Part shown: positions 1 to 64,000 of the stretch, piece by piece | How positions within the stretch are numbered: position 1 is the stretch's first letter | How the letters are laid out: the number at the start of each line of letters is the position of its first letter | From: Owenia fusiformis | Taxonomy: Eukaryota; Annelida; Polychaeta; Sabellida; Oweniidae | Direction of reading: 5' to 3' | DNA: 64,000 bases | Assembly: GCA_903813345.2 (NCBI GenBank) | Contig: CAIIXF020000012.1 | Location: 7,215,615-7,279,614, forward strand | Translations under genes and position numbers: made by a program | Notes under the pieces: generated by a model | Told to the model about the DNA's origin: nothing | Databases searched by the model: none | Seen by the model: the letters and a program-made list of their open reading frames with translations, nothing else

Positions 1-272
1 ATGTTGTGTCCAAATATGGCACTTTGCCAGTGAACTAATTCTTTCTTGAATGTTCGGACAAAAGCTTTGATAGTACCAACTAAGAACAAATATAATTGCA
101 AATGAACAGATTTCTTTTCAGAGAATGACATAGGCTATTTGATTGGTTTTGAAACCAACACAACTTGAAAACCAGTATCAAATACTGTAGCCTACTTTAA
201 AAACATAAGGTTTTGAAATAAAAACACAACGTATAATTGCTAATGAATTTATGATTTATTCGAAAACATCGA

Positions 273-424
273 AGGCCCGTAGCCAGGGGAGGGGTCGCAA
301 GGTTCGGGTGGTTTCATGCAGTTTTCACCATTTTGAGCACTTTTCAAGTGATTTTAGTTATATTTGGGCCAAAATTGTCAAATGTGAACCCCCTTTGTGA
401 AAGGCAAATCCTGGCCACGGGCCT
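273..424. repeat. Short MITE with 15-bp inverted ends
   Basis: The ends are AGGCCCGTAGCCAGG at the left and, reverse-complemented, AGGCCCGTGGCCAGG at the right, enclosing about 120 bp with no coding capacity. A fragment with the same end sequence lies at 5250-5300. This is a small non-autonomous DNA element downstream of the BRICHOS gene; the superfamily was not determined. Confidence 0.6.
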
Positions 425-603
425 GCGTCGTAGAATGTCCATATAATCTTCTAATTATAGTTGCCAATACTAACTAGTTTTGTCTCCAAATCTTCAGAGT
501 TGATAGCAAATTGAATGATGTATCACCGGTGAAAAAATTAAAGAGATTGGTCTATAAAAAGCATCTATGTAAAAAAGCGTCCATTACTTACTGATCACCC
601 CTA

Positions 604-831
604 GTATAACTAGCCTATTCATCAAGAATCTGGATTACGTAATGGGAGGTTTTGGATACGGGGTGAAAAATGAAGCATATATCTTAAAGTTCATCGAAAG
701 CACATTTATGGGTTGCATTCATTCTGGGTCACCTTGTATACTAACTAGCCTATTCATCAAGAGTCTGCGTGAATAGACACGGGATACATGATGTATGAGG
801 GTTACGTAATGGGAGACTTTGGATACGGGGT
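604..831. repeat. Imperfect direct duplication in the 3' flank of the BRICHOS gene
   Basis: The text at 604-664 (core ACTAGCCTATTCATCAAG, then TTACGTAATGGGAG and GGATACGGGG) recurs at about 739-831 with some 30 extra bases in the middle. This is a local duplication of unknown significance. Confidence 0.6.
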
Positions 832-920
832 ATATATGCCGAAGGAATAATTGATATCTTACGTAAGGCACCGAAGTATTTACCCCAACCCGCACATCAC
901 ACGTAGCTAATTTGTCCTTA

Positions 921-1375
921 CTAGGGAAAGAAAGCATCAGAACAATATGGTGCTCTACAATCTGCCTCAGAGGGGCAAAAGAAATCAGGTGGGTATCTAA
1001 AAGAACAGTCACACCATGATGAGTAGCAACAGGGAGCAGGTCCACATCCGGGAATGCAGCATTCATCACAACAAAATTCTCCAAACTCGTAGCAAGTGCT
1101 TTCACTATTCATACGACTGTAACAGCACCCAGGACCAGGTAAAGGATAACCATAGACATAGTCACGACTCTCGCTACTTTCACTGCTGCTGCTATCACAA
1201 CTGCTCTTCTTACTGCTGCTGCCGCTCTTACTGCTACTCTTACTGCTACTACTGCTACTGCTGCTGCTCTTACTGCTACTGCTGCTCTTACATTTGCTCT
1301 TACTTTTGCTCTTACTGCTACTGCTACTACTGCTATGCCTTTTCACTCTCAATAAGGTTGTATTGCCAGCATTTC
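921..1375 (-). CDS. Last exon of the BRICHOS gene: furin site, Ser/Lys tract, Cys-rich tail
   Basis: The acceptor is a T-rich run ending in TTTTTACAG just above 1375. The two leading bases complete a split Gly codon with exon 5. The exon encodes NAGNTTLLRVKR, then 58 residues (221-278) that are mostly Ser with spaced Lys, then about 80 residues (279-358) with 15 cysteines, including CC pairs, plus many Pro, Tyr, Gly and acidic residues. The stop is at 921-923. I do not recognise the tail. Many Cys and a Ser/Lys segment would suit an extracellular, cross-linked, matrix-like or antimicrobial product, but that is inference. No canonical AATAAA was found within 200 bp downstream. Confidence 0.7.
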
Positions 1376-4300
1376 CTGTAAAAATCATAATCATTCTTAT
1401 GAATTCATTTGACTTATTATCTTTTAAAGGCCCATTATGCGTATTTTCAACATTTTGTGGCAAAATGTAGACTTACTTTTGAACTTCATAGTATTTCCAA
1501 TGGATTGATACTTTCATTTGACACCAAAAATAGCTCAAACGGGCCACATCAAAGGTTACAATAAATTATCAAAGATAATAATTTTGATCTTTCAAATTTT
1601 ATATACCAAGTTTTGACCAATGTCAATGAAAGATGGTTAAGATGTCTGTATCACATGATTCATTCATTTTTGTGTCGCCATATTTTAAATCAATAGTTAT
1701 TTGAAAACATGCGTCTTTTCAAAATTGGGCATGCACAACTAAGGATCTCTGAGCTTTTGTCATCTCTATGAGTGCTTTTCCTCAGAAAATAGCCAAAATC
1801 CAACATATGCCTGTCAAAATCTGTTGCGATACTTTCTCCCCCCTTTGTATAGATATATCAAACTGGATTGCATAGTAACGCCGTCAGGTACTAGAAAAAT
1901 GCATATATGACGTGCACGGACCTGGGGACAATTCGGGAAATACGGGCTAATCTCAGCTTTAAGCGTTAATATCTGCCTTATTTAGCTTACAAAGCTAACT
2001 ATGTGTATTATATATCATTTTGAAGTATTTTTTATTCGCATTTCACTGAAATTATTTTTCCTTGAAAAGTATGATGGGGTCTACCATATTTTTTAAGTTA
2101 AATGTACTCCGACATCGTCAGATACGCTGTAAGACGTAACATTTCACGCTTACACGGTTCGTTGAAATCGGAATAACTTTTGAAATACTGATCAGAATTT
2201 TACTAAAATTTCACATTTTATTCATTGAAACATGTGCTTTTATGACGTCACAATTGCCTAGCGGCTACAGTTCAAATCGTCTTAAATGAACGCTTTTAAG
2301 ATTTTCAAAATTGTGTAAGGTTTTGAAGGCGAAGGAGACAAGCAATAAGTTTACCTTTATTTAACCTTCTAATCTAGGTCTGATTTCAAAAAAAATTTAA
2401 TTGCACAATATTGTCATGGCGAAATTTACAAAACAATAACCGATTTCTTTATTTTTCAAATAATAAGAGAATAAGAGTTGCTTTTAGAGACTTGAAAAAA
2501 TGTAACGCATCGATTTTTTACCACAAATCCCATACATATCAATTTTTACTAACGCCCCGAGTGGATTTCCTGACCGTTTTTCCAAAATCAAAAACATTTT
2601 AGAAATATTGTCCTCGAGATCTTCTTGCTCTGTGAATTTCACCAGGATTGAATAAGAATAAAGCATCTTATTTTTAGGTTGACTAAACTTGACAAAATGT
2701 AACGCTTGTCGTTTTTGACGTTATAATGCTGTATAACTATAACTGATCGCCTGATTTCCCTTTTAAAAAATTCAACCGTCTTTTCTCATTAAGATCAACA
2801 ATTCACTCACATGACACAAAATCAAAAAATGATTTGATTGTTCAACCATTTAGAACAGAATATGGAAGGAAATCAATTGGGACAAGTGGCCCATCAATTT
2901 ATAACTCTTTATCTACTGATTTGAGAAACTCAATTCATATAAAAATGTTTCAACGAAAGTTTAAGTCCAATTTGTTAAGTCATTATTAGTTAGTTTGAAC
3001 CATACTTCCACTATGTTACATCAAGATAATTAAAAATGTATGCTTTGTAAATTTGTACATTACAATAACTGTTCTAACATGACATGCTTTATGTATAACA
3101 CATTTTATTTTTTCAAAACATGGAATCCATACACCCCTCGGGGTGTCCTTTTCATATCACTTGTAAATTAATATTGTATGAAAACTAGAATTGAATAATA
3201 AATTGAATTGAATTGAAATTGAATTGTTATATGCTATATAATACTGATTGCGCCCTATACTGCCCATTGTATTGTTTTTGTATTTTGACGCCATAATGTT
3301 ACTCTAATTGTCCCCTGTTTCGTGCGACGTGTAATAGTATATTTTGGCTTTCTGAGGTTCATAATTCCATGTGAAGATAATGTTTTTGAAAAGTTTTGAA
3401 AAATATATAGTGTTTTCAATAATTTAATCTTTCATTTTTGGTGCTTCGACATTTCATATACTACAATCCCAACTTACCGCGTATATTATCATCCTTAGTA
3501 TCATCGCCATCTTTTCCATCATGTTGTACATCCTCAGTAACAGGGACAAGCCAGTGTATGGGAAATCCGGCACAGGCGTCCAGGACTTGCTCGCTTAGGA
3601 ATCCCCGATGATCGATTTCCTCTTTGGCCGGCTTATAGTGTGGCAGATTCCTATTACCATCTTTACCATGTGATGTAAATTTTTCTCCATCCTGAAGGAA
3701 ACATAATATAACCATGTGATGTAGACTTTTTTCTCCATTTCGAAAAAAACATAATGGAGCCAACAAAAAGTTCTAAAAAGCAAGCCCAGTGTCCTATTTA
3801 AGAACCCGTATTCTTACTATTGAAAATGGATATCTACTAATATTATTTCACAATAATCTACTTGTCCTTTGAGACATTCAAGCTTGACATAGGCTTTCGA
3901 AAATTTTGGTTGCTAATAAATAAGTAGACGGCGCTGATTGATTCGTTAGGAAATCCACAAACATAGTAAAGTAAAATTATATTTGATTTCGAACCTATCT
4001 ATCCACGAACGACTGTTTCAAATGGAGTAGCAAATCAACTTACAGGATGATGTTCCAAATAACTCTTCATTGCCTTTGGAGAAAGGACCCCTTTGTTGAG
4101 CTTGCTCAGGTAGCATACAAAGCTTGTGTTGAGACCAACTTTCAGCATTGTGAAACCCTGAAAATAGAAAGAAATATTTTGAACAACGCATTCACTGGGA
4201 GGTATCGTAATACAAAGACATGGTGTCTTTGTAACAAAATGGCCTGACTTCCGGAAACAAATTCCCGTACGATATTTTGTTATGTACATTTAATATTTTT

Positions 4301-6199
4301 TAGACGAGTTTCTATAAAATTGTATACGTGCATTTAGCGCATACTCTCTATGTTTAAAAATCTTATTAGTATTCATCCCGCATCATCAATAAGCAAGAAA
4401 TTCACCGTTCTTATTCCTCGCTTTTGACACAAAGACACCGTTCTGAAGATACAAAGACGTCGCTGTGTGTCTTCATAAATAAAACAAAAAATGAATGAAA
4501 CCAGCTGTCAAAGCGTCAAGGGGCGAAATGCGAATGATCTGAGACGCCTGGTGATGACTCAATGAAGGACTTTCACTTCACTGGTGTCATCGACCAGTTT
4601 GTTTTCCATTCAATTTGTAGCGGCGCTGATATGCTGCCAAGATTGTGGAAGGGAGTGTATTCGATCGTGATGTAACAATTGACGTAACTTATTTTTCTTA
4701 CCTTGCTAAAGTCATTGTACACAGAGTAGCCCTTTTCTTGATCGTCAAGCTCTGTCATGTTATTGTGAACGTCTATTTTCACAAGGGTTTTCTTTGCAAG
4801 CGCGAATTCCTAGAAAACAAAATAAGTATTGGCTGAATATTAGCAGAATATTTATAGGTAAGCTTAGAGCAATAGTAGATAGCAACATATAATTAATAAA
4901 TTGTTTTATTCTAAAATGCAAAGTAACAAGAAAAGGGTACATATACAGTTGTATATTGTTTTTAGGGGATGGAAACTATAAAATATTGGCAATCGTCATT
5001 TGTGCCTAAGTAGGGTTTAAATGGATTTATTTACCTTAATGGTGTCGCTACCAAAGCCTTTTGTGAATTTCAACGTTACAAGAATTGCGCCTAATGTGAC
5101 AACCACAATCAACACAACGGTCACTGCAGCTATGATATACTTCACGTTTGACTTGGCTGCAGGCTTCTCGTATTCCTAAAACAGAATTTGGGTAAATCAC
5201 TTGAAATTTACGCCGTAAAAACTGCATGATTATGAAATAATTGTTGGCCGGGGTGGTCTGGGTGGGGGGTCTCTCGAACCCCCTCTGGCTACGGGCCTGT
5301 ATTTGTCACAATGATGGATCTCCAAAAATCTTAAAAGAAATTCCCTTGGGGAAACTGAAGGGGTTCAGCACTTAGATATTAATAAAAAGCTTGTGAAACG
5401 TTTCCGCATATAGGTCTATATTTAATTTTATTTAATTAATTGCTGGAATTACACCTGAAAAAACGCTAAAAGCGCTTTAGTGAAGAGTGCTTTACAAAAT
5501 CGCCGTTCTGATTACACCAACATTTCTAAAGCGCCCTAGGAATTTTATTCTGAAGTTACACATGTCATTTATAAAACGCTTTCCGTGCACTTTAAACGAT
5601 GTTATGGAGAATAACCAGCAGATGTGTACATCTACAATAAATGTATTTTTTTAGCATCTAAGAGAAAGCATAACCGAGACTTTTGCCAGTGATGTGAACT
5701 TATTAAATTTTTGCGATATAATTTGATGACCTATTGCATTTTTGGGTCCCATCCATCATTTCCTGTATTTTTGCGGTGGCCCAAATGTGTAGCATCCTAC
5801 ATACATCTTATTTCGTTTAGGGCAAATGACAAAAACCCGGGTAAGTCGTTTTACAAAAGCCGATCGGTATTACACAACGGCACCGGGCTAAAACCTTAGG
5901 CGCCTTTTTAAAACGCATTTAAGACGTTTTTCGAAGGCTACACGTTTGGGCCACTGCAAAAATACATGAAAATGGATGGATGGGTCCCCAAAAAATGTAA
6001 TAGGTCATCAAATTATAAATAAACGATGACGTAATTAAACGCTTCATATAATGGGAATAATAAACATGCGAATCAATTCTTCTAATATCCATAAGTCTAA
6101 TTATTTCAAATAACATTAACACAAATAACAATAACACAATACAACATAGATTACCTGGAATACAATTGGTGGTGGTGGTGTTTTCTTTTTGGAGTCCAT
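921..6199 (-). CDS. BRICHOS-domain type II membrane proprotein with furin site and Ser/Cys-rich C-terminal product (6 exons)
   Basis: Exons read on the minus strand are 6199-6155, 5175-5035, 4809-4702, 4157-4044, 3691-3478 and 1375-921. All have AG acceptors and GT donors. Phases are 0,0,0,0,1, and the sum is 1077 nt, giving 358 residues plus TAG. Residues 1-27 are lysine- and proline-rich (KKKTPPPP), 28-50 are a hydrophobic span, and the positive side faces the cytosol, so it is type II. The BRICHOS domain covers about 70-186. Its family hallmarks are Asp95 in VYNDF, Cys113 in FVCYL and Cys176 in LDACAGFPIHWLV, which match the proSP-C and chondromodulin pattern, with Cys spacing 63. Sequons lie at N79, N108 and N212. 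An acidic stretch (187-206) precedes RVKR at 217-220, a furin consensus; in ITM2 and chondromodulin a C-terminal peptide is released this way. The last exon was assigned by phase and context, and it supplies the furin site the architecture needs. Without it the frame at exon 5 would end after GKLGL. The function of the released part is unknown. Confidence 0.8.
1164..1337 (-). repeat. Serine-codon microsatellite inside the coding exon
   Basis: A run of AGC/AGT codons interrupted by AAA/AAG makes an imperfect trinucleotide repeat that encodes the poly-Ser/Lys segment. Such tracts commonly vary in length between alleles. The open frame on the opposite strand (1016-1381), rich in Cys and Tyr, is only the complement of this repeat. 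Confidence 0.7.
1376..2789 (-). other. Intron 5 of the BRICHOS gene, unique AT-rich part
   Basis: I see no exon, RNA gene or repeat with recognisable ends here. Small open frames near 2411-2666 overlap one another on both strands and have no family features. Confidence 0.5.
2790..3226 (+). mobile_element. LINE 3' fragment (CR1/L2-like ORF2 tail) in intron 5
   Basis: From 2792 to the TAG at 2987-2989 the frame reads RSTIHSHDTKS, then a stretch with GRKSIGTSGPSIYNSLS, then FQRKFKSNLLSHY. This is the typical C-terminal end of CR1/L2/Daphne-type non-LTR ORF2 proteins. It is followed by a 3' UTR and a tail of TTGAA-type repeats (about 3190-3226). Everything 5' of the last roughly 65 codons is missing, as is usual for a 5'-truncated LINE insertion. 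It sits antisense to the host gene. Confidence 0.7.
5250..5300. repeat. Fragment of the 273-424 MITE family
   Basis: Reverse-complemented, the end at about 5281-5299 reads CAGGCCCGTAGCCAGAGGG, the same terminal sequence as the element at 273-424, next to a G-rich stretch. It lies in intron 1 of the BRICHOS gene. Confidence 0.5.
5718..6016. repeat. Foldback element in BRICHOS intron 1
   Basis: The left arm at 5718-5793 (ATAATTTGATGACCTATT, then GGGTCCCATCCATC, then GGCCCAAATGTGTAG) is repeated in inverse at about 5937-6016, around a loop of about 140 bp that contains weaker inverted matches. It is a MITE-like palindrome with no coding capacity. Confidence 0.65.
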
Positions 6200-6293
6200 G
6201 ACTGCGTCGTGTTAGTCTTCTAACGTTCTTTGTGTTGTCTCGCGTTCTGCTGAATAGCAGGGAGAAGATCTAAAATGTGCGGCTAAGGTACTG

Positions 6294-6301
6294 CTTATAT
6301 A
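6294..6301 (-). promoter_or_regulatory. TATA box of the BRICHOS gene
   Basis: The minus strand reads TATATAAG here, 95 bp upstream of the first ATG (6199-6197). A start about 30 bp downstream (near 6265) would leave a 5' UTR of about 65 bp. Placement relative to exon 1 supports it as the core promoter; the start site itself is not proven. Confidence 0.55.
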
Positions 6302-6612
6302 TTTCAGATTCATTTTAATACATTTTGATGCTATTGTATACAGAGATGTCAATCAAACCCATAACTCAATTGTGTATCCTCCTATGAATATAAAAAACCG
6401 TTAAATAATTTGTCAATGACATTATAATATGTTATACATTTTAGTAATGGGTTTGCAGTCGAAGGTAATCATTCATTTTGGCAGTACGTATTCAAAATGC
6501 TGAATGCCGAAAGATAATGCAGATGATCTGAAATGTTCCGGCGATTTTTGATTTTAACATAGAGGTTAAGCTAGACGTTTTAAAAACTTGCACTTGGCCG
6601 TGTGATAAATGT

Positions 6613-7210
6613 ATTTATTATATCACTGTCATATTCCCCACTCTCTGATTGGTCCATGTCCTACATGTGACTAAAAAATAACTAGCAATATTCAACGGAA
6701 GTCACGTGACTTCCAGTGAATATCAAATGATATTCAACGGTCATGACTTATACATCCCCAGGTTGACTTAGTTCAGTGTAATTTTCATTTTATATATCCC
6801 ATAAAAACCATAATGGCAGACGGTAAACACAGGTTTCCAAATATATCTGCAGATGAAATTGATAGAATCCACAATTACCAATAATCCACAATCTACATTA
6901 CAATTAATTATAATGTTAACATGAAACCTTAAATTAAGATACTACAATTTGGTAGTTGATATTTATTGTATTTATTGTTACATGTATATTGTTAGAAGAA
7001 ATATTAATGTATTTCAATGTTAACATATGACATATTTAATAATAGAAGATGTTATGACAGTGATATAATAAAACAAATATTTAATTCTATTTTCGGTGAA
7101 TACCTGTGACACTTTCACCAAGATGATATTCCACTAGCCCACCGGGCTTCGTGGAATATCACTTGTGAAAGATGCACAGGTATTCACCTCAATAGAATTA
7201 AATATTTGTA
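6613..7210. repeat. Two adjoining foldback structures upstream of the BRICHOS promoter
   Basis: TTTATTATATCACTGTCAT at 6613-6631 is matched in inverse at 7055-7073. Directly beyond, 7075-7205 is itself a palindrome: AAATATTTAATTCTATT, then GGTGAATACCTGTG, then GATATTCCAC are mirrored around CCCACCGGGCTTC. They are probably MITEs, with the second perhaps nested at the edge of the first. Confidence 0.6.
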
Positions 7211-8304
7211 TAATATGGTCCTCTGGGGATTGGTTCTCCCCTTCGTAGTATTTACTTCCCCAATTGAGTATAAAGGTATATGGAAAAAGTTAGCTCCCTG
7301 AAAAGCCAATTTATCTGTCAATAATCCAACTGCGGGTAATAGCATTACACGGTCAGGTGCATGTACACAAGTTCTCCGACTTAAAAACGTGTAGCTGCAT
7401 GATGCCTCCATCCTTCAAGATCGGTCCTTCACTGCTTTCATAATGCAATGAATTACTCTTGGGCCAAGGATGTGATGCCTCAATCACATTTGATTTACGG
7501 CAACTATACGGCAGTATAGTATAGTTTTAAAAATCGAGAGAAATGTGCAGCATGAAATTTAGTTTTTGCATAGTGCTGTACGATGTTGATTTAATCTGAC
7601 CGAGGCCTTAACCTTTCTACATTCAGCTCTGCATCGATCAAGATGGAAATCATTTAGATCACCTAAAATGTCATATTTCTCAATTCACAAAAGTCTGCAG
7701 TGAGTTTAAGTGGATATTGAATTGTCTATATCACGTGAACGTGAAAGAATATACAGTAGTTACTCCTGTTTCATTTAGGTACAATCTTTCGGGACACCCA
7801 GAATATGCAAGCAGTTCATGACAAGACGACTGATCTGCTCACCTTCGGGAAATTAATTGCAATGAAGGTTAACGTAAAAAAATATTATATTTCAAACTTG
7901 AGAGTTAGTTTTCAATACAATGATGCCAAATATGAAAAAACATCATTTATCACCATCAACCTTGAATAAAATAAAATAAAAACGAATGGCATATCTTTTC
8001 TTATCTTGAAAAGTCACTTCGGACTCGATGACTTGAAAGTTTCGTATTAAGAGGAGTTTCGTAAGAAGGTTTGTACGTCATATGAACTATATATTCATAT
8101 TGTGAGAAACAAGTTTAACATGACAGAAGAAATATTTCACATAATGGACCAGACAGAATTCCTATTACGATCAAGAGAAATTAATTATAATTGAAGCCAA
8201 TTCGAATAAGATCAAGATTATGTTACAGTTTTTATAAACGATAGGTCCTGATAAAACAAGATTCTCATGACATGATGTATAATAATCATGGGGCAAATTG
8301 CCTT
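7211..8304. other. Intergenic stretch, nothing recognised
   Basis: AT-rich sequence without a supported gene or clear repeat. The 75-codon frame on the minus strand at 7184-7411 runs into the neighbouring palindrome and is not credible. Confidence 0.4.
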
Positions 8305-8783
8305 TTCAGTTTTCACACAGGAATACCCTGACAACGGTAAAGTCAGAGACCGTTGTCACAAAATGGCGGCCATGGATTCGTATTCGATTCGATTTTCATT
8401 AACTGCATCTTTAATAGCACCTAGATTAAATTCCTTTGTGTCTTTCTACTCATTGTATAGTTGAATATGTTCTGCCATCGAAATAAAGCCTTCAATTTTA
8501 CCGATCAAAATATGAGACAGTACAACGTCTTTCCTTTCTCTGTGAATGCTTTGAAATTCAGATTCCGTTGTCATTGACGATATGGGAGACGGTATATTGA
8601 TCGAAATTGGGATTTCATATAATACACAATCACAAGAGTTTAATACATACACAGAATCAGCGACGATTAGGTCTCATGAAATGAGAACCAAGTGATTAAG
8701 AGTTGAAACGACGGTTACGTCCGCCATTTGTGACAACGGTATCTAACTTTACCATTGTCATGGTGTTCCGGTGTGAAAGAAAT
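8305..8783. repeat. MITE with about 60-bp imperfect inverted ends
   Basis: The left end (TTCACACAGGAATACCC, then ACAACGGTAAAGT, then CCGTTGTCACAAAATGGCGG) is mirrored at 8702-8783. About 340 bp of unrelated sequence lies between. No transposase is present. Confidence 0.65.
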
Positions 8784-8925
8784 TATGGTTCCCCAGGGAT
8801 TATGGTCCCCTCTTTTTCTACGGCCCTTACTTGTGTATAAGATAATAAGGGAAAAAGGTCATCATATAAATCAATGGAGAGTAGGAGACCATAAATTAAT
8901 AGGACCTCCTACCCTTTTAAACTAG
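8782..8925 (+). repeat. Dispersed repeat, copy 1 (inverse of 40993-41152)
   Basis: CCCAGGGATTATGGTCCCC, the ATAAGATAATAAGGGAAA segment, TCAATGGAGAGTAGGAG and GGACCTCCTACCC recur in inverse order and orientation at 40993-41152. It is a diverged short interspersed family of about 145-160 bp. Confidence 0.65.
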
Positions 8926-10159
8926 TGTGCTTTTGGCATTTTATGTCCGCTTCCAAATATTACTTTCAAGTACAGTGTTACATGCATATGTATACATGTA
9001 AAACATAGATGCCAACATAGATGGGGCGACCAATTACACAAAGGATTGAGTAAATGGGATCTAAGAAGTCAGAGGGGTAAGATTGTGCAGTGACTCAGAG
9101 GTGACATGTTTTGCAATTTTCTGACATATCGATGTTTTCGTTGTGGGAAAATATCGAGTTTCGATCCTGGGAGTCAATCTTCCTTGATCATGCAACACGA
9201 TCAATGTAACTTTGGATAAGCTTTAAAATGATATATGACACCATGGGCCCATGATGACACATACTATGGGAAACATTGGTATATGTCTGCCTAGGGGGGG
9301 GGGGCATACTCTCGGGACACCCTGTAGTATAAGATTTTTCGGTGCTTTATTAATCTTCGAAAGGTTCCCATATTCTATTTTTACTGGGAGACAGGTTACC
9401 ATACTCTCCTACTTCGCCCTTGGAGGCAGATACAAAGGCTGCACATTAATCATCCAAAGAACTCTCTTCATCAGCCAAGACAAGGTCGAAATGGTAGCTC
9501 AAATGTCAGACAATCATTTTTCGACTTGAAAGACAACAGGTACAGAATTGTTATCGCCATTTTGATCAAACTGACGCTAATAGATAATATTATTAATAAG
9601 ATAATAATATATGATCAAGATGCACTCGGATAAATTATTTAAACGCCGATTTGCGTCATGACAAGCTCCGCCAATCAACGGAGTGCATGTCAAATCATTT
9701 ATATTTAACACGTTACATTTTGGTTACAGTTCAGAAACGAGGTATAGACATCAAAATGCTGTTTTCAATTCTGTAGCATTCTTTACTAGTAAATACCCTG
9801 TGCAAAGTCTCGAAATATAGTTTAGTTATCAAGTATTACTTTTCCAAACTTTTTGTAAAAATTTGGTCATCTTATAATTTTGAAATATTTGAATTTCCCG
9901 CCATTTAAGAAACGAATACTTCGATTTTTCGATAATCAAATACAACACATCTCCTCCATTGAATAGATCGGGCAAAAGTTAACTCTTTCAACCATGCAAT
10001 CCATTCATTTTTATATGCATATAAACTTTGAAAATATTTAAAAAAGTTGTGAGGTCACAACTGTATCTGAAGAGTTTGAATTACAAGAAAATTCGAAATC
10101 AGGGAATATGAAACAATACAGGACCAACATTTTTGACATGCTGTTTTAAATTTCTTACA
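8926..10159. other. Intergenic stretch with a G homopolymer run
   Basis: A run of 11 G at about 9294-9304 is the only notable simple repeat. No gene is supported; the 92-codon frame at 9251-9529 crosses the G run and has no family features. Confidence 0.4.
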
Positions 10160-10765
10160 TGTAGTACTCATCATAGGCCAAGGGAAAAGTAATAGTAAGC
10201 TGTATATAGAAGAGACAGGTCCACAAGTAAGATTGAAAATTTTTCAAATTTTTTTAGTCTTGGCACTAGTTCTCCTTACTGGTATCAAATTGTATTCCCA
10301 AATCTCTTCAAAATCTTCTTCAAAGTGTTTTTCAAACTTATATCATTGTTTTTTTCAAATCTTTATCTAATAACTGCATATAATACTGCATATAAAACAA
10401 CAACTATGGATATCTGCAATTGCCTGGCAAGCTGAAACTGATTGTCACTGATGGAGGTCAGGGAGGTCAGCAGTGACCAATCAGATCACTTGTTTACTAA
10501 TGAACTTGCCAAGCAATTGCAGGTTTTCAGAAATTCTCTCTTTTAGACAGCATTATTCACTCTATATCATCTGACTGAGTTTCAATCTTAGGTAAGAGCT
10601 ACAAACTATCAATTTTCTATCAACTCCCCATGGCTTTTTGAAAATAATACACTAAATATTGTTGAAATCTCCATCTTAACAAGTGGTCTAAGTCAGAGTT
10701 GTTCACCTGTCTCTTCTATATTCGGCTTACTATTACTTTACCCTTGGCCTATGGTACTCATAGAA
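10160..10765. repeat. Nested foldback element upstream of the oxidoreductase gene
   Basis: The outer arms at 10165-10219 (GGCCAAGGGAAAAGTAATAG, then AGAAGAGACAGGT) are mirrored at about 10707-10762. Inside, CTGCAATTGCCTGGCAAGCT (about 10414) is mirrored by ACTTGCCAAGCAATTGCAGG (about 10503). Two concentric inverted pairs suggest one long decayed foldback, or one palindrome inside another. Confidence 0.65.
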
Positions 10766-11240
10766 TATTTATTTGATCTTTTTTATATTTTTACAACTTG
10801 CTAAGAATACTCTTAGGCTATTTTTTTCATTTTTTGGACACCCGATATGATACCTGTATGACATTATGCGTCATAGATACTGGAAATATCCCACTTCTGG
10901 ATAAGCTCTACTTTGGTCACCCGTGATTATACAGTAGAATTAGATACAGTCCAATTAGATTACTTTATTACCTTGAAGAACACATCATACTTATGTCTGA
11001 TCATAAGTTCGAATAATAGTTTTGGTTCAAATATCAATTGTATGACACATAGATACCGATTCGAGACCTTCCAGGGGAAAAGGACCTGCGAGTAGTCTTT
11101 TCGCTATATCGAGTTAACATGTCTCTATTAGCTGTTCTTGAAAATATAAAAAACAAACACGAGTCATATAACATATTTTACATGTTTTAGCCTTAGTAGC
11201 ACACGTAGTCATACACGAAGGCGAGAGCATAGACGGCGAT

Positions 11241-14200
11241 ATGAAGAAAGTGACTGCAATTGTTATAGGAGCAGGTAACCGTGGCAACAACTACGCGATT
11301 TATTCTAAAGAATGCCCAGACTTTGAGGTACTTTTTATTATTCATTGGCATTCACATTTATACTTTGGTGTAACTGGAAGTTGATGGTTTAGAGTCTAGT
11401 TAATAGCATGTAGGGATGCACATAGGCCATCTGCCTCAAACATGGATTTGCTGGAGTGAGGATTTTTCCCGGGGATTTTTCAATCTCATGTTGAAATAAG
11501 AGAATTTTCAAGAGGCCACTTTACATCAGTCGTGGATGAGAGTATACAAAATTTAAAATATACTAACTTTAGGAGATATGTATCTAAGCAATACCAGTGG
11601 CATAGCCACGGAGAAAAAAGTGACAACGTGAAAGATACACATATTTCCAAACATCTTCAAAAACTGATGATGTAAGTGCTTCGCAGTGGCGGATCCAGAA
11701 ATTAACAAGGGGGGGCCCAAATTTTTAGTCTGGAAAAAATTTTCCGCGCTTGCTTGGAAAAAAATTTTGGGCCCCTAAAACCAAAAGGAAAAATTGAGGC
11801 CCATTTTGATAAATTGGCCAAAAAAGGCGTATGTAGGCTAAATTATGCCCAAAAAGGCCCGTTTTTGAGGCCTTACTCAGACTTTTGGGCCCAAAAATTT
11901 AAAAACAATTGACCCCACTAAAAGGGAGGGGTGGGGTGGGGGGGGGGGGCATGGCCCCTTGGGCCCCGCTCGGATCCGCCACTGCTTCGTGTGCCTCATC
12001 CTAGCTTGACTACAACATTTCCATAGAAACTCAGACAAAAATACAAATGTAAATTATGATGGCAATAGAAGAATATGATGATAACCATGGGCTTTCAATC
12101 AGTTGGAATCTAGTTAAAAGCCCTTGTGATAGATAACCTTTAACACTATGAGATTATGCACAATTGAATCAAAAATTGATAAAAAACATACAATTAAATT
12201 ACAACTCAACATTGATAGACGAATATTTCTCAAAGAATGTTAAAAAAGCGATGAGGTTAGTGCCTCGTCTGCCTCATCCTGGCTACGCTAGAGAATATTT
12301 GAAACTAGCATGGGTTTTCAAACCACCATGGTTTGGGAATGATGATGAGTATTTCATGATATTTTCATTTTTTATGTTCCAAAAAACCATGGGCTTTCAA
12401 CTCTAATTGAAAGCCCATGAAAAAACCAAAACCAGATATTTTGTTGGAAAAATGTAAACCAATCTAATTGCTGATAGTTTATTCTAGATTATTGGTGTGG
12501 CTGAACCAAGAGAGAGACCTCGTAATTTGTTCAAAAAGTTCTATGAAATTCCTGATGATATGGTTTTCAAGGGTAACTATTGAAGATTTACATACATATA
12601 TTGATTTAGATTTACACAGTATGTACATGTAGCAATATTGTAGGATGTGACAGCTGTGGCTGATTCATCTATCTGTCTAACTGTCTGTACAAACATTTTC
12701 ATCAAAACTGCTACAGGTATCAGTTTAGAATGTTAGGGGTACCGTTAAGGTAAATAATGATGTGGCACAAAACATTTCGTCTCGGTAGCAAATTTCTCAA
12801 ATTTTCAAATTTTCGAAATTATCAAATGAACTTGGTCATATTTTCTATCCTCATGTAATATGGGTGTAATATGGTAAATTGAGTTTTTACTAGTATGTCA
12901 CCATCATAAGTTTATATATATTGTTACGGTCTCCAACTTTTTGTGGATGGTATTTGGTGATGATGTTTGGCATTCAGTGTTTGCCAATTGGTATCTGTAA
13001 AAATGGCAGGTGGTGACATTTTGCATGTTAATGCCTTGTGTAATCATACATACATGTACACCAGCTTAGTTTTTTTTTTGTTCACAGTGTGTCTATTTAT
13101 TTATTTATTTTAATAGATTGGAGGGAAGCGATAAAACTGAAGAAATGTTCCGATGTGGCAATAATTACTATGCAAGATCGGCTGCACAAAGTAAGTATTT
13201 ATGTATGTTTATTTGAATTGGTGCTACTTGTCACAACCCAAAACATATGCTTATTGAGATTTCCGGACACATTGTTGAATGTTTTTCAATATTTTTGTTT
13301 ATATATGTCATTAAAAGCCAGGTACCTTTTGGACCATCACTGCAATATTTACAGCAATTTCAATAAAGTTTACTTTTGCAATTTGACTGTCTTTTCCAGT
13401 TTGACAATTAAGTTTTGCATGTAAAATATGAATATGTTTTTTCATGTAATATTACAATACATACCCTGGATTGCTTATTTTAGGTTTGATTGACTTAAAA
13501 TTTCACTGCCTTACTCTATAAGTGATGTACCGGATTTTCTCGCATATACGCCCCCCTAAATTTAGGCCCATGGGCCAAAAATCGAATGTAGTACGCGTAT
13601 ACGCCCATGGGCCTATAAAAAATGACTATTTATTGATTTTTTTCAATAAATTCAAGAGTATTTTGTCACTGTCATTCTGTCGTTACTTTGTTTCAACATT
13701 AAGTTCAACGCTGTGCCGTAAGTGGCAGTGTTGGATTGTTCTGTTGTTACTTTGTTTCAACATTAAGTCCAAGGTTGTAGGTGACATTTCCTTTATAATT
13801 CTTACAAAACATGCGGTAGGACTACAACAGTAGGTACGGTAGTCTTTGAGGAAGATGGCTGATGCCCACCCCGCGGTGGCTCGCAACCGTCAAAAATCTT
13901 ACCAGCACCTACCAGAACTAAACCATTGTATTCATCAGCTCTTCTCACCTTTACGCCCACTGGGCCAAAAATCGAAAGTAGTACACTTATACGCCCATGG
14001 GCGAAAAATAAGAGGTAAAATAACAGACGAAATTACCCCTTCTTTCAGTTATACGCCCAGGGCTTATATGCGAGAAAATCCGGTAATTGACTTCAACTTT
14101 CACTGCCTTACACTTTAAGAGATATAATTGACTTAGATTTCACTGCCTGTGTGTAACACTATAATTGATATGTTTGATTCAACTGCCTTACACTATGAGT

Positions 14201-17200
14201 GAAATAATTGACTTAAATTTTCACTGCCTTAAACTATTATTGATATGATTGACTTAAATATTTACTGCTTTACACTATAAGTGATATAATTGACTTCAAT
14301 GCTTACTGCCGTTATATATAATAGACTTAAAATTTCACTCCCTTACACTTTAAGTGATATAACTGACTTGAATCTTCACTGCCTTACACTATCAGTGATT
14401 ATTTGATTTAAGTCGACTTTAAATTTTACCGCCTTTCACTATAAATGATATGATTGACTTAAAATTTCACTGCCTTACACTATAAGTGATATAACTGACT
14501 TGAATTTTCACTGCCTTACACTATAAGTGATTATTTGATTTAAATTTGGCTTTAATTTTTACTGCCTTTCACGATAAATGATATGATTGACCTAAACTTT
14601 CACTGCCTTACACTATAAGTGATATGATTGAAATAAACTTTCACTGCCTTACACTATTAGTGATATAATTGACTTAAACTTTCACTGATTTACACTACAT
14701 GTATACCTGATATTTTTTCAGGAAGCAGCAGTGGCATTTGCCAATCAGAAATACAATCTACTGTTAGAAAAACCTATGGGGGTAAGTTTGGTCAGGGTAT
14801 TCATCAATAAGATCCTTTGGGGATTGGGACAAAATATAGGGGGGGGGGGGGATCAAAAAAGGAAATGCTAAAATACAGTAAAATCTGTGTATATGAAAAA
14901 CCATCTGTACTTTCAATTCATTCAATGTTAATGTTAAAATACAGTAAATTCGGTGTATATGGAATACCATCTGTACTTTCAATTCATTCAATGTTAATGT
15001 TAAAATACAGTAAAATCTGTGTATATGGAATACCATCTGTACTTTCAATTCATTCAATGTTAATGTTAAAATACAGTAAATTTGGTGTATATGGAACACT
15101 GTCTGTACTTTCAATTTATTCAATGTTAATGTTAAAATACAGTAAACACCTCTATCTGCCCTTGTTAAAAGTGTTCCTTGCAGAGAGGGTTTATTTACAT
15201 GTAAGTCTATGGAACTTGGTTCTCTTGAAAATTATTCCATTTGAAATATGGTATTCTTTACAGAGAGATGTTCCATCCAACAGGTCTTACTGTATACATT
15301 AAATTTTTTAAAAGAATATAGATGACAGTATAAGTGCTAAATTTTTGTGTGTTTGAGTTAACAGAATAAGATATTGATCATTTGAAGTATACATTGTTAT
15401 CCTTATTTCATTTTCATACACTACATGGTATTTGGTACTGCGTACACACCGGGGGCGTGCTAAGATGTGAGCTTACTGTATATCGGGTACTTTTGCCTAG
15501 TAATTTAATTTGCCAATTGCCTAACCTTTGCCAGGTTTGGAAAATTAAATGTCGGAAATATTATCTTCAAGTTAAATGTTATCCAATGGGAAGTTTCTTG
15601 TCATTAGGAAAATTATAAAATTTGAGCATTCGGCAAATTAACCACTCTGATAAGTACCACTTATACAGTATTTATAAAAGACAGTTCAGTTACAATCCTA
15701 ATAACCTTTCTGGCTTGTATTAGAGACTGTATTATAATGATTAAATTATTCATGTAGGTGTCAGCTTCTGAGTGTGAAGAGATAGTGTCAGCCTGCAAAG
15801 AGAATGATGTCATATTAGCTGTGTGTCATGTTCTCAGATACGCTCCACAGGCCCGTAAGATAAAAGAGCTCATTGCTAGTGGTGTCATTGGGGATGTTAT
15901 GAATATACAACATATTGAACCTGTAAGTATTTGGACATTTATTATACAATTTTATGAATGCATGTAATTGCCACATTTAAACCCTTTTGAATAATTTGAT
16001 TTTTCTTCTTTACATGTAAGTCTCTTAGCGCCATCGTTTTTTTCCCATGATGTCTTAATACCGATTTCTGGTCATTTCTTGAGAAGATAGCATCTGTATT
16101 CTTTGAATTACAGATAAGAAGATTTAAGACTATAAACTTTTGTAAACTTGCCCATAATAGTATAGGGGGTAGCTCAAACTTACCTTGAGAGTATGGACCG
16201 TTTGTTTCATATATATGTAGCGATGGATAAATAGATGGTAGCACATGTATTGGCTGGTCCAGAATACTATTCATAATATATAGAGAACTGACAAAAATTA
16301 CTTAATTTTTTTATTTGTTAAGTACGAGAATTTCCATTTGGATTTATGTAAAATTCCATTGGCATGTAACTATTATGTAACCACCAAAAGGTGGTGACAT
16401 AATAGTGACTAGTGACTTCAAAGGTGACGTCAATTTTTTCAAAATCATCTACAAGCTTTCAGATATTCAAATCTGACTTTATATGTAAGATTTGACCTTC
16501 TCAAGGTCAAAAGGGTCAAAAATGCCTTTTTTCAACTTCCCTCAAATTGACCAATTTTTTCACAAACATCTACAAGTTCTAAGAAGTTCAATTCTGACTT
16601 TAGATTTGAGATTTCACCTTCAATGACCTTCTCAAGGTCAAAAAAGGTCAAGAAAGTCTTTTTTCAACTTGCTTCAAATTGACCATTGTTTTTTCAAAAA
16701 CATCTACAAGTTCTCAAAAGTTCAAATCTGACTATAGATTTGACTTAAATGGCTTTCTGAAGGTCAAAAAAGATTTGTTGCAAGATTAAGATTGAGCAAA
16801 TAAATGGTGACATTTTGTCATGTTATACATATTTAAAAAAATATTAAGCTGGTTTGTGCTTCTTACATGTAAGGTACCTTCTTGCCTAATGCAAAATTAC
16901 TTAATATTTGGATAAGTTAAGTACCAGTGTTTCCATTTGGATTTATGTACAACTACATTAGCATTAAAACTGTATGATCTTGCTAACAAGTGGTTTATGA
17001 TTCAATATTTTTGTGAACCTTAAAAAAGTAAATGGTCCTAAAAGAGTATATGTAAATGGTCCTCACTTTTTAAACTTCAAGTAAATAAAAGAGAGTTTCT
17101 TCAGAATTAAATCATTCTCATATTTGAAAAAATACTAAGCTGGTTTGTGCTTGTTACATACCTTTTTGCCTTATGCTGCTATATGCAAACTTCATAGCTG

Positions 17201-20200
17201 ATTACATCACTTCCTGTGTGAGATCTTGAAAGATTCCAGCCCACTTGAAATAAGCACTGCATTTTTAAATGATCAAAGGTTACTTTTATAGGTTGGATAT
17301 TGGCATTATGCTCACTCTTATGTAAGAGGAAACTGGCGCAATGAAGCTTTAAGCAGTAGTAGTCTTTTAGCCAAATCATGCCACGACATTGACCTCATCA
17401 ACTACTGGATGTCGCATACTTATGTCGATAAAGTTACCTCATTCGGAAGTCTATCACACTTTAAAAAGGAAAACAAGGTACATCTATTGTATGTATTTTT
17501 GACCAATGGCTACTTTTATAGGTTGGTTATTGGCATTTTGCCCATTCATTCGTAAGGGGAAACTGGCGCAATGAAGCTTGTAGCAGTTGTAGTCTTTTAG
17601 CCAAATCTTGCCATGACATTGACCTAATCAACTACTGGATGTCACATACGTACGTCGATAAAGTGTCCTCATTCGGAAGTCTATCACACTTCACGAAAGA
17701 AAACAAGGTACTGTACTGTAAAACCTGTCGAAACAGAGCACCACTGGGATTGGCCAAAATTGTTCAGATAAGCAGGTGTTTCCATTTCAAGATTTTCTTA
17801 ACATAAGTCGAGTCTATGGGAGATACCAAAACTGGAGAAAAGTGTTCACGCTGAGAGGTGTTCGGATTAGAAATGTGTTCAGATTTCATTATCCATGAAC
17901 CGTATGCATTTCTGATTCATAGTCATACAGAGAAGAAAGAGAATGAGGATACAATATTTTTCATGTAGCTGATGATAATTCGTTGTAAATGAGTTTTCCT
18001 AACAATTATGTTTATTCTAAATGTATTTTCAGCCTGAAGGAGCAGGTAGCAGATGTGTTGACTGTAGCATAGAAGACAAATGTCCATATTCTGCGAAAGC
18101 ACTTTACCTCGAGAGGGCTAAACAGGTTGGTTATGTGGAGTTATGTCCCCACCACTTGGTGTTTTTATGTTATATCAAAGTGAAAATGCACGAAGGGCAA
18201 CATTAGAAAAATACATTAAGTCAAAAACGTGTATCATATCATTCCATTGTATGTTGTTGACTATCTGCATTCTTATTTTTATTGCACCATTGGGTGCTAT
18301 ATTGTTATCAGTTTTCCAGGTGGGTGTCCTGATTTATTTGGTTTACACATTTTCATGCAAATTGAATGAGGGATTGATTTTAGATCTTCAGAGATTTAAG
18401 ATTTTAGGGATAATCCTAAGTATGAAAGACTAGAAGTGGTTAGTAGATTTCGGGTACAGTAAATGTTAATGCAGCCATTTTGGATTTTCTATCCAGAAAA
18501 TTTTCTGTAAAGTCTTGTATCTAGACATATTCACCCAAACCGTTTATAGGATTGATCTGAAATTTCTGGGAATGCTGTTTAGTATGAAATGTATATCTAG
18601 ATAATGGATTGTAACAACCCTGGATAGCTAATTGCTATTTCAGCTTAGCTCAGCAGTGGTGGCTAGCTCGTATGGCTCAGCGATTGAGCATCTGTCTTTG
18701 AATCAGAAGGTCAATTGCAGCATGGGGCATTGAATTTAGCGCACCCCCTTTCATGTCTGTATCTACATGTACATATAGCTTGTTTAACTACAGCTCACCC
18801 GGAGGCGCAGGTGACCTAGCATCGTAACAGTATTTTAAATATGATGAACACATAATAAAATAATCTTAAAATCTTTCAGGGTAACCTAGGATGGCCAGTA
18901 AGTGTTGTTACTGAAGGATATGAAAATGTAGAATCGACGAAAGACTTGGAGGATATAGTGAAGGATGTGCAACAAAAGCTAGAGACAGGTCCATATGGAA
19001 GATGTGTCTATGATTGTGATAATGATGTCATGTCTCAACAGGTAGGTATTGTATTAGTATAGTTAGCCTACAGGTACATATTGATGGATCAGTGTATTTA
19101 TAAGGTGGTCTTATGTTAGTAATGTTACTATGTTACTATCATTACATTGTAATCCTAGTTACGGTTTGCTACAGCCAGTTGTCCTATATGTAAATATGTG
19201 GTCTATATATTCCTCTATATGTAAATATGTGGTCTATATATTCCTCTATAAGTAAATATGTGGTCTATATATTCCTCTATACATGTATGTAAATATGTGG
19301 TCTATAGATTCCTCTATATGTAAATATGTGGTCTATAGATTCCTCTATATGTAAATATGTGGTCTATATATTCCTCTATATGTAAATATGTGGTCTATAT
19401 ATTCCTCTATATGTAAATATGTGGTCCTATAGAACACATTGATCCTATGTTAGTATTTAAGTTAGGGGGAACTTTCTACTATACCCGTGCTATCTGACCC
19501 AAATGAGCCACCTGGTGGTGAAACTGGTAACTATGTAGCTACTCACATCTGAGTTATTACAATAGTAATTTGATGCAGGTTTTGATAAATCTTCAAGAAT
19601 GGGCTGGTTGCCACTCTTATGGAGAAGAATTTAGATCTATAATAGTTTCCTTTTAGGGGTGATGGGGTCCTGTTGAGAAGAGCAAACTCTCCCCTGGCCA
19701 AAAATCTTTCAAAAACATGCACCATTTTCAGCATTTCCAAGTGTTACAGGTCTAAATTGAACCCTTAGATTTTTTTAAAAACTGCTCCATTTGCAAAAGC
19801 TTGCTAGGGACAAGCCTCTACTATATGTATGTATTCTATATTTTCAGGTCGTAAATCTGCAGTTCAAGGAGGGTCAGACCTGCTCATTCACGATGGTAGC
19901 GTGTACTCAGAAGATTTGCGTTCGCTCAACTAAAATATTTGGATCAATGGTAAAATGAATACATACACCATTTGTTCGCTGTTCCCCAAGAATTCTATTT
20001 TCTCCAACCTATAAAAGTTTTCATCCCACCAAATATAATTTTTACGGGATATAGAAAAGCCATCTGTCAATCTGTTATTTAATTTGATTAAAATTTTATA
20101 GGCTGATGCCTACTGTAGGAACGTAGAACATCTGGTCTAAATTTTACATATTTTTAAACATAATAATATGTCCCACATATTTATTCTATTTGATCAATAT

Positions 20201-21802
20201 GTACTATAAGTTATTGAAAGAAATTGAAGTGCAATACAGGATATATTCTGCTCGAGAAATTCTATATTGGAACAAGACGAAGTCGAGCGCCAATACAGAA
20301 TATCGAGACGGAACATATCCTATATTGCACTTTAAATCATTCAATAATGTTTTGTCATGTGATCTAACGCCGATACATTTTACTTAGGAGATAATCCCTA
20401 AGAAATATTGTGTATTGTCTGTATTGCTACTGAGATTGTCCCCTCCGTACCAACTTTTCCGTATTGCTTCGGAGATGAACAATGTGGGCAATCTCAGTAG
20501 CAATACAGATTGGTACAGCACAATCAGAGGGCTTCATTTTATGGATCATACGATAAAATGTGTTATTATTGTGTTCCAGGGGCAGTTGACCTGCGATTTT
20601 GATGGTCCAGTTTACCACTTTGATTTCAACACAAAGATAACAAGTAAGTGCAGCTCTCTTCCATAGCCTGATGCAACTATGATTTCAAAACAAAGATCGA
20701 GAAAACAAATACGTCTAGCTCTCTTGTCATTTGGAATTTATGATTAAAAAGTGTGATATTTATCACTGTGTCTTGTTATTCACAGCACCCTTATATGCTG
20801 AGGAATATCTCCCATCAGGCAGCAAGATGACGGGTCATGATGGTGCAGATTACCACCTCATCAAGGCATTTGTTGAGGCTATACAGGTCAGGCATACTAA
20901 AGATGTGCTAAAATTTGGGCTCAATCTAAATGTTAGCAACTCATTTTTGAAGCCGCAGTTCTATTTTTATTTTATTTCAAATAGTATTTAGCGGCAAATT
21001 AAATTTTAAGTGTGACAATCGTGTCACGTTACATAAAATTTCTGCTTTGAAAATGATATCATCTTTGGCACAAAAAGGCACATGCTGACTTTGTATCCAA
21101 GATAACATAATGAAATGAACTTTCGGAGGTGTTGGTTCACCATCTTAAAACATGGCCTTCAGACAGTATAGCAAGGTGGCATGAATGATTAGATAGATCT
21201 CAATCAAGTAAAATGGTTTCATAACATCTTAAATCTCCTATGAAATTTGAATTTGAAGGACAGCTTTTACCATGTTGACATACAGTATATAGTTACATGT
21301 AATATCATAGAATTTAATTGTTGCAATATAGCATGCATGTCGGAGATAATCTCAAATAACTTGAAACACATGTCCAATATCTTTGTGAAACCAGGTGGAG
21401 GCATTTTTTCGAACGTTTTTCTGATATTGTACTCCTATTCAGACATTATTTCCCCAATCTCATTCCGCCATTTTGCTGTACAGTATAGCAATTTCCGAAC
21501 AACAGACCAATGAAAATTTGTCCTTCTTGAAGTGATACACTTCAGAAATATTTATGTTAATGACCATGTGTTCTCCAACATGTATCTCAAATTCGTCTAT
21601 TACATTTATGTCATTGACAAATGATGCCGTTAAAGCATTAATAATACTCTACTTTTAGACTGGTGACCGCAGCAAGATATTGAGTGGACCCGATGAAACA
21701 CTGTCAAGTCACTTGCTGGTGTTTGCAGCTGAACTTGCAAGAAAAGAAAATCGGGTTGTCAATTTGGATCAAAATGGAAGACCGATTAGTAACGTCCATT
21801 GA
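11241..21802 (+). CDS. Gfo/Idh/MocA-family NAD(P)-dependent oxidoreductase, 13 exons with an alternative exon pair
   Basis: Exons are 11241-11327, 12488-12572, 13117-13190, 14722-14781, 15758-15922, 17292-17477 (6a) or 17522-17707 (6b), 18033-18125, 18880-19041, 19848-19949, 20580-20643, 20786-20886 and 21659-21802. All introns are GT-AG. With one exon 6 the sum is 1323 nt: 440 residues plus TGA, a usual length for the family. The Rossmann fold begins at once: VIGAGNRG at residues 8-15 binds the dinucleotide. EKPMG at 98-102 is the family's EKP motif. RGNWRNE and KSCHDID (185-191) are the C-terminal-domain signature with the catalytic His/Asp region. A cluster C227-x2-C230-x5-C236 follows in exon 7, and [17 protein letters not shown] closes the fold. 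There is no signal peptide, so it is probably cytosolic. The family oxidises or reduces sugars, cyclitols and related substrates; the substrate here is unknown. A candidate AATAAA lies at 22044-22049. Confidence 0.88.
11684..11984. mobile_element. 301-bp MITE with CAGTGGCGGATCC ends and CTTCG target duplication
   Basis: The inverted ends are CAGTGGCGGATCC and GGATCCGCCACTG. The 5-bp repeat CTTCG flanks it at 11679-11683 and 11985-11989. The inside is G-rich (GGGGGGGCCC near the left end and a run of G near 11940). A second member lies at 63144-63342. It is in intron 1 of the oxidoreductase gene. Similar ends are known from hAT-type MITEs, which normally make 8-bp duplications, so the superfamily stays open. 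Confidence 0.75.
13489..14700. repeat. About 42-bp minisatellite in intron 3, split by a MITE
   Basis: The unit is roughly ATTGACTTAAATTTTCACTG plus CCTTACACTATAAGTGATAT, degenerate, with about 15 copies from 14084 to 14700 and one copy at 13489-13527. The gap between is the MITE at 13530-14083. The array ends just before exon 4. Confidence 0.75.
13530..14083. mobile_element. 554-bp MITE with TA target duplication inserted in the minisatellite
   Basis: The inverted ends read CCGGATTTTCTCGCATATA (right end reverse-complemented CCGGATTTTCTCGCATATAA). TA flanks it at 13528-13529 and 14084-14085, and the minisatellite unit GTGAT.TA|ATTGAC is interrupted exactly there. Inside, TACGCCCATGGGC and GGGCCAAAAATCGAA.GTAGTA occur twice, and TTACTTTGTTTCAACATTAAG twice. 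The TA duplication suggests a Tc1/mariner-type origin. Confidence 0.8.
14866..15145. repeat. 66-bp tandem repeat in intron 4, about 4 copies
   Basis: The unit starts ATGTTAAAATACAGTAAA and ends CTTTCAATTCATTCA. Because 66 is a multiple of three, open frames run through it on both strands (14764-15123 minus, 14817-15302 plus). These frames repeat the same 22 residues and are not genes. Confidence 0.85.
16430..16790. repeat. About 130-bp tandem repeat in intron 5, about 2.5 copies
   Basis: Each unit carries CATCTACAAG, then TCAAATCTGACTTTA, then GACCTTCTCAAGGTCAAAA and TTTTTTCAACTT. Flanking pieces near 16310-16380 and 16900-16990 (TTTCCATTTGGATTTATGTA) and near 16840 and 17135 (TAAGCTGGTTTGTGCTT) are also duplicated. 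Intron 5 has therefore grown by several local duplications ahead of the duplicated exon. Confidence 0.7.
17292..17477 (+). CDS. Alternative exon 6a of the oxidoreductase
   Basis: This exon has 186 nt, is phase 0 at both ends and has 62 codons. It runs from [10 protein letters not shown] to HFKKENK, with Leu177 and Ser180 in [10 protein letters not shown]. The acceptor is TACTTTTATAG and the donor AAG|GTACAT. It has the same length and phase as exon 6b, so either can be joined to exons 5 and 7. Confidence 0.85.
17522..17707 (+). CDS. Alternative exon 6b of the oxidoreductase, adds a CxxC motif
   Basis: This is also 186 nt, phase 0. The acceptor TACTTTTATAG is identical to that of 6a and the donor is AAG|GTACTG. 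Six residues differ from 6a (Y163F, Y167F, L177C, S180C, T206S, K215T) while about fourteen codons differ silently, as expected if both copies are under purifying selection. The change to ACSSC creates C177-x2-C180, ten residues before KSCHDID. The 44-bp spacer from exon 6a is shorter than most animal introns. Confidence 0.85.
18655..18730 (+). repeat. tRNA-derived SINE or tRNA-Gln-like relic in intron 7
   Basis: TATGGCTCAGCGATTGAGC fits an A box and D arm. TCTG.CTTTGAA.CAGA fits an anticodon arm with loop CTTTGAA (anticodon TTG, Gln type). The following GGTCAATTGC is a decayed B box. No acceptor stem pairs, so it is a tRNA-derived repeat or pseudogene rather than a working tRNA. Confidence 0.5.
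19185..19430. repeat. About 31-bp tandem repeat in intron 8, about 8 copies
   Basis: The unit is TCCTCTATATGTAAATATG followed by TGGTCTATATAT, nearly identical copy to copy, which points to recent expansion. Confidence 0.85.
20205..20560. repeat. Dispersed foldback family A, copy 1
   Basis: AAGTGCAATACAGGATATAT, then CTCGAGAAATTCT.TATTG, CGCCAATACAGAATATCG, a mirrored TATCCTATATTGCACTTTAAA and then ATTGCTACTGAGATTGTCCC form a mosaic of inverted pieces. Copies lie at 32645-33060 and 55115-55275. This copy ends about 20 bp before exon 10 of the oxidoreductase. Confidence 0.7.
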
Positions 21803-22206
21803 GCAATATCTTTGTGGCTGGCCATGTTATAAGATGCACATGCTGTCATTAATGTTTAAATGGCGTATATATTTTATGTTTGGTGACGGTGTTATATCAA
21901 CATGTCACTAGACATGGATTTATATCAATGTATGCATTCCCGTGTCTCAAACTGTCTCTTATGAACTGTTCCCGATCTCTTCTAATAATCAGTTTTAAAC
22001 AGTAATATTACAACTTCATTCCAAGTATACAGGGTGTTCAGGAAATAAAGATAATAATGTCATAACTTTTTTATTTGTTCATGGATTGCATTGACAGTTT
22101 CAGAGGTTATAGTATATCATCTGATAAGAGGCCTAAAAATGGAATTATGTAATAAGGCAAGTCTTCTTTCATATCAATGTCAGATTTAGATCAAAGATAG
22201 TACAAT

Positions 22207-22455
22207 GACGTTATTAGTATTATTAATGACCAGGACTGAAACAGCAAGAAAATCTTACGCTCTGAACGATATCTAATTTCCCGGGGAAAATTGCCGGTCA
22301 TCAAATGCATTCTTGACCGGCAATATCGACCGCCGCTATGACGTCACATAAATTTATTTTATTTATTTTTTATGAGCAATTGCTCAGGTCGATATAGTAA
22401 AATGAATGCCTTCTAAACGAGCACTAAAACCCCTAGAACTGGCCCGGCAAGGTGG
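22207..22455 (+). repeat. Dispersed repeat family B, copy 1
   Basis: Shares GACGTTATTA, CTTACG..CTGAACGATATC, AATGCCTTCT.AAC.AG.ACTAAAACCC and GGCAAGGTGGTAATAAT in the same order with 61551-61790. A tail fragment of the family (CCCGGCAAGGTGGTAATAAT) is also at about 25540-25562. The centre includes a short palindrome around TTGCCGGTCA and TGACCGGCAA. Confidence 0.65.
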
Positions 22456-22640
22456 TAATAATAGGCAATGGTTGGTTTAACCCCCGGGATTTAATCTTGA
22501 AAATTCCATATATAGTATTAAATGACAATGTGCTGGTGTTGGGTGACTTGTTTTGAACACCATTTTCAGTATTTTACACCAAATACTTATTATTTTTACT
22601 ATATTTGTATATTATATTATATATGGGGAGTTGCAATAAA

Positions 22641-23144
22641 GGCTAACACCCCAGTCACATTTGTCGTACGGTGGGCGTGCGTCGACCGCAGATCAATATT
22701 AAATCAGTGTATTTCTGCGGCGAGCGTAGGAAAACTACGGTCGCCTTGCGGCCTCCGTACGGCGTATCCAGTTTTTTACAAGCCGCAGGGTCGCCGTAGA
22801 AATTATAACTCAGAGTTATAATATTTGTTCATTTCTGAGGTCCCCGTAGAAATCAACTGGCTCAACAAGATTGAATCATTATTTGTCAATGTTTTACGAT
22901 CACTTTTCATTTGATATTACATCCTAGCACTATGAATAACATTAATAAATTGCCCCGATGTAAATAAAATGAAAAAAGTATTATTTATCAACAGAAATTT
23001 AAAGTTCACTGTGCGGCTGCCGTGGGAAATGTGACTGCAAAAGTAGGAGAGCGCAGAAATTCCACGGCGAGCGTAGAAATGTTACTGGCAGCAGAAATGA
23101 TAGACTGCAAGGTCGCCGTAGGAAATGTGACTGGGGTGTTAGCC
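22641..23144. mobile_element. 504-bp MITE with 22-bp inverted ends
   Basis: GGCTAACACCCCAGTCACAT is present at 22641 and, inverted, ends at 23144. The next bases on each side (CGTACGG and CCTACGGCGACC) are also related. GC-richer internal text repeats CGCCGTAG-type words. No clear target duplication is seen. Confidence 0.75.
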
Positions 23145-23362
23145 ACAATTGTGTTTATGTAATCTTTTAAAAGCTAATGAAGTAGATAAGTATATAACAT
23201 TGAATTTTAAAAATTTGAGCGAAGTCTGGCGGCTCAATTTAGACTGTATATTGAGACAGGTAGATCTAAGGCTAAGATCTAAGCTAAGAAAAACATATGT
23301 ACTTCGATCAGGTAAATTTTCAAGATTTAAATAATGAAGATACAGTAGCAAAATTGATTACC

Positions 23363-23900
23363 ACACTGGTGATCCACTCGATTACGCTGGTTACCGAAAC
23401 GGTTCGTTTTGGTAACAAAATGTCGGAACATCGGAGGTGCGATTTTTCACTTTTCCTCATTTCAAGCGTTGTAGGCAGAATTCCCAAGACATTTTTAACA
23501 CAAACGTGTATCAGTATCATATGTTTAAGAAAATGTACATATTTGCCAACAAATAGTTCAGAAGACAACAGAATCGTCGATTTAATTCCTCACTTAAGTT
23601 ACATAAACGGTTTTTCGAAAAACAGTTAAGATCTGCACTTATAACCCAAACCGTTTATGTAACTTAAGTGAAGAATTAAATCGACGATTCTGTTGTCTTT
23701 TGAGCTATTTTTTTCGCAAACATGTACATTTTCTAAAACATATGATACTGATACACGTTTGTGAGAAAAAAACGTCGTGGGGATTCTGCCTACAACGCGT
23801 GAAATAAGGAAAAAGAAAAATTGTACCTTTGACGTTCCGACATTTTGTTACCAAAACGAACCGTTTCGGTAACCAGCGTAATCGAGTGGATCACCAGTGT
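23363..23900. repeat. 538-bp foldback with 250-bp arms
   Basis: The left arm at 23363-23613 and right arm at 23648-23900 are inverse copies with few differences (for example ACACTGGTGATCCACTCG at the outer ends, AACTTAAGTGA near the loop), around a loop of about 34 bp. Open frames on both strands here simply read the two arms. It is a transposon-like palindrome able to form a long hairpin. Confidence 0.8.
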
Positions 23901-24186
23901 TACCAGTGAGACTGTCAAAATTAAGAGAATTCGAAGAAGGCAATGCATTTATAGCGTAATTAATTTATCATGTATTATTTTTATTCACTATTGTAAACAG
24001 TGATTAATAAGCCCAATGTGGCCTGGGTAACATTGTTATTCTTATTTTCATACATATATTTGTTGAATTGTTAGACTGATCACTATAAATAAATAAATAC
24101 ACTTTTTAACTATTTTTATCATCGGTTCAATGTTTTATTTATTATGTTACTTATTTTATTCCATAATACTACTGTTTTCCCTGGGA

Positions 24187-24560
24187 AATCAAATCAAATT
24201 ATCCCTCTTAAAATCATATATACTCGAAAAATCATTTGTCCCTGTAAAAAAAATCATATATACTCGAAAAATCATGATATACTTGAAAAATCATATTGTC
24301 CCTATTTTTTCCAAAAAAGTTATTTTTTTCGAAAAAATCATTTTTCCAATTTTTTCAATTTTTCACCAAAATTTGATTTTTCCAATTTTTTCAGAAATTT
24401 TCATTTTTTTCAAAAAATTGCAATTTTTCAAAGATTTTCATTTATTTAAAAAAATTTCAATTTTGAATCATTTATTCATTTTTTTCAAAGATTTTCATTT
24501 TTTCCCAAAATTTTCAATTTTTCAATTTTCTTTCATATTTCTTTTTCCTTGAATTCTCAA
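24187..24560. repeat. AT-rich low-complexity run (T and A tracts with AATCAT words)
   Basis: Begins with repeats of AATCATATATACTCGAAAA and decays into alternating TTTTTTCAAAA and CAATTTTTTC blocks. The resulting Phe/Lys/Ile-rich frames (24130-24552) are low-complexity artefacts. Confidence 0.7.
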
Positions 24561-24570
24561 AAATTATACT

Positions 24571-24779
24571 GATACGGGATTTTTTGAATATCAATTTTAT
24601 TCCCTGTTATTTTCCCGGGGAAAACATGTTATTATGGAATAAAAAGGTTATTTCATGCTTGATTTTTTAATATGAATTTTATTCCACGGGAAATATGACA
24701 TTGACCTCGGTAAATATTATATTGACACTCCCCGGGAAAATAACAGGGAATAAAATTGATATTCAAAAAATCCCGTATC
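24571..24779. mobile_element. 209-bp MITE with perfect 50-bp inverted ends
   Basis: Positions 24571-24620 and 24730-24779 are exact reverse complements over 50 bases (outer GATACGGGATTTTTTGAATA, inner ATTTTCCCGGGG). A perfect match suggests a young copy or arm correction. A diverged relative lies at about 60605-60665. Confidence 0.8.
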
Positions 24780-25869
24780 AGATCCCGTATCAACCAGAAT
24801 CTCGTATCAGAACTACTACTGGTAATTTCTCTTAGGGTTATTAAAGGCAGAATCTGACTTTTTGCGGGTGACAAAATTACAAGCAACATGTATAATTGCC
24901 TACCAATCTATTCCTTACAATATCAAATACAATATCTCCAAGAAGATTCACAAAATGTCACAAATTGGTGAAGTTATTAATGATTCAAAGTGCAAAAATG
25001 GGTGAAAAATGTTTAAATTCTCCTAAATAATAAGAAACCATTCTTATATAAAAATAATACATTATTGTAAAAATCTTTAGTTTTCCTGGAATAAAGTATG
25101 CACTTTTGTGATTTTTAGAAAATAGACATTGCAAGGAATGACACGAACCAAAAATATTCTAAAATTGAAAGAATTTTTTGTTTAGCCTGCTCGCTATATC
25201 TGATTCTCTCTTTAATCATTTATATTAAAATATGATATGATACATTTTATCATTTTATTTCACAATCATTGGGTGATGACATACAAAAATTAAAAATAAA
25301 TAAGTTTTAGAAAATTATTATAGAATAAATAGGTTATTGAGGGAAAATATGATATTGGCCAAGGAAAAGATCATATTGACCATTAAATAACCTCTATATA
25401 TACCAACAACTTCATTTCAATTCAAAGGGCAATATCGATGGATATACATGTAGCCCGCTAACTTTTCCATTGACTTCCATACAAATGCTTCCCTAGGTAT
25501 ATGTAACACAGTGAAATATAAGCTATCTAAACTGAACAAGCCCGGCAAGGTGGTAATAATTCTTGTTTCCCTCATAAGTTGCATTTCTTTTATTATCAAA
25601 ATCAGATAAAAAATGCCAGAGACATACTTAATAACAGAAATACGCGTAGAACATGTTAACAGTAGTAAATTTAGTTGCCATGGAAACAAGTTGATTTTGA
25701 AAAATCCAGGGGATGCTTTTTTAAAGTTTCATTTCTGAAATCCCAGCTTTAAAAGAAAATCAACAGCTTAAAATGGTGTATTTTGAGCCTTTTCTTTCGA
25801 GGATCTTTGCAGGTCTGTAATGCCAAGGGGCGTCATATACAATGGTCATTGTAGTATAGCCAATTATTA
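24780..25869. other. AT-rich stretch, nothing recognised except a family B tail
   Basis: Only the fragment CCCGGCAAGGTGGTAATAAT near 25540 is recognisable. No gene is supported. Confidence 0.4.
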
Positions 25870-27459
25870 AGCTAAGTTCACACCAACGGCACTTTGATGG
25901 CGCTTTAAAGCGGCTTGTAAAGCGGCACCAAAGCGTAACAAAGTTTGATTAAAGCGTCGGGGTCGTAATAGGTAGTAGAAAGGCTCGGAGTAAAGCGGGA
26001 TATTCGGCAAGAGCACTAAAAATTTAAACTGTTCAAGCTACGTTCGCACCAACGGCGCTTTGATGGCGCTTTAAAGCGGCTTGTAAAGCGGCACCAAAGC
26101 GTAACAAAGTTTGATTAAAGCGTCGGGGTCGTAATAGGTAGTAGAAAGGCTCGGAGTAAAGCGGGATATTCGGCAAGAGCACTAAAAATTTAAACTGTTC
26201 AAGCTACGTTCGCACCAACGGCGCTTTGTTGGCGCTTTAAAGCGGCTTGTAAAGCGGCACCAAAGCGTAACAAAGCTTGATTAAAGCGTCTGGGTCATAA
26301 TAGGTCGTAGAAAAGCTCGGAGTAAAGCGGGATAATCGGCAAGAACGCCAAAAATGTTTAAACTGTTTAAAAATTTGGTGCGCTCTGTTATGAATTGATA
26401 AAAGCGCCGAGAGCGTATCAAAGCTTAACAAACCGTAACAAAGCTCAACAAAGCTTGACCCAAAGCGTAAGAAAGCTTAATAGAGCTTGGTTCAAAGCGG
26501 GGACCCCAGTCTCTTCACGGTCTGTTACCACTTGACACGCTTCGTTAAGATGTGTCAAGATTTGCTACGATCTGGCATGAAGATCTGACACGAGGTCAGA
26601 CGCTTTCATCAATATCTGACACTCTTTGTTACACTTTCATGAAGGACTCTCAAGCTTTCCAACGAATTGAGACGCTTTAATCAAGGATTGAAACGCTTTG
26701 CTAGGCTTTGCTACGCTTGACAGGTTTCCACACGCTATATCACGCCGTGCGACAAACATCATGTCTTCAGATAGGTCATGCTCTAGTCCATCTGGAATTT
26801 CTGGATCTTGTTGTTCTGCCATCGTGTTCTCGAGTCAAAGATGCAATGGTTTTATGGATCTACTGAATCGTATATAGTCATTTGATCAAAAGCGGCATGA
26901 AATCGGCGATCTCGACATTTTCCAATGCGTGACAAAGCTTAACAGAGCGTAACAATGCACAACAGAGCTTGGCAATCGTATCAGAGCCTGATATAAAGCG
27001 TCATAATCGCATCAAAGCGTAATAATGCTTATCAAAGCGTGATTTCAAGCGTAACAAAGCCTGGTCAAAGCGGGATCAAAGCGTGAGGAACCTATTAGAG
27101 CTATGTTAAGCTTTCCTACGCTTTGGATCAAGCTTTTCTGAGCTTTGTTACGGTTTGTTAAGCTTTGGTACGCACTCGGCACTTTAATAAATTCGTAACA
27201 GAGCGCCCAAAATTTTTAAACAGATTAAAATTTTTTGGCACTCTTGCCGAATATCCCGCTTTACTCCGAGCTTTTCTACGACCTATTACACTGTTACGAC
27301 CCCGACGCTTTAATCAAGCTTTGTTACGCTTTAGTGCCGCTTTACAAGGCGCTTTAAAGCGCCATCAAAGCGCCGTTGGTATAAACAAAAATGAACAAAA
27401 AGTTGGCGCTTTGCTCGCCGATTTAAAGCGTGGCATTCGCCGTTGGTGTGAACGTAGCT
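25870..27459. mobile_element. 1590-bp non-autonomous element, TTA target duplication (PIF/Harbinger-like)
   Basis: The ends AGCTAAGTTCACACCAACGG and, inverted, AGCTACGTTCACACCAACGG match with one difference. TTA flanks at 25867-25869 and 27460-27462, fitting the TWA duplication of PIF/Harbinger. Inside, a 166-bp unit is repeated three times (starts near 25881, 26047, 26213), its inverse occupies 27230-27400, and much of the middle is built of degenerate AAAGCGTAACAAAGC words. A non-repetitive island lies at 26735-26890. No transposase is present. Confidence 0.8.
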
Positions 27460-27699
27460 TTAAACACGAAGCCCCCTTCGAAAGGACTATTAAAAGGGTA
27501 AGAGCTCATGTCATCTATTGCCAAGCAGAAGTCTTTCTCTGTTCTCCAGCACCAACTTTATTAGCGTTCATGTGATTAAAGTGACCACAACGTCGAATAT
27601 GAATTCCAAGAACTCACACGCAGATATGGCGGACATTCCAATAAACAAACCTATCGTTCCACCCAGGTCTGCTATCAGTTTGTCAGGCTGAAAACAAAC

Positions 27700-30600
27700 T
27701 GACATTTTGTTGGGATGTCAACGATTGCATTTCCGCAAATGTCGATGTAGCTGAGAGAGAGAAAGGTTCACAATATGGCAAAGGAATGTACATTGGTGAC
27801 GAGAGAAACAATGTGACATTTTGTTGGGATGTCAACGATTGCATCTTCCACAGATGTTGTATTTGACATGTAATCGAATGATGTAGCCGAGGGAATGATA
27901 GGTTAACAATAAAGCAAAGGAGTGTACACTGACATTTTGTAGGGATGTCAACGATTCCATATTCCGCAAATGTTGTGTTTGGCATTTAATCGAATGATGT
28001 AGCTGAGGGAAGGATAGGTTAACATTAAGGCAAGGGAGTGTACACTGGTGACGAGAGAAACAATGTGTCATTTTGTAGGGATTTCAACGATTTCATATCC
28101 CGCAAATGTTGTGTTTGGCATTTAATCGAATGATGTAGCTGAGGGATGGATAGGTTAACATTAAGGCAAGGGAGTGTACAATGGTAACGAGAGAAACAAT
28201 GTGTCATTTTGTAGGGATGTCAACGATTGCATATTTCGCAAATGTTGTGTCTGGCATGTAATCGAATTATGTAGCTGATGGATGGATAGGTTAACATTAA
28301 GGCAAGGGAGTGTACACTGGTGACGAGAGAAACAATGTGTTATTTTATTGGGATGTCAACGATTGCATATTCTGCAAATGTTGTGTTTGGCATTTAATCG
28401 AATGATGTAGCTGAGGGATGGATAGGTTAACATTAGGGCAAGGGAGTTTACACTTGTGACGAGAGAAAAAATGTGGCATTTTGTTCGGATGTCAATGATT
28501 GCATATTCCGCAATATGTTGTGTTTGGCATATAATCATATGGTGTAGCTGAGGGATGGATAGGTTTACATTAAGGCAAGGGAGTGTACACTGGTGACGAG
28601 AGAAACAATGTGACATTTTGTTCGGATGTCAACGATTGCATATTCCGCAAATGTTGTGTTCGGCATGTAATCGAATGATGCACCTGAGGGATGGATAGGT
28701 TAACATTAAGGCAAGTGAGTGTACACTGGTGACGAGAGAAACAATGTGTTATTTTATTGGGATGTCAACGATTGCATATTCTGCAAATGTTGTGTTTGGC
28801 ATGTAATCGAATGATGTAGCTGAGGGATGGATAGGTTAACATTAAGGCAAGGGAGTGTACACTGGTGACGAGAGAAACAATGTGTTATTTTATTGGGATG
28901 TCAACGATTGCATATTCTGCAAATGTTGTGTTTGGCATTTAATCGAATGATGTAGCTGAGGGATGGATAGGTTAACATTAAGGCAAGGGAGTGTACACTG
29001 GTGACGAGAGAAACAATGTGTCATTTTATTGGGATGTCATCGAATGCATATTCCGCAAATGTTGTGTTTGGCATGTAATCGAATGATGTAGCTGAGGGAT
29101 GGATAGGTTAACATTAAGGCAAGGGAGTGTACACTGGTGACGAGAGAAACAATGTGTCATTTTATTGGGATGTCATCGAATGCATATTCCGCAAATGTTA
29201 TGTTTGGCATGTAATCGAATGATGTAGCTGAGGGATGGATAGGTTAACATTAAGGCAAGGGAGGGTACACTGGTGACGAGAGAAACAATGTGTCATTTTG
29301 TAGGGATGTCAACGATTGCATATTCCGCAAATGTTGTGTTTGGCATGTAATCGAGTGATGTAGCTGAGGGATGGATAGGTTAACATTAAGGCAAGGGAGG
29401 GTACACTGGTGACGAGAGAAACAATGTGTCATTTTATTGGGATGTCATCGAATGCATATTCCGCAAATGTTATGTTTGGCATGTAATCGAATGATGTAGC
29501 TGAGGGATGGATAGGTTAACATTAAGGCAAGGGAGGGTACACTGGTGACGAGAGAAACAATGTGTCATTTTGTAGGGATGTCAACGATTGCATATTCCGC
29601 AAATGTTGTGTTTGGCATGTAATCGAGTGATGTAGCTGAGGGATGGATAGGTTAACATTAAGGCAAGGGAGGGTACACTGGTGACGAGAGAAACAATGTG
29701 TCATTTTGTAGGGATGTCAACTAATGCATATTCCGCAAATGTTGTGTTTGGCATGTAATCGAGTGATGTAGCTGAGGGATGGATAGGTTAACATTAAGGC
29801 AAGGGAGGGTATACTGGTGACGAGAGAAACAATGTGTCATTTTGTAGGGATGTCAACGATTGCATATTCCGCAAATGTTGTGTTTGGCATGTTATCGAGT
29901 GATGTAGCTGAGGGATGGATAGGTTAACATTAAGGCAAGGGAGGGTACACTGGTGACGAGAGAAACAATGTGTCATTTTGTAGGGATGTCAACTAATGCA
30001 TATTCCGCAAATGTTGTGTTTGGCATGTAATCGAGTGATGTAGCTGAGGGATGGATAGGTTAACATTAAGGCAAGGGAGGGTACACTGGTGACGAGAGAA
30101 ACAATGTGTCATTTTGTAGGGATGTCAACGATTGCATATTCCGCAAATGTTGTGTTTGGCATGTAATCGAGTGATGTAGCTGAGGGATGGATAGGTTAAC
30201 ATTAAGGCAAGGGAGGGTACACTGGTGACGAGAGAAACAATGTGTCATTTTGTAGGGATGTCAACTAATGCATATTCCGCAAATGTTGTGTTTGGCATGT
30301 AATCGAGTGATGTAGCTGAGGGATGGATAGGTTAACATTAAGGCAAGGGAGGGTACACTGGTGACGAGAGAAACAATGTGTCATTTTGTAGGGATGTCAA
30401 CTAATGCATATTCCGCAAATGTTGTGTTTGGCATGTAATCGAGTGATGTAGCTGAGGGATGGATAGGTTAACATTAAGGCAAGGGAGGGTACACTGGTGA
30501 CGAGAGAAACAATGTGTCATTTTGTAGGGATGTCAACGATTGCATATTCCGCAAATGTTGTGTTTGGCATGTAATCGAGTGATGTAGCTGAGGGATGGAT

Positions 30601-31672
30601 AGGTTAACATTAAGGCAAGGGAGGGTACACTGGTGACGAGAGAAACAATGTGTCATTTTGTAGGGATGTCAACGATTGCATATTCCGCAAATGTTGTGTT
30701 TGGCATGTAATCGAATGATGTAGCTAAGGGAATGATAGGTTAACAATAAGGCAAAGGAGTGTACATTGACATTTTGTAGGGATGTCAACGAATGCATATT
30801 TCGCAAATGTTGTGTTTGACATGTAATCGAATGATGTAGCTGAGGGATGGATAGGTTAACATTAAGGCAAGGGAGGGTACACTGGTGACGAGAGAAACAA
30901 TGTGTCATTTTGTAGGGATGTCAACTAATGCATATTCCGCAAATGTTGTGTTTGGCATGTAATCGAGTGATGTAGCTGAGGGATGGATAGGTTAACATTA
31001 AGGCAAGGGAGGGTACACTGGTGACGAGAGAAACAATGTGTCATTTTGTAGGGATGTCAACGATTGCATATTCCGCAAATGTTGTGTTTGGCATGTAATC
31101 GAGTGATGTAGCTGAGGGATGGATAGGTTAACATTAAGGCAAGGGAGGGTACACTGGTGACGAGAGAAACAATGTGTCATTTTGTAGGGATGTCAACGAT
31201 TGCATATTCCGCAAATGTTGTGTTTGGCATGTAATCGAATGATGTAGCTAAGGGAATGATAGGTTAACAATAAGGCAAAGGAGTGTACATTGACATTTTG
31301 TAGGGATGTCAACGAATGCATATTTCGCAAATGTTGTGTTTGACATGTAATCGAATGATGTAGCTGAGGGATGGATAGGTTAACATTAAGGCAAGGGAGG
31401 GTACACTGGTGACGAGAGAAACAATGTGTCATTTTGTAGGGATGTCAACTAATGCATATTCCGCAAATGTTGTGTTTGGCATGTAATCGAGTGATGTAGC
31501 TGAGGGATGGATAGGTTAACATTAAGGCAAGGGAGGGTACACTGGTGACGAGAGAAACAATGTGTCATTTTGTAGGGATGTCAACGATTGCATATTCCGC
31601 AAATGTTGTGTTTGGCATGTAATCGAGTGATGTAGCTGAGGGATGGGTAGGTTAACAATAAGGCAATGGTGA
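27700..31672. repeat. 136-bp satellite array, about 29 copies, with higher-order structure
   Basis: The unit runs from GTGACGAGAGAAACAATGTG through GTCAACGATTGCATATTCCG and GATGTAGCTGAGGGATGGAT to GGCAAGGGAGGGTACACTG. At 29250-30250 the monomers pair into 272-bp dimers distinguished by CAACGATTGC against CAACTAATGC. From about 30474 a 524-bp block (four monomers, one lacking 20 bp) is repeated almost exactly at 30998. The left third is more diverged. The 60- and 79-codon minus-strand frames come from reading the monomer and are not genes. Confidence 0.93.
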
Positions 31673-32640
31673 GTACATTTCCCTTTTCATCCCGAAGAGT
31701 AAATATGATATTAGCAGTCGTAGTATGAGATTGCATATGCAGAGCGTCGGTCATATAGTTTCCATATAGCTTTTGAAGTCTCGCTTAATCTCGTTTTTTG
31801 TGAGATTTTAAGAGACTTGCATATTAGACCTCTATTGACTTACATTACCTTCTTTTAAATGGCATATTTGAATTCAGTGAAATGTTTTCTCCTATAATAG
31901 CTTTGATTTACACAGTTATGTAATTTGAATAATTTTCTATGACAATTTTAAAAAACTTGGGCCAAATGTCCATAGATGAAATGCTAAAATTCTTTAAACC
32001 CGTGGATTATTTGTATGTCAATCAACATTTGTATGCTTAATCACAACATGTGCATAAACAGGGTCATCATGTGGTATATCATTCAAGTTTTATACAGATT
32101 CAACTAACACACTTTGATAAATCATGAAATTAAGCCACTTTTCCAAGATTTTAGCATGTAAGTAAAGGGAACTCTAGCCCAAGTTAAAAGCTGAATAAAA
32201 GATGGCAGCACTAGATTTCATTGATTTTTCTGCTATTTAGAAACTATCCTAATACTTACTGGATAACTAGGCGACTCTTTTATGGTCTGATAGTTCAGCT
32301 CTTCAAAGTAAATATGTAAACGGACAACACTTTGCCTAAAAATCAAATGTAAATATCATGATCAAAAATAAATATAATATTAACATTGGCAACTCCATCC
32401 GATGTACCGTTTAATGCTTATTAGAAATAATCTAGAGAATTGAAAAAATTGATGAATGTAACATTATCTTCGAATTGAAAAAGGAAAATATCAAAATACG
32501 AGATTGAGTGATGGCTATATTGAAATGTTTGTTAAAGCAATGCATCTTACTACTAGTACTACATATTTTATAGTCGTATATTAGTACTATTATTGTAAAT
32601 GTATTGCAATCGATTTTGTGAGGAAACCAAGTGTTTGGTT
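31673..32640. other. Unique AT-rich stretch, nothing recognised
   Basis: No open frame of note, tandem repeat or inverted pair was found. Confidence 0.4.
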
Positions 32641-32644
32641 TGAA

Positions 32645-33060
32645 ACAGTATAAGTTATTAAATAATTTGAGTGCAATACAGGATATATTGTGCTCGAGAA
32701 ATTCTGTATTGTCACGAAATGAAATCGAGTGCCAATACATAATATCGTGAGCACAATATATCCTGTATTGCACTTCAAATCATTCTATAACGTTTTTATC
32801 GCGTGATCTCAGGCCAATGCATTTTACTAGGAAATATTCTAACTTGCTCTAAAACCATTAATTCAATGCAAACGATTTTATTTCATGAATGAAATCTGTA
32901 TTGCTACTGAGATTGTCCCCTCCGTACCATTTTCTGTATTACTAGTAGCCTACGAAGAAGATCAATCCCGTACCAATACAAGGTGAGAGGTCTCAATACA
33001 GGTTGGTACAGCACAAGAACTGACCAATCAGAGGGCTTCATTTTACAGATCATAAGATAA
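32645..33060. repeat. Dispersed foldback family A, copy 2
   Basis: Starts GAGTGCAATACAGGATATAT, with CTCGAGAAATTCTGTATTG and a mirrored ATATATCCTGTATTGCACTT. It then has ATTGCTACTGAGATTGTCCC and GACCAATCAGAGGGCTTCAT, all in the order of copy 1 at 20205-20560. Confidence 0.75.
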
Positions 33061-33452
33061 AAAAAGTTTGAATCTTGAAACGTCAACAAAAAGACAATCT
33101 TTTGATTCTCAAAGTCAAAGCTGTTGTCATTCAGAATTCAACTGAAATTTAATTGTTTAGGCCTATTTGTTAGCATGGTTAAATCCTTTATCTAGTGAGT
33201 CAACTTACGTGACTTTGTTCTTAAATTGTTCGACGGTGTCCTTGTTAACAGTTAACCCCATGTCCGTCATTAAGATTGGCAAGTACGCTGGGCTTGGCCA
33301 TGCCGCTGTTGTAATCCTGGTATTGTATGATATGTCCCTGTCATAAAAAGTTTTTTAAAAAAGATTAAAATTGCCCTTATACCTACTTTGTCGTCCGAAA
33401 CAAAAAATTACAAGTACGCATGCGCATTGGGTGAAATAATGTCGTCTGCAAT

Positions 33453-33575
33453 TAATGATTATTTACAAAGTAAATAGTTTTTAATAGCATAGCGACATCT
33501 TTATTATCTTACTATAACTGATTATTAGCGCATGCGTATGTTCATTCGATTTACACTTAGTCATAGTTGAGTAAA
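33453..33575 (+). repeat. A1 repeat of the Ngaro-type element
   Basis: Begins AATGATTATTTACAAAGTAA and matches the start of A2 (from about 40517) for about 120 bp up to GTAAAGCTTTTT. The match then stops where the LINE sequence starts. Confidence 0.8.
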
Positions 33576-36340
33576 GCTTTTTGAAGTTTTTGAAGAACCG
33601 TATAATGGATACTAATAGTGATATATATATATATTTCTTTATTGCGACCATAATTGATCATCATAATATACATTATTTTATGTTAACATATATACAAACA
33701 TTTAGGTGAACAATACAAGGTCTGGATGATATTTACAAAATGGCGTTTGTTCGATGTTGGTACATCGCATATAAAGTATTAGCAATAAATATACAGTCAT
33801 CCTGCTCATCTGGAGCGAAGATTAAGGGCAATACGCCATCCCCATATTTGTCAATAAGGGGTTTTAATAATAATCGACGACTCTTAAGTTCAGTACAATC
33901 CTTTATAAAATGAATTAATGTTTCACACTCTCCACATAAAGGACACAATCTATTTTCTTTAGCTTCTGCATACCTCCCAATGGCTTCCCCCACCAGAAGC
34001 CGTACCATAAACTTACATTTGAAAATGAGATCAGGCCTAAATTTACATAATTGGTACCATATTATTGGAACTCGATTATTGACGACATCTCTGTACGTCT
34101 TAATCTTAGTATACATCATGCATTTTAGATGCCATCTATTTATGTAGTAATTGGATACTGCATTTTTAGAAATTTTCTTCCAATGATGCTTTTTGGGGAA
34201 AATACCTTGGTCGATATAGCTCTTCATTCTATCTAAGAGATTAAACCTTGTACCTAGTTTGATTATTTCAGCTATAGGCGATGACACTGACATCCCTACG
34301 ATAAATATTTTAAAAAGTAGGATGTACCATCGAGCAATACTCACAGCTTTACATTGACCAGCACAAGTGTTAAATATATGCCAAAAGAACATGAGTTTCT
34401 TCATTGCAATAACTTCACTGATGTCACACCAGCCTATCTGTGACAAGGATGCACAATCTGTTGTATGTTTTGGTAAACCTTGAATATGTTTAGCTGTTTG
34501 AGTATGGAAACGTTCTAGTTTACCCAGGCTGGAGTCATTGTATTCAAGAACCTCTGCTCCATAAAGAACTGTAGGAATTGACACTGCCCAGTACAGTTTG
34601 GAAGCTGATAGGGGGTTTACAGTACAATTTTCAGGAGTTATACAGTCGACTGTAGCATATAAATTCCTTCTACCTTTAGAAATACCATTCTCAATGTGGT
34701 AACCAATGTCTCTCTGTGTAACAGGGAGTCCTAAATGAACAAGTTCATTTACAATGGCAATGTTGTCTATACCGAAATTAAAAGGGAGTTGGTCTTTATT
34801 CCTCCCTTTAACAAAATGAACTGCAGAGCATTTTTTGGGATGAATTTGAAAACGCCACCTATTGGCGTAGTTATAAACTATATTTAACATTGATTGCATG
34901 GTATTTCTAAAAGACGAAATTAAAATGGTGTCATCTGCATAGGATGGAGCACAACATGACATCCCTCGTATAGCACAGCCTAGCCCAGAATTAACGAGCT
35001 CTTCCAATAAGGGATTCATGAATCGTACATATAATTCCATTGATAAAACCCCTCCCTGATGAACACCCTGACTTACAATAAATTTTTCACTACATTTACC
35101 CTTTACTCTGACACAACATTTATAACCTTCATACGTTTCAAGGATCATCTTCCATAATTTGCCATTTATACCCTGGTTATACAAAATGTACATTAAGCCA
35201 TTTAACCACACAGTATCAAAAGCTTTTTTCACATCAATAGCCAGAGCGTAAGCCTCAGACCCATTTTCTAATTGATTTGCAATAGTCTCCCTTAGTATTA
35301 ACGACGTGTCAAGACAAGAAGCGCCAGGCTGTGCAGCATACTGTAATTTGGATCGACAAAAATCACCACACAGTTTACTCCGTTCAAGTATTAATCTGTC
35401 TAGAATTTTGCTATACGAACACATGAGAGTAATACCCCTGTGGTTATCCTTGTCTAAGATATCCTTGTTATTACCCTTGTATAACGTAATTATGACACCA
35501 ATCTTTAAACTACATGGGACATACTCAAGTTTAAACATACAATTAAAAATCATAGTAAGGACCTCGATAAGGGTCTCACCACCATACCTTAAGTGCTCTG
35601 ATGAGATACCATCTATACCACATGCTTTATTACAATTTAAGGATTTAATAGCCATGGCCAGATCATTCTCAACAAAACATTCATTAAATGAGCCATCATT
35701 ATTTTCTGAATATCCACGCTTCATGAAGTCCATCATTGCATTAACATGTGCTTTAAAATCTGTGTCAAAACTATCACATTCCTTTGGAGTAAAAAGCTGA
35801 CTAAAATAATTAGACCATTCTTGCCTTACAGCATCTGGCTCTTGGAGTACTATACCGTGGTCATTTCTAATACAATTGGAATTTTTCCCAGATTTCTTGT
35901 GCCTATTGGCCAAAAACCAGTAGTACCTTGCATCTATATCTTGACTTTCATCAATATCTTTCTGACAATTAATATTATATTCTACCTCAGCCTGTCTCAA
36001 GGCACGTCTAAATGCTCTTTTGGCATCTTTGTATCTTAACCAAAAAATATTGTTACCACGATGCATACCACTTTTTTTCCACTCTGACCACATTTTATTC
36101 TTTGCTTTCATAAGGTCTTTAATGCTAGAATTCCAATAAGGTTTAAGTCTCTTGTTATATTTCCTTTTGGGAATTCTATCATTAGAAACAGATTTAAGGA
36201 TATCCGTAACCTGGTTTAACACGGAATCTATATACTCTTTACTGACGTCACAATCTAAAATTTTATTCTCGAGGTTAATCTTAATGTCCGCAAGACCCTG
36301 ACTTACACCCTTGGTAGAAACGCAAGGAGCTAAGCCAAGG
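33576..36340 (-). mobile_element. 5'-truncated LINE (non-LTR retrotransposon) inserted antisense
   Basis: One open frame of 876 codons (36363-33733, the first residues probably from flanking sequence) encodes a connector (KPYWNSSIKDLMKAKNKMW), then a non-LTR reverse transcriptase and a C-terminal zinc-binding motif. The RT motifs are NKACGIDGISSEHLRYGG, DKDNHRGITL, ALAIDVKKAFDTVW, SQGVHQGGVLS and SYADDTILI (catalytic Asp pair). The zinc motif is CPLCGECETLIHFIKDC. The apurinic-type endonuclease that normally comes first is missing, so it is 5'-truncated. The 3' end has AATAAAG followed by an AT dinucleotide tail (about 33625-33640). The RT frame has no stop, so insertion looks recent. The clade was not determined; a target duplication was not found. 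Confidence 0.85.
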
Positions 36341-37447
36341 TGTTGCAGCACTTGTGGTAACACGGTCAGGGGACATAACGGACCGTATGGCCCGAAATGT
36401 ACGAATTATCAGACAGAGGGAAACGCCCAGTCAAAAATTGAAACACCAGATTCGACTGACACGTCATCAGGGATCGTAAGTGATAATCAACCATCAGCGT
36501 CTTGGATAACTAATGCAATAATGACAATGAATGACCAAATTTCGAACCTATCAATGGTAACATCAAATCTGAAAGAAGGTCAGGATAACCTTCGTGAATT
36601 AATGGAAGGTATAATACAACAGCGTAACCTCCCTGACCCTAATATGGGGGTTGTTCCACCAGTACAAGGAGCCACAGCACAAAATGCACCTCAACAATCC
36701 AACCCAACCCCTGATACAATTCCACCAGTGAACGATAATAGGGTTTCCTACGAAGGCTGTACAATGGGGGTGCCAGTTAAAGTTACCAATAAAATAATTG
36801 CTGGTGAGTACGTGAATTTGGTGGATTTGCTCCCAACAAACCTATATCATCAATCAGTTGACAATCAATGGCAAAATGAACAAGTATTATGTTCGGATAA
36901 CGGTCAACTCAAATTACAAAAGAAAAACAAACAAACACAAGTACAATCATTTTTATCATGGAATACAGCATGGAATGTCTATGAAATGATTATTATGGAG
37001 CACAACCCCAGCGCCTATTCTGATCTGAGAACATATAGAGCACACATTCAGGAATGCGACAAGAAATTCCAATGGTCAGCTGTATCACAATATGACATCC
37101 GTTCTAGACTGAAATTAGGGGCCGCAAAATCATTTGCGTTTGGTAATTTGGATACATTCTTATATACCACTATATTAGACGCATCTGCAGTCAAACATGT
37201 TGCCATTAAGTGTTACAGGTGTAAAGGAGATCATCAAGTGTCTAAATGCCCATTTCTCGAGACGAATAAGGTGGAGACGGCGGAGAAAAATGAGAAACCG
37301 AAAGGCACAGGAAATATTAGTGGAGAAATTTGTAACAAATTCCAAACTGGAGAATGTACCTTCGGAAATCGTTGTTTTAGAAAACACGTCTGCAAAAATT
37401 GCAAAGTTGGCCTGTTGCCATACGCCAAATGTGATTGTTCAAAGTAA
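36341..37447 (+). CDS. Gag-like ORF of the fossil Ngaro-type element
   Basis: Starts with a Cys/His cluster (CSTCG with RGHNGPYGPKC) typical of the first ORF in this group. It continues through a Gln/Pro/Asn-rich linker, and ends with a CCHC knuckle (CYRCKGDHQVSKC) and a C3H1-type finger. It is presumed to encode the nucleic-acid-binding structural protein. Its upstream end lies at the LINE junction. Confidence 0.7.
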   Translation, partial: CCSTCGNTVRGHNGPYGPKCTNYQTEGNAQSKIETPDSTDTSSGIVSDNQPSASWITNAIMTMNDQISNLSMVTSNLKEGQDNLRELMEGIIQQRNLPDPNMGVVPPVQGATAQNAPQQSNPTPDTIPPVNDNRVSYEGCTMGVPVKVTNKIIAGEYVNLVDLLPTNLYHQSVDNQWQNEQVLCSDNGQLKLQKKNKQTQVQSFLSWNTAWNVYEMIIMEHNPSAYSDLRTYRAHIQECDKKFQWSAVSQYDIRSRLKLGAAKSFAFGNLDTFLYTTILDASAVKHVAIKCYRCKGDHQVSKCPFLETNKVETAEKNEKPKGTGNISGEICNKFQTGECTFGNRCFRKHVCKNCKVGLLPYAKCDCSK

Positions 37448-37449
37448 AA

Positions 37450-39062
37450 CAGAGATAAGTCCCTATAATCCTTTGAATGTTATATATTTCGAAAATAAGT
37501 TGAAATCTCATCCTGATCGTGAATTTGTAAATAATATAATACAGGGTGGTACATTTGGAGTTAATCTTGGCTACACAGGACCTCGGGGTCCAAGAATTCA
37601 TAAAAATTGGAAATCAACACAAACATATAGTGAAGCCGTGGAGGCTAATATACTCAATGATTTGAAAATAGGTCGTAAAGCAGGACCGTTTATCACACAA
37701 CCGTTCTCTAATTTTGTCGGCTCTCCGATGGGCGCATACGCTAAAAAGCGCTCGGTTCCTGTAAAGTACAGGATTATACATGATTTGTCATGGCCTCCAG
37801 GTGGCGCTATAAACGATTTTATCTCAAAAGAAGATTATTCGTGCTCATATGTATCGGTTGACAACGCTATAACCCTAATTAAAGCCCATGGGCGTGGTAG
37901 TTTGATGAGTAAAATCGACCTAGCAGACGCTTTTAAACATATTCCAGTGAGACAAGCTGACTGAGAACTATTAGGTACGACATGGGAAATGATCGATATG
38001 GATAGCGGTGATACAGTAATGGTGTATATAGTAGATTTAGTTTTGCCGTTCGGTTCCAGAAGTTCACCTAGAATATTCTCAGATTTCGCGGACGCTCTAC
38101 AATATATTATGATAAACAATGGCGTTAGTTCGTGTATACATTACTTGGATGATTATTTTACGTGTGGACCCCCTGAATCTGATATGTGTAATAACAATTT
38201 GAATATTATGTTAGAAACATGTGAAGATGCCGGTTTCACAGTTAACAAAAAGAAAACTATTTTACCAACATCGAAGTTAGAGTTTCTGGGAATCGAGATA
38301 GACTCGGAAGTTCTCGAAATGAGGATTACAAATAACAGATTGGTGGACATTTTAGATGAGCTTAAAGCGTGGCGATATCGTCAAAAAGCGTCGAAAAGAG
38401 ATATCCTGTCTTTGATAGGAAAACTTAACTTTATATGTAGACTAGTGCGCAGTGGTAGAACGTTTCTACGAAGAATGATCGATCTATCTACTTCAGCGAA
38501 ATACCTGCATCATAAAATTAAACTGAATAAATCGTTCAGATCTGATATTCAATGGTGGCTGTATTATCTCCCAAGATGGAATGGGATTTCCGTATTCTAC
38601 GAAGATCAATGGACCACGAACACACAGTTAAAGCTATTTACAGACGCATCTGAAAAATCCTATGGAGCATATTTCCAAGGAGATTGGCTTAAAGGATCGT
38701 TCGCCAAGGAAGATTCCCATCAAAATATCACATGGAAAGAACTTTACGCCATTGTTGTAGCAATAGCTACTTGGGGAAAACAGCTTTGCCAGAAAAGGAT
38801 TATAATCAGATGTGATAACGAAGCCATAGTACATGTGGTAAACTCAGGAACAAGCAGAAATAAACACTTAATGTCACTAGTCAGAGCCTTATTCTTCTAT
38901 TGTGCCTCAGTCCAATGCGAATGTAGATGCGTGCATATAGAGGGACAGAAGAATATATTAGCCGATGCGTTAAGTAGAGACCAAATGGACAAGTTTTATA
39001 AGTTCGTGTCATCAAACGATACGAGGCAATGGGAACCAGTAAATATTAAAGTATTTTACTGA
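37450..39062 (+). CDS. Reverse transcriptase/RNase H region of the fossil Ngaro-type element
   Basis: RT motifs of the DIRS group (a KYRIIHDLS block, a YLDD-type active site) are followed by an RNase H-like domain (FTDASEKSYGAYF, then CDNEAIVHVVNSG and NILADALSRD). The region is broken about once and is treated here only as a relic. Confidence 0.8.
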
Positions 39063-39280
39063 ATACAAATCATAATAACAAAAGCTTACCATAGTATTTT
39101 ATCATATCATATATACCAGTCACTTTTAGATTGAAACAAAAATTCAATCGAATTTCACTGTACGCCATCAGGCAATATAAACGAGTATTGTGGAATGTAT
39201 GCTCATATTTGTAAATAGTTATTTTTATACATATGTTGAGATAAACTAGTTATTCGTATTAATGTTAATAAATATTTATT

Positions 39281-40237
39281 TTGTCAGGGTCTTTGGACTG
39301 TCAGGAACTAAAGAAAACGGCTCAAGCTTTGGTAAGAAGAGGATTACGTCCTGCCACTAGAAAGACATATTCATCAGGTCAAAAATTTTTCATGGAATTT
39401 TGTGATAAAGCCAATTTAGAATGTCTTCCAGCATCAGAAGAATGTCTTTTAATGTACATAGCATATTCTTATGAAAAGAAACTAAGGCATGGCACAATCC
39501 TCAATTACTTATATGCAGTGAGATCCATGCACCTTGAGCACGGGTTCAATGATCCTTTAGAAAAATCTTTTAAAATAAAAAGAGCACTACAAGCTGTTTT
39601 AATAGAACAAAATAATTCAGGAGATAGCGTTAATCAAAAAGATGCTATTACAGCTGATGTACTTTTTCAATTATTTCAAATACATGATTTTAACAGCATA
39701 GATCAACTGATGTATTTTACTGCATTATCAATTGCATTTTTTGGACTTTTACGATGCTCTGAATTGATAAATCTGACATTAGATGATATAAGTGTAGTAA
39801 GAGATGAAAATTGTGAGTCAGACAAACATATGGTAGTCAAAATACGAATTTCAAAAACAGACCCAATTGGGAAAGGTCTAGAAGCAGTTATAGCATGCAC
39901 AAAGCAACCTATGTGTGCGGTGTGTTCTACTGAAATGTACATTAGTCGTCGTAGGTCAGATTCAAATGCACTTTTTGTTCTGAGTAATGGACAACCAATA
40001 GATAGAAAATGTTTCATATCCCATCTTAAGGTCTCCATGGCAGTTTTAGGGTATAACCCAGCAAAATTCTCTGGTCATTCTCTTCGTAGCGGGGGAGCGA
40101 CCACAGGGGGTAATGTAGGCCTTAAAGATTGGGAAATAAAAGCTATCGGTAGATGGAAAAGTCAATGTTATCAGAGATACATTAGAATACCCAAGGAAAC
40201 CCTTTGCAAATTATCGGCAAAATTGACAGAACATTAA
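39281..40237 (+). CDS. Tyrosine recombinase ORF of the fossil Ngaro-type element
   Basis: About 318 codons. Phage-integrase-like fold with an N-terminal SAM-like half and a C-terminal catalytic half. The first Arg is in GLLRCSELINL, the HxxR box in GHSLRSGGAT, and the last Tyr in a block beginning IGRWKSQCYQ. It lies downstream of RT/RNase H, the order found in DIRS and Ngaro elements, and would act on the split repeats. Confidence 0.82.
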   Translation: MSGSLDCQELKKTAQALVRRGLRPATRKTYSSGQKFFMEFCDKANLECLPASEECLLMYIAYSYEKKLRHGTILNYLYAVRSMHLEHGFNDPLEKSFKIKRALQAVLIEQNNSGDSVNQKDAITADVLFQLFQIHDFNSIDQLMYFTALSIAFFGLLRCSELINLTLDDISVVRDENCESDKHMVVKIRISKTDPIGKGLEAVIACTKQPMCAVCSTEMYISRRRSDSNALFVLSNGQPIDRKCFISHLKVSMAVLGYNPAKFSGHSLRSGGATTGGNVGLKDWEIKAIGRWKSQCYQRYIRIPKETLCKLSAKLTEH

Positions 40238-40401
40238 TGTTTAATTACATGTTGTATCAAAAGATTAGCCTTTAAATTATATAGATATCCATGGCTATGT
40301 ATCTTAATATTTTGTACTTATGTTAGATCTATCAGTGGTGATTAGTGTTTACGCGTAAAACGCATAGTGTATAATGTTATATCGTCGTTTGGGCGGCTGT
40401 T

Positions 40402-40862
40402 GGGCGGTTTTTACAAGTTAAAATAAAACTGTTGAAATAAAGCATCCGCTCATTTTAGCCCAAACGACGTGTTTTTGTTTAATTTGTGTTTAGTTCCTGG
40501 TGATGGAGGAGGACATTAATGATTATTTACAAAGTAAATAGTTTTTAATAGCATAGCGACATCTTTATTATCTTACTATAACTGATTATTAGCGCATGCG
40601 TATGTTCATTCGATTTACACTTAGTCATAGTTGAGTAAAGCTTTTTCCACACCCTCCCACCCAGTTTATGGGACAATTTGTAAATGTATTTCGTATCTAT
40701 GTATATTTATTGTCTAAATGTATATATGTTTCTTTTATATTCATAGGGCGGTTTTTACAAGTTAAAATAAAACTGTTGAAATAAAGCATCCGCTCATTTT
40801 AGCCCAAACGACGTGTTTTTGTTTAATTTGTGTTTAGTTCCTGGTGATGGAGGAGGACATTA
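40402..40862 (+). repeat. B1-A2-B2 terminal block of the Ngaro-type element
   Basis: B1 (40402-40518) and B2 (40746-40862) both run from GGGCGGTTTTTACAAGTTAA to GATGGAGGAGGACATTAA. A2 lies between and carries the A1 sequence. A short inverted pair, CGTCGTTTGGGC and GCCCAAACGACG, borders B1. Confidence 0.88.
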
Positions 40863-40992
40863 AATGGTACTCACAGACAGCGTGGGGGACAGTTACAACT
40901 GTCTTCATGTTGTGTCACGTTACAATCTTGCTCCTCCATACAATGCGCTGTAAACAGAGTAAAATGAATATAGAAGGAACTAGCCAGGTGTA

Positions 40993-41152
40993 AAAGGGTA
41001 GGAGGTCCTATCAAATTATGGTCCTACTCTCCATTGATTTATATGGTGACCTAAATACAACTCTTTCCCTCATTATCTTATACGAAATCAGGGCCAGTTA
41101 GGGCCGTTAAAAAAGGGGACCATAATCCCTGGGGGACCATCATTTCTTTGAC
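40993..41152 (-). repeat. Dispersed repeat, copy 2 (inverse of 8782-8925)
   Basis: GGGTAGGAGGTCC, CTACTCTCCATTGATTTATA, CCCTCATTATCTTATAC and GGACCATAATCCCTGGGG mirror the copy at 8782-8925. Confidence 0.65.
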
Positions 41153-41429
41153 ACATCGATCAGAGCTCGTTGGGTTAGAACAACATGTATCTCAGATATA
41201 CAAATAAAGGCATACGGATTTATGCAGTTAGAAGTAATATACGACTTCAATATTTTATTTGACCAACCTACAGGTTTCATGTAATTTCAAAATATGCAAA
41301 AACAATAATTATCAGGGCCGTAGAAGGCTTGGGTTTACGTTGATGTGCAGTGAGAGAAATAGTGCTTGGACATTTTTATATCTGATGACTTGCATCCGTG
41401 GTTTTGGTCAAGGGGTCAAATTGCACCCT

Positions 41430-41530
41430 GAATAGAACATTGTATTCGCGAATGCGGTAGCCGACAGCCGAACATTCATTCGGGAATACAACCTTGTATC
41501 GGGGATGCAACTTTCGGCTACCGGGTTAAC
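41430..41530. repeat. Single diverged unit of the CCGGTAGCC palindrome family
   Basis: GCGGTAGCCGACAGCC and TTTCGGCTACCGGGTTAACC face each other as inverted ends with ATTCGCGAATGC-type words between. It is related to the tandem array at 44968-45395. Confidence 0.55.
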
Positions 41531-42243
41531 CTACTATTTTATGGGCAACTCGTTTAGTACCTATAGTTTCTATTCTATGGATAGTGATATGTAGTATGGA
41601 TAATCACTATTTAATTCTATTTAATTAAAATAAGTTGGTCATTAAAAAAGTAGGCTAATGCGTATTGATTTCAATAAAAAGGTTAAAATAGAACGCTATT
41701 TGAGAGTTAATCTTATACTTTCATTACATTGATAAATTAAGGCAAATTCTGAAAAATTTTAAAGTGCATTTTTTATGAAATATTATCCAAGTATTTAGAT
41801 GAAACGGTCTTATTTAAATACAAATCATAACATGATGATATTTTTTCATAAAATATTTCTTCAAGAAATTCAATTGAAGGCTCAAGATAAAACGAGCTAA
41901 TTTAGGTGAAAACCCTTACATGATGATGTGTTTTCATGACTTCTTTCATAAAATTCCATCAAGGGGTGAAAATAAAATGATCGAATTTAAGTGATTTAAG
42001 GATCACGAGGATAGGTTTTCTTGGATATTTTCTATGAAATCCCATCCAGTGGTCAAGGTAAAATTTTTATTTGGTATATTTGGTCACGTGTTCGAACCCA
42101 TAGAACCATATAGGAACGTCATTTTGAATGTTACGTGATAAATCCATATAAGGCTTTTAGAACAATGTGGGGAAAGATGAGGGGAAACCCCTGACACCTG
42201 TTCACGATTTTATCCGAACGTTCATCGGATCATTTCGGTTTTT

Positions 42244-42660
42244 ATGCACTTCATTATTTTACCGAAGTTTGCCGATTCGATTCGTCGTATTTCGGAATAT
42301 TGGGGACAATTTTATACTCCATTGGGAGTATTTTTAAATTACTTCTTATTACGAAGATTCCCGAACCTTGTTCGGATTAATCCGGATTTTCTGACCTACT
42401 TCATCTACCGAGATTTAACGAGTTTACATTCGGCTCATTTCGGAATCCTGGTGACAATTTTATACTCCATTGGAGTATTTTTGATCTACTTCTCTGGATT
42501 TTTGATCTACTTCTTATGACGAAGATTCCCGAATCAGTTCGGATTAATCCGGATTTTCTGACCTACTTTATCTACCGAGATTTAACGAGTTAACATTCGT
42601 CTCATTTCGGAATCCTGGTGACAATTTTATACTCCATTGGAGTATTTTTGATCTACTTTT
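42244..42660. repeat. Internal 0.15-kb direct repeats within the left arm
   Basis: CGGATTAATCCGGATTTTCTGACCTACTT-type text (AATCCGGATTTTCTGACC) and ATACTCCATTGGAGTATTTTT recur two to three times, and their inverses appear at 51130-51480. The 91- and 84-codon frames at 42244-42519 and 51279-51533 are mirror copies of this repeat and are not genes. Confidence 0.75.
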
Positions 42661-42709
42661 TCTGGATTTTGCCCTACTTATTATAAGTTGACAGCAAGCA
42701 AATCAAAAA

Positions 42710-42970
42710 GTTCGCCATGAACGGGTTTCGATCGACTAACCTAGAGAGTGGAAGCAAAACACGCTAGCCATGAGGCTAACGTTCACCTGTGTGAGATGAT
42801 AAAAGTATCATTTATTTATACCGAGCGTCAATTTAGAATGATCTTCGCTTTTGACTCCACTTAGATACAACTCGTCAGTTGTATCCAGAATAGGTGAACG
42901 CCTATGGTGTTAGTGAATAACCAAAGCCCAGGCGAGTGGTTCGTATCCCACCGTGATATGTTATTTTTGC
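42710..42970. repeat. Two divergent tRNA-like promoter segments in the left arm (mirrored at 50850-51090)
   Basis: GAGTGGTTCGTATCCCACC at about 42934 resembles a B box with its T arm, preceded by TATGGTGTTAGTGAATAACC. On the other strand TAGCCTCATGGCTAACG (A-box-like) is followed by GTCGATCGAAACCCG (B-box-like). Matching segments sit in the right arm. They may be SINE-derived pol III promoters; the stems are too imperfect for real tRNA genes. Confidence 0.35.
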
Positions 42971-43009
42971 TTTATTAATACGACAGAAAGGAGCAAGGTG
43001 TAGGTTTGA

Positions 43010-43855
43010 AAACAAGACGTACGTTTATTTCAATACAGTTTTAGAAACATTAACCTCTGATAATTGAAGGATTTCCACTTCTGAAGCGCGACTAGATCTA
43101 AGAAGTTCATTAATCAAGACAGTGTAAACCTTTTAGATATATGTTAGACAATGTACACGCCCCGTGTGGAATCAACTAAATGTTACATTTTGGATTTCAT
43201 TGAGATCCTGTCATAGTCCTAAAATTTATTTTTCTGGAACATCATTTTTTCAACACTGATACAAATTTCCCTGACATTTCCATGACATGTCTACAGTTTC
43301 AAAATTCCCGGACTCTTTGGCCCTTTTTGACCTTATTTTAAAATACACTCACATTTCAGACACTTGGAAAATTAAATCAAAACCCTGACATTTCCAGGTG
43401 TGTACGAACGCTGGAATTATTCTTAAAATATCCTTCAAACAAAAGGGGAAAATGCTATGCACAAATACTCTAATTTAGTTTGTATTGTAATGCGTTGTAT
43501 TACATTGCATTGCATTGTATTGTGTATTTATTTGAGTGTCCGTTGACGGTAAAGAAGGCATTTAAAAGTTATTTGTGAAACTTAATAAACTTAATAAACA
43601 ATACTTTAACAGTATTCTGTTATGGCAAAGTATATTTCATTTTTTCTCTTGTTCTCTACAATCTGCGTTGAGGACACTGAAGCATATGTCTGTATTTTGT
43701 TGGTGGGGAACAGCGTATCCTATCGTTCACGGAGCAAATTCAACTCTCGTTCACGAGTACCTTGTTTTTGGGCTCTTGTCCCAAAGATAACGATTGTATA
43801 AGGTTGCATAATCAGGATTATGAGCTTTCATGTTCTCATAGTTACATCTGTTGTA
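43010..43855. other. Part of the giant repeat without a clear mirror copy
   Basis: No gene is seen. ATTGTATTGTAATGCG-type GTATT words near 43485-43525 form a short simple repeat. Confidence 0.35.
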
Positions 43856-44877
43856 AAACGAATCTTGTCGCAACCTCTGCGAATCACGACAGCATAACAT
43901 TTGAATCACGTTGACATCATTGCAAAATTAGGCTAAATATGCTAAGTCAAGACGTTAATTAGCCCACGAAAGTTCATGGGTAACTTGAGAACTACAAAAT
44001 ACAACCAAATACTTTTCGAACGTACAATAGCAATATTTCTCACCTAACGTCTTCATAGTTTTAGGAACGTATTTTAAACGCATGATAGCCAAATATATCA
44101 AGATACTATATCTGCCTAAATGAAGTTATCTAGTGTTTACAAAGTTTTGAAATATATTATATCCAGATCCATCAGAAATTAACTTATCCATTTACATTAC
44201 TTTACTAGTTCTAGTATCTTGCATGACTCGTTCATAAGAATTCTTTAATTCTACCTCGTTCCCAATACGTCCTCAGACAGACAAGAAATTGAAGTCACAC
44301 CCGTTTGTTTGCGTGGCATATTTATACGTATACGCACTTTCTCTGATTATTGTCAAACAAATACATTTCAGGAGAAGAACATAAAAAACAAATGCCTGAA
44401 ACGAATGCCGAAACATAAATCCCAAGTGATTAAGTATAGAATGTTTTATTCTTTTACGATTTGATAAGAGACCGAGACTAAGAAATTAAATGCGACGAAA
44501 TATTTTGACAACGTAATTTGTATACTGTTTTATTCTTAAAGTTCTATGCGATAAATTATTTTATCTGTTTCAAAATGTTTCATTTTATTTTGCCTATATA
44601 AAAGAGATTGAAGAAGATAAGATAAACTGTTCCGTAATATAAATTGTGTTTTAATAACCTTTTTCTAGAATCACAATGTAAAATAAATCTCCCGTTCCTG
44701 CCATTCTGGTAACGCCATGCAATGGATGCAATTCAAAGTGAGAGAGAGATCTATGAATAACAGAATGCGTCCATGCCATTAATTTGGCCAAATACATGGC
44801 ATGAAACTGACGTTAGTTTAAGTAAGCTACGCCCCCCGCTTTCTCTGGTAAATTATGACTTTATTTTTCGGAGTAAT

Positions 44878-44925
44878 GGGTTTCGGACAACTGGGTTTCG
44901 GAGAACTGGGGTGTACCCGATTACG
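44878..44925 (+). repeat. 15-bp minisatellite, site 1
   Basis: About three copies of GGGTTTCGGACAACT, some with GGAGAACT. The same unit occurs inverted at 48253-48368 and direct at 49480-49572. Confidence 0.8.
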
Positions 44926-44967
44926 CTTTGCACGCCGCTTTAAAATCCCGATGTCTCCAGAGGTAGT

Positions 44968-45395
44968 TTAATCCGGTAGCCGACAGGCGTTTCTTGCATT
45001 ATTGAATACAAGCTAACCTTATATTCGCGAATGCAACTAACGACTTCCGGCTACCTGATTAACCCAGTATAATATGACCAAGTCATTTAAATATGAATGG
45101 AATAGTGGCAGGTACTATTCGTATTGACATGAGTTTCCAGTAAAATAATAGGTTAATCCGGTAGCCGACAGGCGTTAGTTGCATTTGCGAATACAAGCTA
45201 AGACTATGATTTGGGAATGGAAGATTTCAGCTTCCGGATTAACCTACCATTCTATGGGCGACTCATTTAAATATGAAAAGAACCTGACAATATTCCATTG
45301 ATATTTTAATGAATTGCCCATAAAATAGTAAAGTAGGTTTATCCGGTAGCCGACAGGCGTTAGCGGCATTCGCGAATACAAGCTCCTTTATTTCA
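44968..45395. repeat. 185-bp tandem array of a palindromic unit, about 2.3 copies
   Basis: Units start near 44968, 45153 and 45338 with ATCCGGTAGCCGACAGGCGT and carry an inverted counterpart (CTTCCGGCTACC or CTTCCGGATTAACC). Each unit is thus a MITE-like palindrome that has become tandem. A single diverged unit lies at 41430-41530. Confidence 0.75.
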
Positions 45396-46214
45396 TAATT
45401 TGGGAAATATATATTTTCACAATATTGAAATAGATGGTGGTTCAAAGTGGAATACATATCATACAAGTGTCACAGATATTTTTAGTGCATATATGGTCTG
45501 TCTTTGCATGACTTTGTAGAACATATCAAAACCCTGGGATCCACAGGGTAACAGTAAGTACATTTCGTTAGATCTTCCGAAGTTCATGCTTCAAAGTTGT
45601 CAAAGTTGTAAAAGGGTAATCCTTTTTTGAGTACGAAAGCGTACTTTTTGTTCAATAGCCTTTCCCAGCTGCTAATCTTTTGAGTGCATCGTGCATTCAA
45701 CGAATTGTATTCACTTATTAACCAATCAGTGCCAGGAACAAAATGCACGCTTACTTTTTGGGCTAAGTTTAGTGTTTTATGAAGCATGCTACATACAAAT
45801 GTTACGCTTTTGCTCATTTACTTTGAGAACTATCTATAGGTACACATTACCAATTGACTCCTAGATTTGAGTGAACAAGTATCTCGTATTTTTCATTTTT
45901 CGATATTTTGAGATTTGTTGGCTGATGAGTAACTTGATATTTTATGTCTAAATATATTAAAGTGGTTAATAGTAATAGTTTTATTGTACACCATAAACTG
46001 TTAACGTTTTAGAATTGGGACACAATATATGATTTGATAATAGAACAATACATGTATATGTCTTACTCTAAACTCGGTGGTTTGTTTGTTAGTATGTTTT
46101 CTTAACAGCTCAATAACTGTTGTATTAATAAGGCGTTATACTATGAAAAAAAGATTGAACGATGTAGGCATAGGCAGAGGGAGTATCACACTACCCTACC
46201 ACGTGAACACATTT

Positions 46215-46408
46215 AAAAAGAATACAGGGTACAGTTAAGTTGCAAATAGAGCGGGTATTCTTTGTCCTTTTCCATAGGACTTTTCTGGTGATAGTGCGTT
46301 GCAAACTGCTCGATGAATCTATACAATGTAAAATCTAGTATTCCTCCAGAACTATGGAAATAAACAAAGGTCCTCCATTTGCAACTTCACTGTAGCCTGT
46401 ATTCCTTT
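46215..46408. repeat. Small foldback in the centre of the giant repeat
   Basis: AATACAGGGTACAGTTAAGT.GCAAAT at the left is mirrored by TTGCAACTTCACTGTAGCC.GTATT at the right, about 195 bp in all. AATAC.GG.CTACAGT also follows directly. Confidence 0.55.
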
Positions 46409-46439
46409 TAAAGAAATACGGGCTACAGTATTGGGGTAT

Positions 46440-48240
46440 AGTAGTTTGATTTTTCAATATATCACTAATCTAGCTTCTTTCCTTGAAAAAACATGAGTTT
46501 TGATGTACGTATATCAAACATGGGCCACTGCACTATATTGAACCAGGGTGCCGGTGTTACATAATGTGATTTTATGGGCCATCATACAACCACCTCTTGC
46601 CCACTTTATTCATGTTTTGGATTACAGTTTATACACAATGCATAAACAGCATGAAACACTCATTTCTACTTGTGGATTAGATTTGTATACATCTCTTTGT
46701 GAACTGAGTGTTATGTTCAATATGTGAAAATATCATGGACTTAAATTGTACTTATATTTATAACCTGACCACATTTGCATATGTTCAACAACTGACTGAG
46801 TGATCGAGTTCATCAAACAATGTTCGTAATAGAGGTCATGAACTTTGCTTTATTCATAATCCTATTTCTGCAACTGACTCATATTATGCATCTTATTATA
46901 TAATATTATATGATTTATTTTGATTAGCAGTGTCTCATTAGCCATTGGTGGCTCGAGGCTTTTTGGATGATTGTACAGATGTATATGTATGAAATTAAGC
47001 ATGCGACACTTAAAATAAAAAACAATACAATATTAAGCTTATAAACTTGCTGATCATATGATTTTAATATTTTAATACTACATGATACTCATATCAAAAT
47101 ACCAATGTATTTGTGAACAACTCTTACGTTTGATATTGTACGAATTTTCTGATTTGCTGTAGTAGTCGTAAATGCAACATATAACAATGTTATGTTACTT
47201 TGTGTCATATGAAAAATAAATTCGTACAACGATGAGTTTTATTTCGTTTGTTATTCAATGTAGAATACACGTTGTACATTATTTCATGTATAGGATATTG
47301 ACAATAATCAGACTATCGTATTACAATACAGAAGAATAAAAGAGATAATGATATATGCATTCTAATTTGAGATTGACATGCGTAAAGGTATCAATATTTT
47401 ATCTAGTATTTCATTTTATCCCTCCCATCCCATCCCACCCGCTCATCAGCAATCCCCAGAAAATTCGTTCGGTGCTTTTAAATGTTAATAGTTCGGTTGA
47501 GTTTTAAAAATAAATCTTAAGCACTTTAAATCTAGATAAAATATTCATGATTTGATTGTGATTATCATTTCTAATTATTACATGACGGTTCCATTACATT
47601 CAATGCGTATCTAATCCTCATAGTTTATACTCGATTTTCGACAGGTAAAGGTAATATATCAACCCTCGGTCCCTACTATTTCTCGTGTAGATATATTGCA
47701 TAACTTTCTCAGATATATCCTGTATATTAAATACATTAAATAACATTATATATGTTAGTCTCAGCCTAGACAGTATATATATCAATTTTATTGGATAATG
47801 CCATGGGCTTTCCCACGATAATGCGTAAATTCGAATGAACTTGAAATGAAATTCAACATCCAAAATGTGTTAATTTGATCATCCATCGTGTAACTAAAAG
47901 CATATTCATGGCCTATTTGCCTTAAAATACGATTGTGATTATGATTTCGAATTCTGTTCTCCATATGTAAAATCTAGAAACATAACAGAATTCAGCCAAC
48001 TTGAACATGAAGTCTTGTCAATTTACTTAATCGTTGATTGATTTCTAGGTTTATTAGAAAACGAACGTTGCATCAAACGAGTCCTATATTCAATATCTAT
48101 TCGTTGGGCCCATTGGGTACCCGGGCCCATTCTTTAAATGTAACTATATTCTTTTAACTTTAAAAGTATCTGTTTAGTGCTACTTTAACATATATTCATT
48201 ATTTTTATCCGCACAACAGTATCAAACGTTAATGCACAAC
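46440..48240. other. Central unique part of the giant repeat
   Basis: AT-rich. No gene, tandem repeat or recognisable element was seen; the frames here are short and featureless. Confidence 0.4.
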
Positions 48241-48252
48241 TAGCCATGCCAG

Positions 48253-48368
48253 GGTGCACCCCAGTTGTCCGAAACCCAGTTGTCCGAAACCCAGTTGTCC
48301 GAAACCCAGTTGTCCGAAACCCAGTTGTCCGAAGCCCAGTTTTCCGAAACCCAGTTGTCCGAAAAATT
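48253..48368 (-). repeat. 15-bp minisatellite, site 2, about 8 copies
   Basis: CCAGTTGTCCGAAAC repeated with rare changes. It reads as a GQLGF repeat on the minus strand because 15 is a multiple of three; this is not a protein gene. Confidence 0.9.
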
Positions 48369-49479
48369 TAGTCATAAACATAAACATCCTGATGTATAGA
48401 TCTCTCTCTCTCTCACTTTGAATTGCATCCATTACACGGCGTTACCAGAATGACAGGAACGGGGGATTTATTTTACATTGTGATTCTAAAAAAGGTCATC
48501 AAAACACAATATATATTACGAAACAGTTGATTTTATCTTATTCAATATATTTTATATAGGCAAAATAAAATTGAACATTTTGAAACCGATTTAAGAATAA
48601 ACACTGTAAACATATTACGTTGTCAAAATGTTTCTTCGCATTTAATTTCTTAGTCTCTGTCTCTTATCAAATCGTAAAATGTAAAAGAACAAAACATTCT
48701 AAACGTAATCACTTGGGATTAACTGGAAACGAAGACAGGCTGTCCTCGTATCAAATTGGATGTTCTCCCATTCGCAAGAAGTTTCATTTTCGCCATGTAC
48801 TCACTTCATCTTTTTGAATTTAATCTCTATTTCTCGAACAGAGTACCTAAATGAAGAATCATTTTTGGTTTCAAAAGATGTACACGTCAACTTTACTAAA
48901 TAAATGCCCACTGGCTTGGGAAAACTATTTCCCTTTTATGAACGCCCATCACCCATTGGAAAAATGTTATTCCCTCTCAAAAAAATTTGGACGAAATCTT
49001 AACAATGGGTGGTACTGAACAACCAAAATCTTCTTTTTAGATATTTTTCAGGGTAGAAATATTATCAATTGATATTGGAAAACATAATTAACCATATTTT
49101 ATTGAGGAAAGGGAATGAAAAAAATTATCAAATGAATATTATATATTTGACACGGACGTCCATACGTTATTCTAATGAGATAGATATTCCTTTCGCCAGA
49201 ATATTCTCTTCGACTGTGATAATTGTCTAAAATGTTGGCGGCAGTCTTGAATTTTCACCAAGAAGGAGTGCGATTCGTGCTGGACAATGCGGTTCAAAAT
49301 TTGTAGAATGTCCATATAAGTCTATGTGCCGAGAATCTAGTAAGAATATATATATGATCGTGAACTTTCGGACCCATTATTGACCGGGCTAACCGATGTC
49401 AACGTGATCCCAATGTTATGCTGTCCTGATTCGCGAGGTTGCGACAAGATCCGTTACTAAGAAATTTAATTTTTTAATT

Positions 49480-49572
49480 TTCGGAGAACTGGGTTTCGGA
49501 GAACTGGGTTTCGGAGAACTGGGTTTCGGAAAACTGGGTTTCGGACAACTGGGTTTCGGACAACTGGGTTGA
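49480..49572 (+). repeat. 15-bp minisatellite, site 3, about 6 copies
   Basis: GGGTTTCGGAGAACT and GGGTTTCGGACAACT alternate. Its orientation is opposite to site 2, only 1.1 kb away. Confidence 0.9.
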
Positions 49573-50574
49573 CCCCGCCATGCCAAGACATGGCCACTAC
49601 CCTCGTCCAAAGTAAAATACAAGGTCCTCATTCTTTAATGATTATGTTTCAATTGATTTAGTTTAGTGATTTAAATGTAGGAAAATGAGTCGCTGTGATG
49701 TTATATCTGGCGCAGCAATTTCAGAGTCACTGCAAAAAATTGAAACATCAGTCGGATCATAAGACTAAATAAAAAAGCTATTTAGGGATGAATAACATTC
49801 GGTGAAATCCGTGATATCGTTATATCATTCGTTAATTGTCAAAGCTGCGCCCATTTCTCGGTGCAGGCAGATATAAGGCGGCCAGACTGGGCATACACAA
49901 AATGTATTGTATGTGCTCCTTAGGTTGCACTCGGGTGCTATCAACATCGAAACTCACACACACGTTTAAGATACACAGAGATAATTAAGGGATGAGTGAC
50001 AAAGGGATGTTAAAAACAGGTGGCTATTGCAATTGATATTTTAATGTAACTTTAGTATGTAAGAATCTTTTCATCAATAAAAATAACATCTTAGATATTA
50101 CAGCTACATGTACAATGTGAGTGTATTTAAAAATGTAGTACATAGTTCCATCTATAAAGATGTCTGATGACAAAAAGCTCAATTTTCCTTGATGTCGTGG
50201 TCAATGGGACTTTAACACGTGAACTAATGTTTTTTATTTTTTTGTTTTAAAGTCACTTATAGCAAACCTAATCTAACAATTATCTCACTATATGCTTATG
50301 ACATATTCATGTATACGTTGTTTGTCTTTTTTTCAAATCAACCCACGGAAATATGCAATACACCAAGTTAAAAAAGTGGTACGAATCATAAAAGCGGGTG
50401 TTTCACTAGTAATTTTTATATGAAAAATCTAGAAATATTACCCAAATTAAACTATGACTATTCAAAAGAAGACATTCAAATCTATATTATGTAAAAAAAT
50501 CAAATTTGTCCGAAGCACGGATAACGCTCAATTAGAGTGACGAACTTTGTTCTCCAAACCGAGAATGGTCTTTT

Positions 50575-50700
50575 ATGAAAAAAGTTATGAAAACACATCA
50601 CCAGATCATGTAAAGCTGTTTTACCTAAAAGATCGTTTTATCTTCACCCTTCGATTGGATTTCATGAAAAAATATTTTTATGAAAAAATAGGATTTGTAG
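50575..50700. repeat. Extra copy of an arm segment
   Basis: TTATGAAAACACATCA, then GATCGTTTTATCTTCACCCTTC, and TTTTATGAAAAAAT correspond in direct orientation to 51826-51945 of the right arm, so this arm holds an additional internal duplication. Confidence 0.55.
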
Positions 50701-52115
50701 GATATCGACGCTCTAACATGTAGTTTTAATCACACGCAGGTATCTGGTTTTATTGCGTGTAGAATGAATCGATATCAGGACCGCTACATGCCAGTGACCT
50801 TGCTCCTTTCTGTCGTATTAAAAAAGCAAAAATAACATATCACGGTGGGGTGCGAACCACTCGCCTGGGACTTGGTTATTCACTAGTACCATAGGCGTTC
50901 ATCTATTCTGGATACAACTGACGAGTTGTATTTACGTGCAGTCAAAAGTGAAGATCATTTTGAATTGACGCTCGGTATAAATATATAATACTTTTATCCT
51001 TTCGTATCGGTTGCACGTTAGCCTCATGGCTAACGTGCCTAGCTTCCATGCTCTAGGTTAGTCGATCGAGACCCGTTCATGGCGAATTTTTTGATTTGCT
51101 TGTTGTAAAGATATAATAAGTAGGGCAAAATCCAGAAAAAGTAGATCAAAAATACTCCAATGGAGTATAAAATTGTCACCAGGATTCCGAAATGAGACGA
51201 ATGTAAACTCGTTAAATCTCGGTAGATGAAGTAGGTCAGAAAATCCGGATTAATCCGAACAAGGTTCGGAAATCTTCGTCATAAGAAGTAGATCAAAAAT
51301 ACTCCAATGGAGTATAAAATTGTCACCAGGATTCCGAAATGAGCCGAATGTAAACTCGTTAAATCTCGGTAGATGAAGTAGGTCAGAAAATCCGGATTAA
51401 TCCGAACAAGGTTCGGGAATCTTCGTAATAAGAAGTAGATTAAAAATACTCCCAATGGAGTATAAAATTGTCCCCAATATTCCGAAATACGACGAATCGA
51501 ATCGGCAAACTTCGGTAAAATAATGAAGTGCATAAAAACCGAAATGATCCGATGAACGTTCGGATAAAATCGTGAACAGGTGTCAGGGGTTTCCCCTCAT
51601 CTTTCCCCACATTGTTCTAAAAGCCTTATATGGATTTATCACGTAACATTCAAAATGACGTTCCTATATGGTTCTATGGGTTCGAACACGTGACCAAATA
51701 TACCAAATAAAAATTTTACCTTGACCACTGGATGGGATTTCATAGAAAATATCCAAGAAAACCTATCCTCGTGATCCTTAAATCACTTAAATTTGATCAT
51801 TTTATTTTCACCCCTTGATGGAATTTTATGAAAGAAGTCATGAAAACACATCATCATGTAAGGGTTTTCACCTAAATTAGCTCGTTTTATCTTGAGCCTT
51901 CAATTGAATTTCTTGAAGAAATATTTTATGAAAAAATATCATCATGTTATGATTTGTATTTAAATAAGACCGTTTCATCTAAATACTTGGATAATATTTC
52001 ATAAAAAATGCACTTTAAAATTTTTCAGAATTTGCCTTAATTTATCAATGTAATGAAAGTATAAGATTAACTCTCAAATAGCGTTCTATTTTAACCTTTT
52101 TATTGAAATCAATAC

Positions 52116-52610
52116 AGGACTCGCTCTCTAAATATCCAATAAAAATTCAACCCTTGGATGTGATTTCGTTGGAAAAAAAATATGTCAAGTCCAGAATCAA
52201 ATGATTTGTCCAGAACCTCTTAAGATCCTGTTAGAAATAAAACTTTTGTTTGACACCCTTACACAATTTAATTTTGTAGGAAGCCCTGACTTTATTTTCA
52301 AAAAGCTTTTGTCTTATAAAAATTCTTATGTAATTTTACATCTAGCAAAGTTCATTTATCATTCATTCAAAAAACTGGATTAATATTGTAACAATGGTAC
52401 ATCACACTGATGTTTTGTCATGTTGTTTTTGTATTTTACAACTATCTCATATTTTGTATTTTACATTTGTGATGCTGTAATTGTATTTTAAAACTTTGTA
52501 TATTTCTAATGAAGTAGTTAGTTTAGTCTTAGTTTAATTTTGTATATTGTAGTTTGTAGTGACTAATATGTCATTGCAATGACATCAGAGAGCCAATAAA
52601 AGATATATAT
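52116..52610 (+). mobile_element. Probable LINE 3' end abutting the giant repeat
   Basis: A 60-codon frame (52201-52383) ends in a pattern common at the C terminus of LINE ORF2 proteins, after the zinc motif (KKLLSYKNSYVILHLAKFI, then YHSFKKLD). It is followed by about 200 bp and then CCAATAAAAG with an AT dinucleotide tail (about 52590-52612), like the tail of the LINE at 33.6 kb. Confidence 0.45.
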
Positions 52611-52715
52611 ATGAGTTAGTTATTTTCAAAAGGTGGAGTGAAGTAATAGTACCTAGTTTGGTCAATAGAGGGAACATTAATCTGTCCCCGGGAGGATTTT
52701 CCCCGGGAATGTAAC
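52611..52715 (+). repeat. Dispersed repeat family C, copy 1 (inverse of 63541-63650)
   Basis: GAGTTAGTTATTTTCAAAAG, GGTGGAGTGAAGT, CCTAGTTTGGTCAATAGAGG and CCCCGGGAATGT mirror the text at 63541-63650. Confidence 0.75.
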
Positions 52716-53660
52716 TATACGCTTTGTACCTTCCAATCCCATCGTGCATGTCCTACTTTGAATATTTATAATTTCTGATTGGTGAATGTATACCTGGGAA
52801 TACACCTAATTATTTTTTGCCTTTGTACAAATCTATATGAAAGAAAATGTAATCAAGCTGAGTAGTTTGTGCGGCTAGTTAGCTTATAACAATCGAAACA
52901 AATATAGACGCCAATACTTGAGTTATGGATGAGTGGTCGGTTTGAAAACACACATTTTGTAAACATTTGTTATGTGAATATATAGGGATAAGGATTGACA
53001 AACCATAAAACTGTAAAATTTAAAACGCTTGCTTGCTCTGCGTGGATAGTGAACTTTATAAATGAATTCACTGGACAGTCCAGCCGGTGAAATATTGTTC
53101 CCTGTCATGCAAATGATGGATTTAACACGAGTTTGAGCTAGTTCATTCTGCCACTGTACGCCCGTCGGATATAACAATTTTACCAATACAGTCAAAAATC
53201 TCCTCCGTCTTTATTTGAATTGAGAGATCACATTCAAATTGGATTATTTCCACTTCTATTTGTATTCAATTATCCTATTTCTATTCCATGCTAAATGGGA
53301 AATAAAGAGATGTAATAATGATAACTGAATATGATCATGGGCAGCTGGATGCCCATTATATAATGTTGAGTTAACCCAAGGATGAAGAGTTAATCAATTT
53401 GAAAATATAATATTTTACATTGTACATTTTGAATGCATGTTGATATTAAACCATGGTTTCCGTGATGACCTTTCAATCGCGATTCGCGATCACCGTACTG
53501 TGTCAACTTGAAGTGTGTATTTTCCCCAGATACGAAGGCAAATGCAGGGTGTCCTTGCGGCAAACGCGATCTGCTGCCGATGTCACCTGTCGTATGACAA
53601 ACGACAAATGTGACTTAGGTTTAACATAGGATATTTTACAACTTAATGTGATTGTTTATA
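52716..53660. other. Unique stretch, nothing recognised
   Basis: No supported gene. A block near 53540-53610 (GCGGCAAACGCG.., ACAAATGTGACTTAGG) faintly resembles the ends of the 22641 MITE, too weak to assign. Confidence 0.35.
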
Positions 53661-53664
53661 AATA

Positions 53665-53938
53665 GATTATCCTACACTTAGTGTACTAAATGTATAATAA
53701 CATTAAAAAATAAATTTGATATTTATTGGCAAAATGAATATCCGGAGGATATCGTAACGATATACTCCGGGCGGAGGATATCGTGACGATATACTCCGGA
53801 AAACCCAACATGCGGAGGATATTGTGACGATATACTCCGCTTGTTGATTTCCCGCCAAATTGACTCTATTTTGGCATGGAATTCATTTTGCAATGATATT
53901 ATACATTTAGTACACTCCTTGTAAGTGTAGGATAATAA
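53665..53938. repeat. Inverted-repeat element carrying three 29-bp dyads
   Basis: ATTATCCTACACTTAGTGTA at 53665 is mirrored near 53890-53938. Between them are dyads at 53742-53770, 53772-53798 (27 bp) and 53812-53840, each GGAGGATATCGT.ACGATATACTCC or a close variant. Confidence 0.75.
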
Positions 53939-54085
53939 GAACATCCTATGATTTTTTTCAGAATATCATTTTAATTTACTCGGTGATATTGATATATGCA
54001 ATCGTTCGCTTCGCTCTCTCGTGCAGATATCAATATCACCTCGTAGATAAAAATGATATTCCTCAAAATCATAGGATATCCTATA
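53820..54085. repeat. 265-bp direct duplicate, copy 1 (copy 2 at 54340-54605)
   Basis: Both copies run from the third or fifth dyad through GATTTCCCGCCAAATTGA, GGCATGGAATTCATTTTGCA and a hairpin whose arms are ATCCTATGATTTTTT and AAAATCATAGGAT around TCGCTCTCTCGTGCAG. They differ by small indels. Confidence 0.75.
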
Positions 54086-54302
54086 ATTATTCGTAATTTA
54101 CTAACGTGTCTCAAACATCTACCAGCGTCGTTTTGACTCCAGTTGCAAAAACAATATGTGGTGAATAAGTGATTAAGTTTTATTTTGACATGATACGCTA
54201 TGATTATGACGGTAATAATGAAATAATAACAATGCATTACGTTAGGATAGATCGGGGGATAGATTTTTGTGGAAATCGTTCCATGATGTTAGAGATATTG
54301 AA

Positions 54303-54605
54303 CTGGAGGATATTGCCACGATATACTCCAGAAACCCAATATGCGGAGGATAGTGTGACGATATACTCCGCTTGTTGATTTCCCGCCAAATTGATTCTAT
54401 TTGGCATGGAATTCATTTTGCAATGGTATTATACATTTTGTACACTCCTTGTGAAGGATAATAAGAACATCCTATGATTTTTTCAGAATATCATTTTAAT
54501 CTACTCGGTGATATATGCACTCATTCTCTTTGCTCTCTCGTGCAGATACCAATATCACCTCGTAGATAAAAATGATATTCCTCAAAATCATAGGATATCC
54601 TATAA
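54303..54605. repeat. 265-bp direct duplicate, copy 2, with two 29-bp dyads
   Basis: Dyads at 54303-54331 (ends CTGG and CCAG) and 54343-54371 (ends GCGG and CCGC), then the same text and hairpin as copy 1. Confidence 0.75.
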
Positions 54606-55114
54606 ATACCCCATGGTTGTGGAAAAATATAATTCATATCAATAACTAGATATAATGGACAGTTTTCAAAACCAAAACACTTTTGAAACCATCGAGTGAA
54701 CCATCTCTAACTTTTTATGGATGGCATTCGCCTTCGGCTGTCGGTGATTATCGGCGTTCGGCGGTCATGGTGTGTAACAAATGGTAGGTTGTAGCTGACA
54801 TTTTGCATGTCAATGAATTGGTCATTTTAGATTACTTTGCAAAGGTATAAAGTTTTAGAAATCGCCGCTGCCAAGCGATTTTGGAAAGTCGATTTGATCA
54901 CTATCCCGGAGACATTAATAAGAGAAACGTAATTGTAGGTTAGAGATGTTGATTTTGTGGTTAGGAAATATATAAATGTCCAAAATGATTTGTCAGACCA
55001 ACCCTGGTCATTGATACTAAATGCGATACTCGGTATAGGATTATTAGGCGATCAGACGAATAATATTTTTGTAAATGGTGGGTAAATATGGATATTTCAG
55101 CCCAATGTAAATGT

Positions 55115-55275
55115 AATGGTCAGTTCTTGTGCTGTACCAATCTGTATTGTTACTGAGATTATCCCCGTTGATCATCTCCGTCGCAATACAGAAAATATTG
55201 GTGAAGGGACAATCTCAGTAGCAATACAGAGGATCACACGATAAAAACGTTATTGAATGATTTGAAGTGGCAAAT
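55115..55275. repeat. Dispersed foldback family A, copy 3
   Basis: GTGCTGTACCAATCTGTATT, CTGAGATTATCCCC, GACAATCTCAGTAGCAATAC and GTTATTGAATGATTTGAAGTG match parts of copies 1 and 2 in a shortened arrangement. Confidence 0.65.
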
Positions 55276-55279
55276 CCAG

Positions 55280-57800
55280 ATACGGCCACATATGCCGTCT
55301 TCCAAATGCAAAGACAATGGATCCTTAATTTAAAAAGGACGAAGACAATGACAAATGATAATCCCTAATCCGTTGTCAAGTTACAATTTCAATCGGTAAT
55401 CAAAGTGAGTAATTTTCTCTCGCAGTTTGAACATATTGTGGTATTTGAGGGTATAGCAGTCGATGGAAGACCTAAATATGTTTATGCCTCGTATCTTTCA
55501 CTTACCATTAACTCAACTTCAATTCTCAAATATTTCTTGAAATGTTCCGGGCGATAATTCGGTCGCCGTTTCGAGTCTTAGCGATCTCTTCAATCACCAT
55601 TTTTAGCGTATTTCTCTACTTTGTAGCTTTGTGAATCTATATGCATGTATAATTTTGCGGAATGTTGAGTATTTCGCAAGTATTCCACTGTAATTGACAT
55701 ATTTGCAAACTTTTAAAAAACCTTTCTTGGGAGATTCCATTAGTGACGTCACGCGCATGCCCCCTGTAACTTTTAGTGATTCCCACTTTTGCGCATGCGG
55801 CCTGTAGCTCTTGGAGAAAGGGAGGGAAATTTGAACGTAAGGGCGCTTTTATGAGCTGCTGATATTTTTCTCATATTTCGGGGAATTTACATATCAAATA
55901 GAATGTAAACTTATTCAATTATGTAGGCTAACTGGGGGTAGGGATAGAACATGTAAATAAACAATGTATATAATTGTATATGGCTAGTTTATCTTGTGAA
56001 TTGGAGGAGACAGATTGTGATCATAAAATTGCATGGAATGGCGGGCCGTATTCGTATTGCAAACTCTGGATGTAGTCAAGCTACCCTCATAGAATCACTT
56101 AGAAGGAATTGTTCTTCTATTGTAATAAAAGAATCACACTCTATGTCGGGCACACTATTGCCTGTTGTGTGATTCTGAGTGTGTCACCCCCCCCCCTATC
56201 CTTTCTTGGATCCTGCTATATCTTTTACCATTCTCTTACCATACCGCACCAATATGTGCGAAAGGTGTTCCAATTTCACATATACTTATACTAGTAAACA
56301 TATTACTTATCTTAAACTTCACTTTGGTGGTACCTACCAAAATTACTTTGTATTACACGGTGCACAACCACAACGCAACAAACATGCTAAATTCACGGTG
56401 CATAAATGCATCGCAGTAGCTCTCTCATATATTTCTATTTGGTGTAAATTACACGGTGGTTGAATAAAATGCACCAGTTACTTAATTTCATTCTATTACC
56501 TTGACTGCTTGTGATTACCCGGCTGGCCTATTCCAGCCCTTATGTGGTATGTTATGCAGTTACGGTGACATCTACATTTATTGCAATCTATTTTGTACCA
56601 CTACTGTGAATGTTTTTACGGGATCAATATATCCCTGTTCTAATGAAGCGCAAGTTTCAGTCCTTCCAAGCTAGTTTCCCTGTAAATTAGTTCACATTTT
56701 CCTTGTACTTTTATATCCCCTTTATATTATTCCACGCATCCAGCTATGCGTGGCATACAACTTATAAACCCATTATTACACATAACCGTGTAAGTGGTTT
56801 ACAATATACACGCTATACTTATATCGTACCTTTTATTAAATACACAGCGGTATAACCCCACGGTCTCGTCATTAATTATTTTACAACACATTTATGGTAA
56901 AATACTCAAATATGATAACCACAATGCACCACTTTGAGACGGCTGACGGTCATGTTGTCCACACTTGACCTCTCATAGGATGAGGCCCAGGATGTCACAC
57001 GGCGCCGAGATGTTCTATGCCTGGACCTGTGGGATACTCACGGCGGAGCAATGCAGCCAGATGCCTGACAGACGTCATTGCACACTCATACATATTTTTG
57101 TTGCTACTACTTTTTACTATAATATTTCAAATGCACACTACTTTAACATACACCGCGAAGTCTCTAATGTTTCCCCTTCCGGCTATACTACAATATATTA
57201 CCTTTACCTTAGTAGCGAGATACTTAAATGATTGTTGAACGTATTTGACATAGAACGTATTTGACATACTTGTTAAACATGCAAATCACGAACAAAGAAC
57301 GTTGTTTTATTGCAAAATAAAGAAACATGTATTTAAAATACAAAATAACATTAAGATAAAACAGTCTTATACAAAAAGCGATATAATGCAAAAAAACAAT
57401 ATCGTAAAATGGTACAACATAACGCAATCCTGTGCATTTGACTTGAACAATCAGTAGTACTACATTGCGATACATACCCCCGGGTACATACCTTACATGA
57501 TTGCGATAATATGCGCTAAAATTAATGCAAACAAATGCCTATCACTAATGACTAGCCCTCAAAGGTTTGGTATGTATTTTCGTTGCATGATTTATATGTT
57601 ATCGTTACTGATGAAAGATTTTATTTTGTGCTTTTCTAATAAGTGATGCACAATTATCTTCCAAACTAATAGAGGGAATTGTATTTTAACGTAATGCGAT
57701 GCAAAATTAAAAAACAAAAATCAATATTATTGTACACTCTAGTAAATATGACACAATACATTACAGTTTGGTGAAACGGCACTTCTGCATTTTCGTCATA
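55280..57800. other. Intergenic stretch, no gene recognised
   Basis: Open frames at 56109-56463 and 56965-57231 overlap in several frames without family features. ACACGGTG words recur near 56355-56455 (TTACACGGTGCA, TTCACGGTGCAT, TTACACGGTGGT). A run of nine C lies at about 56187. Confidence 0.4.
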
Positions 57801-57811
57801 TTTTTGCTCGT

Positions 57812-58118
57812 ATTTTGCACATTTGTACACCATTCAATTTGCTACCAGTCTAGCAGTGTACCGTATTTCATGACCATCAGACTAATAATCATAATTATGT
57901 TACAGCACTATGTCGCCCAACCTTTTCAACGACCCGACTTCATTCATCAGCACGCGTGGCCTGATGATATGATCTCCGTTCTGAGGTTATCAATTGTCCT
58001 GAGTTCAAGCTTGTATACTCTATTTTTTGTTTAAAGTGCTGTAACATTATGACTATTAGTTTGATGGTCGTGAAATATAATAGGCCGGTAGGAATTTGAA
58101 TGGTGTACACAAAATATG
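57812..58118. repeat. About 300-bp foldback
   Basis: TTTTGCACATTTGTACACCATTCAAT-type text at the left (core GTACACCATTCAA), AGACTAATAATCATAATTATG and TTACAGCAC are mirrored by GTGCTGTAACATTATGACTA, TAGTTTGATGGTCGTGAAAT and GAATGGTGTACAC at 58034-58115. Confidence 0.65.
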
Positions 58119-58195
58119 AGTGAGCAACTTGCTAAGGTGTGAGGAAAACAGTGTCGGGGTTACCGTTTACAACCACCTTTTATAAAACGATGGTA

Positions 58196-58992
58196 CACTC
58201 CCCTCCATAAGTTTGGCAACCTTTGCTCCCCCATTGAACAACGTGTTAAAGCCTCTTTACCTTTTTATTTACTTAATCTGCGAAGAAAATACATATTATC
58301 GATGGAAAAGTAATTTGAGCTTATTTCCGATTCCTCCAAATTTTCTTAATTTTTTCCTCAATTATAATAGGTCGAGAATTAATGATTTTGATGACTTTTT
58401 GAAGATCGACATGTCGCAAGTCATACGAGAAAAAAACAGTCATCCGAGTCCTTGCAAAAATATACAAGTTAGGTAGGCAACTGAATTTGCAACTTATTTT
58501 ACAAAAATTGGTACGTTTCTTCAGGTTCAACAAAGTTATAGGTGTTTAAAGTCAAAATTGCTTTTTCAAAACATCTCCTATTGAAATAACACAAGAGGCG
58601 AAAAATGATTTTCAAAAATGACTTTGACGCTCTGCAACTTTTGTATTCATCAAGTAAAACCAAGACTTAGTGAATGAAAATATTAGTGAATTCTATTTTC
58701 TATGTAAAAATATTTTAATCTTTTACTTAATTGATATCTGATTTGCCCCGAACCCACAATTTTTTCCATTGGTTTACATGGGAATGACAATTTTCAAAAA
58801 TTCATCTTTATCACCAATTTTCGACCTATTGTAATTGAAGGAAAAACTTTTGGAGATTTGGAGATATTGGAAATAAAGTCATATTACGTTTTCATCAATA
58901 GTAATAAATATTTTCATCGCAAGTTAAGTAAAGATGCTTTAACACGCAGTTCAATGGGGGAGCTAAGGATGCTAAGTTTATGGAGAATAGTG
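58196..58992. mobile_element. 797-bp MITE with TA target duplication
   Basis: The imperfect inverted ends are about 65 bp: CACTCCCCTCCATAAGTTTG against CACTATTCTCCATAAACTTA, continuing through GCTCCCCCATTGAAC and GTGTTAAAGC.TCTTTAC. TA flanks at 58194-58195 and 58993-58994. This is Tc1/mariner-like by target site, with no transposase. Confidence 0.75.
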
Positions 58993-59093
58993 TATCTCGT
59001 TCAGTTACAATAATTTAAAAACAAATGATAATAACATGTTGTTGTACAGTAACACATAGGCTAAATAAAAGGCAACCCGAGAGAATATATAGA

Positions 59094-59236
59094 GATTATC
59101 CTATATGAGGTTCAGGATATTGGGATTATCCCGAGGCCAATATAATATATCTGCCCGAGGGCCGTAGCTCCCGAGGGTAGATATATTATATTGGCCAAGG
59201 GATAATCCCAATATCCTGAACCGACTATAGGATGAT
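59094..59236. repeat. 143-bp palindromic MITE
   Basis: GGTTCAGGATATTGGGATTA, then GGCCAATATAATATATCTG are mirrored around CGAGGGCCGTAGCTCCCGAG. The outer TTATCCTATA and TATAGGATGA also pair. Confidence 0.75.
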
Positions 59237-59280
59237 CTGTTTATCCCATACCAATCACACTGTTCGATTGGCCACACATG

Positions 59281-59810
59281 GCGTAGAATAATGAAAATAA
59301 CGTCACAACGCATGCGCGTAAATCGACATTTCATGGTCCAAAGATTTCAATGGAGAGCAGTCTTCATCAAAATTTAAAATCTTAATAACTTTTTAGCAAA
59401 TAATTTATTTTCTTAGGATTCAACGGATCCTTGTTAAACCCAACGAAGTGTTCATTTTGATATATAAAACAGCAAAATCCATCCACAGATCTTTCGGGCT
59501 TTTAATGATTTAATTTTCGGGATATTTTGCTAAAATCCCCCATTGGCCGCCATTATAGACTTTGAAAAAACCCAAATCCTCATCATTTCATATCATTCGT
59601 GAAGTGATCTAAACAACTCCAATCGCTTAGGATTCAACGGATTCTAAGAGATCAAAGCTAATACAATAATACAACCCCCGTTTCAATATTTGCCGCATAA
59701 TCTTTCGGCCTTTTAGGTTATAAATTTGTCAATATTTTGATTTTCGACCCGTACTTGGATCCAAGATTCATTGTCCCGGGATTCATGACGCTATTTCCAT
59801 TATTCTACGC
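59281..59810. repeat. Outer inverted pair, about 530 bp
   Basis: GGCGTAGAATAATGAAAATAACGTC at 59280 onward (core GCGTAGAATAATG) is mirrored by ATTTCCATTATTCTACGCC ending at about 59810. GATTCAACGGAT words also recur inside. Possibly a decayed element next to the palindrome at 59094. Confidence 0.5.
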
Positions 59811-60049
59811 CATTGTTCAGAAACTTTGCAACCAACCGTGGAATTATGATAAAATATTCATGTCCAGTTTTGTATTCTTGTCCGTTGCCGGATTTTCCTG
59901 TTCAAATCTTTGATTATTAACGGGGCATACTGCTCCTTCCCTTCTTTAAAGCATCAAATAGATCGCGATTGTCTGCGTTTTTCTCCATTGCCGTTTACGA
60001 TATGCGAACGTTACAAAAAAGAACCAATACGGGAACAGCGATTATGACG

Positions 60050-60112
60050 TAGCGGGCAGATATACTATATCTGCCCGCTCGGAGCGGGACGTAAAGCTAT
60101 ATCTGCCCGCCT
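60050..60112. repeat. Palindrome of GCGGGCAGATATA words
   Basis: GCGGGCAGATATACTATATC, TGCCCGCTCGGAGCGGGAC and CTATATCTGCCCGC give three alternating inverse copies. It resembles the loops of the 59094 and 61452 palindromes. Confidence 0.6.
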
Positions 60113-60489
60113 ATGAAAATATAAGTTTTTACAAACCGGCTTTATGTACCTGTAACACGTCCAAGTATGGGATAAAAAAAAGTACCCAATAACAAATTCA
60201 TTACATCTAATATATTGCAGTGCAAAATACTATTTAACGCAATATAAAAGAAATTCAACCAAATACTAAAATAGCGTAAAACGGTACAATGTATCAACGT
60301 GAAATTAAATACTTCAAAGAACATGTATTTTGAATGTACGTCAATAAGAAAGATCGGCATGAAATGCTAAAAGTATCTCATAATTCAAAACAATAAAAAA
60401 GCAAAGACAATAGGCTTGAACAACAACTGTATATAAAACGTTACAATATATTGTATGATCTTGTAAAATCTGTATGATAACATGTGAAT

Positions 60490-60680
60490 ATAATATTTCC
60501 TGATACCATTTTTAATTGACTCACTGATATCAATATCTGTACTCATTTTTTACGCTCGCTCGATCGTCAACTCGTATATATTTCCTTATTGCATAATAAC
60601 ACGTTCTCCCTGGGAAATAGGCAGAGAATAGAATTTATATTCAAAGAATCCCGTAAAAGATCCCATTCATCCAAAGTTCC
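60490..60680. repeat. Diverged relatives of the 53943 hairpin and the 24571 MITE
   Basis: AATATTTCCTGATACCATTTTTAATTGACTCACTGAT-type text (core ATTGACTCACTGATATCAAT) with CGCTCGCTCGATCG resembles the hairpin at 53943-54077. The next bases, CTCCCTGGGAAATAGGCAG and TTATATTCAAAGAATCCCGT, resemble the arms at 24571-24779. Confidence 0.45.
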
Positions 60681-61451
60681 GTAACAAACCATATTCGATC
60701 CCGTATCAGCCGTATCAAGTTGAAAATGTAATTTGATTTCATATTTTTTTCACATTCTCAAACTAGACTATCTTCCTTAACTTCGAGCCAAATTATTATC
60801 CGCAACGTGACTTATAAGTAGGTGTAAATCGGGAAATAAAAAATCTTACCGAAACCTAGTCCCAGAAGTAGTTCCGCCATGATACACTGACGATACGTCT
60901 GTGTAACTAGGTGGGTAGCAGTGATCTTACTATAGTACACTAAATATGCTATTTCTCTCCATGCCAAAGAGTATGTATCAAATAAAGCGTGTACTTTCAC
61001 CAAAATATTTGTTTTATACGTAACTAATTATTCATATTATAATCGTTTTTTAGTTGAGTCGATTGGTGAGTAAGTACGTAGGTAGCTGATTACGTAACTG
61101 ACTTAACCCATAAAGTAATATTTGGTTATCATCATATTGGTTTTTCGAAATGCAAAGCACCATAGAATCTAAAACGGAATTCAGATTTCAATTCTGATTT
61201 CAGATTAGGATTTCTGAAAAGATTGTACACCTTTTTCATAACCCACGCGTTAAATTTAGAGAACCCCGTAAAGACCTAGATTTGGACCTCGGCTTTTCAG
61301 TGTCCTTACTTTGAATGTCAAAATCAGTAAAAGTAATCAAAAGACGACGTCTTGCCTTTGAAATTAGATACTTTTTACAAGGAATATATTGAAAAAAGAA
61401 GGAGACATATTAAGGGACGGCTGAGAAAGGTGGTAAAATAATGTATGTATG

Positions 61452-61570
61452 ACACTAGTACAATAACGTCATTTCTGCGGGCAATATAGTGAAATATTGG
61501 ACCAAGGGCCCAAGGTCCAATATTTCACTATCTTGCCCGCAGAAATGACGTTATTACTATTATTACCACC
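61452..61570. repeat. 119-bp palindrome
   Basis: AATAACGTCATTTCTGCGGG, CAATATAGTGAAATATTGGA and CCAAGGGCCC are mirrored nearly perfectly to AATGACGTTATTAC. It joins directly onto family B copy 2. Confidence 0.75.
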
Positions 61571-61790
61571 GTTAATGCCCAGGGCTGAAATAGCAAATTT
61601 GAAATAGAATATCTTACGCACTGAACGATATCACTTTTTCGGGAAACATAGCCGGGCGGATAATGTCATTATTGCCCGACTAAAGTCATTAACACCCGAC
61701 ACAATATTGCTCACGTCAATATAGCAATTTAAATGCCTTCTCAACTAGTACTAAAACCCATAGAACAGGCCCTGCAAGGTGGTAATAATG
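61551..61790 (+). repeat. Dispersed repeat family B, copy 2
   Basis: Collinear with 22207-22455, as described there. The GCCCGAC.. centre corresponds to the GACCGGCAA centre of copy 1. Confidence 0.65.
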
Positions 61791-61799
61791 TAGATTATA

Positions 61800-63140
61800 A
61801 TTCAACCTATTCCATTTCTTACAAAAGATCAAATTGAATTGACCCGTCAATAATTAAATATAAACTACGGCTGTTTAACCTTTTTGTAAACTCTTCAGCT
61901 AAGATCCACCATGTGTTTGGTGTTTTATGGACAGTTAGAAAATGAGAAAGGCCTGGATGTAACATGCACCTTATTCTGAAAATTGTCTCCTGAAGGTCTT
62001 TCACACGACTACAGATCAAACGTCCCAAGCAGGGATGCGTTTACCGTTAACCATAAGTTTAACATTTTCAATAAGGGCGCAATAAGGTCGTATTTCAAAG
62101 CAATACATCACATTTGTGCAATTGGAGGGGTCATTCGTATACGGTCAACTTAACTGTCATTCTAAAAAGCATCATCCATTTGTATTTATTTGTCACTGGC
62201 AGGTTTAAGAGCATCCATATAAACATTAATTTTAAAATGTCAACTCTGTATTCATTCCCCACCAACATAGGGATTCGTAAGCAACGGGGCACTCTTCAAA
62301 AGCAGGGAGCGATTGAAAGATTAAGCTATTTATTAGAAATACTTTTATCTCCATTTTACCAGAACCAAAACAATATTATCAGCACACCATTAGAAGGCTT
62401 ATCCATTCTTCTTAAATCTTATTTTAAACAAATGCTTGCTGTATGTGTAGCTATTTAAAATCATGAAAGCGTCTGTTATATTATTTATATATTATGTCAG
62501 TCAAATGCATATCACTTCCCAAAAGTCTGATTCAAATCTGTTATGAAGGACGGTATACGTTTTTCAATGATGCGCCGAATTATGTTAAGTTGCTATCTAT
62601 TTCATATCGTCCAAACTGTATGTTGTTAGTATGAGGAAAATATTTCGCCATTTCCTTTAAACGTTCTATACGTTACAGTTCGTTTTTTAGTTTCCAAATG
62701 TTTCATTCAACTATGCCATAAAGGAGATTGAAACTCCGTGTAAATGAATATTTCCTTTGTATTTTCTCTGCATGTTTTGCTGATCTTTTAACTGTTTTTC
62801 AGTACCTTAACTAAATGAAAATGTATAGCGAAATTAATTAAATACGCGCTGTGTTTTGAACTTTGTAAAGGATTTACATTTGTAAAATTGTGCTTCCCTG
62901 CCTTGGAAAGCCACGCCTTCTCTATCATCGCCTTCGGGACGCTATGCAAACGGTATAAGTCATTCTCATAAAGTTTAAGGGCGGCAATACTTCAAGTATA
63001 CGTATAGGACGGGATGCGTCCAAATGAAACACACAATGGAAGTTGTTCATAGCGTACACGTAAATCATTGAATGACGGGCATATCAGTAGTTCTACGATT
63101 GTTCACTGTGTTTATACGCCTATTTTTGTAATCATACATG
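61800..63140. other. Intergenic stretch, no gene recognised
   Basis: The longest frame is 114 codons (62114-62458, plus); it has no signal peptide, motif or family resemblance that I can see. A 69-codon minus frame lies at 61819-62028. Neither is annotated as a gene. Confidence 0.4.
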
Positions 63141-63143
63141 GTC

Positions 63144-63342
63144 CACTGGCGGATCCAGATCCATCTTGCCCCCCCCCCCCACCCACCTTGTGGGCCAAGA
63201 AAAACATCATAGGGCCCAAAAAATGTTTTGGTAAAAAATTACATAGGGCCTCATAAAAACCGAGCCTTTTTGGGAATGATTTGACAACCTAGGCCAAATT
63301 TTCAAAGAATGGGGGTTAAATTTTCTTCTGGATCCTCCAGTG
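63144..63342. mobile_element. 199-bp MITE, relative of 11684-11984, TGGTC target duplication
   Basis: The ends CACTGGCGGATCCAGA and TCTGGATCCTCCAGTG enclose a C-run and GGGCC-rich text. TGGTC flanks at 63139-63143 and 63343-63347. As in the 11684 copy, the duplication is 5 bp. Confidence 0.75.
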
Positions 63343-63540
63343 TGGTCTAAGTTGTTAATTCGAAAAGGCCAAATAATTGCGATATTGAATGTGCAACTCA
63401 TCACGGTACACCTCGCCCGACGAGTGACACGTGTTGGTAAAAGCTATCCAATCCTGCACATAGAACTCATGCATAATACAACAAGTTCTGGGATTGAAAT
63501 TGTATAGTAGTTTAAGCCAATTTACTGACTGAATTACTCA

Positions 63541-63650
63541 GTTGGAGTAACATTCCCGGGGAAACTTTCCCGGGGACAGATAATAGTTCCCTCTATTGAC
63601 CAAACTAGGTACTACACTTCACTCCACCTTTTGAAAATAACTAACTCATA
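63541..63650 (-). repeat. Dispersed repeat family C, copy 2
   Basis: AACATTCCCGGGGAAA, CCTCTATTGACCAAACTAGG, TTCACTCCACCTTTTGAAAA and TAACTAACTCATATATATTT mirror 52611-52715. This copy includes the AT dinucleotide run found at the LINE-like tail beside copy 1. Confidence 0.75.
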
Positions 63651-64000
63651 TATATTTAAATGACATTCCTGTATAAATCAAAAGTTATTGTGGAGAACAT
63701 ATCACTTAATTCAAATATGCTATTAAAAAGAAAGAAAAGTTAGTCGTTAGAGGTTAAAAGTGCAAATCTCTTAAAATCACATGAAAAAACGAGAAATAGT
63801 GAGATTTCAAAGCTATTTGGAAACTCCTCTATTGCCGAGTTTAAGCTTGCATTCGCGAATTGCAAGCATAACCTTTTTAGTTTATATAGTACATCTGTCT
63901 CGCCAAGGGCATCTACAGGTAGGTCTCACCAAATCTCACCAGATATTTTAATTAATGATTATCAAAATGTCGCCTCACCACAAATCAAAATGGCCTAATC

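Follow-up and report, generated by a model that had tools for sequence, protein, structure and literature searches.

The window, the whole 64,000-nucleotide stretch of DNA analysed here (G000:C12:7215615-7279614, from a genome of 498 Mb), carries on its minus strand a gene of six exons that runs from 6199 to 921. The introns have GT...AG borders, the junction phases are 0, 0, 0, 0 and 1, and the joined reading frame yields a product of 358 aa ending in TAG, with no stop or frameshift within the 358 codons. The features of the gene, with positions counted in the window and residues in the product, are listed below; L035 and L036 are two related loci elsewhere in the genome.

6155..6199, minus strand: exon 1, start codon and a Lys/Pro-rich N-terminus (residues 1-15), presumed to be cytosolic
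5035..5175, minus strand: exon 2, residues 16-62, with the membrane span and the start of the linker
5071..5139, minus strand: membrane span, residues 28-50 approximately, Kyte-Doolittle 19-residue mean up to 3.06
4702..4809, minus strand: exon 3, linker followed by the start of the BRICHOS domain including Asp95
4044..4157, minus strand: exon 4, BRICHOS domain including Cys113
3478..3691, minus strand: exon 5, end of the BRICHOS domain including Cys176, then an acidic spacer; the exon ends in phase 1
921..1375, minus strand: exon 6, carrying the sequon, the cleavage site, the Ser/Lys tract and the Cys-rich tail with the stop codon
1356..1364, minus strand: sequon Asn212-Thr-Thr (NVT in L036, NAS in L035)
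1338..1349, minus strand: RVKR, a furin-type site at residues 217-220 (R-x-K-R also in L035 and L036)
1164..1337, minus strand: Ser/Lys tract, residues 221-278, 58 aa with a net charge of +8
924..1163, minus strand: Cys-rich C-terminal 80 residues (279-358) with 15 Cys
1011..1124, minus strand: conserved core, residues 292-329, with 10 Cys invariant in three of three genes

All six exons of the original prediction were found where it had placed them, bordered by GT/AG and joining in frame to 358 aa, and the join of exon 5 to position 1375 that it had proposed is backed by a phase-1 exon 5-6 junction across the family. The single membrane span likewise held: the top Kyte-Doolittle 19-residue window (residues 29-47, mean 3.06) lies in the sole hydrophobic stretch, and windows above 1.6 start only at residues 21-38. 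Exon 2, which encodes this span, has full-length matches in relatives at 38-78% identity. Asp95, Cys113 and Cys176, put forward as BRICHOS hallmarks, could all be read from the 358-aa product, as could RVKR at 217-220, the 138-aa tail, its 58-residue Ser/Lys tract and the 15 Cys of the C-terminal 80 residues. Exon matches at relatives, the R-x-K-R motif and Cys core shared with L035 and L036, a core pN/pS of 0.24-0.45 and the phase-1 junctions speak against a chance arrangement. At the level of the sequence, the six-exon gene model is thus confirmed.

The predicted BRICHOS domain was recovered by a Pfam profile search on the six-exon product, with a match over residues 92-183 whose score of 33 bits exceeds the cut-off of 25 (E 6.9e-8). 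Seven further Pfam families appeared among the matches listed, all under their own cut-offs; the best of them, the surfactant protein C propeptide (E 0.014), fell on the membrane span. One Asp and two Cys are described as kept throughout the BRICHOS superfamily in the excerpted text of the papers (PMC2751770, PMC10182729), and Asp95, Cys113 and Cys176 correspond to them, Asp95 by position only. The exon-5 Cys was invariant in all 15 aligned rows. A PDB sequence search with the propiece revealed no significant relative (best E 0.38). BRICHOS domains are thought to maintain the solubility of segments that tend to aggregate within the proprotein they belong to (PMC10745061, PMC9410094, PMC6265681; excerpts).

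The tail (residues 221-358, 138 aa) contains 17 Cys. Its Ser tract is a low-complexity, AGY-rich tandem repeat in which 40 of the 58 codons are AGC or AGT. Genome searches with two versions of the core gave matches at the window gene, L035 and L036 only, and in these three genes the core comprises 37-38 residues with the pattern CYSR...C...CC..CC.PGCG..PCCYS..C. The sequon sits five residues upstream of R-x-K-R in each of them. The arms differ by gene, being Ser/Lys in the window gene, Ser/His/Lys in L035 (27 His) and Ser/Gly in L036, while the Ser content persists at 35-40% of the tail. Net charge (K+R-D-E) is 0 in the window tail, +11 in L035 and +2 in L036. A net charge of 0 indicates that the window tail is not a classic cationic antimicrobial peptide, and with 138 aa it also departs from the short cationic mature peptide of such precursors. 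No significant relative of the tail was found in Pfam; the best PDB hit to the tail had an E of 0.77, and a profile built from the three cores had no PDB match. Structure prediction for the last 80 residues alone was uninformative (mean pLDDT 41.5).

With three protein queries, the genome searches revealed no fewer than 19 such BRICHOS loci, counting the window gene. Besides the window gene, single loci lie at C4:55k, C4:15.557M, C12:30.575M, C3:21.395M and C7:7.010M. The other 13 of the 19 form same-strand clusters of two or three, each within about 45 kb (C1:7.535M/7.547M/7.554M; C1:47.044M/47.084M; C10:8.537M/8.546M; C7:22.607M/22.617M/22.651M; C5:8.422M/8.432M/8.449M); the protein queries matched the C5 loci weakly (E 0.22-0.44). 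Exons 2-5 were all matched at 7 of the 14 loci that had exon matches, and in part at the other 7. When exons 4 and 5 of six relatives were searched against Pfam, with exon 3 left out, all six matched BRICHOS, three of them over the cut-off of 25 bits (L053 45.8, L047 42, L044 30.6) and three under it (L037 24.5, L042 22.6, L035 20.6). The Pfam BRICHOS model applied exon by exon across the genome matched none of the 19 loci; its sole match, at C4:82079-82207, is an exon that we take to be ITM2-like and that belongs to a locus separate from the window gene.

A tail sequence was obtained at 15 of the 19 loci; at L038, L040, L041 and L046 none could be assigned confidently. All 15 tails follow an R-x-[KR]-R motif, and they fall into five classes:

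class a (window gene, L035, L036): sequon, R-x-K-R, Ser-rich arm and 10-Cys core
class b (L042-L045): Cys hairpins after R-F-K-R or R-V-R-R
class c (L037, L039): short Cys-rich tails
class d (L047, L048, L052): 'AAGWP...' tails with many Cys
class e (L053-L055): acidic Cys-rich tails

The hairpins of class b appear similar to arenicin or tachyplesin. When donor and acceptor were picked by score with phase ignored, the top-scoring exon-5 donor and the tail acceptor were both phase 1 in 13 of the 15 loci, the window gene among them. The exceptions were L042, whose best acceptor is phase 2, and L048, which had no acceptor in the open frame; L053, L054 and L055 have weak exon-5 donors. In another set of joins, the acceptors of 11 of 13 relatives had been preselected as phase 1 (none for L047 and L048), and phase-1 joins resulted in 9 of the 13, often with several possible donors; since the acceptors were chosen as phase 1, these joins are no test of phase.

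A tree of exons 4 and 5 from 17 of the 19 loci (without L046 and L055), built from a short alignment and rooted at the midpoint, grouped the window gene with L035 and L036 at a support of 93/97, slightly under the strict mark of the program, which also warned of long branches meeting. The hairpin genes L042-L045 formed a starred group (99/95), and the class a genes share a starred group of 12 rows with them. Apart from its two sisters, the rows closest to the window gene by path were L037, L040 and L041; the hairpin genes lay further away.

Among the three genes of class a, pN/pS was 0.32-0.33 for BRICHOS exons 3-5 and 0.42, 0.24 and 0.45 for the tail core, values that show constraint on the core but not its exact strength, given its length of only 37 codons and an almost saturated synonymous change. 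The 95% bootstrap upper bounds for the core (0.77, 0.47 and 0.96) stayed below 1 in all three pairs, as calculated from the resamples with a finite, non-zero dS (448, 67 and 500 of 500). The codon comparison thus indicates that the tail core is under purifying selection.

The host is very probably an annelid because its genome holds erythrocruorin-linker matches: the Pfam family Eryth_link_C, which is not known outside annelids, gave three matches over its cut-off, of which the best had an E of 5.0e-7 and one contained an internal stop. A search for COX1 gave no match. In annelids, BRICHOS precursors are cleaved at a dibasic site, probably by furin-like proteases, to free antimicrobial peptides from their C-terminus, according to excerpts of three papers (PMC10745061, PMC9410094, PMC6265681). 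Arenicin, alvinellacin, capitellacin, abarenicin and UuBRI-21 derive from such precursors, treated in the excerpts as an 'AMP' BRICHOS family (PMC9627735). The window gene shares with these precursors the BRICHOS propiece, the furin-type site and the C-terminal effector. Preproalvinellacin, as excerpted, has five introns and carries its peptide in the last exon (PMC5431198), and the window gene shows the same intron number and the same place of the effector, the two properties that were compared. It starts with a membrane span rather than a signal peptide, as do furin-type BRICHOS antimicrobial precursors of spoon worms (PMC9410094; excerpt) and 5 of the 13 BRICHOS precursors of Heteromastus (PMC10745061; excerpt). 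The effector is where it differs: annelid antimicrobial precursors release a short cationic peptide, whereas that of the window gene is Ser-rich, with 138 aa, 17 Cys and a net charge of 0.

The original prediction had been aware of no described BRICHOS family with such a tail. This stood in part. Cys-rich BRICHOS tails are in print, among them the 11-Cys tails of HfBRI-75 and HfBRI-91 from Heteromastus filiformis, which have no pronounced cationic character and whose function is unknown, and the Cys-rich tails of AmIMP1/2 from Arenicola marina; all four were compared with the window gene by their description in the excerpted text (PMC10745061). The combination of a Ser/Lys-rich tract and a 10-Cys core did not appear in the titles, abstract openings and excerpts that the literature search covered, and a search pairing Owenia with BRICHOS returned no paper. 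Moreover, the window tail has 17 Cys and a Ser/Lys tract, whereas the excerpted text gives HfBRI-75 and HfBRI-91 11 Cys, mentions no such tract and does not place them among the five precursors that it names as transmembrane (PMC10745061). Since HfBRI-75 and HfBRI-91 are counted in without a pronounced cationic character, a short cationic peptide is no strict criterion of the family. The window gene thus represents a new tail class within the known annelid BRICHOS antimicrobial-precursor family.

Two other BRICHOS systems resemble the window gene in plan. ITM2/Bri is a type II membrane BRICHOS protein whose C-terminal peptide is freed by furin; it shares the type II plan, but the ITM2-like exon of this genome lies at the other locus, C4:82079-82207. 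Chondromodulin carries a basic site, and neither chondromodulin-1 (LECT1) nor tenomodulin is known to have a Ser tract. Like the window gene, LECT1 and tenomodulin combine a membrane span, a BRICHOS domain and conserved C-terminal Cys, but by their description in the excerpt LECT1, TNMD and group C have four strictly conserved Cys close to their C-terminal end (PMC2751770), compared to ten in the core of the window gene.

Taken together, we propose, with a probability of roughly 55%, that the product of the window gene is a type II membrane proprotein and a member of the annelid BRICHOS antimicrobial-precursor family, and that its effector, a new class with a Ser/Lys-rich arm and a 10-Cys core, is released extracellularly and serves host defence. 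In the ER, the BRICHOS domain would shield the Cys-rich tail until its disulfides have formed. A furin-like convertase would cut at the putative site after Arg220, the 138-residue tail would be freed outside the cell, and it might then protect the host, possibly by attaching to microbial surfaces via the Ser/Lys arm and the rigid core. The predicted architecture of a type II BRICHOS proprotein with a furin-type site and a tail is borne out by the profile match and by a site and core kept in two relatives; that the tail is the client of the domain and is released is what we infer. Matrix, adhesive and defence products had all been considered in the original prediction, and defence appears to be the best of the three because the window gene belongs to a multigene family and is kin to genes ending in antimicrobial-like hairpin tails. 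Judged from sequence, a defence role of the tail is likely. Counting against it are the net charge of 0, a length of 138 aa that is long for an antimicrobial peptide, and the position of L037, L040 and L041, rather than the hairpin genes, as nearest rows in the tree. As the short cationic feature is lacking, we do not claim that the tail is an antimicrobial peptide.

The length of the tail, its richness in Ser and its lack of an overall cationic character mean that a structural role has to be taken seriously. The freed tail could be an extracellular structural, mucus or adhesive protein in which phosphate or sugar groups modify the Ser tract and the Cys core forms cross-links, while the BRICHOS domain prevents premature aggregation. 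Annelid tube cements contain poly-Ser proteins, the three tails keep 35-40% Ser though their arm sequences differ, and net charge is near zero in two of the three. Yet only three copies of the core were found, in a family that has antimicrobial-like members, and among the literature matches listed for BRICHOS, adhesive, tube and annelid the only BRICHOS paper is the antimicrobial one (PMC10745061). We regard the structural role as possible rather than probable, and as the main rival to defence. A furin-released signalling fragment of the chondromodulin/tenomodulin kind, acting on the animal's own tissues, is unlikely: the order of parts is the same, with span, BRICHOS domain, basic site and Cys-containing C-terminus, but the tail has no significant relative in Pfam or PDB and carries 10 conserved Cys with CC pairs instead of four (PMC2751770; excerpt).

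Slightly less likely still is a metallothionein-like tail that binds metal for storage or sequestration outside the cell. Ten invariant Cys within 37-38 residues and the 27 His of the L035 arm would suit such a function, but the membrane span, the sequon and the furin-type site suggest passage through the secretory pathway, in which the Cys would be expected to form disulfides, and no metallothionein family was among the Pfam matches listed. It is very improbable that exon 6 lies outside the gene or that the gene is a decaying copy. Intron 5 is indeed long (2102 nt, compared to candidates of 327-455 nt in L035 and L036), and the Ser tract is built of AGY-rich tandem repeats. However, the 358 codons are intact, the sequon, cleavage site and core are kept in two relatives, the 95% bounds of pN/pS lie below 1 in three pairs, and the phase-1 junction holds across the family.

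Returning to the preferred reading of a BRICHOS-chaperoned, released effector, the five tail classes suggest a wider arrangement, to which we give about even odds: a conserved cassette of exons 1-5 (anchor, BRICHOS domain and acidic spacer) would be coupled to at least five dissimilar classes of last-exon effectors behind a furin-type site, including Ser-rich, non-cationic proteins with a 10-Cys core. BRICHOS would then serve Cys-rich secreted effectors in general as an export chaperone, and the last exon would be the fast-diversifying part. BRICHOS has mainly been studied as an anti-amyloid chaperone, with a beta-prone segment thought to be the natural client. A family with dissimilar tails in one genome offers natural chaperone-client pairs with which BRICHOS recognition can be probed, from hairpins to Cys-rich cores and others, and the new class of putative secreted Cys-rich proteins provides candidates for defence assays. 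According to the excerpted text, scanning for the chaperone finds effectors that are missed by antimicrobial-peptide similarity searches (PMC10745061), and the family of the window gene agrees with this point.

Duplicated pieces of exons recurred in the genes that share the Cys-rich tail class, namely the six-exon BRICHOS proprotein gene of the window and its two sister loci in the same genome, L035 and L036 (exons are numbered as in the window gene):

L035:2801-7111 (G000:C4:50.3-54.6k), array of half-copies of exon 4, period about 100 bp
L036:4002-4622 and 5451-5734, head-to-tail arrangement of partial exon-2 and exon-4 copies in this sister gene
Window 3665-3755, 48-bp imperfect repeat (1.9 copies), which places a duplicate of the beginning of exon 5 ahead of the exon-5 acceptor

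In L035, the splice acceptor of exon 4 together with its first 22 codons was repeated upstream of the true exon 4 in at least 38 half-copies. Among the half-copies sharing one exact end pattern, to which this count is confined, all 26 ran into an in-frame TGA or TAA without reaching a splice donor. This arrangement is either a minisatellite or a series of decoy (poison) half-exons. The exon-4 unit of L036 was similar to that of L035, and the duplicated start of exon 5 in the window gene followed the same habit as the exon copies in both sister loci.

Elsewhere in the BRICHOS-precursor family, two more classes of Cys-rich tails were observed (L047/L048/L052 and L053-L055); a Pfam search with one tail per class returned nothing over the cut-off for either. 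Judging from sequence, four further loci, L042-L045, encode candidate hairpin antimicrobial peptides, each following R-x-K-R or R-x-R-R. These genes lie as two pairs of adjacent loci, and their hairpins appear similar to arenicin/tachyplesin.

A whole-genome search with the Pfam BRICHOS model matched one place only:

G000:C4:82079-82207, BRICHOS exon (L001/L049), separate from the family of at least 19 loci

We take this exon to be ITM2/Bri-like.

The window also carries the following features:

27933-31677, tandem array of a unit of about 136 bp, nearly 4 kb
33736-36405, minus strand, 890-codon open frame with a reverse transcriptase domain
36302-40234, plus strand, adjoining frames that match reverse transcriptase/RNase H and tyrosine recombinase (phage integrase family) above the cut-off

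The tandem array exhibited a strong GC skew of about 0.4 throughout. The minus-strand frame is apparently a retroelement. Because the plus-strand frames combine reverse transcriptase/RNase H and tyrosine-recombinase matches with a CCCH-finger match under the cut-off, they suggest a DIRS-like retrotransposon.
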